Origin: Wohlfahrtiimonas populi
GTDB lineage: Bacteria > Pseudomonadota > Gammaproteobacteria > Cardiobacteriales > Wohlfahrtiimonadaceae
DNA: 44,865 bases
Direction: 5' to 3'
NCBI RefSeq assembly: GCF_002006795.1
Contig: NZ_MVDN01000004.1
Location: 37,887 to 82,751 of the forward strand
Shown here: in pieces, positions 1 to 44,865 of the stretch
Layout of the letters: each line of letters begins with the position of its first letter
Numbering within the stretch: the stretch's first letter is position 1
Notes under the pieces: generated by a model
Database searches by the model: none
What the model saw: the letters and a program-made list of their open reading frames with translations, nothing else
What the model was told of the DNA's origin: nothing
Translations under genes and position numbers: made by a program

Positions 1-256
1 AAAATTTATCTAAATTATCACCAAAGCAAAAAGAATTTTTACCATTGATATGAAACTTGCTTCTGTCATCCACCGAAATCAACTCAATAAAATTTTTTGC
101 AAACATCACTAAACTAGTGACTGTTCCCCAAGGGTGATAACTAATAGGTGATAAATTAAATCCGAGTTTTCTATAATTTTCTAATATACGAGTATGATCC
201 CTCACAGTAACTAGAGGATGATCAATACCAAACCGCTCTTTGCTAACTTTATCCAT
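1..256 (-). CDS. VOC/glyoxalase-like protein, 5' part only
   Basis: The first 85 codons of a leftward gene that runs off the left edge of the window with no stop. I chose the ATG at 256 because a strong GGAGG lies four bases before it; an in-frame ATG at 268 overlaps that ribosome site and is less likely. The protein begins MDKVSKERFGIDHPLVTV and continues with an HPWGT motif about 40 residues in, followed by FIELISVDD. The early IDHP histidine and later E-L-I segment resemble the metal ligands of vicinal-oxygen-chelate proteins of the glyoxalase-like (PF13468 type) group. Substrate cannot be told. It sits downstream of selC on the same strand but is separated from it by the selC terminator, so it is an independent unit. 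Confidence 0.6.
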   Translation of the reverse strand, partial: MDKVSKERFGIDHPLVTVRDHTRILENYRKLGFNLSPISYHPWGTVTSLVMFAKNFIELISVDDRSKFHINGKNSFCFGDNLDKF

Positions 257-430
257 ATACTCCTCCATATTTATTCTTTAATAGCCCATATTATTTGGTG
301 CTTAAATGGAGTATATGTGAATAAAAATGAGAACAACAATAAAGGGTTTTGAGATTATTGTTGCTTTTTAGGCAACGTATTATCAGAAAGCTCCCTGTAT
401 AAAATCTCACGAAATGGAAGTTTTAAAATT

Positions 431-456
431 GAAAAAGCCCTGATAAATCAGGGCTT
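431..456 (-). terminator. rho-independent terminator of selC
   Basis: A nine-base-pair stem (435-443 with 448-456, AAGCCCTGA/TCAGGGCTT) with a four-base loop, followed on the minus strand by a run of five T. It starts seven bases after the CCA end of selC and would end its transcript. About 170 bases between here and the VOC gene (257-430) show no gene or RNA that I can support. Confidence 0.85.
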
Positions 457-462
457 AAAATA

Positions 463-552
463 TGGCGGAAGCAGCAGGAATCGAACCTACCTCAGCCGAT
501 AGGCTGACAACGGTGTTGAAGACCGCGGAGCCCCCAGGACCCATTTACTTCC
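463..552 (-). tRNA. selC: tRNA-Sec (anticodon UCA)
   Basis: Read on the minus strand this is a 90-base tRNA with encoded CCA. Features seen: acceptor arm GGAAGTA...TGCTTCC, anticodon loop CTTCAAC giving anticodon UCA, a long extra arm (GTTGTCAGCCTATCGGCTGA region) and a T arm containing GGTTCGATTCC. The UCA anticodon with a long variable arm and lengthened acceptor/T stack is diagnostic for selenocysteine tRNA; E. coli selC is 95 bases. It carries serine, which SelA converts to selenocysteine, and is delivered by SelB. It is transcribed divergently from selAB, with its own promoter about 10 bases upstream and its own terminator. Confidence 0.96.
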
Positions 553-558
553 GCGTGT

Positions 559-587
559 ACTATAACATTCGATATGACAATTCACAA
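559..587 (-). promoter_or_regulatory. selC promoter
   Basis: On the minus strand TTGTGA (582-587), a 17-base spacer and TATAGT (559-564), ending seven bases before the mature 5' end of selC. Fits sigma70 spacing exactly. Confidence 0.65.
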
Positions 588-635
588 ATTTCTCACTGTA
601 GATTGATTCAGCGCCCTTTCTCTCAATTTTTCAAT

Positions 636-641
636 TATAAT
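636..641 (+). promoter_or_regulatory. possible -10 box for selAB
   Basis: A perfect TATAAT 37 bases before the GTG start of selA. No good -35 hexamer is visible 16-18 bases upstream, so it is only a candidate. Confidence 0.35.
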
Positions 642-677
642 CAACCAATACTGTCATTAGAAAAATAGGCGAAGACC

Positions 678-2021
678 GTGCAATTATCCAACATCATTCA
701 GGTGGGCAAACTGTTAGATCGCCCTGAATTTTCTTCTTACATCACAACATTGGGCCGCCCTATTGTGAGTGAGATCATTCGCACTACGATTGATCAATAC
801 AAAAACCACATTATGGAAGCACAGCGTGCTGTGGATTTAGATGAATTAACAGCACAAATCACTCAGCAACTACAACTCGTGATGCGTGAAAAAACTCAGC
901 CAGTGATCAATGGCACAGGGATTTTAGTACATACAAATCTTGGTCGTTCACCGATTAATCAATCTATTTGGCATCAAGCAAGTGAAACCGTTTGCCGTTA
1001 TTCTAATTTAGAATTCAGCCTAATTGATGGCAAACGCGGTAACCGCATGGGCATGCTTAATCGCGTGATTCGCGCTTATTTTGGTGGTGATGACAATGTC
1101 ATCGTCAATAACAATGCCGCAGCCGTTCATTTGATATTGAAAGCCTTTGCCATTGGCAAAGAAGTGATTATATCCCGTAGTGAGCAAGTTCAAATTGGTG
1201 GTGGCTTTCGTATTCCTGATATTCTAGAAGAATCGGGCGCAATCATGAAAGAAGTTGGCACAACAAATATCACAACACTGGATGATTATTTAAATGCTGT
1301 GACAGAAAATACTGCGATGGTGTTATTGGTGCATCAATCCAATTATTACATTGAGGGATTCACAGAACAAGTTGACCCCAAAGAACTCAGAAAGCATTTA
1401 CCTGAACATGTCATGCTCGTCGTCGATCAGGGCTCAGGCAATCAATCGCCATTGTTACGCGATGAAACAACTGTGAGTTATTATGAAAAATTAGGCGCAG
1501 ATATCATCTCGTTCTCAGGCGATAAAATGGTTGGTGGCCCACAAGCTGGTATCATCATTGGCAAGCAAGAATATATTCAGAAAATTAAAAAGCACCCTAT
1601 GATGCGAGTTTTTCGCCCTGGCAAAGAAACTTACGCATTATTAGAAGCATTATTGATCACGCAACTGAATGATAAAAATAGTGCTGCCAATCGTACAGAA
1701 TGGGCTTTGAAACAACCTTTAAGTTGGCATAAATCATTGGCTGAAGAGCTAGCCCAAAAAATTGGCAATAATGTCAAAGTGATTAAGTCTGAATTTCTTG
1801 TGGGCGGTGGTACAACGCCAAAAGCCAAATACCCAACGTATGCTTTAGAAGTTCAATCTAAGCAATCCGCAGATGATCTATTAACTTTGCTTCGCGATCA
1901 ACCCACAGCCATCATTGGCGTGATTCATCAAGGCAAAGTTTTAATTTACCCTATTTCACTTCTCTCTTCTGAATATGATTATGTTGCTCAAGTATTAACT
2001 GAGCTAAAGGATGAACAATGA
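678..2021 (+). CDS. selA: L-seryl-tRNA(Sec) selenium transferase SelA
   Basis: PLP-dependent cytosolic enzyme that exchanges the hydroxyl of Ser-tRNA(Sec) for selenium from selenophosphate. The 447-residue product is close to the E. coli length of 463. Seen: N-terminal helical tRNA-binding region (about 1-70), a TGILVHTNLGRSP segment (about 78-90), VVDQGSG, and the PLP-lysine context SFSGDKMVGGPQAG with K283. The start is GTG at 678: an in-frame stop at 666-668 rules out anything further upstream, and the next methionine is well inside the conserved region. The stop overlaps the selB start (ATGA), so the two are translationally coupled. The tRNA substrate is encoded divergently next door. No selD and no selenoprotein gene is in this window. 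Confidence 0.97.
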   Translation: MQLSNIIQVGKLLDRPEFSSYITTLGRPIVSEIIRTTIDQYKNHIMEAQRAVDLDELTAQITQQLQLVMREKTQPVINGTGILVHTNLGRSPINQSIWHQASETVCRYSNLEFSLIDGKRGNRMGMLNRVIRAYFGGDDNVIVNNNAAAVHLILKAFAIGKEVIISRSEQVQIGGGFRIPDILEESGAIMKEVGTTNITTLDDYLNAVTENTAMVLLVHQSNYYIEGFTEQVDPKELRKHLPEHVMLVVDQGSGNQSPLLRDETTVSYYEKLGADIISFSGDKMVGGPQAGIIIGKQEYIQKIKKHPMMRVFRPGKETYALLEALLITQLNDKNSAANRTEWALKQPLSWHKSLAEELAQKIGNNVKVIKSEFLVGGGTTPKAKYPTYALEVQSKQSADDLLTLLRDQPTAIIGVIHQGKVLIYPISLLSSEYDYVAQVLTELKDEQ

Positions 2022-3805
2022 ATGCAGTTATCGGAACCGCAGGCCATGTTGACCACGGTAAATCTTCACTCATTCATGCACTCACAGGCATTAATCCTTC
2101 TCGCTTACCACAAGAATTAGAGCGATCAATGACGATTGATTTGGGCTTTGCTCATTTCACATCACCACGTGGTGATAAAATTGGCATCATCGATGTTCCT
2201 GGGCATGAACGTTTCATTCGTAACATGGTGAGTGCAGTTTGGGGTTTGGATTTAGTTTTATTTGTGGTTTCTGCCGATGAAGGCTGGGCGCCATTATCCA
2301 TGGAGCATTTACGAATCATCACTGCAATGGGGAAGCGTGAGTGCATTCTTGTACTCACTAAATGTGATTTAGTAGATAAAGCACAATTACAATTAGTGGA
2401 AGATGAAACTCTAGAGCATTTCTTGGACACAATGGGAACATTACCTGATGTTGTGCATGTTAGTGCTCATACTGGCCAGAACATAGAACAACTCAAACAA
2501 GTCATTGTGGAAAAAACCCAAAATCTACCTGAACGTGATGAATTGGATCATGGTGCTCATTTATATGTGGATCGTGTGTTTTCAGTCAATGGCATTGGCA
2601 CAACAATCACAGGTACATTGCGTGGCGCTGAAATTAAAGAAAATGATACATTAACGTTATTCCCTGGCAATCAGCCTGTTAAAGTCAGATCCCTCCAGCG
2701 TTATCACAGCCAAGTGGAAATTGCAGAGCCATATTCACGAACGGCTGTAGGCTTAAAGCAAGTGAATAAGAAATCTGTCAGCCGTGGCAGTTGCTTAGTT
2801 GCCAATCCTGATGCGATTACCATGAGCACAGATTGGATTGTACAACTCGATCCACAATTCAGCAGTTCATTGAAGAAACAAGGCGTGGTGGAAATTGCAT
2901 TAGGTACATCACACACACAAGCAAAATGCTTTGTCTATGCGGATGGGCAATTGGCTAGATTACAATTGGAAGAAGCAATTCCTGCATTTTGGGGACAACC
3001 CATGTTGATCATTCAACATGGTGGTAGCCGAATCATTGGTTCAGGTAAAGTTGCATGGTTACATCCTTTGAACCCTAAATTACGAAACCTATTACAAGAA
3101 GCGCTCACAACCATCAACATCAAAAGTGCAGATTTAGAATCCAAAATTGCCTTAGAAATTCAGCTCAATGGTTATACTTTGCGTCATGCCAATATTAAGC
3201 AGCCTGATCATTCAGAAGTTTTAGGTGCTTGGTGGATTTTACCTAAAGCCAAGGCAAAACTTCATGATGCTTGTGCAAATGTATTGAATAATGCCATCAG
3301 CGCGATGACAATTGAGGACATTGCTAAAAACATTCAGCATCCGCTCACATTAACAGAAGCAATGATTGATCAAGGTTGCGCGAGTAACGAATGGCAGAAA
3401 ATCAAAGGTGGCATTGTTAATTCGTTCAATCTTTCGAGTGATGCTCTGCCTGATAATCTCCAAAATTTATATGATGATATTAAAGCTTGTGGCATTTCAG
3501 GCTTTGAAGCAGGGAAATCTCGCATTGTAGGTATTAAACGCTTACTGCGTGCATTGACAGAGAAAGACCTCATTGTGCCAACAGAAGATGATATTTTCTT
3601 CGCCTTAGAGGTTTATAACGGCATTGTGAAACAGATCATGATCAACCGTACAATCGGCGAGTTATTTACGATCGCAGATGCAAGAGAACGCATTGAGCTT
3701 TCCCGCAAACAATTTATTCCTCTATTGAACCGTATGGAAAAAGATGGCTGGGTAAAACGCATCGAAAATGATCGTGAAGTTTGCAAAGAATATGTAGAGA
3801 ATTAA
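2018..3805 (+). CDS. selB: selenocysteine-specific elongation factor SelB
   Basis: GTPase that carries Sec-tRNA(Sec) to UGA codons by recognising the SECIS hairpin of the mRNA. 595 residues, near the E. coli length of 614. The EF-Tu-like GTPase domain is at the N terminus: GHVDHGKS (9-16), DVPGHE (59-64) and TKCD (114-117). Beta-barrel domains follow (about 175-340), then a C-terminal half with winged-helix repeats, ending in a basic segment (REVCKEYVEN) as expected for SECIS RNA binding. The ATG overlaps the selA stop by four bases, so expression is coupled. The next gene begins ten bases after its stop. Confidence 0.97.
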   Translation: MNAVIGTAGHVDHGKSSLIHALTGINPSRLPQELERSMTIDLGFAHFTSPRGDKIGIIDVPGHERFIRNMVSAVWGLDLVLFVVSADEGWAPLSMEHLRIITAMGKRECILVLTKCDLVDKAQLQLVEDETLEHFLDTMGTLPDVVHVSAHTGQNIEQLKQVIVEKTQNLPERDELDHGAHLYVDRVFSVNGIGTTITGTLRGAEIKENDTLTLFPGNQPVKVRSLQRYHSQVEIAEPYSRTAVGLKQVNKKSVSRGSCLVANPDAITMSTDWIVQLDPQFSSSLKKQGVVEIALGTSHTQAKCFVYADGQLARLQLEEAIPAFWGQPMLIIQHGGSRIIGSGKVAWLHPLNPKLRNLLQEALTTINIKSADLESKIALEIQLNGYTLRHANIKQPDHSEVLGAWWILPKAKAKLHDACANVLNNAISAMTIEDIAKNIQHPLTLTEAMIDQGCASNEWQKIKGGIVNSFNLSSDALPDNLQNLYDDIKACGISGFEAGKSRIVGIKRLLRALTEKDLIVPTEDDIFFALEVYNGIVKQIMINRTIGELFTIADARERIELSRKQFIPLLNRMEKDGWVKRIENDREVCKEYVEN

Positions 3806-3815
3806 AGGAGTTAAA

Positions 3816-4166
3816 ATGATTGAAGTTTATGGCATTCCCAACTGCGACACAGTGAAAAAAGCGCGAGTTTGGCTCGCTGACAACAATATTGAATACACAT
3901 TTCAAGATTTCAAAAAAATTACTGTAGAAACAGCAACCATTCAACATTGGATTGATGCTTTTGGCTTGGATGTTGTGATCAATAAACGTGGCACAACATG
4001 GCGCAAGTTATCAGATGATGAAAAAGTATTGTGTGAATCAGCAGATACTGCTATTCCACTAATTTTAAGCAACCTCAGCATGGTTAAGCGCCCTATTTTA
4101 GCTCAAGATGGCAAAGCAACACTGATTGGCTTTAAAGCTGAAGACTGGGCAAAGCACTTTCAATAA
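3816..4166 (+). CDS. ArsC/Spx-family reductase, YffB-like
   Basis: A 116-residue thioredoxin-fold protein of the ArsC/Spx family. Seen: MIEVYGIPNCDTVKKARVWL with C10 in the Cx3(V/T)KKA active-site helix, and KRPILAQDG near residue 90, which is typical of the YffB branch. Family members reduce arsenate or act as glutathione-dependent thiol reductases; YffB itself has no settled substrate. It has a strong ribosome site (AAGGAG) and starts only ten bases after selB, so it is very likely transcribed with selAB. A role in selenium or thiol chemistry is a guess from position alone. Confidence 0.88.
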   Translation: MIEVYGIPNCDTVKKARVWLADNNIEYTFQDFKKITVETATIQHWIDAFGLDVVINKRGTTWRKLSDDEKVLCESADTAIPLILSNLSMVKRPILAQDGKATLIGFKAEDWAKHFQ

Positions 4167-4190
4167 TCCATAAAGATTCATACAAAAAAT

Positions 4191-4219
4191 AAAGCTTCTC
4201 ACCCTAGGTGAGAAGCTTT
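4191..4219. terminator. bidirectional terminator
   Basis: Perfect 13-base-pair stem (AAAGCTTCTCACC at 4191-4203, mate at 4207-4219) with loop CTA. A-rich on the left and T-rich on the right, so it can stop both the rightward selAB group and leftward xanP. Confidence 0.88.
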
Positions 4220-4243
4220 ATTTAATTAAATCTCATAAATTAA

Positions 4244-5596
4244 TTATTTATCATCTTTTGGGAAGATTAAATTCAAGATAATCGCGGTGAAACCACCTGC
4301 TGCAATGCCTGATGAGAACAATGTTTTAATCATATCTGGTGCAAATTGCAGAATCATAGGTTGCTGAGAAACACCCATACCAACTGCTAATGATAAAGCC
4401 ATGATCATAATTGCACGACGATTCAATGCTTCACGAGAAACAATACGAACACCTGAAGCCGCAATCGTACCGAACATTACTAATGTTGCACCACCTAAAA
4501 CTGGCTCTGGAATGCGCTGAACAAACTGTGCAACTGCTGGGAATAAGCCCAATAAAATTAACATGCCCGAAACAACAAAACCAACATGACGACTTGCAAC
4601 ACCTGTTAACTGAATCACGCCGTTATTTTGACCAAAACATGAATTTGGGAATGTATTGAATACTGCCGAAACCATTGAATTCAAACCATTCGCTAAAACA
4701 CCGCCTTTTAAGCGTTTCATATACAAAGGACCTTCCACAGGCTGATCCGATACATCTGATGTTGCTGTAATATCACCAATCGTTTCCAATGATGTCACCA
4801 TAAAGATTAAGATCAATGGTAATAACAAGTTCCAATCAAATGACAAGCCATAATAGAAAGGTTCAGGAATTGCGATCGTTGGTACTTCTTCCAATACTTT
4901 ATTTGGCAACATATCAATTGCCCATGCAACGATATAACCCACAGCCATTGCAATCACTAATGAAGCAATACGTAAGTAAGGATTTTTCTGGCGATTCAAT
5001 AAAATGATTACAGCTAAAACAGATGCTGCTAATAATAAATATTTTGGTGAGCCAAATGTGTTATCCGCCAATGCATCATAACCACCACCGATGGATGTTA
5101 AACCTACTTGAATCAACGATAAACCGATGATCATTACCACAATCCCTGAAACTAAAGGTGTGATGATGCGGCGCGCTAAATGCAATGTGCGAGATAAAAT
5201 CACTTCCGTCATTGCTGCGACCAATAATGTGCCAAATAAAGCGGCCATCATTGCGTTATCGTCTAATCCACCTGTTTTTAACGCTGTACCGCCCATGATG
5301 AGTGGTGCAACAAAGTTAAAACTCGTACCCTGAATAGACAAAAGACCAGATCCAACTGGTCCCCACTTACGAATTTGAATCAATGATGCAACGCCTGATG
5401 CAAATAAAGACATACTAATGATGCGCTGAGTATCATGCGCAGACAAACTCAAAGCCTGACAAATGATCATTGATGGTGTGATCACCGCAACAAACATCGC
5501 TAGAAGGTGCTGAAAAGCTGCAAAGATGGTTTGGGGTAATGGCGGTTTATCTTCTAAACCATAAATTAGGTCACTTTTGACAGCCTGCTCTGACAT
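4244..5596 (-). CDS. xanP: xanthine permease (NCS2/NAT family)
   Basis: Inner-membrane proton symporter for xanthine, 450 residues with about 12-14 hydrophobic segments. Long stretches match my memory of E. coli XanP, for example [35 protein letters not shown] and the NAT signature [14 protein letters not shown]. The glutamine-based signature separates xanthine carriers from uracil carriers, which have ENIGV. I chose the ATG at 5596 (MSEQAVKSD), which has AGGAG nine bases upstream; the reading frame is open to 5653, but that extension has no family counterpart. It is a single-gene unit with its own candidate promoter and a shared terminator downstream. Confidence 0.93.
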
Positions 5597-5618
5597 TCTA
5601 GGATTCTCCTGATCGCAA

Positions 5619-5661
5619 AATGCGCATTGTAATCTTGATAGAAAAAAAGGCAAGCAGATAT
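5619..5661 (-). promoter_or_regulatory. possible xanP promoter with palindrome
   Basis: On the minus strand TTGCCT, a 16-base T-rich spacer and TACAAT precede the xanP start. Between the -10 box and the ribosome site lies the perfect 10-base palindrome AATGCGCATT (5619-5628). It is faintly like the GCAAA-type PurR half-site but too degenerate to name. Confidence 0.35.
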
Positions 5662-5687
5662 TTATTTATATAATTAAAACAAATAAA

Positions 5688-5713
5688 AAAGGCTAGATTT
5701 TCATCTAGCCTTT
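5688..5713 (-). terminator. terminator of the first tRNA-Val gene
   Basis: Perfect 11-base-pair stem (5688-5698 with 5703-5713, AAAGGCTAGAT and its mate), four-base loop, followed on the minus strand by TTTTTTATTT. It lies seven bases after the CCA of the tRNA. Confidence 0.88.
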
Positions 5714-5719
5714 CTATTA

Positions 5720-5795
5720 TGGTGGGTAGTGAGGGGATCGAACCCCCGACCCTCGCCTTGTAAGGGCGATGCTCTACCAGCTGAGCTAACTACCC
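5720..5795 (-). tRNA. tRNA-Val (anticodon UAC), copy 1
   Basis: A 76-base cloverleaf with encoded CCA on the minus strand: acceptor GGGTAGT/ACTACCC, D loop AGCTGGTAGA, anticodon loop CCTTACAAG giving UAC, T loop GGTTCGATCCC. It closely matches enterobacterial valine tRNA(UAC). The sequence is identical to the copy at 5920-5995, exactly 200 bases away. Confidence 0.97.
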
Positions 5796-5807
5796 GAGTA
5801 GGTGCGT

Positions 5808-5836
5808 ATAATACTGAATGGTTCTGATCATGTCAA
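5808..5836 (-). promoter_or_regulatory. promoter of tRNA-Val copy 1
   Basis: On the minus strand TTGACA (5831-5836), 17-base spacer, TATTAT (5808-5813): a near-consensus sigma70 promoter 12 bases before the tRNA 5' end. Confidence 0.85.
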
Positions 5837-5894
5837 TCTCTTTTGATGATCAATTTTTTACCAATCAACTTGCTAACGACTTAAGCAATACAAC

Positions 5895-5910
5895 ACTAGA
5901 TTTCTCTAGT
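5895..5910 (-). terminator. weak hairpin after tRNA-Val copy 2
   Basis: Six-base-pair stem ACTAGA/TCTAGT with the same TTTC loop as the strong terminator of the other copy, but without a T run behind it. It looks like a decayed version of that terminator, so some read-through into copy 1 is likely. Confidence 0.4.
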
Positions 5911-5919
5911 CTTTCGATA

Positions 5920-5995
5920 TGGTGGGTAGTGAGGGGATCGAACCCCCGACCCTCGCCTTGTAAGGGCGATGCTCTACCAGCTGAGCTAACTACCC
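5920..5995 (-). tRNA. tRNA-Val (anticodon UAC), copy 2
   Basis: Identical in all 76 bases to the tRNA at 5720-5795, with anticodon UAC and encoded CCA. It is transcribed first of the pair and has its own near-consensus promoter. Confidence 0.97.
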
Positions 5996-6008
5996 GAAAG
6001 AGGTGCAC

Positions 6009-6037
6009 ATAATATCGAATGAATCATGTGCTGTCAA
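6009..6037 (-). promoter_or_regulatory. promoter of tRNA-Val copy 2
   Basis: On the minus strand TTGACA (6032-6037), 17-base spacer, TATTAT (6009-6014). Same architecture as the promoter of copy 1, but the spacer sequences differ. Confidence 0.85.
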
Positions 6038-6056
6038 TTTTATTATTGATTAAATA

Positions 6057-7982
6057 TTAAACACCTTGCTCACTACCAACCAAAGCAGATTTCAAAATGT
6101 GTGGTTTGATCTTACCCATTACATGCATTTCGCATGGTCGGCATTTGAATTCTAAGCGAATTTCCTCATCTTGATGCATTAAAACCATCGGCTCAGCACG
6201 AACTTGCCCTTGAACACCTTTCACACCTTTCGCTTGTTTTGGACATAAATTATACGCAAAACGTAAGCAGTGTTTAGTGATCATCACAGGCACTTCACCT
6301 TTTTCTTGGTGAGCTTCATACGCTGGCTCGATTAATTTTACGCCATGCTCTTCATAAAATTCACGCGCTTTCTGATTATAAACATTCTCTAAGTATGTAA
6401 TATGCTCAGAAGGATACGCAGCTTTATCTTCACTTTCATACAAACGAACGCCACGTTCATTGCTTTCAACATAAGCAACACGCAATTGTTCAATAGCATC
6501 ACGACGAATCTGATTCAACAAGCTTTTAGGCATGAATGGTGCTGTTTTAACATTCACCGTCACGCTTTTGGCTTCAAAAATTGTTTCGCCCAACTTCTGC
6601 AAACCTTCTTCTAAACCTTGCAATGTTTTTTCAACATTATTGGCAGCTTCAAATTCACCTTCGATTGGATAAGTCACAGCTAAGCCATCTTCACCAATCA
6701 TCACTAAATCATATTTGCCATCAGTTTCTTGGAAAATGATATCAATGCCAATCTTACGGCTCGATGATTCACGTGTTAATAGTTTTTGCCAAGCTGTATC
6801 TGCGTTGCGGTACAAAACCTGCCCTGCTTTGACTTTATCAATATTCTCTGGCGCCTCTTCATGCCAATAAACTAAATAATGTTTATCGCCAATCTCTTTC
6901 ACTTCACTTGCGCGGAAACCGACAACTTCACGTTTAATCAATACATTCAAACCATCGCCATTCGCTAAAGGCTCTGCCGTTTTAACTTCCAAGTGATTGC
7001 CACCAAATTTTAAAACTTCACCCACTTCAACACCGCGGAATTTCGGTGAATCAAACGCACCGATATCATCTTTACGCGCGTTCACAAAGTAATCTGTCGA
7101 ACCACGATTGAAGGTTTTATCAGGATTAGGGATAAAATGATGAACTGTTGTACCGAGTGAACTACGAGAATAATCAGGATTGACATCCAAAAACTGATCC
7201 AACATTTGGCGATAATGTGCTGTGATATTCTTAGAATAAGCCATATCTTTATAGCGCCCTTCAATCTTGAAGGATTGCACGCCAGCATCCACTAACGCAC
7301 CCAAGTTTTCTGTTTGGTTATTATCCTTCATAGATAATAAGTGCTTATCAAAGGCAACCACGCGCCCTTCTTTATCTTTCAATGTATAAGGCAAACGGCA
7401 AGCTTGTGAGCAATCACCACGATTTGCACTTCGGCCTGTATCCGCATGGGAAATATAACATTGCCCAGAGAACGCTACGCATAAAGCACCATGAATGAAG
7501 AACTCTAAAGGTGTATCCACAGTGTCATTGATGGCTTTGATCTCTTTTAAAGACAATTCACGCGCCAATACCAACTGAGAGAAACCTACTGTTGATAGGA
7601 ATTTTGCACGATCTAAAGTACGGATATCCGTTTGCGTGGAAGCATGCAATTCAATGGGTGGAATATCCATTTTGAGAACACCCATATCCTGCACGATCAA
7701 AGCATCCACGCCTGCATCATACAATTCATGGATCAACTTGCGGCCTTTTTCCAATTCATCGTCATGCAAAATCGTATTAAATGTCACAAAGATCTTTGCA
7801 TGATACTGCGATGCAAAATCCACTAACTTTGCAATATCCGAAACGCTATTATCCGCATTATAACGTGCACCAAAGCTTGGGCCACCTAAATAAACTGCAT
7901 CTGCACCATGCAAAATTGCCTCGCGCCCGATCTCGATATCGCGCGCAGGACTTAAAAGTTCTAATTGATTATGTTTTAACAT
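6057..7982 (-). CDS. rlhA: U32-family 23S rRNA C2501 hydroxylase RlhA (YdcP-like)
   Basis: Peptidase-U32-fold protein of 641 residues, near the 653 of E. coli RlhA/YdcP, which is needed for 5-hydroxycytidine at C2501 of 23S rRNA. Seen: N-terminal ELLSPARD and GADAVYLG typical of the family, LHASTQTDIR, and the cysteine-rich core HGALCVAFSGQCYIS followed by RGDCSQACRLPY (about 167-200), expected to bind an iron-sulfur cluster. A C-terminal extension (about 400-641) with further cysteines (KHCLRF, NLCPKQ, KCRPCEMHV) fits the long RlhA form and not the shorter TrhP (YegQ) or UbiU/UbiV. No strong ribosome site precedes the ATG at 7982. The permease gene lies 22 bases upstream on the same strand, so they may share a message. 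Confidence 0.85.
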   Translation of the reverse strand: MLKHNQLELLSPARDIEIGREAILHGADAVYLGGPSFGARYNADNSVSDIAKLVDFASQYHAKIFVTFNTILHDDELEKGRKLIHELYDAGVDALIVQDMGVLKMDIPPIELHASTQTDIRTLDRAKFLSTVGFSQLVLARELSLKEIKAINDTVDTPLEFFIHGALCVAFSGQCYISHADTGRSANRGDCSQACRLPYTLKDKEGRVVAFDKHLLSMKDNNQTENLGALVDAGVQSFKIEGRYKDMAYSKNITAHYRQMLDQFLDVNPDYSRSSLGTTVHHFIPNPDKTFNRGSTDYFVNARKDDIGAFDSPKFRGVEVGEVLKFGGNHLEVKTAEPLANGDGLNVLIKREVVGFRASEVKEIGDKHYLVYWHEEAPENIDKVKAGQVLYRNADTAWQKLLTRESSSRKIGIDIIFQETDGKYDLVMIGEDGLAVTYPIEGEFEAANNVEKTLQGLEEGLQKLGETIFEAKSVTVNVKTAPFMPKSLLNQIRRDAIEQLRVAYVESNERGVRLYESEDKAAYPSEHITYLENVYNQKAREFYEEHGVKLIEPAYEAHQEKGEVPVMITKHCLRFAYNLCPKQAKGVKGVQGQVRAEPMVLMHQDEEIRLEFKCRPCEMHVMGKIKPHILKSALVGSEQGV

Positions 7983-8004
7983 TTCTACAAATCTATAAAG
8001 TTAC

Positions 8005-9372
8005 TTAAGCGTTCTTGTCCATTTTCTTTTTAATCTGAAAGCCCACAAATGTGATGGCTAACCATGCAGGGATTACAAACACCGCAGGTTTGAAGCTACC
8101 CAATTGCGTCATTGCACCCACAACAATCAATAAGAAGATTAAACAAAAGTAGTTCACATAAGGGAAAAATGGTGTTTTAAATTTTAATTTTTCACCTGTA
8201 TGCGCTTTTCTGAAGCGTAAATGCATGATGATGATTAAGCCCCAAGTGATCACAGCAGCTGCGATCGCAACTGACATCACAATCATAAATGCACCATTTG
8301 GTACCATAAGATTGATCACAACTGCGATCAATGTAATTGCTGATGAGAATAAAATCGCAGCGTAAGGCACACTATTTTTGCTTAATTTTAAAAATACTTT
8401 AGGCGCGTGTCTTTGCTCAGCCAAACCGTACAGCATACGACCATTACTATAAATGCCGCTGTTATAAACGGAAATGGCCGCTGTTAAAATAATGAAATTC
8501 AAAATGCCTGCAACATTTGGCAAACCTAATTGATCAAATACCAATACAAATGGGCTAATACCTGCTTTAATATCTGTCCAAGGTACCAATACCAACATGA
8601 TGATGATTGAACCTACATAGAATAATAGTATTCTCCACATCACTTGTTTAATCGCAATTGGAATTGTTTTCTCAGGGTTTTCCGTTTCAGCCGCTGCAAT
8701 TGCGATCATTTCTGTACCACCAAATGAGAACATTACAATCACCAATGAAACCCATACACCCCAAGAACCATTCGGGAAGATATTACTCAATCCACCACTG
8801 CCATGATCCCAAAGATTTGAAACTTTTACTGTAGATGTTTCAACAAATAAGCCTTTGCCTACTAAGTAAATGCCGAACACAATCATACCAACAACGGCTA
8901 AAACTTTAATTAAAGCCAACCAAAACTCTGTTTCACCAAAAAACTTCACACTGGCAAGGTTAATGGATGTGATGATGATAATGGTCGCAAGCACTGATGC
9001 CCACATTGGAAAATCTGGAAACCACTTCGTGATGTAAACACCAATCGCTGATAGTTCTGCCATGCTCACTAAAATATAGAGCAACCAATAATTCCAACCT
9101 GCGAGGAATCCTGCATATTCTCCACAGTATTTATTTGCAAAGTAGCTAAAAGCACCTGAAACAGGCTCTTCTGTTGCCATTTCACCAATCATTCGCATGA
9201 TCATATAGATCACAAAACCACCGAGCAAATAGCCCAAAATTAAACCAGGACCTGCTAATGGAATAGATTCTGCCGTACCGTAAAATAGACCTGTACCAAT
9301 ACAACCGCCCAATGCGATCATTTGGATATGTCTATTTTTCAAATTGCGCTTGAGCGCTTGCTTATTTTCCAT
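8005..9372 (-). CDS. amino-acid permease, AAT family (AroP/PheP-like)
   Basis: Inner-membrane proton-coupled amino-acid importer of 455 residues with about 12 hydrophobic helices. The N-terminal consensus LKNRHIQMIALGGCIGTGLF matches the AAT family, followed by AGPG, MIGEMATEEPVSGAFSYFA and GWNYWLLYILVSMAELSA, which most resembles AroP and PheP. Aromatic substrates are therefore likely but not proven; relatives carry other amino acids. The ATG at 9372 has no clear Shine-Dalgarno sequence; an earlier ATG seven bases upstream is out of frame. It ends 22 bases before rlhA. The terminator at 9457-9490 separates it from ftsH. Confidence 0.88.
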   Translation of the reverse strand: MENKQALKRNLKNRHIQMIALGGCIGTGLFYGTAESIPLAGPGLILGYLLGGFVIYMIMRMIGEMATEEPVSGAFSYFANKYCGEYAGFLAGWNYWLLYILVSMAELSAIGVYITKWFPDFPMWASVLATIIIITSINLASVKFFGETEFWLALIKVLAVVGMIVFGIYLVGKGLFVETSTVKVSNLWDHGSGGLSNIFPNGSWGVWVSLVIVMFSFGGTEMIAIAAAETENPEKTIPIAIKQVMWRILLFYVGSIIIMLVLVPWTDIKAGISPFVLVFDQLGLPNVAGILNFIILTAAISVYNSGIYSNGRMLYGLAEQRHAPKVFLKLSKNSVPYAAILFSSAITLIAVVINLMVPNGAFMIVMSVAIAAAVITWGLIIIMHLRFRKAHTGEKLKFKTPFFPYVNYFCLIFLLIVVGAMTQLGSFKPAVFVIPAWLAITFVGFQIKKKMDKNA

Positions 9373-9456
9373 GATTCATTTTTTTGAGTAATAAAGTAGC
9401 CATGATAAGTCATCTAAAAAAAATAACAAAGGGCTGACGATATTAAATAACAAACA

Positions 9457-9490
9457 TAAAAAAGCCTCTGTCATAACAGAGGCTTTTTAT
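9457..9490. terminator. terminator downstream of ftsH
   Basis: 11-base-pair stem (AAAGCCTCTGT at 9461-9471 with 9476-9486), loop CATA, A run on the left and T run on the right. It ends leftward ftsH (the T tract lies on the minus strand after the stem) and would also stop rightward transcription. Confidence 0.85.
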
Positions 9491-9502
9491 ATTCAAAGTA
9501 GA

Positions 9503-11380
9503 TTATGCAAAATCTAAAGTTGGTGGTGTTGGTTCAGCTTTTGGAGCATTATTACCATCATCTTTTGATTTTGTATTCAATGAAGAATCACTAAGTTCAC
9601 GATCATTCATAATATCATCCACTTGCTGAGCATCAATGGTTTCAACATCCAACAAGATGTCTGCCATGCGATGCAAGCGATCAATATCATCTTCCAATAC
9701 TTTCTTCGCTCTAGCATAGTTAGATTCAACAATGCGACGAGTTTCTTCATCAATCAATTGTGCTGTTTCGTTAGAGATGATTTCTTGACGTGATCCACGA
9801 CCGCCAATACCGCCATCGCCTTCACCGAAGAATAAGAAACCAACTTTGTCAGATAAGCCCCATTTCGTGACCATCTTACGAGCCATATCCGTTGAATGTT
9901 GAATATCACTCATTGCGCCTGTTGTGACATTGTCATAACCGAAGATAATCTCTTCAGCAATACGACCACCAAACACCATCGCCATTTTGTTATTCAACCA
10001 TTCGCGAGAGTTACTCACTTTATCATTTTCAGGTAAAGTCCAAGTCACACCCAAAGCACGACCACGTGGAATGATTGTTACTTTATACACAGGATCTGAT
10101 TTCAAACGATAAGCAACGATTGCATGACCAGCTTCATGATAAGCGGTTAACTTCATTTCATCTGCTGTCATCATCAATGAACGGCGCTCTGCACCCATAT
10201 AGATCTTATCTTTGGCATTTTCCATATCGTCCATGCCAACTTCATTTTTATTCTCACGCGCTGCAAATAATGCACCTTCATTCACAAGGTTTGCCAAATC
10301 CGCACCTGAGAAACCTGGTGTACCTTTTGCTAAGCTCAAAATATCAACATCAGAAGCGATCGGCACTTTACGCAAATGCACTTTCAAGATTGCTTCACGA
10401 CCTTTAATATCTGGTAATGGTACTGTCACTTGACGGTCAAAACGACCTGGACGTAATAATGCAGGATCCAATACATCCACACGGTTTGTTGCCGCAATGA
10501 TGATGATGCCTGAGTTATCACCAAAGCCATCCATTTCTACCAACATTTGGTTCAATGTTTGTTCACGCTCATCATGACCACCACCCAAACCAGAACCACG
10601 GTGACGACCAACTGCATCGATTTCATCGATGAAAATAATGCATGGCGCATGTTTTTTAGCTTGTTCAAACATATCACGAACACGTGCAGCACCGACGCCC
10701 ACAAACATTTCCATGAAGTCAGAACCTGAAATCGTAAAGAAAGGTACGCCAGCTTCGCCTGCAATTGCTTTTGCTAATAATGTTTTACCCGTTCCTGGTG
10801 GACCAACCATCAAAATACCTTTTGGCATTTTTCCACCTAAACGTTGGAATCTTGTTGGGTCTCTCAAGAAATCTACAACTTCTCCCACTTCTTGCTTAGC
10901 TTCATCTGCACCAGCAACATCAGAGAAACGAGTTTTCACTTCATCTGCTGATAACATACGTGCTTTTGATTTACCAAAGCTCATAGGATTTTTACCACCG
11001 CCGCCTGATTGGCGCATCATAAACATGATTAAACCAAATAAAATTAAGATTGGTAATAAGTTCAAGATGATGGATAACAAAATTCCGCGTGAACGCATTT
11101 CTTTACCTACAATGGTAACGTTCTTATCGCGCAATGTATCAATCAACATACCATTGCTAGTTTCAGGGTTATAAGTTGTAAAACGCTGCCCACTGCTATA
11201 TGTACCATTAATTTCTGGTCCAGCGATTGTTACTTCCTTAACACGCCCATCATTAATGGCATTTAAAAATTCTGAATACGCAAGTCCCTGTCCTGGGGAA
11301 CTGCCAAAGTTTTGAAATACAAGCAATACACCAAGTATTGCAACGATCAAAACAATGATATCTCTTCCGTTATATTTCAA
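9503..11380 (-). CDS. ftsH: ATP-dependent zinc metalloprotease FtsH
   Basis: Membrane-anchored AAA+ protease, 625 residues, that degrades sigma32, LpxC and damaged membrane proteins. Seen: first membrane helix (about 8-23), periplasmic domain, second helix (about 101-121), Walker A GPPGTGKT (193-200), Walker [12 protein letters not shown], pore motif [20 protein letters not shown], and zinc site HEAGH (415-419). The start is TTG at 11380, placed by GAGG eight bases upstream and by alignment to the usual N terminus. It lies 141 bases after rlmE, and two promoters are visible in that gap, one with a heat-shock consensus. The C-terminal tail is the usual disordered region. Confidence 0.98.
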
Positions 11381-11441
11381 AAGATTAACCTCTATACTAA
11401 GTTAAAAAATTGTCGTTCATGAGAATAAATTTCAAACTGCA

Positions 11442-11470
11442 ACTATACCGAATATCTTTAATTTAGTCAT
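11442..11470 (-). promoter_or_regulatory. sigma70-type promoter of ftsH
   Basis: On the minus strand ATGACT (11465-11470), 17-base spacer, TATAGT (11442-11447), in the rlmE-ftsH gap. Good spacing with a moderate -35 match. Confidence 0.55.
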
Positions 11471-11481
11471 CATTCAGACAA

Positions 11482-11509
11482 GAATGGGGCTGAAATTATC
11501 GAATTCAAT
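11482..11509 (-). promoter_or_regulatory. sigma32 (heat-shock) promoter of ftsH
   Basis: On the minus strand ATTGAA (11504-11509), a 14-base spacer, then CCCCATTC (11482-11489). This closely fits the sigma32 consensus CTTGAA-N13-15-CCCCATNT. It lies about 100 bases before the ftsH start, in a gene known to be heat-induced in E. coli. Confidence 0.65.
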
Positions 11510-11521
11510 AGCTGTTATTAA

Positions 11522-12157
11522 TTATTCTGGCTTACCTTTAAAACCACGCGCTAACAAATAAATCTCTGCACTTCGTGCACGCGATGCTTTTGGCTTTCTT
11601 GTCAATACCTTATCGAAGTTTGCACGAAGCATTTTCAAATATTCTTCAAAGCCTTCACCTTGGAAAATTTTCATCAAGAAATCTCCACCTGGCTTCAAAT
11701 GATGAATAGAAAAATCAAAAGCCAATTCCAATAAATACATCATACGTGGCTGATCAACACCTTTCACACCACTTGTATTCGGTGCCATGTCTGAGATCAC
11801 GATATCAATCTTACGACCATCCAATAAAGTTTCTAATTCGTTTAAAACAGATTCTTCACGGAAGTCACCCGTAATGATGTCAACACCTGCAATTGCACTC
11901 ATTGGCAAAATATCCAATGCAAACACTTTGCCGTTATGACCCACTTTATGCATCGCATATTGTGACCAACTGCCTGGTGCAGCACCTAAGTCTACAACCG
12001 TCATACCTGATTTGAACAATAAATCTTTTTCATCCATCTCAGATATTTTATAAATCGCGCGTGAGCGCCAGCCTTCGTTACGTGCACGCAACACATATTC
12101 ATCATCATGATGTTCTTTTAACCAACGAGAACTACTCGGTGTACGTTTTTTTCCCAT
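11522..12157 (-). CDS. rlmE: 23S rRNA 2'-O-ribose U2552 methyltransferase RlmE (FtsJ)
   Basis: SAM-dependent enzyme that methylates U2552 of 23S rRNA in a late step of 50S assembly. 211 residues, the same size as E. coli RlmE (209). Seen: basic start [24 protein letters not shown] with the first catalytic lysine, SAM motif [20 protein letters not shown] with the catalytic aspartate, and a C-terminal lysine in [13 protein letters not shown] followed by [14 protein letters not shown]. It is linked to ftsH as in E. coli, but upstream it follows rsuA by 15 bases, so it is part of a longer leftward group. Confidence 0.97.
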
Positions 12158-12172
12158 ACTTTAAAATCACTT

Positions 12173-12886
12173 TTAATATTGCAATTGGGCACAATCCCAC
12201 AGCATTTTCACTTCTTCAATGGATAATGCTCGGAACTCGCCCGGTTGTAAATTATGATCCAATTTCAACGGACCATACTGAATTCTTTGAAGATAAGTTA
12301 CATATAAATTCACAGCTAAAAACATTTTTTTAACTTGATGAAACTTCCCTTCTGTAATTGTTACCCACGCTTCACTTTCATTTTGATTCGCATAGATAAT
12401 CTCTAGTTTAGCAGGTGCACAACAAATTCCACTATAAAACTCAATACCGCATGCAAATTGTTCAATTTCTTTAGAAGTTAATAAACCATTTACTTTAACT
12501 CGATAGGTTTTTTCCACTTTATATTGTGGCATTGGCAAACGAAAGCTTAATTGCCCATTATCTGTTAATAGTAATAGCCCTTCTGTATTTCTATCCAATC
12601 GCCCAATCGGCCAAATTTTTTCTGAAAACTGATCACAAACTGTAGGCAAAGATTTATCTTGTGTCGCAGAAATCAATCCCTGAGGCTTATTCAACATATA
12701 GTAATAATGTTGCGTTAAACCACAATTTTCACCACGAATAGATAATTGATGCAATAAACCATCTACTTCTATTTTGTCATCCGTAGCAATTTTACCATTA
12801 ATACAAATTACATTGGATTTAATGAGTTGATGTATCGCTTTTTTAGAAAGCTTTTTCTCTGTTAATAGATATTGATAAAGATGCAT
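12173..12886 (-). CDS. rsuA: 16S rRNA pseudouridine synthase, RsuA-like
   Basis: Cytosolic enzyme expected to isomerise U516 of 16S rRNA. 237 residues (E. coli RsuA has 231). Seen: N-terminal S4-like RNA-binding domain (about 1-60, KKAIHQLIKSNVICINGK), catalytic motif GRLDRNTEGLLLLTDNG with the essential aspartate, and C-terminal EGKFHQVKKMF typical of RsuA. Relatives RluB/E/F share the fold, so the target base is inferred. I take the ATG at 12886, whose A is the last base of the TGA of the preceding gene (TGATG coupling); TTG at 12889 is the alternative. It is followed 15 bases later by rlmE. Confidence 0.85.
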   Translation of the reverse strand: MHLYQYLLTEKKLSKKAIHQLIKSNVICINGKIATDDKIEVDGLLHQLSIRGENCGLTQHYYYMLNKPQGLISATQDKSLPTVCDQFSEKIWPIGRLDRNTEGLLLLTDNGQLSFRLPMPQYKVEKTYRVKVNGLLTSKEIEQFACGIEFYSGICCAPAKLEIIYANQNESEAWVTITEGKFHQVKKMFLAVNLYVTYLQRIQYGPLKLDHNLQPGEFRALSIEEVKMLWDCAQLQY

Positions 12887-13149
12887 CAATGCTCTTTTTT
12901 TTGCTCTGATGCCAATATAAATGAGCGTGCACGTGCCATTAAAAATCCAGCACTCACAACACCATAAAATATCAATAGGATAAATTCATCTCGTTTAGAT
13001 AAAGAAAAGAATGGTAAAATGATCACAAGGATTATACCCGCAACCAAAAACATGAGAGCCAACATTCTTAAACTTAAGAAAAGCTGGTGAATTCTTCGTG
13101 GTTGCGCTAAGCTTGCCTCCACTTTTTTTAGACTAGGATCGTTATTCAT
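12886..13149 (-). CDS. small two-helix membrane protein of unknown function
   Basis: An 87-residue protein I do not recognise. It has a basic, polar N terminus (about 1-28), two hydrophobic segments (about 29-50, LALMFLVAGIILVIILPFF, and 56-73, EFILLIFYGVVSAGFLMA) and a charged tail ending EQKKEH. It has no enzyme motif. Its stop overlaps the rsuA start as TGATG, so it is translated in tandem with rsuA and heads the rsuA-rlmE-ftsH group. Its ATG shares two bases with the ATG of divergent yhbY. The Shine-Dalgarno match is weak. Coding is supported by the tight junctions and clean frame, not by homology. Confidence 0.7.
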   Translation of the reverse strand: MNNDPSLKKVEASLAQPRRIHQLFLSLRMLALMFLVAGIILVIILPFFSLSKRDEFILLIFYGVVSAGFLMARARSFILASEQKKEH

Positions 13150-13456
13150 GACTCAAATGAAATTAACAAAAGAACACATACATGCTTTAAAAGGCCTCGC
13201 TCATTCAATGAAACCTGTATTAATTATGGGTGAAAAAGGCGTAACTGAATCATTTTTAGCAGAAGCAGAACGCGCTATAGAATATCATGAATTGATCAAA
13301 ATCCGTATCTCTGGTGATGATCGCGAGACAAAAAAAGAAATTGCTGCTGAAATTACTGCTGCATTAAATGCCGTAATGATTCAACATATTGGCAATGTGA
13401 TCACACTATTTAAACGTAATCATGAAGCACCAAAGATTTTCTTTTCGAATAAATAA
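13148..13456 (+). CDS. yhbY: ribosome assembly RNA-binding protein YhbY (CRM domain)
   Basis: A single CRS1/YhbY (CRM) domain protein of 102 residues that binds pre-50S particles in E. coli. Seen: LKGLAHSMKPVLIMGEKGVTE, ALEHHELIKV-like AIEYHELIKIRISGDDRETK, and a basic C terminus. The ATG at 13148 is preceded by AGGA nine bases upstream; a second ATG at 13157 lacks a ribosome site but would match the E. coli length better. The start codon overlaps the start codon of the leftward small membrane protein, so its promoter must lie within that gene's coding region. It is followed by a bidirectional terminator. Confidence 0.92.
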   Translation: MTQMKLTKEHIHALKGLAHSMKPVLIMGEKGVTESFLAEAERAIEYHELIKIRISGDDRETKKEIAAEITAALNAVMIQHIGNVITLFKRNHEAPKIFFSNK

Positions 13457-13490
13457 AAATAAAACCCTTGTTTTCACAAGGGTTTTATTT
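13457..13490. terminator. bidirectional terminator
   Basis: 11-base-pair stem AAAACCCTTGT (13461-13471) with 13476-13486, loop TTTC, extended by A/T pairs on both sides. It serves yhbY from the left and the pilin pair from the right. Confidence 0.88.
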
Positions 13491-13496
13491 TATCAA

Positions 13497-14105
13497 TTAA
13501 TCTTTCTCTGGCACCGCTGAGACTGCACTAATCACACTATAACTATCCAATACTCTAGATATAATAGTAATTCTAGATAATAAATAGCCTATATTTTCAG
13601 AATCTTTTCCTAATTGTTGAATAATATAAAAAGCACTACCATCACCAGAAAATGTCCCTTTGAATCCTTGGCTAATAAGATTCTCCCATCCTGGTTTATT
13701 TGCAGTACTGCCAGTCAATCCACCTGTTTCTCTCAATTCTGTTAATGCTTCATTGATTGTTTCATCAGAAATCGGATCACAATTTTCAACCTTGTTTGCC
13801 AAAATATTATTGCCATCCGAATCTTTAATTGGCTGACCATTGTTATCTAAAACAAAGGCACCACAAATATCGCGTTTTGGATATTTTGATTGCCCATTAA
13901 TCGTTACTTTTAAATTCGCCTCTAACTCATTTAATGCTTGTATCGCCAGATCTTCTGCTTCTTGTTTAAACGTCACATATTGCACATTTAAAGTCGCAGT
14001 TGTTATCTGTTGATACAGGCCTATACCTAAAATGGCAAAAATAATCAACATCATCAAGGTGATGAAGAGAATAAAACCTTTTTGTAATTGCTTTTGTATC
14101 CTCAT
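13497..14105 (-). CDS. PilX-like minor type IV pilus assembly protein
   Basis: 202 residues beginning with a short basic leader and KGFILFITLMMLIIFAILGIG, the single N-terminal hydrophobic helix of PilX-type minor pilins, followed by a polar globular region (about 35-202) with two cysteines, C80 in KRDICGAF and C109 in VENCDP. The usual glutamate at mature position 5 is absent, as is common in PilX. Such proteins prime or decorate type IV pili. It lies ten bases after the PilV-like gene and is co-transcribed with it. No core pilus gene is near. Assignment is from the N terminus and the partner gene. Confidence 0.68.
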   Translation of the reverse strand: MRIQKQLQKGFILFITLMMLIIFAILGIGLYQQITTATLNVQYVTFKQEAEDLAIQALNELEANLKVTINGQSKYPKRDICGAFVLDNNGQPIKDSDGNNILANKVENCDPISDETINEALTELRETGGLTGSTANKPGWENLISQGFKGTFSGDGSAFYIIQQLGKDSENIGYLLSRITIISRVLDSYSVISAVSAVPEKD

Positions 14106-14115
14106 AATTTAAATC

Positions 14116-14475
14116 CTAGTGCTCTCTTCCGCTATAATCAATCACCACCGTATAGTCATGGGTTTTAGATGGATCAAGTATATCTGTAATAGTAATAGTA
14201 TCTTTAGATTTCAATGCAACTTCTTTCATCATGACCTTTGCAGTATCTTGTAATTCTTTTAAAGATTTGACATCTATATCATTATTTTCTGCAATATTAA
14301 GCCTTGCAGTAAAATCATCAATCAAAATTGGAATCGCCATATCTGAACCTAAATCTCCCAAATCTGAAATCGCTCGATTCTGTAACTTTACTAAACCAAC
14401 AATTGCAATAGAGAAAATTCCTAAAGCAATTAGGAACTCTAGTAGAAATGAGCCTTGTTGTTGTTTTATTATCAT
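14116..14475 (-). CDS. PilV-like prepilin-type protein
   Basis: 119 residues with a clear prepilin N terminus: MIIKQQQG, then SFLLEFLIALGIFSIAIVG, with cleavage expected after G8 and glutamate at mature position 5. The rest is a short globular domain. It is shorter than typical PilV (about 150-190). Together with the PilX-like gene it forms a two-gene minor pilin set for a type IV pilus or type II-like system; a PilW or FimT partner is not seen. The 93 bases upstream (14476-14568) hold no gene and probably contain the promoter. Confidence 0.7.
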   Translation of the reverse strand: MIIKQQQGSFLLEFLIALGIFSIAIVGLVKLQNRAISDLGDLGSDMAIPILIDDFTARLNIAENNDIDVKSLKELQDTAKVMMKEVALKSKDTITITDILDPSKTHDYTVVIDYSGREH

Positions 14476-14568
14476 TTTACCCTCTAATTATCTCTGCGTA
14501 TTCTGATCATTCTACCAAAATTTCGCATTTAAGTAATCATTGCGGTTGTGTTGAGATAATCAACTGAA

Positions 14569-15144
14569 TTAATGGCATTGGGACAATTTCAATTGATCAC
14601 CATAGCTAATACAATCAAACTCCAAATTTCTGTACAAAATCTCATCTAAGACTTTTGCCATTTCTTGATTAATCTCATTAATCAGCCGATCACAATTTTC
14701 ATTATCTTGAACAATCATGCCGCGTACTTTTTCTTCAAAACCTTTCAAAGAGCTTTGCCAAATCTCTGCATGTACATTTTCATGTTTTTCTAATGCAATT
14801 TGTTCATCTTCAAAAGTTTGACGAATCTTTAAAGGATAATTACCCATTTTCAAACGAGGCAATGTCATGATGCCATTTAATTCCATTTCAAAAATTTTTG
14901 CTTTACATTGCCCATTATCATACACCAGATTCATTCTACTAATCATGGCGGATGCTTCATAGCCACCAACAGTATGATTATCATCTGTCGACTCACTCAA
15001 ATGCGAAGCTTCCATCATCGCCAACCTAATCATTCCAACATTAGCAGGCGCAATATCATAATATTCTTTGGTTAAATTAACTTCTAACCCATCAGCGAAG
15101 TTAACTAACATTAAAAAACTAATAAGAGCAGCAATGTTTTGCAT
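14569..15144 (-). CDS. putative secreted metalloprotease, DUF922-like
   Basis: 191 residues with a hydrophobic N-terminal segment (about 4-19) that can act as a signal peptide although it lacks positive charges. The central motif is HENVHAEIW (around residue 112), an HExxH zinc site as in the DUF922 family of predicted secreted Zn-dependent proteases. Three cysteines lie in the second half. An in-frame TGA directly precedes the ATG at 15144, so the start is fixed. It begins nine bases after the asmA stop and probably shares its message. The function is inferred from the motif only. Confidence 0.6.
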   Translation of the reverse strand: MQNIAALISFLMLVNFADGLEVNLTKEYYDIAPANVGMIRLAMMEASHLSESTDDNHTVGGYEASAMISRMNLVYDNGQCKAKIFEMELNGIMTLPRLKMGNYPLKIRQTFEDEQIALEKHENVHAEIWQSSLKGFEEKVRGMIVQDNENCDRLINEINQEMAKVLDEILYRNLEFDCISYGDQLKLSQCH

Positions 15145-15152
15145 TCAATTCA

Positions 15153-17492
15153 TCACAATAGATTTTTCAATAAACCTTTCACAGCTGGGTTTTTCTGCAA
15201 TTGCTTTTCTATTTCTCCATCTAGCTTATCTTGCAACTTATCTTTTTGCTTATCGAGCTCTTTACGTGCTTTTTCCTTAATCGCTTGCTCAGCCAAACCC
15301 GCAATCACTTGCCCTAATTGATCTGAATCTAAACGACATAACCCATCCGTTTTTTCCAATGAACCTTCACAAATTAACGGAATTGGAATACCTTTGAAGC
15401 GCTCATTAATCTGACAAGCAGGATCAGGATTAATGGAATGATCACCAGTTAATACAGCATTCATACGATAATTAATTGCCATGCGATTCAAATTCACATC
15501 ACCTTTACCATTTATCGCTAAACCTGGTACCAACATTTGTAATGGATCATTCGTCACAACACCATTTTTAATTATAATTTTGCCAGAGAGCTTTTGGAAA
15601 TCAGTATAATTTCGATTGAATGAACCTGTTAAAGGTTTTTGGTTTAACAAAGCAATACCTTGGCACATGAGCTTTTCATAATTCAAGTTATTCACTCGGC
15701 CTTGTGCCAAATCAAAACTGGCATCGCCATTCAGATTTGCAATCACTTGATTTTGTAATCGCCCAGAAGTTGTGATGCCAAACTGAGCATTCAAAATACC
15801 TTCAACGTTGATATTTTTATGATTTTGATTCAAGCGTGATAATAAAAAATCACTATCAATATAATCTTTCAAAGAAATTTGTGGCAAAACTTTCGTTAAA
15901 TCAATCTTCTGGATTTTGCCATTAAAGATAACTTTTGGCGTTTTCTGGCCTTTCAACGAACCACTGAATAATAAATTACCACCATAAATATTGGTTGATA
16001 ATTGATCCAACACTGCATCACCATTTTTGAGTGAACCTTTCACACGATTGTTTGCCAATTGTAATTGGTCTAATATTAAGCGCTCCCACTGAATATCCGC
16101 AATCACATTAATTGTTTTTGGCAATACAGGAATTAACTCAGGATTAGTTGGCTCTTTTGTTTTAGGATGGGCTTTGGCCGTCTCTTGGCTTGTATTAGTT
16201 ACTTGTTTTTTAGGTGGCAAATAATGGTTCAATATTAATTGATCACCTTTTAAAGCAACTGCAATTGTTGGCACTTTATCTAAAGCTATTGCACCTGAAC
16301 CTTTGACTTTTGTATCATCAAAAGCAATCTCAATAGGATTGATATCAATATTTTTCAGGTTGCCATTGACACTCATCTTAATAGAAGCTTTTTGTAATGC
16401 TGTTTTAGACTCAAATTGTGGCAACTCAATCTTCAATTGGTTCAACAATGCTTTCAAATTAAAAGTATTCGTTGCAATATTGCTCGCAAATTTCAATTGA
16501 TCATTGGAATATTTTTCAACTATTACATTGCCTGTTACAGCTAAATCATCCATTGATAATTTCAACTGATCCATATTCAGTAACTCTTTCTTCAAATCAG
16601 CTTTCACTAAACTTTGAATCTGTAAATTATCCACAGCAAAATCTTGAACTTTCCCACTGCTTTGAATGGATAAATTAGACAATTGTAACAACTGTGCATT
16701 GAGATCCATATCCACAATCGTTGATAACTCAGTTAATAACTGAACATCATCAATTTTGATATCATTCTTCAATTTCAAATCACGCATTTGTAGACGTTTC
16801 TCTACAGAATTAAAGTCAATAATAGTGGATGCTTCGACCTGCCCTTCTACTTTGGGATTAAATAACAAGTAACCGCTATTGAATGCAACAGAAACTGGCT
16901 GATTCAATATTACTTCACCAGTCATTACATTCAAATTTTTCAACGCCAATGCCTGATTCTTTTGTGCATCTTTATAGATAAAATTCGCATTTTTAATGCC
17001 GATGCTTTTCACATATAAATTTGGGGTGGGCTTTGTATTAGAATTTTCTGATTGATTTGTCTCTGCCTCAGCTTTCTCCTCTGTTGTTTGTACTTTTTTA
17101 GGCAATGACCAATTTGTATTGCCATTAGCATCTTTCAACAATGAAACAGACAAGCCTTCCATCACAACATCGTTGATATTGAGTTCTCGATTGAAAAGGC
17201 TTTTTAACAAAATAGATGCTTGTGCCAATTTAATATTGGCAATGGGAACTGTTGGTGTATTTGGGCTTGCTACAGAAATATTTTGTACTTTCAATCCCAA
17301 CCAAGGATAAAAAGTCCATTCGATATCGCCATCGATGGTTAAAATAACATTGGCATTCTTTTGCACCAATTCTGTAATTTGTGGCTTAAATTGATTGGGA
17401 TTGACAAACATTACAATCCCACCAATTGCTAAAGCAATAACGACAACGACCGTGAGAATCAAATAAACAAAAATTTTAATCAATTTTTTCAT
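15153..17492 (-). CDS. AsmA family envelope protein
   Basis: 779-residue AsmA-like protein. One N-terminal membrane helix (about 4-26) is followed by a large periplasmic part rich in beta-strand repeats, starting with FKPQITELVQKNANVILTIDGDIEWTFYPWLGLKVQNI, a hallmark of the AsmA N-terminal domain, and ending with the AsmA C-terminal region (FNRNYTDFQKLSGKI, GKGDVNLNRMAINYRM). Family members form bridge-like grooves thought to move phospholipids to the outer membrane. I use ATG at 17492 (MKKLIKIF); a TTG seven codons upstream is possible. It lies 48 bases after lplT. The tail is lysine-rich (about 745-775). Confidence 0.85.
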   Translation of the reverse strand: MKKLIKIFVYLILTVVVVIALAIGGIVMFVNPNQFKPQITELVQKNANVILTIDGDIEWTFYPWLGLKVQNISVASPNTPTVPIANIKLAQASILLKSLFNRELNINDVVMEGLSVSLLKDANGNTNWSLPKKVQTTEEKAEAETNQSENSNTKPTPNLYVKSIGIKNANFIYKDAQKNQALALKNLNVMTGEVILNQPVSVAFNSGYLLFNPKVEGQVEASTIIDFNSVEKRLQMRDLKLKNDIKIDDVQLLTELSTIVDMDLNAQLLQLSNLSIQSSGKVQDFAVDNLQIQSLVKADLKKELLNMDQLKLSMDDLAVTGNVIVEKYSNDQLKFASNIATNTFNLKALLNQLKIELPQFESKTALQKASIKMSVNGNLKNIDINPIEIAFDDTKVKGSGAIALDKVPTIAVALKGDQLILNHYLPPKKQVTNTSQETAKAHPKTKEPTNPELIPVLPKTINVIADIQWERLILDQLQLANNRVKGSLKNGDAVLDQLSTNIYGGNLLFSGSLKGQKTPKVIFNGKIQKIDLTKVLPQISLKDYIDSDFLLSRLNQNHKNINVEGILNAQFGITTSGRLQNQVIANLNGDASFDLAQGRVNNLNYEKLMCQGIALLNQKPLTGSFNRNYTDFQKLSGKIIIKNGVVTNDPLQMLVPGLAINGKGDVNLNRMAINYRMNAVLTGDHSINPDPACQINERFKGIPIPLICEGSLEKTDGLCRLDSDQLGQVIAGLAEQAIKEKARKELDKQKDKLQDKLDGEIEKQLQKNPAVKGLLKNLL

Positions 17493-17540
17493 GGTAGTAC
17501 CCAATGGATTCAATCATTAGGTTTTAGAATACAACAGTTT

Positions 17541-18746
17541 TTAATCTTGTGCTGTCTCTAATACGTTTCGCTTGCCGATATGATAAAAAAGCCCCAAAAT
17601 CCCCACTGAGAAAAAAATTCCGAAACACACCATCAAAGTCACAATGGAAACTTCATAATAAGCTAGCGCGCCAAAGATAACCATCATTAAAATCATCACA
17701 AAATTCTCTGAGAAATTCTGTACTGCAACTGCTGTACCTGCACTTTCAAATAGCTTTCCACGTTCTTGCAATAATGCATTCATAGGAATCACAAACGTAC
17801 CACCACAAGCACCAATTAAAATTAAGAAGATATAAACGCTGTAGATATTGGTTTGGAATGAGAAAATCGTTGCAATCACGCCCATTGCTAAACCTGCCCA
17901 CAAGCACAACTTGATATTCTTCACGCTGATGAATAGTGACGCGATCAATGCACCAAAAACTATGCCAATACTCACAATAGCGCTCAACATTGCAACCATT
18001 TCTGTGCCACCATCCAATACAACACGCACCCAATCATTCAATAATAAGCGTAGAGTTGTTGCAGCCCCCCAAAATAGACTTGTACCTAAGATCGCAAAAC
18101 GCGCTTGTTTATCACAAGCCAATTTCACTAAGATACTACCAAAGCTTTTCAACAATGCTTTAGGTGTAAAGCTATCTTTACGTACAGCCTGAATTTTAGG
18201 AATGAAAATATTAAACACAACTGCAACTGCATACATTCCACCAGCGAAAACAAATGCCATCACAATATTGCGCTCTGCTAATAATCCACCTAAATAAGCA
18301 CCCAGTAATATAGCTAGGATTGTCGAGCCTTCAACCATACCATTCACTTTGACTAATAAACGTGTTGTCACTAATTCACCTAAAATACCAAACTTAGCTG
18401 GTGAATAAATTGCAGCGCCAACACCCACAATTGCATAACATAAGAATGGGCTTGCATCAAAGAATAATAAAGCAACGCCCAATAATTTCATGCCATTACC
18501 AATCATTAATACACGAGATTTAGGTTGGTTATCCGCAAATAATCCTACAACTGGCGCTAATAAAATGTATGAAATTAAGAAACATGCCTGCAATAAATAA
18601 GTACTTTCCTTCAATGCACCCAATTTATCCAAGAGCTCTAACAAGGCGAAGAAGAGCGCGTTATCAGCTAATGCTGAGAAAAACTGAGCATTAACAACGC
18701 TGATCACACCTTTATTGAATAATTTATCTGATGGCTCTCTTTTCAT
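17541..18746 (-). CDS. lplT: lysophospholipid transporter LplT
   Basis: Major-facilitator protein of 401 residues (E. coli 397) with about 12 hydrophobic helices. Seen: NAQFFSALADNALFFALLELL and SPAKFGILGELVTTRLLVKVNG, which are distinctive for LplT. It flips lysophosphatidylethanolamine across the inner membrane to the acyltransferase Aas. It starts three bases after the aas stop, so the two form the classical pair, here in the order aas-lplT as transcribed. Confidence 0.94.
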   Translation of the reverse strand: MKREPSDKLFNKGVISVVNAQFFSALADNALFFALLELLDKLGALKESTYLLQACFLISYILLAPVVGLFADNQPKSRVLMIGNGMKLLGVALLFFDASPFLCYAIVGVGAAIYSPAKFGILGELVTTRLLVKVNGMVEGSTILAILLGAYLGGLLAERNIVMAFVFAGGMYAVAVVFNIFIPKIQAVRKDSFTPKALLKSFGSILVKLACDKQARFAILGTSLFWGAATTLRLLLNDWVRVVLDGGTEMVAMLSAIVSIGIVFGALIASLFISVKNIKLCLWAGLAMGVIATIFSFQTNIYSVYIFLILIGACGGTFVIPMNALLQERGKLFESAGTAVAVQNFSENFVMILMMVIFGALAYYEVSIVTLMVCFGIFFSVGILGLFYHIGKRNVLETAQD

Positions 18747-18749
18747 GAA

Positions 18750-20873
18750 TTACACTTCCTGTGCCATTTTAGTCAAAGTCACGTAGTCAATTTTGCCTGA
18801 TCCCAATAATGGAATGGTCACTAAAGTTCTCACATCACGTGCTACTGCTAATTCTGGCATACCTAAAGACTTAGCCATTGCCGCAACATCTGAACGGACA
18901 ACATCTTTTTGAGTTGTGAATAATACGATCGCTTCACCTTTACTTGGATCTTTACGAACAACGGCTGCGTGATCATCTTCTGCATATACTGCTTTGAATA
19001 AGCGCTCTGTTGTTTCTAATGTCACCATTTCACCTGCAATTTTTGCAAAGCGCTTTACGCGGCCTTTGATCGCCATATAACCATCATTATCAATCGCAAC
19101 CACATCACCTGTATCGTACCAACCTTTTTCACCATTATATTCTGATGGTACTAATTGCCCAGGGCGATCATAGAACAAATAACCTTTCATCACGTTTTTA
19201 CCCTTAACAACCAACTTTCCTCCTTCAGCAATACCATCAATTTTTTCTAATTCATAATCCATACCAGGTAAAATGCGGCCAATACTGTGATCTTTATAGC
19301 TCATTGGCACGTTGATAGAGATAACAGGTGAGCATTCTGTCGCACCATAACCTTCCAAAATGCGAATGCCAAATTTATCCATCCAAAGATCACGCACAGA
19401 TTCTGATAAACGCTCTGCACCAGCAACTGTATAGCGCAATGTTGTGAAATCATAAGGATTCGCGTATTTTGCATAATTTTGTAAGAACGTTGATGTACCA
19501 AATAACACTGTTGCTTGAATGTCATAAACAATTTCTGGAATCACACGATAATGCAAGGGTGATGGATATAAGAATGTTTTACAACCTGCACGCAATGGCA
19601 AGATGACACCCGCTGTTAAACCAAAAGCATGAAAGATTGGTAGTGGACTCATAAACACATCTTTTGTTGTAAAATCTGCCACTGTGCATAATTGCTCTAC
19701 ATTGGTTAATAAAGAACGATTTGTGTGTACAACACCTTTGGGCTTACCTTCTGAACCTGATGTGAATAACACAACAGCTTCATCATCTGGGTTAGATTTT
19801 GGTAGGTATTTCTTAGGCATGAATTTAGCTTTCAATACCCACAATTTATCTTCTTTCGTAATTTGCTTACGTAAATCTTCCGCATAAACCCAATTAATTT
19901 CAGGGAATGCTTTCAGGAGATATTCTAATTTGCCTTTGTCTAAAAAAATGCGTGAAGTTAAAATCGTTTTCACTTCAGCTGCAGTGATAGCGGCAGACAT
20001 ACCATCAACACCCGCTGTATAATTCAATAGTGCTGATACACGTTTTGTTAAGTTTAAAGCCAAAACTGTCGCCATTGAACCAATTGCATTGGGTAACAAT
20101 ACACCCACTCTTTCATTTTCAGCTGTAAAGCGAGTAACAATTCTGCTGATGCCCAAAATTTTTGTGATGAATTGATCATATGTTTCAGGTTTACGTTGAA
20201 TATCTTCAATACAATAAGCATCACCACCAAATCTTTGCTTTGATAACAAAACCGTGTCGAACAATGATGTAGGTTCAAAAATATTCACACGCATATCCAT
20301 CATTAAATCATGTGTATATTTCGCTAAATATTGACGACGTTTTTTGCCAAATAAATCTTCTGGCACTGTAATATCTAACGGCGCGCCCATTGTAATTTTA
20401 ATTGGTGTGAATAAACGTTGTTTAACTAATCCTTTTAAACGGCTCAAATATGTATATTCTGCGCCATCTAAAATAACAGGAATTAAAGGCACTTTTGCTT
20501 TATGTGCAATAAATGCAGCACCTTCATAAATCTTCATGAAGCTTCCTGTTAATGTAATGCGCCCTTCTGGGAAAATAACAATCGTACGGCCTTTTATGAC
20601 TTCTTTTGTGAGCATTTTAATGGCCATAGGGTGCAATGGATCCACTGTCACATGATCGATCAACTTTAAAAAAGGTTTAAAATACCAACGATTTGCAATA
20701 TCTGTATTCACAACAAATACTGGTTTTTGCGGTAAAAATGCACCGAGCAAAACACCATCTAAAAATGATTGATGATTACATACAATCACACCATGGGTTT
20801 TGGCTGCTTTTGCATCCAACTTTGTTTCTACATTAAAGAAGAATTTCAATAAAACCTTAAAGATCGTTCTCAT
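18750..20873 (-). CDS. aas: bifunctional lysophospholipid acyltransferase / acyl-ACP synthetase Aas
   Basis: 707 residues (E. coli 719). The N-terminal acyltransferase domain has NHQSFLD (33-39) and FPEGRITLTGSF. The C-terminal adenylation domain has LFTSGSEGKPKGVVHT, GYGATECSP and GWYDTGD. It re-acylates lysophospholipids brought in by LplT, using acyl-ACP made in its second domain. Both active-site sets are intact. It heads the aas-lplT unit. The 237-base gap to folA (20874-21110) is very AT-rich and holds the two divergent promoters; I see no gene in it. Confidence 0.96.
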   Translation of the reverse strand: MRTIFKVLLKFFFNVETKLDAKAAKTHGVIVCNHQSFLDGVLLGAFLPQKPVFVVNTDIANRWYFKPFLKLIDHVTVDPLHPMAIKMLTKEVIKGRTIVIFPEGRITLTGSFMKIYEGAAFIAHKAKVPLIPVILDGAEYTYLSRLKGLVKQRLFTPIKITMGAPLDITVPEDLFGKKRRQYLAKYTHDLMMDMRVNIFEPTSLFDTVLLSKQRFGGDAYCIEDIQRKPETYDQFITKILGISRIVTRFTAENERVGVLLPNAIGSMATVLALNLTKRVSALLNYTAGVDGMSAAITAAEVKTILTSRIFLDKGKLEYLLKAFPEINWVYAEDLRKQITKEDKLWVLKAKFMPKKYLPKSNPDDEAVVLFTSGSEGKPKGVVHTNRSLLTNVEQLCTVADFTTKDVFMSPLPIFHAFGLTAGVILPLRAGCKTFLYPSPLHYRVIPEIVYDIQATVLFGTSTFLQNYAKYANPYDFTTLRYTVAGAERLSESVRDLWMDKFGIRILEGYGATECSPVISINVPMSYKDHSIGRILPGMDYELEKIDGIAEGGKLVVKGKNVMKGYLFYDRPGQLVPSEYNGEKGWYDTGDVVAIDNDGYMAIKGRVKRFAKIAGEMVTLETTERLFKAVYAEDDHAAVVRKDPSKGEAIVLFTTQKDVVRSDVAAMAKSLGMPELAVARDVRTLVTIPLLGSGKIDYVTLTKMAQEV

Positions 20874-21070
20874 GATTTAGTACCACTGCTTTTTATTAAT
20901 GAACAACGTTTAGTTTATAGATTATTTTTAATTAATCAATGTTTATTTAAAAACACAATCAAATAAATATTTCTCTGCGTGCATACTCTAAAACATTTTG
21001 TTTATGAGGAACATTAGAAAATTTAATAAAAGGATATCACAGTCAATTATCATTATCTTTTTGAGTTGCG

Positions 21071-21076
21071 TATAAT
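21071..21076 (+). promoter_or_regulatory. possible -10 box of folA
   Basis: TATAAT 34 bases before the folA ATG. No convincing -35 box is seen at the right distance. Confidence 0.4.
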
Positions 21077-21110
21077 CCTGTGATAATACATATTTAAGGA
21101 AGGGTTTTAG

Positions 21111-21629
21111 ATGTCATCCACCACTATTTCTTTGATCGTTGCCATCGCTGAAAATGGCACAATTGGAATTAACAATTCATTGCCGTGGCACCTTCCTGAT
21201 GATTTAGCATTCTTCAAAAAAAATACTGTCAATAAACCCATCATCATGGGTAGAAAAACTTATGAATCGTTGGGTCGACCTTTACCAAAGCGCGATAATA
21301 TTGTGATAAGCCGTCATCCTGCACCTGATAATTTACCTGAAAATGTTTTCTATTTTGATTCATTAGATAAAGCGATTGCTGCTTATCAACATGTACCAGA
21401 AGTGATGATCATTGGTGGCGCACAATTATATTGCTCAGCCTTACCATATATGAATAAGCTTTACCTCACAATTGTAGAAAGTGAAGTGGCTGGTGATACA
21501 TTTTTACCTGAAGTTTTGGCTTTACCATTTTCGGATGCAAAAATTCTTCATACAGAAAATCATCCAGAAGATGAAAAACATAGCTATCCATTCAGATTCG
21601 AAATTTGGGAATTCCCTACGAAATCTTGA
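21111..21629 (+). CDS. folA: dihydrofolate reductase
   Basis: NADPH-dependent reduction of dihydrofolate to tetrahydrofolate in the cytosol. 172 residues, slightly longer than E. coli (159). Seen: ISLIVAIAENGTIGINNSLPWHLPDDLAFFKKNT with the catalytic acidic residue in LPDD, then PIIMGRKTYESLGRPLP and VMIIGGAQLY, all standard. Good ribosome site (AAGGA). A single-gene unit located between aas (divergent) and the ccm operon, with no obvious terminator before ccmC. Confidence 0.97.
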   Translation: MSSTTISLIVAIAENGTIGINNSLPWHLPDDLAFFKKNTVNKPIIMGRKTYESLGRPLPKRDNIVISRHPAPDNLPENVFYFDSLDKAIAAYQHVPEVMIIGGAQLYCSALPYMNKLYLTIVESEVAGDTFLPEVLALPFSDAKILHTENHPEDEKHSYPFRFEIWEFPTKS

Positions 21630-21690
21630 TCAAAGTCGACATTTACAAACGTTTACTTCCTGCTAATACTGCAAAATTTGGCAATTTCGT

Positions 21691-21696
21691 TATAAT
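21691..21696 (+). promoter_or_regulatory. possible -10 box of the ccm operon
   Basis: TATAAT 29 bases before the ccmC start. The -35 region is weak, so read-through from folA is also possible. Confidence 0.4.
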
Positions 21697-21725
21697 TGTG
21701 CATTACATTTTATATTGAGTGAATT

Positions 21726-22466
21726 ATGGCTGTTTCAACAAAAAAAGTGAGCTGGTATAAAAAATACGCAAGCTATAAATACTATATTCCTTTAGCAAAC
21801 GCGATCATTCCCTACTGTTTTTGGGGAAGCTTAATCATTGTGATTATAGGATTGGCTTTAGGCTTAGGTTTTGCACCAGCTGATTACCAACAAGGAAACA
21901 GCTTTAGAATCATCTATATTCACGTGCCTGCTGCAATGTTATCCACATCACTTTATATGGCAATGGCTGTGACAAGCTTATGCTTCTTAGTATGGAAAGT
22001 AAAACTATTACCACTCGTTGCCCGCAGCATGGCAACAGTCGGCGCAGTATTAACATTGGTTTCGCTATTCACAGGTGCTGTTTGGGGCGCGCCAACATGG
22101 GGAACTTGGTGGGTTTGGGACATTCGCTTAACATCGCAATTATTACTTTTATTCTTCTACATTGGCTACATCGCATTTGATCATGCGATTGAAGACCGCC
22201 AAACGGCTGATATTTTCACATCCATTTTAGCTGTCATCGGCATTGCTGTTGCATTGCTGGTTAAACTTTCAGTGTACTTTTTCAATTCTCTACATCAAAA
22301 GAGCACACTTTTTGCATCCGGCGGGCCGAAAATTCCGATGGATATGTTGTTACCATTGATTTTAATGATCGTAGCTTACTCATTGTTTACGTCAGGTTAC
22401 ATTCTGAAAAAGAGCGTGAATCTAATCAATCGTGACAGAGTGATGAAACATTATCTAAATCAATAA
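21726..22466 (+). CDS. ccmC: heme exporter CcmC
   Basis: Inner-membrane protein of 246 residues with six hydrophobic helices that places heme on CcmE. Seen: GFAPADYQQGNSFRIIYIHVPAA with the heme-ligand histidine H66, and the WWD motif WGTWWVWD (125-132). It is the first gene of the ccm run, which is unusual because ccmA normally leads. The N terminus is about 15 residues longer and more basic than in E. coli. Confidence 0.96.
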   Translation: MAVSTKKVSWYKKYASYKYYIPLANAIIPYCFWGSLIIVIIGLALGLGFAPADYQQGNSFRIIYIHVPAAMLSTSLYMAMAVTSLCFLVWKVKLLPLVARSMATVGAVLTLVSLFTGAVWGAPTWGTWWVWDIRLTSQLLLLFFYIGYIAFDHAIEDRQTADIFTSILAVIGIAVALLVKLSVYFFNSLHQKSTLFASGGPKIPMDMLLPLILMIVAYSLFTSGYILKKSVNLINRDRVMKHYLNQ

Positions 22467-22484
22467 TTATATAGTGGGGGCGCT

Positions 22485-22655
22485 ATGACGTTTGCATTTG
22501 GGAGCTTTGCAGAATTTCTGCAAATGGGAAAACATGGTCTCTATGTTTGGTTGAGTTACGGATTTTTCTTAATCTGTGTACTTGGTCTAATTATTCCGCT
22601 ATTTAGCGAGAGTAAAAAGTTAAAACAAATTATGAAGCAGGAAGGAATTGAATAA
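22485..22655 (+). CDS. ccmD: heme exporter subunit CcmD
   Basis: A short gene of 56 codons that is easily missed. It begins MTFAFGSFAEFLQMGKHGLY, then one membrane helix (VWLSYGFFLICVLGLIIPLF) and a basic tail SESKKLKQIM. The conserved FxxMGxHGxYVW opening is diagnostic of CcmD, which links the CcmABC complex to CcmE. It lies 18 bases after ccmC with a GGGGGCG ribosome site; its TAA overlaps the ccmE ATG by one base. Confidence 0.93.
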   Translation: MTFAFGSFAEFLQMGKHGLYVWLSYGFFLICVLGLIIPLFSESKKLKQIMKQEGIE

Positions 22656-23122
22656 TGACACCAAAACAGAAACAACGTGGCATCATCGTTGTTGCATTAG
22701 TAGTGATCACACTTGCAGCAATCGGCTTACTCATTTATGCATCAAGAAGCGAATTGAACTACTACTATTCGCCCATTGAAGTAAAAGAAGGTAAAGCACC
22801 TTTAGAACGTTCGATCCGTATTGGTGGTTTAGTTGCACCAGGTTCAGTTGTGAAAAGTACAGAAACAATCGACATTGCGTTTGACATTATGGATGGTAAA
22901 GACCGCGTTCGTGTTACTTATGACAAAATGTTGCCTGATTTGTTCCGTGAAGGCCAAGGCGTAATCGCAACAGGGCTTTTAAAGGATCAAGATAATTTCG
23001 TTGCTACAGAAATTTTAGCGAAGCATGATGAAACATACATGCCACCTGAAGTGAAAGAATCTTTAGAAAAATCTGGCATTGTGATCGATGAAAATTCCAG
23101 ACATCCTGGCTCACAGCCTTAA
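22655..23122 (+). CDS. ccmE: cytochrome c maturation heme chaperone CcmE
   Basis: Periplasmic, membrane-anchored heme carrier, 155 residues. One N-terminal helix (about 9-29), then the OB-fold domain. The covalent heme histidine is H124 in AKHDETYMPPEV, with Y128 as second ligand, as in E. coli. It takes heme from CcmC and hands it to CcmF/H. It overlaps ccmD by one base. Confidence 0.97.
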   Translation: MTPKQKQRGIIVVALVVITLAAIGLLIYASRSELNYYYSPIEVKEGKAPLERSIRIGGLVAPGSVVKSTETIDIAFDIMDGKDRVRVTYDKMLPDLFREGQGVIATGLLKDQDNFVATEILAKHDETYMPPEVKESLEKSGIVIDENSRHPGSQP

Positions 23123-23135
23123 TTGAGGAGCTAGC

Positions 23136-25115
23136 ATGTTACCATTTGGCGAATTAGCACTTTATATTGCACTAGCAGCATCTCTATTGTTGCTATTCCT
23201 ACCATTAGTAGGATTATCCACTCATAACATTAAACTCATGCAAACAGCAAAACCGCTGACAGCATGGGTTTTCTTTATGCTTCTAGTTTCATTCTTATGT
23301 TTAGGCTATGCCTTTTATGTGAATGATTTCAGTTACTCATACGTTTTCAAAAACTCCAATACACAACTCCCTGCAATCTTCAGATTCACAGCAATCTGGG
23401 GTAGCCATGAAGGTTCTGTATTGCTTTGGGTATTAACATTATCATTATGGATGTACGTTGCGACTCTGTTCATGCGTAAAGTGCCGATTGAATTGACAGC
23501 AACAACACTTGCAATTTTGGGTGCTATTTCTGCAGCATTCATTGCATTTGTCATCTTCACATCTAACCCATTCGATCGTATGTTAGATAATCTTGCTTTC
23601 GATGGTCGTGACTTAAATCCATTATTACAAGATGTTGGTTTAATCATCCACCCACCATTATTGTATATGGGCTATGTTGGTTTTGCGATTCCTTATGCTT
23701 TCGTATGTGCAATCTTAATCAATGGTTATATTGATCGTACAACTGTGCGTTGGTTGCGTCCTTGGGTGTTAGCAGCTTGGGGCTTTTTGACATTAGGTAT
23801 CACTGTTGGTAGCTGGTGGGCTTATTATGAATTAGGCTGGGGCGGCTGGTGGTTCTGGGATCCTGTTGAAAACTCATCATTGATTCCTTGGATTTTATCT
23901 ACAGCATTGCTTCACTCATTGATTACCACTGAAAAACGCCAAGTATTCTCTGTTTGGTCAGTGTTGATGGCAATCTTGTGTTTCTGCTTAAGCGTACTAG
24001 GGACATTCCTTGTTCGTTCAGGCGTATTAACATCAGTTCACTCATTTGCTGCTGACCCTCGCCGTGGTGCAATCATCTTGATGATTTTGGCAATGGTTGT
24101 GATCTTCGGTATCGCGCTCTTATTGTTCCGCTCAAGTCGTATTCGTCAACAATCTACAGTCGCTTTAGTGTCTAAAGAAACAGGCATCTTGTTGAATAAC
24201 ATCTTCTTATCCGTAGTGTGCTTCATTGTTGTTCTAGGCACATTGTACCCATTGATTGTTGATATGTTAGCCATCGGTAAAATCTCCGTGGGTCCGAACT
24301 TCTTCAATAAAACAGTGAATCCTTTAGCGATGATTTTATTAGTGATCATGGGTGTAACGCCAATGATTCGCTTTAAGAAAGATCAACTAAGCCGAATTAA
24401 GAAGCAATTAATTTTCATGGCAATTGCATCCTTGATCATGGGCCCATTATCTAATGCGCTTTATGTAATGTATGTGAATAACTTAAGCCATAATAATGAA
24501 CCTGCCTTACCTTTAATCAATCCAATGGTAACGTTGGCATTGATCTTATGTTATTGGGTGTTCTTTGGCATCTTGGCTGAAATTGCACTACACAAACCTA
24601 AAAATGCAGGCTTTATTAAAGGCTTTTTCTCTCAATCATTATCTCGCGTTGCTATGAACTTAGGTCACTTTGGTACAGTTGTGATGATCATCGGTATCAC
24701 AATGACAAGTTACTACAGCGTTGAAGCGGATCGTTTATTGCGTGTTGGCCAAACAGAAGCTGTACAAGGTTATGACTTTAAATTGGAAAACCTCCAAGAC
24801 ATTAAAGGACCAAACTATACAGCGACCAAAGGAACATTCACTGTCAGCTTCCAAGGTGAATTTTTACAAATGATGTACCCTGAAAAACGTGTTTACGCTG
24901 CAAGTGGCATGCCGATCAGTGAAGTTGCATTGCGTGCATCATTATTGGATGACTTATACATCGCATTATCAGAAGAGCGTCCGGGTCAAAGTTGGGCAAT
25001 CCGTTTATATGTTAAACCTTTCATTCGTTGGATTTGGTTAGGCGGCATCATCATGGCTGTAGCAGCTGTGATCGCGATGTTCAGCTTACGTCGTCCTGAA
25101 CGCTCTGAGAAATAA
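23136..25115 (+). CDS. ccmF: cytochrome c heme lyase subunit CcmF
   Basis: 659-residue inner-membrane protein with about 15 helices, the core of the heme ligation complex. Seen: FRFTAIWGSHEGSVLLW, HPPLLYMGYVG and the WWD motif ELGWGGWWFWDPVENSSLIPW spanning about 232-252, plus HSFAADPRRG. The conserved histidines around these motifs are present. It has a GAGGAG ribosome site and lies 13 bases after ccmE. Confidence 0.97.
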   Translation: MLPFGELALYIALAASLLLLFLPLVGLSTHNIKLMQTAKPLTAWVFFMLLVSFLCLGYAFYVNDFSYSYVFKNSNTQLPAIFRFTAIWGSHEGSVLLWVLTLSLWMYVATLFMRKVPIELTATTLAILGAISAAFIAFVIFTSNPFDRMLDNLAFDGRDLNPLLQDVGLIIHPPLLYMGYVGFAIPYAFVCAILINGYIDRTTVRWLRPWVLAAWGFLTLGITVGSWWAYYELGWGGWWFWDPVENSSLIPWILSTALLHSLITTEKRQVFSVWSVLMAILCFCLSVLGTFLVRSGVLTSVHSFAADPRRGAIILMILAMVVIFGIALLLFRSSRIRQQSTVALVSKETGILLNNIFLSVVCFIVVLGTLYPLIVDMLAIGKISVGPNFFNKTVNPLAMILLVIMGVTPMIRFKKDQLSRIKKQLIFMAIASLIMGPLSNALYVMYVNNLSHNNEPALPLINPMVTLALILCYWVFFGILAEIALHKPKNAGFIKGFFSQSLSRVAMNLGHFGTVVMIIGITMTSYYSVEADRLLRVGQTEAVQGYDFKLENLQDIKGPNYTATKGTFTVSFQGEFLQMMYPEKRVYAASGMPISEVALRASLLDDLYIALSEERPGQSWAIRLYVKPFIRWIWLGGIIMAVAAVIAMFSLRRPERSEK

Positions 25116-25124
25116 GGAGTTAAT

Positions 25125-25676
25125 ATGAAAAAACCTGTAATCGTAGGCATCACCATTGCTGTGTTAGTGGGCATTTTTGGCTTCTTCTTCACAACTTTGG
25201 GCAATGATCCAAGCAAACTGCCTTCACAATTAGAAGGGAAAGCTTTGCCTGAATTCACTGCCAATAAGCTTTCTGCACCGGGTAGCATTGCGCAAATTCT
25301 CACGAATGATGATATCAAAGGCCCTGCATTAGTGAATGTATGGGCAACTTGGTGCCCAACTTGTCGTGATGAGCACGAAACATTGAATGTGCTCAAAACA
25401 CAAGGCGTGACTATTTATGGTGTGAACTATAAAGATGATCCCAAATTAGCTTATGAATGGCTCCAAAATCTTGGAAATCCTTATCTATTTAATTTTTTAG
25501 ATATGAGCGGTGCTGTGGGTATTGAACTCGGCGTTTATGGCGCACCTGAAACATTCTTCGTGGACAAAAACAATGTGATCAAATATCGTCATGTAGGTGC
25601 AATCTTGCCTGACATTTGGAACAGCAAGTTGAAAGCGATTTATGAATCATTGGATACTGAAGGAGCACAACCATAA
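25125..25676 (+). CDS. ccmG: thiol:disulfide reductase CcmG (DsbE)
   Basis: 183-residue periplasmic thioredoxin tethered by an N-terminal helix (about 5-24). Active site WCPTC with C77 and C80 inside WATWCPTCRDEH, and GVYGAPETFFVD carrying the cis-proline region. It reduces the heme-binding cysteines of apocytochrome c via CcmH. A single base of its stop is shared with the ccmH start. Confidence 0.96.
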   Translation: MKKPVIVGITIAVLVGIFGFFFTTLGNDPSKLPSQLEGKALPEFTANKLSAPGSIAQILTNDDIKGPALVNVWATWCPTCRDEHETLNVLKTQGVTIYGVNYKDDPKLAYEWLQNLGNPYLFNFLDMSGAVGIELGVYGAPETFFVDKNNVIKYRHVGAILPDIWNSKLKAIYESLDTEGAQP

Positions 25677-26134
25677 TGAAAAAACTCTTAATGTTAGCGT
25701 TATTTTTAGGTGCTGTTGCGACTGCAAACGTGAATATCTATCCATTCAGTGATCAAGTAAGTGAAAAACGTTTCAACTCACTCATCACAGATTTACGTTG
25801 CCCAAAATGTCAAAACCAAAACTTAGCAGATTCGGATGCGCCTTTGGCGAAAGATTTAAAAGATCGTGTTTATACTATGATCAACGATGGCCGAAGTGAT
25901 GGCGAAATTTTAACTTTTATGGTGGATCGCTACGGTGATTTCGTTTTATATACGCCACCTGTTAAACCCATCACTTGGTTCTTGTGGTTTGGTCCTGCCA
26001 TCATTTTGATTGGCGTATTAGTCATCATCTTTGCTCGCCGTCGTAAACCTGCCGTTGAAACTGTCCAACCATTATCACAATCAGAAGCAGAGCAATTGGC
26101 TGAGCTGTTAAATAAAAAGGATACTCATCAATGA
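25676..26134 (+). CDS. ccmH: cytochrome c maturation protein CcmH
   Basis: 152-residue CcmH of the short type. Signal/anchor at 1-18, redox pair LRCPKCQNQNLADSDAP with C42 and C45, then a C-terminal membrane helix (about 100-121) and a short cytosolic tail. It holds apocytochrome cysteines reduced for CcmF. In E. coli CcmH is fused to a TPR domain; here that part is the separate ccmI gene, overlapping by four bases (ATGA). Confidence 0.95.
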   Translation: MKKLLMLALFLGAVATANVNIYPFSDQVSEKRFNSLITDLRCPKCQNQNLADSDAPLAKDLKDRVYTMINDGRSDGEILTFMVDRYGDFVLYTPPVKPITWFLWFGPAIILIGVLVIIFARRRKPAVETVQPLSQSEAEQLAELLNKKDTHQ

Positions 26135-27867
26135 TTTTCGCATCTTTCCTCCTTTTCGCGCTGACAATGTTGGTAATCTTTTACCCATTGACTCGCTCTC
26201 AATCAGCACAGCAAGAAGTCACATTGCAAGATCTCTATCAAAAGAACTATGTTGCAACAGAAAAGCGTCTTTCTGCTGAATTAAGTAGCGGCAAGTTAAC
26301 GCAGGATGACTATGACATTCAAAATGCTGAAGCTGCACGTGATTTATTAAAAATCAACCAAAAAAATCGTACTAACCTTTCTAAACCTGCACGTTTATTG
26401 GTGGTATTGATTGCATTGCTCTTCCCTGTTTTAGCCATTGGCGGTTTTTGGGCATTTTCTTATACGCCGGAAACACGCACATTTGATGCAGAGCGTTCTC
26501 GCTTAATCAATGAATTCACAGAATGGCGTGAAGTGATCCCAACATCTGAGTTGGATTCATTGAATGGTATCTTAGCCATTGAACCGCAACCTCGTAATCC
26601 TGAGATCTTCAATGAATTGAAATACGGTTTCCCTGCTTTGTTCTTCATGAGCGCAAAAGATACACATGACAACATTCCAACGTTAAAATTATTGGGTAAA
26701 TTGTTGTACGATGTGAAATGGCTCAGTGCTTCTCACGAAGTTTACACACGTGTTTTATCATTAACGCCAAATGATTTCATTGCTAACGCAATGGTGATCG
26801 ACATTGAAATGCAAAGTGCTAACAATAAGATTACACCGGCAATTCAAGCGAAAATGGAACGTTTCTTCGCAATCTTCCCAAAAGAAACCTCTATGCGCGT
26901 GATGTATGCTCAAGCGCTGTATGACAATCAAATGATTGAAAAATCTGTAGAGCAATGGCGCATTTTACGTGAATTATTTGCACAAGACAGAGATCCTGCA
27001 CGTAAAGAGCAAGTGCAACAAACATTGCAAGCAATTGATATGATCATCATGTCAGTTTCTCAGCAAGCGATGGAAACAGCACAAGTACGCAACTATGTGA
27101 TCGATCTAAAAACATTTGCTGATTTAGATTGGAACCAATTATCTACACCATCAATCTTGACGTTGTATATGATTGATCAAGAAGATAATACTTCTGTGGC
27201 TTATAAAGAAGTATTGATCACGCCAAATATGCAATTCCCAACAGAATTATCATTGAATGACTTTGATCGCTTTGCTGATGTGAAAAGCCCAATCCGTAAC
27301 TTTGAACATTTAGCAGTATTTGGTGAAATCACTAATGTTGAAAATGGTGAATCTGTTTATGTCACAGATCTATCTCAATTAACAAAAGGTGCTTATGAAA
27401 GTGCATTGATGTTTGAGCCAAACTCAGAAGATCACGCATTCTCTGAGCCTATGCAAAAAACTGTTGATTTAGTGAAAGCGAAAAAAGATCAACGCATCTT
27501 AGTGCAAGTAAATGCACCAAATGCTGATCTAAGCGCATGGCCGGATGATGCAACTTTAAGCTTATTCATCTCTCCTGCAGGTTCTCGCATGCCATTGGCA
27601 GCTAAGAAAATCCCATCAGCGAAGAACTTAACGTTCCCAATAACTGTTGAAATCACTGATGACAACAAATTAATGCAAGGCACACCAAGTTTATTCACGA
27701 TGGATAATCTAGAAGTGGGCGGTCGTTTAAGCCAAGGTTCAGATGTTGTGGGTAAAGCAGGTGATATTGAAAGTGCTAAACAAGCAGTTTCACCGAGCAA
27801 AGCAAACGTGATTATTTTAGATCAAGTGCGTGAAGAATCTAAAGCTTCACCCATCATGGCTCAATAA
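26131..27867 (+). CDS. ccmI: cytochrome c maturation TPR protein CcmI
   Basis: 578-residue apocytochrome chaperone. Two membrane helices (about 1-17 and 89-111) with a cytosolic loop between, then a long periplasmic part. Residues about 180-310 look like TPR helices (KLLYDVKWLSASHEVYTRVL, FAIFPKETSMRVMYAQALYD); about 380-570 is a beta-rich domain typical of long CcmI proteins. It presents apocytochrome c to the CcmF/H complex. It is longer than many CcmI proteins (about 400). Confidence 0.9.
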   Translation: MIFASFLLFALTMLVIFYPLTRSQSAQQEVTLQDLYQKNYVATEKRLSAELSSGKLTQDDYDIQNAEAARDLLKINQKNRTNLSKPARLLVVLIALLFPVLAIGGFWAFSYTPETRTFDAERSRLINEFTEWREVIPTSELDSLNGILAIEPQPRNPEIFNELKYGFPALFFMSAKDTHDNIPTLKLLGKLLYDVKWLSASHEVYTRVLSLTPNDFIANAMVIDIEMQSANNKITPAIQAKMERFFAIFPKETSMRVMYAQALYDNQMIEKSVEQWRILRELFAQDRDPARKEQVQQTLQAIDMIIMSVSQQAMETAQVRNYVIDLKTFADLDWNQLSTPSILTLYMIDQEDNTSVAYKEVLITPNMQFPTELSLNDFDRFADVKSPIRNFEHLAVFGEITNVENGESVYVTDLSQLTKGAYESALMFEPNSEDHAFSEPMQKTVDLVKAKKDQRILVQVNAPNADLSAWPDDATLSLFISPAGSRMPLAAKKIPSAKNLTFPITVEITDDNKLMQGTPSLFTMDNLEVGGRLSQGSDVVGKAGDIESAKQAVSPSKANVIILDQVREESKASPIMAQ

Positions 27868-27869
27868 AT

Positions 27870-28511
27870 ATGACATTTGCTGAATTTACTTTAGCCATTA
27901 AAGATGTCAGCGCGACGCGTAATTACCGCAAAGTTTTTACGCCTGTTTCGCTGACATTACAAAATGGCATGAGCCTTTATATCGAAGGTGAAAATGGCGC
28001 AGGAAAGACAACTTTCCTGCGCGTTATTGCGGGCTTAAACAATATCTATTTGGGCAATATTCTCTATAACAATGTTGATCGTCAAGAGCTTGCGCACACT
28101 TATAATCACAATATTCTCTATGTTGGGCATGCGCTTGGCTTAAAAGAAGATTTGACTGCCTTTGAAAACATTCATGCGATGCTCAAAATTCAAAATGTAC
28201 AGCGTACAGATGAAGAGATCCGCACAGTGTTTGAAATGCTTTCCATTCCTGCACAAGATCGTGCCATCCGCTTTTTATCCGCAGGTCAAAGACGAAGAGT
28301 TGCACTGTCTCGTTTATGGTTAGAACCCAAAACCATTTGGATTCTCGATGAGCCATTTACAGCATTAGATAAGCGTTCTATTGAGATTTTAGAAGCCACC
28401 ATCACAGAACATTATCAAAAAGGTGGCACAGTTATTTTCACTTCTCATCAAACGCCATCAGAAGGTGTGTATAATCATCACCATATTATTGAAAGCTATA
28501 GGAAAGAATGA
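27870..28511 (+). CDS. ccmA: heme export ATP-binding protein CcmA
   Basis: 213-residue ABC ATPase. Walker A GENGAGKT (40-47), signature LSAGQRRRVALSRL, Walker B IWILDEPFTALD, switch histidine in TSHQTP. With CcmB and CcmC it releases heme-loaded CcmE. It starts two bases after ccmI and overlaps ccmB by four. ccmA usually opens the operon; here it comes eighth. Confidence 0.96.
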   Translation: MTFAEFTLAIKDVSATRNYRKVFTPVSLTLQNGMSLYIEGENGAGKTTFLRVIAGLNNIYLGNILYNNVDRQELAHTYNHNILYVGHALGLKEDLTAFENIHAMLKIQNVQRTDEEIRTVFEMLSIPAQDRAIRFLSAGQRRRVALSRLWLEPKTIWILDEPFTALDKRSIEILEATITEHYQKGGTVIFTSHQTPSEGVYNHHHIIESYRKE

Positions 28512-29176
28512 GTGTATTCACTGCGATCATTCAACGTGATCTACAATTAGGCATGCGCCAACGCACAGAATTACTGACGCCCATGATCTTTTTCTTGATC
28601 GTTGTGAGTTTGTTTCCACTCGGTTTAGGGTTGGATAATGAAAAAGTCATGCGTGATGTTTCACCTGCCATTTTATGGATTGGTGCTCTATTGTCGAACA
28701 TGTTGATCATGGATCGCTTATTCAAAAGTGATTATGATGATGGTTCTTTAGAGCAATTGATGCTATCAGGCTCGCCACTCGTTGTGGTTGTATTTGCCAA
28801 GATCATTGCACATTGGTGCTTAACTGCTGTGCCACTTATCATTGTTTCACCCATCTTGGGCTTAATGCTCTATTTTTCTGTGCCACAAGCACTAGAAACC
28901 ACATTCCTTTTACTCATTGGCACACCAGTTTTAAGTTGCATTGGTGCCATTTGTACAGCTTTAACACTACAATTAAAACGTGCAGGCTTATTATTGAGTA
29001 TCATTGCACTACCATTATTTTTACCTGTACTAATTTTTGGCGTACAGGCAACACTTCGCATCGTTGAAGGACATTCTGTGATCGGCTTTTATGCTGTATT
29101 TGCAGCCCTCGACTTGATCACGCTTGCCGTCGCCCCATTGATTACAGCTTTTGCACTACGCATTAGTCTTAACTAA
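28508..29176 (+). CDS. ccmB: heme exporter membrane subunit CcmB
   Basis: 222-residue inner-membrane protein with six helices, the permease partner of CcmA. Seen: RDLQLGMRQRTELLTPMIFFLIVVSLFPLGLG and YDDGSLEQLMLSGSPL, which are standard for CcmB. ATGA overlap with ccmA. The AAA+ gene begins 17 bases after its stop. Confidence 0.96.
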   Translation: MSVFTAIIQRDLQLGMRQRTELLTPMIFFLIVVSLFPLGLGLDNEKVMRDVSPAILWIGALLSNMLIMDRLFKSDYDDGSLEQLMLSGSPLVVVVFAKIIAHWCLTAVPLIIVSPILGLMLYFSVPQALETTFLLLIGTPVLSCIGAICTALTLQLKRAGLLLSIIALPLFLPVLIFGVQATLRIVEGHSVIGFYAVFAALDLITLAVAPLITAFALRISLN

Positions 29177-29193
29177 ATTTTCTTGAGTTTTAC

Positions 29194-31290
29194 ATGACAA
29201 AAAAAACAATACCATCCACCAACATGGAATATTCTGAACAATTGCCACCTTTGGTACATTCATGGATTTTAACCATTATTTTGGATTTAGGTGGCCATCG
29301 TGAATTTATCCATAAGGATTTTTTCAGTGATGATCAACTAGCTACAGCACTTTCATTGGATAAATGGATCAACCATAAGCCACCATTGAACCGTGCAGAT
29401 ATTTTAAAAACATTGCGCGAACAGCAAGAAAAACTCTTGGCTGATCCAACATTGTTCACAACAGCATATAATCATGATCTTCGCCACAACTTAGACAATC
29501 TCAAAACATTGATTGATCTCTCTGATGTGGAATGTACTTTATTAGAGTTCACATTGATCACGTACAATGAAACATTGTTGAACAATGCATTGGATTTATT
29601 GGGTGCGATTAGCTCAGATCAAATGTACCGCATTTTATCTGTACTCTTACAAAAAACACCGCAAGAAATTCGTACTGCATTTGCATCGGATGGCACATTA
29701 GCGCGCACAGGTTTAGTTCGCGTTCATCATGGCCCTTCTCTATTCTTCCGCGGCAAAGTGGATTTATTGTCTCGCAATTTTATTGAAGCGATGTTTTCAC
29801 ATGAAACAACGCCATACAATATCTTAAAAGATGTTGTTTCTAAATCTAAGCCAACAGAATTAACTTTAGATAATTTCGGTTACTTAAAAACTGAGTTATC
29901 TGTTTTAGTACCTTATTTACAGCATGCTTTGGACAATAATGAAAAAGGCGTGAATATCCTTGTATACGGCGAACCAGGCACAGGGAAAACAGAATTAGCA
30001 CGCGTTTTGGTGGAATATTTTAAAGTTTCTGCTTATGAAGTGGTTTCTGAATCTATTCAAGGCGAAGGCGTAGAAAAAGGCGAACAGCGTTTATATGCTT
30101 ATTTGGCTGCGCAAAACTTCTTCTGCAATCAAAAATCATTGATCATTTTTGATGAAATCGAAGATGTATTCTTTGATGCTTCATCAGAAGGTTTACCGAA
30201 CTTCTCGAAAGCTTGGTTCAACCATATTTTGGAAACCAATAAAATCCCAACCATTTGGATTTGTAACGATACTTACGAAATCGACCCTGCCATCATTCGC
30301 CGTTTCGATTTCACATTCCATTTGGCTCCGCCACCAAAATCAGAACGCAAAGCAATGCTCGAATCAGCATTGAAATGTTCACTCAGCCCAAATACTTTGA
30401 ATGCATTGGCATTATCGAAAGATTTAGTGCCTGCAATCATTGATCGCACTGCAAAAGTTCTCAATACTATCGAGAAATCATTGGATGTAAGCTACGATGA
30501 AGCTGCTGCTGCTATCATCAATGGCACTTTGAAAGCGCAAGGTAATGATGAAATTCGCATCGCTAAAATTGGTGGATTGAGCGAGATTTATAACCCTGCA
30601 TTCACAAATACTGATAACAATTTGGCACTATTGGCTGAGCGTTTAAAAGTATTCAATGAAGCGCGCATCTGTTTATATGGTGCTTCGGGTACTGGTAAAT
30701 CAGCATTTGCACATTACTTATCAGATTATCTCAACAAGCCTTTGCTCATCAAAAAAGTATCAGATTTAATGGATAAATATGTGGGCGAAACTGAGAAACA
30801 GATCGCAGCTGCATTCCATGAAGCAAATACAACAGGCTCAATCTTGTTAATGGATGAAGTGGATAGCTTCTTGCGTGATCGTCGCCATGCTCAGCAGAAT
30901 TATGAAGTCACAATGGTGAACGAAATGCTGACGCAAATGGAAGAATTTTCAGGTATTTTCATCGCAACCACAAACTTGATGGATCACTTAGATCAAGCAA
31001 TGCTCCGCCGTTTTGACTTTAAAGTGAAATTTAATTACTTAACATCAGAACAAGCTTGGTTGCTTTTCAATGAACAATGCCGTTATTTGGGCTTTAAAGA
31101 GATTGATCCTGCATTGGAAGAGAGCTTTAAAAAACTCACAAGCTTAGCGCCTGGTGACTTTGCGATTTCTGCCCGCCAAGCAAAATTGGGCGTGATCACA
31201 AAACCTGAAGAAATCATCGCACAGCTTGTTAAGGAAAATGACTTGAAACAAGCCAAAGGCACCACGATCGGGTTTGTGGCTGGCAAATAA
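29194..31290 (+). CDS. tandem AAA+ ATPase of unknown role
   Basis: 698-residue cytosolic protein with two AAA+ modules. First module: Walker A GEPGTGKT (259-266), Walker B IIFDEIED with D320, IRRFDF. Second: GASGTGKS (496-503), Walker B LLMDEVD with D554, LRRFDF. Both have the acidic pairs for hydrolysis and RRFD arginines. The first 240 residues have no recognised motif and are probably helical. The architecture recalls CDC48/SpoVK-like unfoldases, but without a named family I assign no target. It follows ccmB by 17 bases with a weak ribosome site and precedes the RelA/SpoT-like gene by ten, so it is in the same message. Base composition is like the ccm genes. Confidence 0.85.
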   Translation: MTKKTIPSTNMEYSEQLPPLVHSWILTIILDLGGHREFIHKDFFSDDQLATALSLDKWINHKPPLNRADILKTLREQQEKLLADPTLFTTAYNHDLRHNLDNLKTLIDLSDVECTLLEFTLITYNETLLNNALDLLGAISSDQMYRILSVLLQKTPQEIRTAFASDGTLARTGLVRVHHGPSLFFRGKVDLLSRNFIEAMFSHETTPYNILKDVVSKSKPTELTLDNFGYLKTELSVLVPYLQHALDNNEKGVNILVYGEPGTGKTELARVLVEYFKVSAYEVVSESIQGEGVEKGEQRLYAYLAAQNFFCNQKSLIIFDEIEDVFFDASSEGLPNFSKAWFNHILETNKIPTIWICNDTYEIDPAIIRRFDFTFHLAPPPKSERKAMLESALKCSLSPNTLNALALSKDLVPAIIDRTAKVLNTIEKSLDVSYDEAAAAIINGTLKAQGNDEIRIAKIGGLSEIYNPAFTNTDNNLALLAERLKVFNEARICLYGASGTGKSAFAHYLSDYLNKPLLIKKVSDLMDKYVGETEKQIAAAFHEANTTGSILLMDEVDSFLRDRRHAQQNYEVTMVNEMLTQMEEFSGIFIATTNLMDHLDQAMLRRFDFKVKFNYLTSEQAWLLFNEQCRYLGFKEIDPALEESFKKLTSLAPGDFAISARQAKLGVITKPEEIIAQLVKENDLKQAKGTTIGFVAGK

Positions 31291-31300
31291 GGAGTACTCA

Positions 31301-32317
31301 ATGGCATCATTAGATTTTGAAAAAGAAAAAACAGCTTTTAGAGATTATTGGAATCAGCACAACAAAACTCTTGAGCAAGCTAAAGAAACTTTTGTAGTGA
31401 TTATAAATTCACTCATTGCCAAAGATTTTCAAATATCAGCTATTTATGGAAGAGTTAAAGATAAAGAAGAGTCTATTAGAAAATTTGCTCATAAATACCA
31501 ATCAAAATTAGAATCTGAAGGAAAACCATATGAAATAAAAGATCACATCACAGATCTAATTGGTTTACGCCTTGTAACTCTATATGAACCTGATGTTAAA
31601 AAAATTAAAGACTTGCTTTTAACGGAATTTAAAGTAATTGGTGTCACAGATAAAATCTCTAGTATGGAATCCAAGGAAGACTCTTTTGGCTATAAAGGAT
31701 TACATGTTGACTTACAATTAAATAGCAAACGATCTGATATGTCAGAATATATTAATTATGCAGATTATACATTTGAACTACAAATTCGAACTATTATTCA
31801 AGACGCTTGGAGCGTCTTAGACCATAAAATAAAATATAAAAAAGCAATTCCTATAGAATTTAAACGACGTATTAATACATTAGCCGCTCTCTTTGAATTA
31901 GCAGACAGAGAATTTATGAGTATTAAAAATGATACTGAACTAATGGAGCAAAATATTAAAAAAGCTGCTTTAGAAGAAGAAAACTTATTAGATGCTTTCA
32001 ACTTCCTCAAAGTTGTATCTGAACATTTTTCTGATTATGAATTTAAAGGTTTTAAAATAGATGGTTTTGTTGAGTCTATAATATCTACAGAGCCTATGAC
32101 CGCAAAAGAGTTTAACACTATACTCTCAGATCAAAAATCAAAAATTGATTTATATAGTCATTATTTACAACAATCTTCTGATCCTCATACTATGAATCCA
32201 TATACAGAAATTAGACATATGCTATATGTTTCAAATAAAGAAAAATTTTCAGATATTCTTTATAAAAAACAAAAAGATAACTTTGATCTATGGTTAAAAG
32301 ATAACGATAAATCGTGA
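31301..32317 (+). CDS. RelA/SpoT-domain protein (putative small alarmone synthetase)
   Basis: 338 residues from the ATG at 31301, chosen for GGAG six bases upstream; the frame is open a little further left. The nucleotidyltransferase domain fills about 40-195: GRVKDKEES (50-58) with R51, K53 and S58 in the RxK...S position, DLIGLR (85-90), GYKGLH (130-135), ELQIRT (159-164) with the ExQ pair, and AW...H..YK (169-180). No HD hydrolase domain is present, so it should only transfer pyrophosphate, making (p)ppGpp, ppApp or pyrophosphorylating tRNA. Residues 196-338 are helical and unassigned. It is much more AT-rich than its neighbours (two sampled 60-base stretches are 25% GC), suggesting transfer. 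No obvious antitoxin gene flanks it. Confidence 0.82.
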   Translation: MASLDFEKEKTAFRDYWNQHNKTLEQAKETFVVIINSLIAKDFQISAIYGRVKDKEESIRKFAHKYQSKLESEGKPYEIKDHITDLIGLRLVTLYEPDVKKIKDLLLTEFKVIGVTDKISSMESKEDSFGYKGLHVDLQLNSKRSDMSEYINYADYTFELQIRTIIQDAWSVLDHKIKYKKAIPIEFKRRINTLAALFELADREFMSIKNDTELMEQNIKKAALEEENLLDAFNFLKVVSEHFSDYEFKGFKIDGFVESIISTEPMTAKEFNTILSDQKSKIDLYSHYLQQSSDPHTMNPYTEIRHMLYVSNKEKFSDILYKKQKDNFDLWLKDNDKS

Positions 32318-32326
32318 CCATAAACC

Positions 32327-32351
32327 AAAAGCCCTCAACGAGGGCTTTTTT
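32327..32351 (+). terminator. terminator at the end of the ccm run
   Basis: Nine-base-pair stem AAAAGCCCT (32327-32335) with 32341-32349, loop CAACG, followed by a T run. It closes the rightward run; the A-rich left side may also help terminate the convergent NYN gene. Confidence 0.85.
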
Positions 32352-32358
32352 GTTGGAT

Positions 32359-33036
32359 TTAGGCAGTCATTTTGGTGAGGAAATCTTGCATTCGATTGGC
32401 ATTATATTTCACAAGATTACCTTGGTTTTTGATGTGCACAACATCCAAAAATTCCATTCGGCTGATCACATGGCTCACTAAATGTTCGCGTGCTCTATCC
32501 GTCATATCACGGGCTTTAAGCTGTGCACGAATTGAATTCCGTAAGCCTTCCAATTTCACAGGGCGAGAGCAGTCTTCGATCTTGTGAAGCATTCTGCACA
32601 TTTTAATGAGCACAGAATCGAACTGTAATTCTTTATCACTGCGTGTTGTGCCTACACGCTTGGCTTTTTTATCAGGCGCACGATTCACTAGATTAATGAT
32701 GGCATCGAAATCTTTATCATTGGAATAAATTTCAAAGCGATCATATTGCTCAAAGTAACAGCCGAGCATAAAAGTAATGCCAAAATCCGCAGAATTATTA
32801 GCTGTATCGCCCATTTTAATGAGCTCTAAGCGACCTTGTATCACAAAGTTGCTTAATGCAGTTAACCAATCTAGGGGAATTTTCACGCCAGTGTTGGCGT
32901 AGCAGATCACAACTTTATGATATTCTTTGAACTCTAGGATGAGCTCGGTGATCTTTGAGGGGCAGTTTTCAATATCTATGAACAGAATTGAGCGTTGAGA
33001 ATTATCGGGTAAGTTAATAATTGTTTTATCTCGCAT
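32359..33036 (-). CDS. NYN/PIN-like nuclease-domain protein
   Basis: 225 residues. The N-terminal half has the acidic residues of the NYN (LabA-type PIN) ribonuclease fold: FIDIEN with D21, E23 and N24; SADFGITFMLG with D84; and YSNDKDFDAI with D107, D109 and D111. The second half (about 140-225) is helical and basic, with LEGLRNSIRAQLKARDMTDRAREHLVSHVI, and may be a nucleic-acid binding or OST-HTH-like region. RNA cleavage is inferred from the fold only. A strong AAGGAG ribosome site precedes the ATG at 33036. It converges on the RelA/SpoT-like gene. A shortened relic of this gene lies at about 39744-39862. Confidence 0.75.
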   Translation of the reverse strand: MRDKTIINLPDNSQRSILFIDIENCPSKITELILEFKEYHKVVICYANTGVKIPLDWLTALSNFVIQGRLELIKMGDTANNSADFGITFMLGCYFEQYDRFEIYSNDKDFDAIINLVNRAPDKKAKRVGTTRSDKELQFDSVLIKMCRMLHKIEDCSRPVKLEGLRNSIRAQLKARDMTDRAREHLVSHVISRMEFLDVVHIKNQGNLVKYNANRMQDFLTKMTA

Positions 33037-33079
33037 AGTTGCACTCCTTTGAAATGAAACTCACTTGATGCTATCAGTC

Positions 33080-33100
33080 TTTTTTGACAGTTTTTTGACA
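33080..33100. repeat. direct repeat TTTTTTGACA, 11-base period
   Basis: TTTTTTGACA occurs at 33080-33089 and 33091-33100, one helical turn apart, upstream of the NYN gene. It could be an operator for a protein binding one face of the helix, or on the minus strand part of the promoter (TTGTCA). Confidence 0.4.
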
Positions 33101-33127
33101 AAAAAAATTTTATTTTCATGCATAAAA

Positions 33128-33147
33128 AAAAGCGGCTTTCGCCGCTT
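33128..33147 (-). terminator. terminator of the YkvI-like gene
   Basis: Stem AAGCGGC (33130-33136) with GCCGCTT (33141-33147), loop TTTC, followed on the minus strand by a run of eight T. It lies 40 bases after the stop of the YkvI-like gene. Confidence 0.85.
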
Positions 33148-33187
33148 CAAAAATAACTACCAAACTATCATTATTATAAGTGTCACT

Positions 33188-34309
33188 TTAGTTAGCCATA
33201 ACAATTTTTTCAAGCGCACCTTCATTTTCCAACTTCTTGATTTTAGATGGACCGTAGAAAATAATCGCAATCAACACTATGCCCACATAACCTGCAATCG
33301 GATAGAAATAACCCATCAACTGAATGAAGCCCACAAAACTAATGCCATAACCAATAATCAACGTTACCAAAATAAATATGCGTGATTTCTGTGTTTCCAT
33401 TGCAACATAGCGAGATATGAATACATAGAACATGCTCACAGCTGTACTATAGATCATCGCCAATGCAACCATGCTCAATGCTGAACTCAAATGTGGTGCA
33501 TAAGTATTCATGATCTGTAATGAAGGCATTTGTGCCAATGTTTCAACAGTTGGTGCGATTGTTTTGATTTGTGCGAACAATGCAAAGTGACCCATTGCTA
33601 ATACACCACCGATGATTAAACCGCCTAAAGCACCGCCTAGACGCGCAACTTTTGGATCTTTCTCTTCACCACCAATTACTAATGACATACCAACACCTGC
33701 AACAGTCATCATCGTTACGTGGTTAATCGCAGCCATCCACCAGTTTGGTAATGTATCTGGCAATGTTTTACCCACAGCAATCACGTAATCATTCAATTCT
33801 GCAAATGTTTCTGTTTGGTTGGATAAGCCTTGATAAATCATGATGGATAACAAGCCAATTAAGATAGGTGTAATCATACCAATCACTAAGATAATTTTAC
33901 GTAAGCGCAACATTAAAGTACCGATCACCAACAATGTCATGATCAATGAGCCCTGCCAATAAGGCATGTTATATTGCTGTTGGAACAATGCGCCACTGCC
34001 TGATAACATGATGATACCAGTACCTAACATCATGATGATGATTAATACATCCACAAATTTACCAACTTTTTTACCGCCCACTAAATAAACTGCTTCTTTA
34101 TAGTTTTTGGATTGTAAGCGCTGCCCTAAGCCTGTAACAAAGTAACCCACAATGCCATATAAAACTGTTGCAAGTAGTACACCTGTAGTACCATCTAATC
34201 CAAATGATGTGTAATAAAAGAATGGTTCCATGCCAGAGGCATTGCCCGCACCTACGACGACGCTCGCATAAGCAAAGCCGACGATTAAAATTTCTAAAAG
34301 CTTCTTCAT
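33188..34309 (-). CDS. YkvI-like membrane protein, putative amino-acid transporter
   Basis: 373 residues with about ten hydrophobic segments starting LLEILIVGFAYASVVVGAGNASG, where the broken first helix with GAGxASG resembles the substrate/sodium site of LeuT-fold carriers. The family (YkvI in Bacillus) is uncharacterised. It is divergent from the amaB-like gene across a 350-base control region, with a strong GAGGAGG ribosome site. From this position I infer uptake or export of a substrate of the catabolic cluster such as lysine or pipecolate; nothing in the sequence proves it. Confidence 0.72.
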   Translation of the reverse strand: MKKLLEILIVGFAYASVVVGAGNASGMEPFFYYTSFGLDGTTGVLLATVLYGIVGYFVTGLGQRLQSKNYKEAVYLVGGKKVGKFVDVLIIIMMLGTGIIMLSGSGALFQQQYNMPYWQGSLIMTLLVIGTLMLRLRKIILVIGMITPILIGLLSIMIYQGLSNQTETFAELNDYVIAVGKTLPDTLPNWWMAAINHVTMMTVAGVGMSLVIGGEEKDPKVARLGGALGGLIIGGVLAMGHFALFAQIKTIAPTVETLAQMPSLQIMNTYAPHLSSALSMVALAMIYSTAVSMFYVFISRYVAMETQKSRIFILVTLIIGYGISFVGFIQLMGYFYPIAGYVGIVLIAIIFYGPSKIKKLENEGALEKIVMAN

Positions 34310-34424
34310 TCCTATCCTCCTCAGCGGTGTTCTCTACTGATATTTTTTTGAGTTTCATACCATCAATTAGTGTGAAAACTTTAGGAAATCACTGCTAATC
34401 AACTGTTTTAAATGAAATCTATAA

Positions 34425-34486
34425 ATCTTTTGACCTACATCAGGTTATTCGATCATCACTTTTTCATACCAAAAGTGTCAAAAGAT
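34425..34486. promoter_or_regulatory. inverted repeat in the YkvI/amaB control region
   Basis: ATCTTTTGAC at 34425-34434 is the exact reverse complement of GTCAAAAGAT at 34477-34486, with 42 bases between; a third near-copy GTCAAAGAT lies at 34529-34537. The three sites fit repeated operator half-sites between two divergent genes. Confidence 0.5.
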
Positions 34487-34559
34487 ATGAATTCAGAACT
34501 TTATGAATTTTTTTCCTAGCAATGCTAAGTCAAAGATTAATAAAGAATTTATGATTATC

Positions 34560-34591
34560 ATTCCCAAAAGGAATAACTCTGTGCATATAGT
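34560..34591 (+). promoter_or_regulatory. possible LysR-type site and -10 of amaB
   Basis: ATTCC (34560-34564) and GGAAT (34570-34574) form a dyad of LysR-box size, and TATAGT lies at 34586-34591. The dyad would overlap the -35 region, which lacks a consensus, as expected for an activated promoter. Downstream, CGTAGTA (34607-34613) and TACTACG (34635-34641) can form a hairpin in the leader just before the ribosome site. The rest of 34310-34659 holds no gene. Confidence 0.4.
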
Positions 34592-34659
34592 TCGTTTGTC
34601 TAGATTCGTAGTAAAGCTGTAGGATCAAGCCATCTACTACGCAACAAAGGAAAATTGAC

Positions 34660-36159
34660 ATGGATATTTCAACAAAAGTATTAAACAAGTTAGGCATTTC
34701 AGATGCAGTATTGAATGGCGGTACACACGAAGTTCACAGCCCATTAGATGGCGCAGTGATCGCAAAACTTAAATTTATCGATGAAGCAGCAACAGATAAA
34801 ATCATTGATGATGCACATGATGCATTTTTGGAATGGCGCACAGTACCTGCACCAATCCGCGGTGAATTGGTTCGTGTATTGGGTGAAGTATTGCGCGAGC
34901 ATAAAGAAGATCTAGCAGCTGTTATCACTTTAGAAGCAGGTAAAATTCAATCAGAAGCATTGGGTGAAGTTCAAGAAATGATTGATATCTGTGACTTTGC
35001 AGTGGGTTTATCTCGCCAATTGTACGGCTTGACAATCGCTTCAGAGCGCCCTGGTCACCACATGCGTGAAACATGGCATCCTTTAGGTGTTGTGGGCGTA
35101 ATCACAGCATTTAACTTCCCGATGGCTGTTTGGTCTTGGAACTCTGCATTGGCATTGATCTGTGGTAACCCTGTTGTTTGGAAACCTTCAGAAAAAACGC
35201 CTTTGACAGCATTGGCTTGCCAAGCAGTATTTGAAAAAGCAGTGGCACGTTTTGGTTCAGCACCAAAAAACTTATCACAATTAGTGATGGGTGCACGTAA
35301 CTGCGGTAACGCAATCGTTGAAAACCACAAAGTAGCACTAGTAAGCGCAACAGGTAGTACTCGCATGGGTCGTGAAATCGGTCCTAAAGTTGCAGCACGC
35401 TTTGGTCGCTCTATCCTAGAATTGGGCGGTAACAACGCAATGATCTTAACTGAATCAGCAGATTTAGAATTAGCAGTTCGCGCAATTCTATTCAGTGCTG
35501 TAGGTACAGCAGGCCAACGTTGTACAACACTTCGTCGCTTGATCATTCACAAATCAGTGAAAGCACAAGTATTAGAGCGTTTGAAAGCATCTTACAACAC
35601 TGTGCCTGTAGGTTCACCGCGTGATACAAGCAACCTAGTTGGACCATTAATTGATAAAGGTTCATTCGATGAAATGCAATCAGCATTGGCAAGAGCAAAA
35701 GCTTCTGGCGGTGTTGTTCACGGTGGCGAACGCGTATTAGCAGCTGAAATGCCAAATGCATACTACGTAAAACCTGCAATCGTTGAAATGCCTGAACAAA
35801 ATGAAGTCGTGGAAACAGAAACATTCGCACCAATCCTTTATGTGATGGAATATGAAAACTTTGCAGATGCAATGGCGATGAACAACGATGTACCACAAGG
35901 CTTATCATCATGTATCTTCACAAATGATGTAAGAGAAGCAGAATTCTTCCAATCTGCTGCGGGTAGCGATTGTGGTATTGCAAACGTGAACATCGGTACA
36001 AGTGGCGCTGAAATTGGCGGTGCATTTGGTGGTGAAAAAGAAACTGGCGGTGGCCGTGAATCTGGTTCAGATTCTTGGAAAGGTTACATGCGTCGCCAAA
36101 CTAACACGATCAACTATTCTCGTGAATTACCACTAGCGCAAGGCGTTAAATTCGATTAA
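34660..36159 (+). CDS. amaB: ALDH7-type L-aminoadipate-semialdehyde dehydrogenase (AmaB-like)
   Basis: 499-residue NAD(P)-dependent dehydrogenase. Catalytic C288 in GTAGQRCTTLRR and E254 in ILELGGNN are present, and the C-terminal pattern IANVNIGTSGAEIGGAFGGEKETGGGRESG is characteristic of the ALDH7/antiquitin branch. These enzymes oxidise L-2-aminoadipate 6-semialdehyde (in equilibrium with piperideine-6-carboxylate) to L-2-aminoadipate in lysine degradation. It has an AAGGAAA ribosome site. The DpkA-like and FAD oxidoreductase genes follow after a 151-base gap containing a hairpin. Its neighbours strengthen the pipecolate-pathway reading. Confidence 0.88.
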   Translation: MDISTKVLNKLGISDAVLNGGTHEVHSPLDGAVIAKLKFIDEAATDKIIDDAHDAFLEWRTVPAPIRGELVRVLGEVLREHKEDLAAVITLEAGKIQSEALGEVQEMIDICDFAVGLSRQLYGLTIASERPGHHMRETWHPLGVVGVITAFNFPMAVWSWNSALALICGNPVVWKPSEKTPLTALACQAVFEKAVARFGSAPKNLSQLVMGARNCGNAIVENHKVALVSATGSTRMGREIGPKVAARFGRSILELGGNNAMILTESADLELAVRAILFSAVGTAGQRCTTLRRLIIHKSVKAQVLERLKASYNTVPVGSPRDTSNLVGPLIDKGSFDEMQSALARAKASGGVVHGGERVLAAEMPNAYYVKPAIVEMPEQNEVVETETFAPILYVMEYENFADAMAMNNDVPQGLSSCIFTNDVREAEFFQSAAGSDCGIANVNIGTSGAEIGGAFGGEKETGGGRESGSDSWKGYMRRQTNTINYSRELPLAQGVKFD

Positions 36160-36171
36160 TGTAAATCTTCA

Positions 36172-36218
36172 CAGACTGCGAAGAGTGATTGCTCCCCTGC
36201 GTTGCTCTTCGCTGTTCT
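36172..36218 (+). other. hairpin in the amaB-dpkA gap
   Basis: GCGAAGAG (36178-36185) pairs with CTCTTCGC (36205-36212); outer CAGA/TCTG pairs extend the stem after a small internal loop. There is no T run, so it is more likely an mRNA processing or stability element, or a partial terminator, than a full terminator. Confidence 0.4.
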
Positions 36219-36310
36219 GGCCATCTATTAAAGAGCTATATCAATAGCCGAATAATCAAAAACTACCGAGGAAACAATTGGATGATTAAAACATCCATCA
36301 GGAGGAGAGA

Positions 36311-37321
36311 ATGCAAATCTCTATTAATCAACTACAGGAGCTTGTCGAGAAAATTTTAGATAGCAGAGGTTTTTCCAAACCTCAACGTGATGCTATTACT
36401 CAAAACCTCATCACAGCACAAGTTTCAGAATGTCATTCACATGGTGTATGGCGCTTATTAGAGTTAATTAAAAATCTAGATAAAGGGATGTTGAATCCAA
36501 CTGCAATCCCTCAAATTACCCAAAATAAAGGCGCTGTTATTCGCGTAGATTGCCAAATGACAGCAGCACAATATGGTCATCAAGTTGGTATTCCATTACT
36601 GATCGAACGTGCAAAAGGGTTAGGCATCGCACTATTAGCCGTGAATCATTGCATCCACTTTTCAGCACTTTGGGTGGAATTAGAGGAATTAACCAAACAT
36701 AATTTAGTTGGCTTAGCCATGACAACAAGCCATGCTTGGGTTGCACCACATGGTGGTACAATGCCTTTATTAGGCACTAACCCATTTGCATTTGCATGGC
36801 CTCGCACAAATATTGATCGCCCTTATATTTTTGACTTCGCAACGAGTGCAACAGCACGTGGTGAAATCCAACTGCATGCACGCAACAATACACAATTACC
36901 TAATGATGTCGCAATTGATGCCAATGGCAAACCAACCAATGATCCTAATGAAGCCCTAAAAGGCGCAATGCTTGCATTTGGTGGACACAAAGGTACTGCT
37001 ATTTCCACAATGATCGAATTGATGGCTGGCCCATTGATCAATGACCTCACAAGCCAAGAATCACAGAAAGCAGCCAAAGATGGCGCAGCTTTACCGTATG
37101 GTGGTGAAATCATCATTGCGATTGATCCTGAAATTATTTTAGGTACAGACAGACAAAGTGCAGCACAACGCGCAGAAGATTACCTCAATCAATTCAGCCA
37201 AGCAGGTGTTCGTTTACCTTCCGAAAGACGTTTTGATGCTCGTGATCAAAACCGACAGCAAGGCACAATCAACATTGACGATACATTGATTGAAAATCTC
37301 AAAACATTGATTAGGAATTAA
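36311..37321 (+). CDS. dpkA: Ldh/DpkA-family piperideine-2-carboxylate reductase
   Basis: 336-residue NAD(P)H-dependent reductase of the type-2 malate/lactate dehydrogenase family. Seen: SECHSHGVWRLLELI with the catalytic histidine, AVNHCIHFSALWVELEEL and FGGHKGTAISTMIELMAG. The HFSALW motif is typical of the DpkA branch, which reduces delta1-piperideine-2-carboxylate to L-pipecolate and delta1-pyrroline-2-carboxylate to proline. GGAGGAG lies just before the ATG. It sits two bases before the FAD oxidoreductase gene. Other Ldh-family substrates remain possible, but the amaB neighbour supports this one. Confidence 0.82.
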   Translation: MQISINQLQELVEKILDSRGFSKPQRDAITQNLITAQVSECHSHGVWRLLELIKNLDKGMLNPTAIPQITQNKGAVIRVDCQMTAAQYGHQVGIPLLIERAKGLGIALLAVNHCIHFSALWVELEELTKHNLVGLAMTTSHAWVAPHGGTMPLLGTNPFAFAWPRTNIDRPYIFDFATSATARGEIQLHARNNTQLPNDVAIDANGKPTNDPNEALKGAMLAFGGHKGTAISTMIELMAGPLINDLTSQESQKAAKDGAALPYGGEIIIAIDPEIILGTDRQSAAQRAEDYLNQFSQAGVRLPSERRFDARDQNRQQGTINIDDTLIENLKTLIRN

Positions 37322-37323
37322 AA

Positions 37324-38634
37324 ATGACAACTTCTCAACATGCATTTAAATATGAAAACCTATGGCACACATTAGTTGAAGATAAAGTTTCTTTCACACC
37401 ACTTCAAAATAATGAAACAGTAGATGTTTGTATCGTTGGTGCAGGTTTCACAGGATTATCCGCAGCCATTCATTTAGCAGAACAAGGTAAATCTGTTGTG
37501 ATTTTAGAAGCTCAACATGTGGCTTTCGGCGGTAGTGGTCGTAACGTTGGCTTAGTGAATGCAGGTACATGGAATAAGCCTGATTTCATGGTGGATATTC
37601 TCGGTAAAGAAATGGGTGAAAACTTAGTGGCAGCATTGGGTGATGCACCAAAGTTAGTATTCTCCATCATTCAAAAATATGGCATTGATGCACAGCAACA
37701 ACAAGTTGGCACATTGCACATGGCTCACAGTGAAAAAGGTGTACCAGAATTACAAGATCGCTATGAACAATTAACACGCCGTGGTGCGCCTGTTGAGCTA
37801 TTAACAGGTGCTCGCATGGAAGAATATTCTGGCAGTAAAAAAATTCCTGCAGCATTATTGGATCACCGCGCAGGTACTGTGAATCCATTTGCTTATGCAA
37901 CTGGTTTAGCGAAAACAGCAGATAAATTGGGCGTAAAAATCTTTGAAAACTCTCCAGTGGCTTCTGTGAACTGTGAAAAGGCTGGTGAATGGGTTGTAAC
38001 AGCATTGGGTCATACTGTTCGCGCTGAGAAAGTCATCATTGCTACAAATGCTTATGCAGAAGGTGAATTATCAGAATATCGTAAAGCAGTTTACAGTGGT
38101 TATTATTACCAAGTAGCTTCTGAGCCAATGGGTGAAGCTGGTGTAACTGTTCTACCTTATAAGCAAGGCTCTTGGGATACACGCTTAGTATTGAGTAGTA
38201 TTCGTTTGGATAAAGATGGTCGCTTAATTTTAGGTAGTATGGGACGAGCACTCAATAAGCCTGATTGGTATCTCAAAACTTGGGCAGATCGCATTCAGCA
38301 ACATTACTTCCCACAGCTTGGTACTAAAATGAATTGGCAATATAGCTGGTGTGGCCGCATTGGTTTTACTGATAACCATACACCAAAAGTATTTGAACCA
38401 GCACCAGGTTTAATTACAGCGATTGGTTATAATGGCCGTGGGATTACAACAGGCACATTGATCGGTAAATTGTTTGCAGATCATTTGACTGATCAAGAAA
38501 TGGCACCGATTCCATTACCATTCTTCTCTTCTGTGGATCAATCTAAATGCAACTACTCACAGATGAAATCCCTCTTCATTGAATCAGGATTCACGATGTA
38601 CCATTTAGGTCAATGCTTGAAAGTGATTCGTTGA
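37324..38634 (+). CDS. FAD-dependent amino-acid oxidoreductase (AmaA/AmaD-like)
   Basis: 436-residue DAO-fold flavoprotein. The N-terminal Rossmann motif is VDVCIVGAGFTGLSAAIHLAEQ (G39, G41, G44) with the ribose-binding acid E62 in VVILEA; GGSGRNVGLVNAG binds the flavin, and the C-terminal GYNGRGITTGTLIGK closes the FAD site. Within a lysine/pipecolate cluster it is most likely either an L-pipecolate oxidase (AmaA role) or a D-lysine oxidase (AmaD role); I cannot decide between them from sequence. Its ribosome site overlaps the dpkA stop, so the two are coupled. Confidence 0.8.
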   Translation: MTTSQHAFKYENLWHTLVEDKVSFTPLQNNETVDVCIVGAGFTGLSAAIHLAEQGKSVVILEAQHVAFGGSGRNVGLVNAGTWNKPDFMVDILGKEMGENLVAALGDAPKLVFSIIQKYGIDAQQQQVGTLHMAHSEKGVPELQDRYEQLTRRGAPVELLTGARMEEYSGSKKIPAALLDHRAGTVNPFAYATGLAKTADKLGVKIFENSPVASVNCEKAGEWVVTALGHTVRAEKVIIATNAYAEGELSEYRKAVYSGYYYQVASEPMGEAGVTVLPYKQGSWDTRLVLSSIRLDKDGRLILGSMGRALNKPDWYLKTWADRIQQHYFPQLGTKMNWQYSWCGRIGFTDNHTPKVFEPAPGLITAIGYNGRGITTGTLIGKLFADHLTDQEMAPIPLPFFSSVDQSKCNYSQMKSLFIESGFTMYHLGQCLKVIR

Positions 38635-38659
38635 ATCACGTTAAAAGCACTTGAGTATC

Positions 38660-38686
38660 GATCTTCTCGCCGATGGCGAGAAGATC
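38660..38686. other. perfect hairpin after the FAD oxidoreductase gene
   Basis: 12-base-pair stem GATCTTCTCGCC (38660-38671) with 38675-38686, loop GAT, between convergent genes. Neither side has a T run, so terminator function is doubtful; it could protect both 3' ends. Confidence 0.5.
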
Positions 38687-38712
38687 AAAATATAATAATC
38701 AGCGAGAAAATA

Positions 38713-39630
38713 TTATTCTTCAGGTAAGTACTTTGGATCTTTGCCTAAATAATTCAAAATCCACTCACGAATAATTTTAACTTTAGGCTCAGCTGAATGG
38801 CTTTTGAGATAAGCCATATAATAAGAGCCAACACCCGTTAAACGATGGGAAGATGCTGGCACTAAGCACCCGTGTTTCAAATCTGCTTCCACTAAAATTT
38901 TTGGCACCAATGCCAAGCCACAGCCCGTTTTCGCAGCACTGATGCAAGATGACCAACGTTCAAATAACAATGATCGATAACCATCCGGATAAATTTGATT
39001 GAAGCGCTCAAAGAATTGATCCCAAGTATTTAAACGGGAGCGGCATTCAATCAAACGCGTATTAAAGTAAATATCAATTTCTGGCTTGCCTTTATTGCGC
39101 TCCAAAACTTCTGGATTGCACACAGGAATCATCTCTTCATCGAACAATTCAATGGATTCCATACCATGCCAACCGCCATAACCATAAACAAAAGCAACAT
39201 CTACATCCACTTCGACTGGATCATACGGCATCATCTGCTCATAAAATGAGAGCTGCACATCGCCATAGTGTGCAGTAAAGCCTTTCAAGGCTTTCACCAA
39301 CCAAGCAGAACATAATGATGGATGCGATGCAATGCGGATCACATCTTCAAATGTGCCGTAAGACAACATCTCCTTCGATGTTTCCTCGATCTTGTGCAAG
39401 ATTGTATTCACATGGGCAAGATATGTGCTGCCTGCTGGGGATAATTCTAATTTCTGTCGGTTACGTACAAATAGCTGAACTTGTAGGCTACTTTCCAGTA
39501 AAGCCACTTGCTTACTGATGGCACTTTGCGTCAGATTCAATTCTGCTGCTGCTAAGGTAAAACTTAAGTGCTTAGCTGATACTTGGAAACACCGCATTGT
39601 ATGCGTTGTTGGTAAATATAAACGACTCAT
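38713..39630 (-). CDS. LysR-family transcriptional regulator
   Basis: 305 residues. N-terminal winged helix-turn-helix (about 8-67): TMRCFQVSAKHLSFTLAAAELNLTQSAISKQVALLE, then a linker helix and a substrate-binding domain, most like the GcvA/AmpR branch (WDQFFERF, SAAKTGCGLALVP). I chose ATG at 39630 (MSRLYLP) because the AGAGGA sits nine bases before it; ATG at 39639 would overlap that site. It is convergent with the catabolic genes and is the obvious candidate regulator of them; that is inference. Confidence 0.9.
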   Translation of the reverse strand: MSRLYLPTTHTMRCFQVSAKHLSFTLAAAELNLTQSAISKQVALLESSLQVQLFVRNRQKLELSPAGSTYLAHVNTILHKIEETSKEMLSYGTFEDVIRIASHPSLCSAWLVKALKGFTAHYGDVQLSFYEQMMPYDPVEVDVDVAFVYGYGGWHGMESIELFDEEMIPVCNPEVLERNKGKPEIDIYFNTRLIECRSRLNTWDQFFERFNQIYPDGYRSLLFERWSSCISAAKTGCGLALVPKILVEADLKHGCLVPASSHRLTGVGSYYMAYLKSHSAEPKVKIIREWILNYLGKDPKYLPEE

Positions 39631-39743
39631 CTTCTCCATTCCTCTTTTCCATTGCTGGATATTTTTATCTATCTTTGTTAAATAAATCTAACAAATTAAT
39701 GCTTTTGCATGCAACATGTATAACATGGCTTTTAAACTATACG

Positions 39744-39862
39744 CAAATCGAAATATTTAGCATTGCAATAAATTTCAAAACGACCATATTGCTCAAAGCA
39801 ATGGTTGATATAGCAGATCATAACTTTATGATATTCTTTAAATGATAGAATGCATGATTTGT
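39744..39862 (-). pseudogene. relic of the NYN/PIN-like gene with internal deletion
   Basis: Two blocks match the gene at 32359-33036. One, about 39744-39793, aligns with 32703-32755 (both contain AATAAATTTCAAA and CATATTGCTCAAAG). The second, about 39808-39842, aligns with 32899-32933 (both contain CTTTATGATATTCTTT). Roughly 140 bases of the parent are missing between them, and the frame is kept across the joint: FKEYHKVMICY runs into HCFEQYGRFEIYC. Both ends of the gene are lost and the acidic YSNDKDF is changed to YCNAKYF, so it cannot be an active enzyme. The rest of 39640-39911 is AT-rich with no other gene. Confidence 0.75.
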
Positions 39863-39911
39863 TTATTCTGACTAAAACATCTGCGTTATATCGAATAATT
39901 ATGAGGTTGTT

Positions 39912-40826
39912 ATGAAAAACTACAATATTGAAAATCAACAATTTGTGTTGACAGAATCCGCAGATGCTTATCTACGTTTCATACCTTTTTCAAGCTTGCC
40001 ACAAGCAGAAAATGATACTGGCTTAGCACAATTAACTGAACGAGTTTTAATGGCTAAACATGATGCGTTTATTGGCCATTATACGGACTATATACTGTTC
40101 AGCTTGACGCTTAAAAACCATGATGATTTCAATAATAACGAAGCGATTGTAATGATTATTTATAAAAATTATACGCTCTTTTTCTATGACGAAACGCTCA
40201 CAACAGCAGAGATTTATGTCGATCACATTAACTACATGCTTAAGCAATTGACAGATTCCTCTCTTCCTAATTTGCTGATTCCTTATATATTGATTCGCTA
40301 TGACTTATTAACAGATCGTAGATTTTTAATGGAGATCGAGAATACAATTTTAGATATTGAAGTATCTTTTAGTCATAAATTGGTAGATCCACAAAATAAA
40401 ATTTTATCATTGCGCAAAATCCTCTCTAATTATAAGCACCATTATTTATCATTATCTGATTTGATGGAAGATATGATGGGAAATAATTCTAATCTTCTAG
40501 GTAATGAAGTTGACCAAAATTATCAAAGACTTTCAAATAAATTAACTCGCCTATATAAGTACACAGAGATGTTAAGCGAATATGTCTCTCAAGTGAATGA
40601 TCGCTATCGTGCCCAGATGGATCTCAATTTAAATAAAATAATGAAAACATTCACTATTATTTCGGTAATTTTTATGCCCTTAACCTTGATTGTAGGTTGG
40701 TATGGTATGAATTTTGACATACCTGAATTAAAGTCGAAATATGGCTATTTATATGTGACTGGATTATCGATTTTTATGCTCATTGCTTCACTTTTGTACA
40801 TAAAAAAACGTGGATTTTGGGATTAA
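39912..40826 (+). CDS. corA: CorA-like divalent cation channel
   Basis: 304 residues. A long cytosolic N-terminal part is followed by a helical stalk (about 165-240, LRKILSNYKHHYLSLSDLMEDMM) and two C-terminal membrane helices (about 242-262 and 278-296). The selectivity signature GMNF is at 265-268 (GWYGMNF), typical for CorA magnesium/cobalt channels. GAGGT precedes the ATG. It is AT-rich (one sampled 60-base stretch is 28% GC). It is a single-gene unit; there is no clear T-run terminator on its own strand. The N-terminal domain is divergent, so the transported ion is inferred. Confidence 0.88.
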   Translation: MKNYNIENQQFVLTESADAYLRFIPFSSLPQAENDTGLAQLTERVLMAKHDAFIGHYTDYILFSLTLKNHDDFNNNEAIVMIIYKNYTLFFYDETLTTAEIYVDHINYMLKQLTDSSLPNLLIPYILIRYDLLTDRRFLMEIENTILDIEVSFSHKLVDPQNKILSLRKILSNYKHHYLSLSDLMEDMMGNNSNLLGNEVDQNYQRLSNKLTRLYKYTEMLSEYVSQVNDRYRAQMDLNLNKIMKTFTIISVIFMPLTLIVGWYGMNFDIPELKSKYGYLYVTGLSIFMLIASLLYIKKRGFWD

Positions 40827-40910
40827 CATCATACTTCAACCCTATCCTCCATCTTATATGCTCGACATTTAGCATGCCCCTGCCGAGTGATGCAAATTAT
40901 TTTACATCCA

Positions 40911-40936
40911 TAAAAAAGCGGTGTTGCCACCGCTTT
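40911..40936 (-). terminator. terminator of the diaminopentanoate-dehydrogenase-like gene
   Basis: Stem AAAGCGGTG (40915-40923) with CACCGCTTT (40928-40936), loop TTGC, followed on the minus strand by a T run. Confidence 0.85.
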
Positions 40937-40963
40937 CTGAGATTTGTCTAAATTCGTGCAGAA

Positions 40964-41986
40964 TTAATCCACATAAAACTCCATTGGATAAGTCATGTAG
41001 CCCACTTCTTCCAATTTATCGACAGTAATGAATCCTGCTGGCGCATTCAACACTGAAGGAATACGATTCACGGCTGTTGCACAAGTATGCGCCACTGTAT
41101 CAGGCTTCTGTACGGAGAAAACTACATCAGGCTCACCGATGATCTTCCAATCACAGCGATCACCTTCGCCTTCACCATATACATTGCCAACACATTGCAC
41201 AACTAATTCAATGCCTTGATGTGTTTGAATTGTTGTGACAGCGCTCATCCCTGTTGCAAAGCCTGCTTTGATTGTTGCACCCATTGTTTCTGAATAGATG
41301 TCTTTATCCAAGATGATTGGCACACTCTTTTGACTGATGCTTGCAATTGTCCAACGCATTTTTGCACATAAAGATTCAGCTGCATTCCACATATAAGATG
41401 GGAAGCTTTCCGCAGATGCAATCTCTTGATCAAATTGTTCAGCAGATAAACCCACGCCATGCGCTTTAGCCAGTGCCATTCCATAATGATCCACGTTATA
41501 GCTCACAACGCCTTCCATTCTTGTGATCTTATTCACGCCACCTGCGACTAAATATGGCATATTGATCCAATAAATATCCTGCATACCTGAGCCTGAAATC
41601 GTAATGCCACTTTCTTTTGCTAAACGATCTAAACGATTCGTTTCGGCAGGTGAAGTATTCCAAGGATAAATCGCTTCTTCACAAATTGTGATAACGTTCA
41701 CACCATTTTCTGCGCACAATTCAAAGAAAGAGTACATTTCTGGCATATAGCTGAATACTGTAACAATCGCAATATCTGCATCACATGAATCAAAAACACG
41801 CTGAGCATTGCTATCAATTTTAACACCAGTTTTATGGCCAAAATTCGCAAAATCACCAATATCCATGCCTTGTAATTCTGGCTTATTATCAATCGCCCCA
41901 ACAATCTCCACACCGTGATCACGTAAGTAACGCAACATCACTTCAGCCATTTTTCCACAACCATACTGAACAACACGAATTTTCAT
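40964..41986 (-). CDS. 2,4-diaminopentanoate dehydrogenase-like oxidoreductase
   Basis: 340-residue NAD(P)-binding protein of the dihydrodipicolinate-reductase-like fold. N-terminal Rossmann motif VVQYGCGKMAEVMLRYL, then VGAIDNKPELQGMDIG. The length and pattern fit the family of (2R,4S)-2,4-diaminopentanoate dehydrogenase, which in clostridia deaminates the product of ornithine aminomutase. It is too long and too different to be housekeeping DapB. No aminomutase or thiolase (OrtAB) is in view, so the true substrate may be another diamino acid. AGGAG lies before the ATG. Carbamate kinase is upstream on the same strand but has its own terminator. Confidence 0.7.
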   Translation of the reverse strand: MKIRVVQYGCGKMAEVMLRYLRDHGVEIVGAIDNKPELQGMDIGDFANFGHKTGVKIDSNAQRVFDSCDADIAIVTVFSYMPEMYSFFELCAENGVNVITICEEAIYPWNTSPAETNRLDRLAKESGITISGSGMQDIYWINMPYLVAGGVNKITRMEGVVSYNVDHYGMALAKAHGVGLSAEQFDQEIASAESFPSYMWNAAESLCAKMRWTIASISQKSVPIILDKDIYSETMGATIKAGFATGMSAVTTIQTHQGIELVVQCVGNVYGEGEGDRCDWKIIGEPDVVFSVQKPDTVAHTCATAVNRIPSVLNAPAGFITVDKLEEVGYMTYPMEFYVD

Positions 41987-42078
41987 AGTAAGCTCCTATT
42001 TATAGTGAAATTGCTGTAAAACCCGATTAATATAACTATCCTGTGATACATATTGATGAAACTTATCTGCATGGTAAC

Positions 42079-42102
42079 AAAAAAGGCGGTTACCCGCCTT
42101 TT
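42079..42102 (-). terminator. terminator of arcC
   Basis: Stem AAAAGGCGG (42081-42089) with CCGCCTTTT (42094-42102), loop TTAC; T run on the minus strand. It separates carbamate kinase from the dehydrogenase gene. Confidence 0.87.
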
Positions 42103-42121
42103 TATCACAACTTTTTATACA

Positions 42122-43078
42122 CTATTTATGAATCTTAGTGCCTTTTGTACCTTTCAATGCATCTGCCATTGTTTCCAATTTAGTCACAATGCCTACGCCA
42201 TGTGGGCAAGCTTCAATATAATCCAATAGCGATTCTACTTTTGGTAACATGCTACCTGCTGGGAATTGTCCTTCAGCTTTGTATTTTTCAGCATCAGCTA
42301 CTGATAATTCAGATAACCATTCTTGATTTGGCTTACCAAAGTTCACAGCGATTTGCTCAACGCCTGTAGGAATCAAATAGACATCTGCTTGTAGATCTGC
42401 TGCCAATAAAGATGATACGCGATCTTTATCAATCACAGATTCAATACCACTCACAGTATTATCTGCATTACGCTGAACTGGAATACCTCCACCACCACAA
42501 GCAATGACTAAAGCATCTGCATCCACTAAGCTTTTGATCACATCCAATTCAACAATAGATTTTGGTGAAGGTGAAGCTACAACGCGTCTCCAACCACGAC
42601 CTGAATCTTCTACAATATTCCAGCCTTCCGTTGCAGCTTTATCTTTTGCAGTTGCTTCATCCATGAATACGCCAACTGGTTTATTCGGTGTTGCAAATGC
42701 TGGATCTTTAGGATCAACTTCCACTTGTGTAATCACAGACACAACTGGTTTATTGATGCCACGGCGCTTAAATTCATTACCAATTGCTGATTGCAACAAG
42801 TAACCAATTTCACCTTGTGTACTAGAAACATGATGATCCAATGGATATTGCGGTAAATCTTTCGCCGCAGCATCCTGAATGAGATGGATGCCTACATGAG
42901 GACCATTACCATGAGTTAATACAACACGCCAGCCTGCTTCGATTAAGTTCACAACATCCACTGCTAATTTATCTGCAACTTCACGTTGAGATTGCATGTC
43001 GATGTGATTGTTATCTTCAATCAATGCATTGCCACCAATTGCCAATACCATTACTGGCACTTTCTTTTGATCACTCAT
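42122..43078 (-). CDS. arcC: carbamate kinase
   Basis: 318-residue cytosolic kinase that makes ATP from carbamoyl phosphate and ADP. Seen: VMVLAIGGNALI, THGNGPHVGIHL, SVITQVEVDPKDPAF and VIACGGGGIPV, all standard for ArcC. It normally ends the arginine deiminase or another carbamoyl-phosphate-yielding pathway. No arcA or carbamoyltransferase gene is in this window. Upstream lies the MHS transporter on the same strand, 135 bases away with no clear terminator between, so co-transcription is possible. Confidence 0.94.
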   Translation of the reverse strand: MSDQKKVPVMVLAIGGNALIEDNNHIDMQSQREVADKLAVDVVNLIEAGWRVVLTHGNGPHVGIHLIQDAAAKDLPQYPLDHHVSSTQGEIGYLLQSAIGNEFKRRGINKPVVSVITQVEVDPKDPAFATPNKPVGVFMDEATAKDKAATEGWNIVEDSGRGWRRVVASPSPKSIVELDVIKSLVDADALVIACGGGGIPVQRNADNTVSGIESVIDKDRVSSLLAADLQADVYLIPTGVEQIAVNFGKPNQEWLSELSVADAEKYKAEGQFPAGSMLPKVESLLDYIEACPHGVGIVTKLETMADALKGTKGTKIHK

Positions 43079-43130
43079 ATATTTTCCTCTCAGGTCAATG
43101 TGTCAATATCCGCAGTTTAAAACAGAAAAA

Positions 43131-43195
43131 GCAAATAATGTGGCTATTAAAATAATTAAGTTAATCCTTATAAATTAATAAAAACAATTATTTGC
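43131..43195. repeat. inverted repeat between arcC and the transporter
   Basis: GCAAATAAT (43131-43139) and ATTATTTGC (43187-43195) are exact reverse complements, 47 bases apart, in an AT-rich gap upstream of arcC. A possible operator pair; in such AT-rich DNA chance is also plausible. Confidence 0.3.
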
Positions 43196-43213
43196 TATTC
43201 CCTTAAAACTTGA

Positions 43214-44539
43214 TTAGGACTCTTGACAACCTTTATATGAAAGTGGAATACAAGCCACAATAATCGCTAAAATTGCAACGCCACCAATGTACCAAGCCGC
43301 ACCCAATGGTGTTTTACTCAATAACCAAATTGTTAATGCTGGCGTAATCGCACTGAATACTGCATAAGCTAAGTTATATGAGAAAGACAAACCTGAATAA
43401 CGAATCTTCGCTGGGAATGCTCTTGTACCAATGATCGGCGTAATTGCAATTGCACCTGTAAATAGGCCCATCACAGCAGCACCCATGTAAATCATCTCTA
43501 AGCTTGGTTGCGTTGTTAATAATGAGTAGAACAAGAATGATGTAATTGCTAAACCGCCCCAAGCAATTAATGATGTTAAGCGAGTTTTTAAAACATCTTC
43601 CAGCCAACCAAATAGTACACAGCCGATTGTTAACATCAATGCCATGATAGAACCTGTCACACGTGCATCAATGGATGATAACTGGTACATGCCACCTAGA
43701 ATTTTCACAGGTGTCATTAAGATTGCCACCATCACAGTTGTGGATAATGTCCATGTCATCAATGCTACGATCACACATGCCCATTTATGTTTTTTCATAA
43801 CTGTCACAACTGGAATTTCTTTTGATAATTCTTTGCGTTCAGCCATTTCTTGGAAGATTGGCGTTTCTGATAAATAACGGCGCAAATAAACAGAAATCAC
43901 ACCAAATAAGCCACCCGCAATGAATGGAATTCTCCAAGCGTAGCTCAGAATTTCTTCTCTTGTAAAAGTCAGATCGATCAAGATTGAGACTAGGAAACCT
44001 AATAAAATACCGCCAGTGATGCCGCTTGTTAATACACCAATGCCTAAACCATAACGATTTTTTGGTGTATGTTCTGCAATAAATACCCAAGCACCTGGCA
44101 TTTCACCACCAATTGCAGCACCTTGGAACATACGCATAATGATTAATAATACTGGTGCCATGATACCGATAGTTTCATACGTTGGCATAATACCAATCAC
44201 AAATGTTGGCAATGCCATCATCGCAACACTTAATGTGAACATTTTCTTGCGCCCTAGAATATCTCCAAAGTGCGCCATAATAATTCCGCCGATTGGGCGA
44301 GCAATATAACCTGCTGCAAAACCACCCCAAGCATAGATATCACCCCAAACTGTACCTTGTAGGTCAGATGGCAGGAACAGTGCTTTTACAACCATTTCGA
44401 TATATAATGCGTAGATTACAAAATCATAAAATTCTAATGTGCCACCCAAAGAAGATAAGCCTAATGTTTTATAATCTTCTTTATTCAATGGTCGCGCTGA
44501 GGGGGCGCCCGATGCCTCTTGACTCATAGTTACTGACAT
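43214..44539 (-). CDS. MFS transporter of the metabolite:H+ symporter (MHS) group
   Basis: 441 residues with 12 hydrophobic helices. Seen: SSLGGTLEFYDFVIYALY at helix 1, AGYIARPIGGIIMAHFGDILGRKKMF (split here by the usual RPxG and GRKK motifs), and RMFQGAAIGGEMPGA. This pattern defines the MHS group (ProP, KgtP, CitA, ShiA). The substrate is probably a small organic or amino acid; the carbamate kinase and dehydrogenase downstream suggest a nitrogen compound. A second ATG four codons in is an alternative start. The region 44540-44804 upstream is AT-rich with no gene that I can support. Confidence 0.88.
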   Translation of the reverse strand: MSVTMSQEASGAPSARPLNKEDYKTLGLSSLGGTLEFYDFVIYALYIEMVVKALFLPSDLQGTVWGDIYAWGGFAAGYIARPIGGIIMAHFGDILGRKKMFTLSVAMMALPTFVIGIMPTYETIGIMAPVLLIIMRMFQGAAIGGEMPGAWVFIAEHTPKNRYGLGIGVLTSGITGGILLGFLVSILIDLTFTREEILSYAWRIPFIAGGLFGVISVYLRRYLSETPIFQEMAERKELSKEIPVVTVMKKHKWACVIVALMTWTLSTTVMVAILMTPVKILGGMYQLSSIDARVTGSIMALMLTIGCVLFGWLEDVLKTRLTSLIAWGGLAITSFLFYSLLTTQPSLEMIYMGAAVMGLFTGAIAITPIIGTRAFPAKIRYSGLSFSYNLAYAVFSAITPALTIWLLSKTPLGAAWYIGGVAILAIIVACIPLSYKGCQES

Positions 44540-44804
44540 AAATATATTCCTAAACTTATTTTGATCGAATCCCCATCATAGCTACTTATCTTTCTAAAAC
44601 TCAATCCCTAAAGTGAAATATATTTACAATTCCATCATTCTCACAAATAAATAATGGATTATGTCACGGCAAACATTATCAATGCCCTACAATTTCACAC
44701 ACCATAATTAACTATATAATTCAAATAATAGGATTGTTTTATATGAATAATTCTACATATCACAGCCTATTGCTTTGAGTCAGGCTGTCGCGAATCTATG
44801 CCGT

Positions 44805-44810
44805 TATAAT
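44805..44810 (+). promoter_or_regulatory. possible -10 box of a gene at the right edge
   Basis: A perfect TATAAT 36 bases before the ATG at 44847. No consensus -35 is visible. Confidence 0.35.
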
Positions 44811-44846
44811 GATTAGACTATCTAGATTACTATGAGCAGGTAATGT

Positions 44847-44865
44847 ATGAATCATTCTAGCCAAG
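44847..44865 (+). CDS. possible start of a gene cut by the window edge
   Basis: ATG at 44847 followed by five whole codons (MNHSSQ) up to the edge, with GAGCAGG six bases upstream and a TATAAT in a suitable place. Other ATGs nearby (44832, 44843) meet stops at once. Too short to identify. Confidence 0.3.

What the first reader, a model, noticed from the sequence alone, without database searches (positions are those of the whole stretch)
31301..32317. AT-rich alarmone-synthetase-like gene attached to the end of the cytochrome c maturation operon
The protein has the RelA/SpoT nucleotidyltransferase motifs but no HD hydrolase domain, is about 25% GC in sampled stretches against about 45% in neighbouring genes, and carries an unassigned 140-residue C-terminal domain. 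It begins ten bases after the AAA+ gene and ends at the operon terminator. Single-domain synthetases of this kind are known both as stress enzymes and as toxins (toxSAS) in phage defence; a link to ccm genes is not something I know. The foreign composition suggests recent capture into a long housekeeping transcript.
Basis: partly seen in the sequence, partly recalled or inferred. Interest (0 to 1): 0.6.

Follow-up and report, generated by a model that had tools for sequence, protein, structure and literature searches.

The report
Mobile alarmone-synthetase gene in cytochrome operon
A foreign, AT-rich gene for an alarmone-type enzyme with an undescribed C-terminal domain has slotted into the end of a housekeeping operon, at a spot where a sister species carries a known anti-phage gene, which makes it a good candidate for a new single-gene phage-response switch.

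Summary
The gene at 31301-32317 is real and intact: 338 aa, RelA/SpoT synthetase domain, no hydrolase domain. It is foreign. It has the lowest GC3 (16.5%) of 264 sampled genes of its genome. The host is a Wohlfahrtiimonas species (inferred). None of five congeners has the gene after the AAA+ gene; two have nothing there, one has a fused AriAB (PARIS) anti-phage gene, and two have other small ORFs. W. chitiniclastica carries a 51% identical copy elsewhere, from a separate capture (AU test p = 2.6e-4). Full-length relatives (270 loci in GTDB genomes, five prophages, plasmids) often sit among defence genes and have no conserved partner gene. All catalytic residues are invariant in 60 of 60 homologues. 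The catalytic domain is RelP/RelQ-like rather than CapRel-like. The C-terminal domain (residues 226-338) is confidently predicted as five helices and matches no Pfam family or solved structure. More distant mobile synthetases share the catalytic domain (104 of 105 pairs) but not the C-terminal domain (4 of 105), so the architecture is modular. Best reading: a self-contained, CapRel-like growth-arrest gene with a new regulatory or sensor domain, captured by the ccm transcript. Substrate, trigger and defence activity are untested.

The parts
31301..32317 (+). small alarmone-synthetase-like gene, 338 aa, SYNTH domain plus novel helical C-terminal domain
   Evidence: Pfam RelA_SpoT 51.8 bits; AF2 model pLDDT 90.9; lowest GC3 of 264 genes
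31301..31966 (+). SYNTH (pyrophosphokinase) part, residues 1-222
   Evidence: VIA Z 17.5 to RelQ 5ded, 17.4 to RelP 6ewz; A1 profile hits RelP/RelQ at about 1e-14
31451..31495 (+). ATP-donor motif R51-x-K53 ... E57 ... K61 ... K65; the usual Ser at E57 is Glu in 60 of 60 members
   Evidence: residue roles from PMC11782079 and PMC5794853
31553..31570 (+). Mg-binding D85 and adenine-stacking R90 (DLIGLR)
   Evidence: invariant 60/60
31685..31705 (+). G-loop FGYKGLH with acceptor-base Y131 and H135
   Evidence: Y131, K132 and H135 invariant 60/60; G133 58/60
31775..31843 (+). catalytic E159-x-Q161-x-R163 and W170...D174-H175-K-x-K178-Y-K motif
   Evidence: E159, Q161, R163, W170, D174, H175, K178, Y179, K180 invariant 60/60
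31976..32314 (+). undescribed five-helix C-terminal domain, residues 226-338 (motifs KVDGF and NPxTxxRHxLY)
   Evidence: AF2 pLDDT 90.7; no Pfam; no PDB match, best Foldseek E 2.5, VIA Z 4.2
31289..31294 (+). ribosome-binding site AAGGAG overlapping the AAA+ stop codon
   Evidence: sequence
32327..32349 (+). intrinsic terminator of the operon, shared with sister species
   Evidence: same hairpin directly after the AAA+ stop in G004 and G005
29194..31290 (+). upstream two-domain AAA+ ATPase gene, conserved in the genus without the synthetase
21726..29176 (+). cytochrome c maturation genes (ccmC, E, F, thioredoxin-like ccmG, ccmH, ccmI, ccmA, ccmB) upstream in the same direction
   Evidence: ORFs; names from protein sequence (own knowledge, not profile-tested)
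32359..33036 (-). convergent PIN7/NYN-domain gene that bounds the variable spot
   Evidence: Pfam PIN7 5.7e-17; present in G002, G004, G005

Best explanation
It is a horizontally acquired, self-contained small-alarmone-synthetase gene that most likely works as a phage-responsive growth-arrest switch. Shown: it is intact, foreign, inserted between the last gene of the ccm/AAA+ operon and that operon's terminator with its own ribosome site, and it belongs to a mobile family carried by prophages, plasmids and defence islands. Inferred: it is co-transcribed with ccm; the novel C-terminal domain holds the SYNTH domain inactive and releases it on a phage signal, replacing the separate antitoxin that bicistronic toxSAS systems have; once active, SYNTH moves pyrophosphate from ATP to a nucleotide (GDP/GTP or ATP, which the RelP/RelQ-like acceptor side favours) or, less likely, to tRNA-CCA, stopping growth before the phage matures.
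For: Capture: absent after the AAA+ gene in 5 of 5 congeners; GC3 lowest of 264; two separate acquisitions in the genus (tree, AU p = 2.6e-4). Defence spot: G002 has a fused AriAB (PARIS) gene between the AAA+ gene and the equivalent terminator (PDLC02982 E 1.8e-107). Mobility: five IMG/VR proviruses (beside integrase in L025 and L026, inside the head-tail module in L027 and L028, GC 45.5% against 69.1% flanks for L027), plasmids of Paracoccus and Agrobacterium, the latter beside DUF4297-HerA. Neighbour genes of 26 mobile-clade loci hit 43 PADLOC models (TIR, TRIP13 and exonuclease effectors, DarT, AbiTii, pAgo, PD-T7-4 and others) against 19 around 26 loci of the more stable clades. No recurrent partner gene outside close relatives. 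Catalytic residues invariant in 60 of 60. Modular C-termini: SYNTH similar in 104 of 105 pairs of short synthetases, C-terminal parts in 4 of 105.
Against: No activity, trigger or defence phenotype has been measured. The Acidovorax clade keeps the gene at conserved chromosomal surroundings with near-native GC, which also suits an ordinary stress enzyme. Contact between the C-terminal and SYNTH domains was not assessed (no PAE available). The neighbour comparison has no whole-genome background rate. AT-richness is partly a family trait (mean 8 points below flanks), so composition alone overstates how recent the arrival is.
Confidence: 0.58

Rival explanations
1. It is an accessory stress-response (p)ppGpp synthetase. 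The C-terminal domain senses a metabolic cue, and the gene spreads because extra alarmone helps survival; phages carry it to tune host growth.
For: The SYNTH domain is nearest RelP/RelQ in sequence and fold and keeps the W..DH.xYK region of RelP/YwaC that CapRel lacks. The Acidovorax clade is chromosomally stable.
Against: The genome already has two long RelA/SpoT proteins. Distribution is sporadic (1 of 369 genomes across the class), in prophages, plasmids and defence islands.
Confidence: 0.25
2. It is a translation-targeting toxSAS that pyrophosphorylates tRNA 3'-CCA ends, like CapRel and FaRel2, with a non-homologous control domain.
For: Same general layout as CapRel (N-terminal SYNTH, C-terminal control domain, single gene, prophage-borne); weak match to the PADLOC model that proves to be CapRel (PDC-S33, 5e-9, SYNTH only).
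Against: Structural Z is 17.5 to RelQ, 12.2 to CapRel, 11.2 to Tas1 and 8.3 to FaRel2 (the FaRel2 chain is short and partly disordered). The H175/K178/K180 basic cluster and K132 are invariant, compatible with holding acceptor phosphates, while PMC11782079 reports a smaller acceptor patch in FaRel2.
Confidence: 0.12
3. It is functionally tied to cytochrome c maturation or to the AAA+ protein.
For: Position only: 10-base gap and shared transcript direction.
Against: All five congeners have the AAA+ gene without it, homologues sit in unrelated contexts, and another occupant of the spot is PARIS.
Confidence: 0.02
4. It is a passing, functionless insertion on its way to decay.
For: Three of 85 homologues have an in-frame stop or break; AT-rich.
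Against: The frame is full length with every family-invariant residue and a good ribosome site.
Confidence: 0.03

Closest known systems
[quoted passage not shown]
   Same: SYNTH fold and motifs; best sequence and structure matches
   Different: RelP/RelQ lack the 113-aa C-terminal domain; the Ser contacting the ATP alpha-phosphate is Glu57 in all 60 family members; 23-24% identity; here prophage- and plasmid-borne
CapRel (fused toxSAS-antitoxin, CapRel-SJ46; PADLOC PDC-S33)
   Same: one gene, N-terminal SYNTH plus C-terminal control domain, prophage cargo (PMC9712102)
   Different: only 24% identity over 93 residues of SYNTH; C-terminal domain does not align with the CapRel model and no conserved YxxY motif
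Bicistronic toxSAS (FaRel, FaRel2, PhRel)
   Same: SYNTH-only enzymes linked to mobile elements and phage exclusion (PMC11782079, PMC9712102)
   Different: no conserved antitoxin or hydrolase gene beside it; FaRel2 is a weaker structural match (Z 8.3)
PARIS (AriAB)
   Same: occupies the same insertion spot in sister species G002
   Different: unrelated protein: ATPase plus Toprim-type nuclease

Membership tests
Small alarmone synthetase (single-domain RSH) | RelA_SpoT synthetase domain above curated cut-off | tested here: met
   51.8 bits against 27
Small alarmone synthetase (single-domain RSH) | no HD hydrolase, TGS or ACT domains | tested here: met
   no such Pfam matches at E 1; structure shows SYNTH plus five helices
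Small alarmone synthetase (single-domain RSH) | donor and acceptor catalytic residues kept | tested here: met
   R51, K53, K61, D85, R90, Y131, E159 invariant 60/60; Ser to Glu57 is an exception
Small alarmone synthetase (single-domain RSH) | makes (p)ppGpp or (p)ppApp | not testable with these tools
   needs enzyme assay
CapRel / fused toxSAS | C-terminal pseudo-zinc-finger antitoxin domain homologous to CapRel's | tested here: not met
   PDC-S33, which CapRel-SJ46 matches over 11-370 of 373, matches only residues 77-244 here; no BLAST similarity of C-terminal parts
CapRel / fused toxSAS | YxxY motif blocking the active site | tested here: not met
   YSHY at 285-288 of the window protein is not conserved; other members have F or L at 288
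CapRel / fused toxSAS | toxic SYNTH released by a phage protein | not testable with these tools
   needs expression and phage tests
Bicistronic toxSAS toxin-antitoxin | adjacent conserved antitoxin gene | tested here: not met
   no recurrent neighbour beyond close relatives in 78 loci; immediate neighbours here are AAA+ and PIN genes conserved without it
Defence-island / phage-cargo gene | prophage, plasmid and defence-gene neighbourhoods; patchy distribution | tested here: met
Known fold for the C-terminal domain | match to a solved structure | tested here: inconclusive
   best Foldseek E 2.5, VIA Z 4.2; absence of a match does not prove a new fold

The most novel reading that the evidence does not exclude
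The gene belongs to a broad, unnamed class of single-gene immune receptors in which one SYNTH effector is joined to many unrelated C-terminal sensor domains and carried as lone cargo by tailed phages, an inovirus, tiny plasmids and operon-end insertion spots. The five-helix domain here would be a new phage-sensing or self-inhibition module, unrelated to CapRel's.
Probability: 0.42. Interest if true: 0.72.

Novelty: new variant of a known kind. Interest (0 to 1): 0.5.

Why it matters
CapRel showed that a fused alarmone-synthetase toxin can sense a phage protein directly. If unrelated C-terminal domains do the same job on a shared SYNTH effector, alarmone-type enzymes are a modular sensor-effector platform, and their many uncharacterised C-termini become a catalogue of phage sensors to test. 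The locus also shows defence genes (this one, and PARIS in a sister species) entering the gap between a housekeeping gene and its terminator, which would give them a ready promoter.

Tried and rejected
Functional link to ccm or AAA+: rejected, because congeners have both without the gene. CapRel membership: the sequence model covers SYNTH only. Known domain for the C-terminus: Pfam, PHROGs, PDB sequence, Foldseek and VIA gave nothing. The An_peroxidase, triosephosphate isomerase and AAA-lid hits are at noise level. C-terminal domain on other effectors: none in viral contigs. Prophage remnant at this site: no integrase recognised in the flanking ORFs (by eye) and no flanking direct repeat of 7 bases or more. 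Vertical inheritance from the genus ancestor with W. chitiniclastica: a common clade is rejected, although long branches are involved.

Full report
What is there. The ORF at 31301-32317 (+) encodes 338 aa. It starts 10 bases after the AAA+ stop codon behind an AAGGAG ribosome site and ends before an intrinsic terminator at 32327-32349 (fold z -3.5). Pfam finds RelA_SpoT (PF04607, 51.8 bits, cut-off 27) at residues 51-181 and no HD domain. Its GC is 27.9% against 38.4% for the rest of the window. In 339 kb sampled from the same genome, its GC3 of 16.5% is the lowest of 264 genes (mean 31.2%, sd 4.5) and its GC is third lowest.

Host and site. The window lies in a 2.78 Mb genome. A congener's 305,072-base contig C3 equals the W. 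chitiniclastica DSM 18708 contig of L077, so the genus is inferred to be Wohlfahrtiimonas. All five congeners keep the AAA+ gene (84-97% identical) and none has the synthetase after it. G001 and G003 go straight to the transporter gene. G004 has a 177-aa ORF and G005 a short secreted-type ORF after the terminator. G002 has a 636-aa AAA + DUF4435 protein that PADLOC calls AriAB (PARIS), E 1.8e-107, followed by the same kind of GCCCTC...GGGC terminator and the PIN gene. The interval between the AAA+ stop codon and the terminator is thus a variable spot that has taken two different cargo genes. No flanking direct repeats were found.

Recency and origin. Only 2 of 32 genomes of the order carry a full-length family member: this one and W. 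chitiniclastica, where it lies elsewhere beside an HNH-endonuclease gene and a methyltransferase gene. The two copies are 51% identical and fall in different parts of an 88-row tree; holding them together is rejected (AU p = 2.6e-4). The window protein groups with Acinetobacter, Kangiellaceae, Shewanella, Desulfoluna and a Grimontia prophage (branch support 97). These are long branches, so the exact nearest relative is uncertain.

Family and mobility. A scan of 84,980 GTDB species genomes gave 270 relatives (best 80 kept); five IMG/VR proviruses hold complete copies and a sixth a partial one. In these proviruses the gene lies beside an integrase (L025, L026), within a P2-like module (L024), or between head and tail genes (L027, L028) (module names are my reading of the ORFs). 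It is also on a 16.8 kb Paracoccus plasmid and on Agrobacterium pAt next to a DUF4297-HerA defence pair. The gene is poorer in GC than its flanks in nearly all of 78 loci (mean difference -8 points). No neighbour recurs outside close relatives, so it is a one-gene unit. Neighbours (104 genes, 26 mobile-clade loci) matched 43 PADLOC models at 1e-8, including TIR, TRIP13 and exonuclease effectors, DarT, AbiTii, pAgo, PD-T7-4 and PDC-S31/S35/M34; 105 neighbours from the Acidovorax and Desulfuromonadia-type clades matched 19. Models overlap and no whole-genome background was run, so this is a trend rather than a test.

Enzyme. By the residue roles published for FaRel2 and RelP (PMC11782079, PMC5794853), R51, K53, K61, D85, R90, Y131 and E159 are the donor, metal, acceptor and catalytic residues; all are invariant in 60 of 60 homologues. 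One family signature stands out: the Ser that contacts the ATP alpha-phosphate is Glu57 in 60 of 60, while most distant mobile synthetases have Ser. AlphaFold2 gives pLDDT 90.9. Against solved structures the SYNTH part scores Z 17.5 with RelQ, 17.4 with RelP, 12.2 with CapRel, 11.2 with Tas1 and 8.3 with FaRel2. It is catalytically competent on paper and looks more like a nucleotide-acceptor alarmone synthetase than a tRNA-modifying one, but sequence cannot settle the substrate.

C-terminal domain. Residues 226-338, predicted alone, give five helices at pLDDT 90.7. There is no Pfam family, no PDB sequence relative and no convincing fold match (best Foldseek E 2.5, VIA Z 4.2). It was never found without the SYNTH domain in viral contigs. 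Its invariant residues (F243, F248, D254, F256, R305, F328) show it is a constrained part of the protein.

A modular class. More distant synthetases on mobile elements, namely a Vibrio inovirus, Mycobacterium abscessus prophages, a Bacteroides phage-like record, a 3.5 kb Klebsiella plasmid and a Limnohabitans plasmid among toxin-antitoxin genes, match the family profile over SYNTH at about 1e-32 to 1e-41 and not over its C-terminus. Among 15 proteins, counting these, the window protein, the host's 466-aa paralogue and CapRel, SYNTH parts match in 104 of 105 pairs and C-terminal parts in 4 of 105. One C-terminus is a weak TPR match. A shared effector with interchangeable C-termini is what a sensor-effector class would look like.

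Mechanism and limits. The best-supported reading is a self-contained growth-arrest gene: the C-terminal domain restrains SYNTH and responds to infection, in the manner of CapRel (PMC9712102) but with a non-homologous domain. Gene integrity, foreignness, mobility, defence neighbourhoods and fold are shown. Co-transcription, autoinhibition, trigger, substrate and phage protection are inferred. An accessory stress synthetase remains a serious rival, because the Acidovorax clade holds the gene stably.

Noticed in passing
G000:C34:211770-213167 (-), L002 811-2211: A second AT-rich (31% GC) short RelA/SpoT gene in the same genome, 466 aa, whose C-terminus holds four copies of an 84-bp (28-aa) tandem repeat; between ABC transporter genes and a gyrA-like gene, absent from the five congeners.
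   Followed up: partly
L127 469-2379 (G002): Fused AriAB (PARIS) gene at the same operon-end spot in a sister species (PADLOC E 1.8e-107).
   Followed up: yes
L151 436-1572: A 3.5 kb ColRNAI plasmid of Klebsiella whose main cargo is a 378-aa short RelA/SpoT synthetase with an unmatched C-terminus.
   Followed up: partly
L152 3854-4864: A Vibrio filamentous phage (inovirus) carries a 336-aa short RelA/SpoT synthetase as cargo.
   Followed up: partly
L149: The Bacteroides 'plasmid' record NZ_OY725946.1 has terminase, portal and prohead protease genes and looks like a phage genome; it carries a related synthetase on the opposite strand.
   Followed up: no
L120 6389-7510 (CapRel-SJ46) against PADLOC PDC-S33: The PADLOC candidate family PDC-S33 is in effect CapRel: CapRel-SJ46 scores 290 bits over its whole length.
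   Followed up: yes
29194-31290 (+): Two-domain AAA+ ATPase of unknown role at the end of the ccm operon, conserved in the genus; relatives at 34-41% identity in some other gammaproteobacteria. Its second AAA domain resembles IetA but scores far below the NCBIfam cut-off.
   Followed up: no
32359-33036 (-): PIN7/NYN nuclease-like gene bounding the variable spot; present in G002, G004 and G005; no match just downstream of the AAA+ gene in G001 or G003.
   Followed up: no
463-552 (-) and 678-3805 (+): Selenocysteine tRNA next to selA- and selB-like genes.
   Followed up: no
39912-40826 (+): 304-aa gene with 31% GC, also low for this genome; not identified.
   Followed up: no
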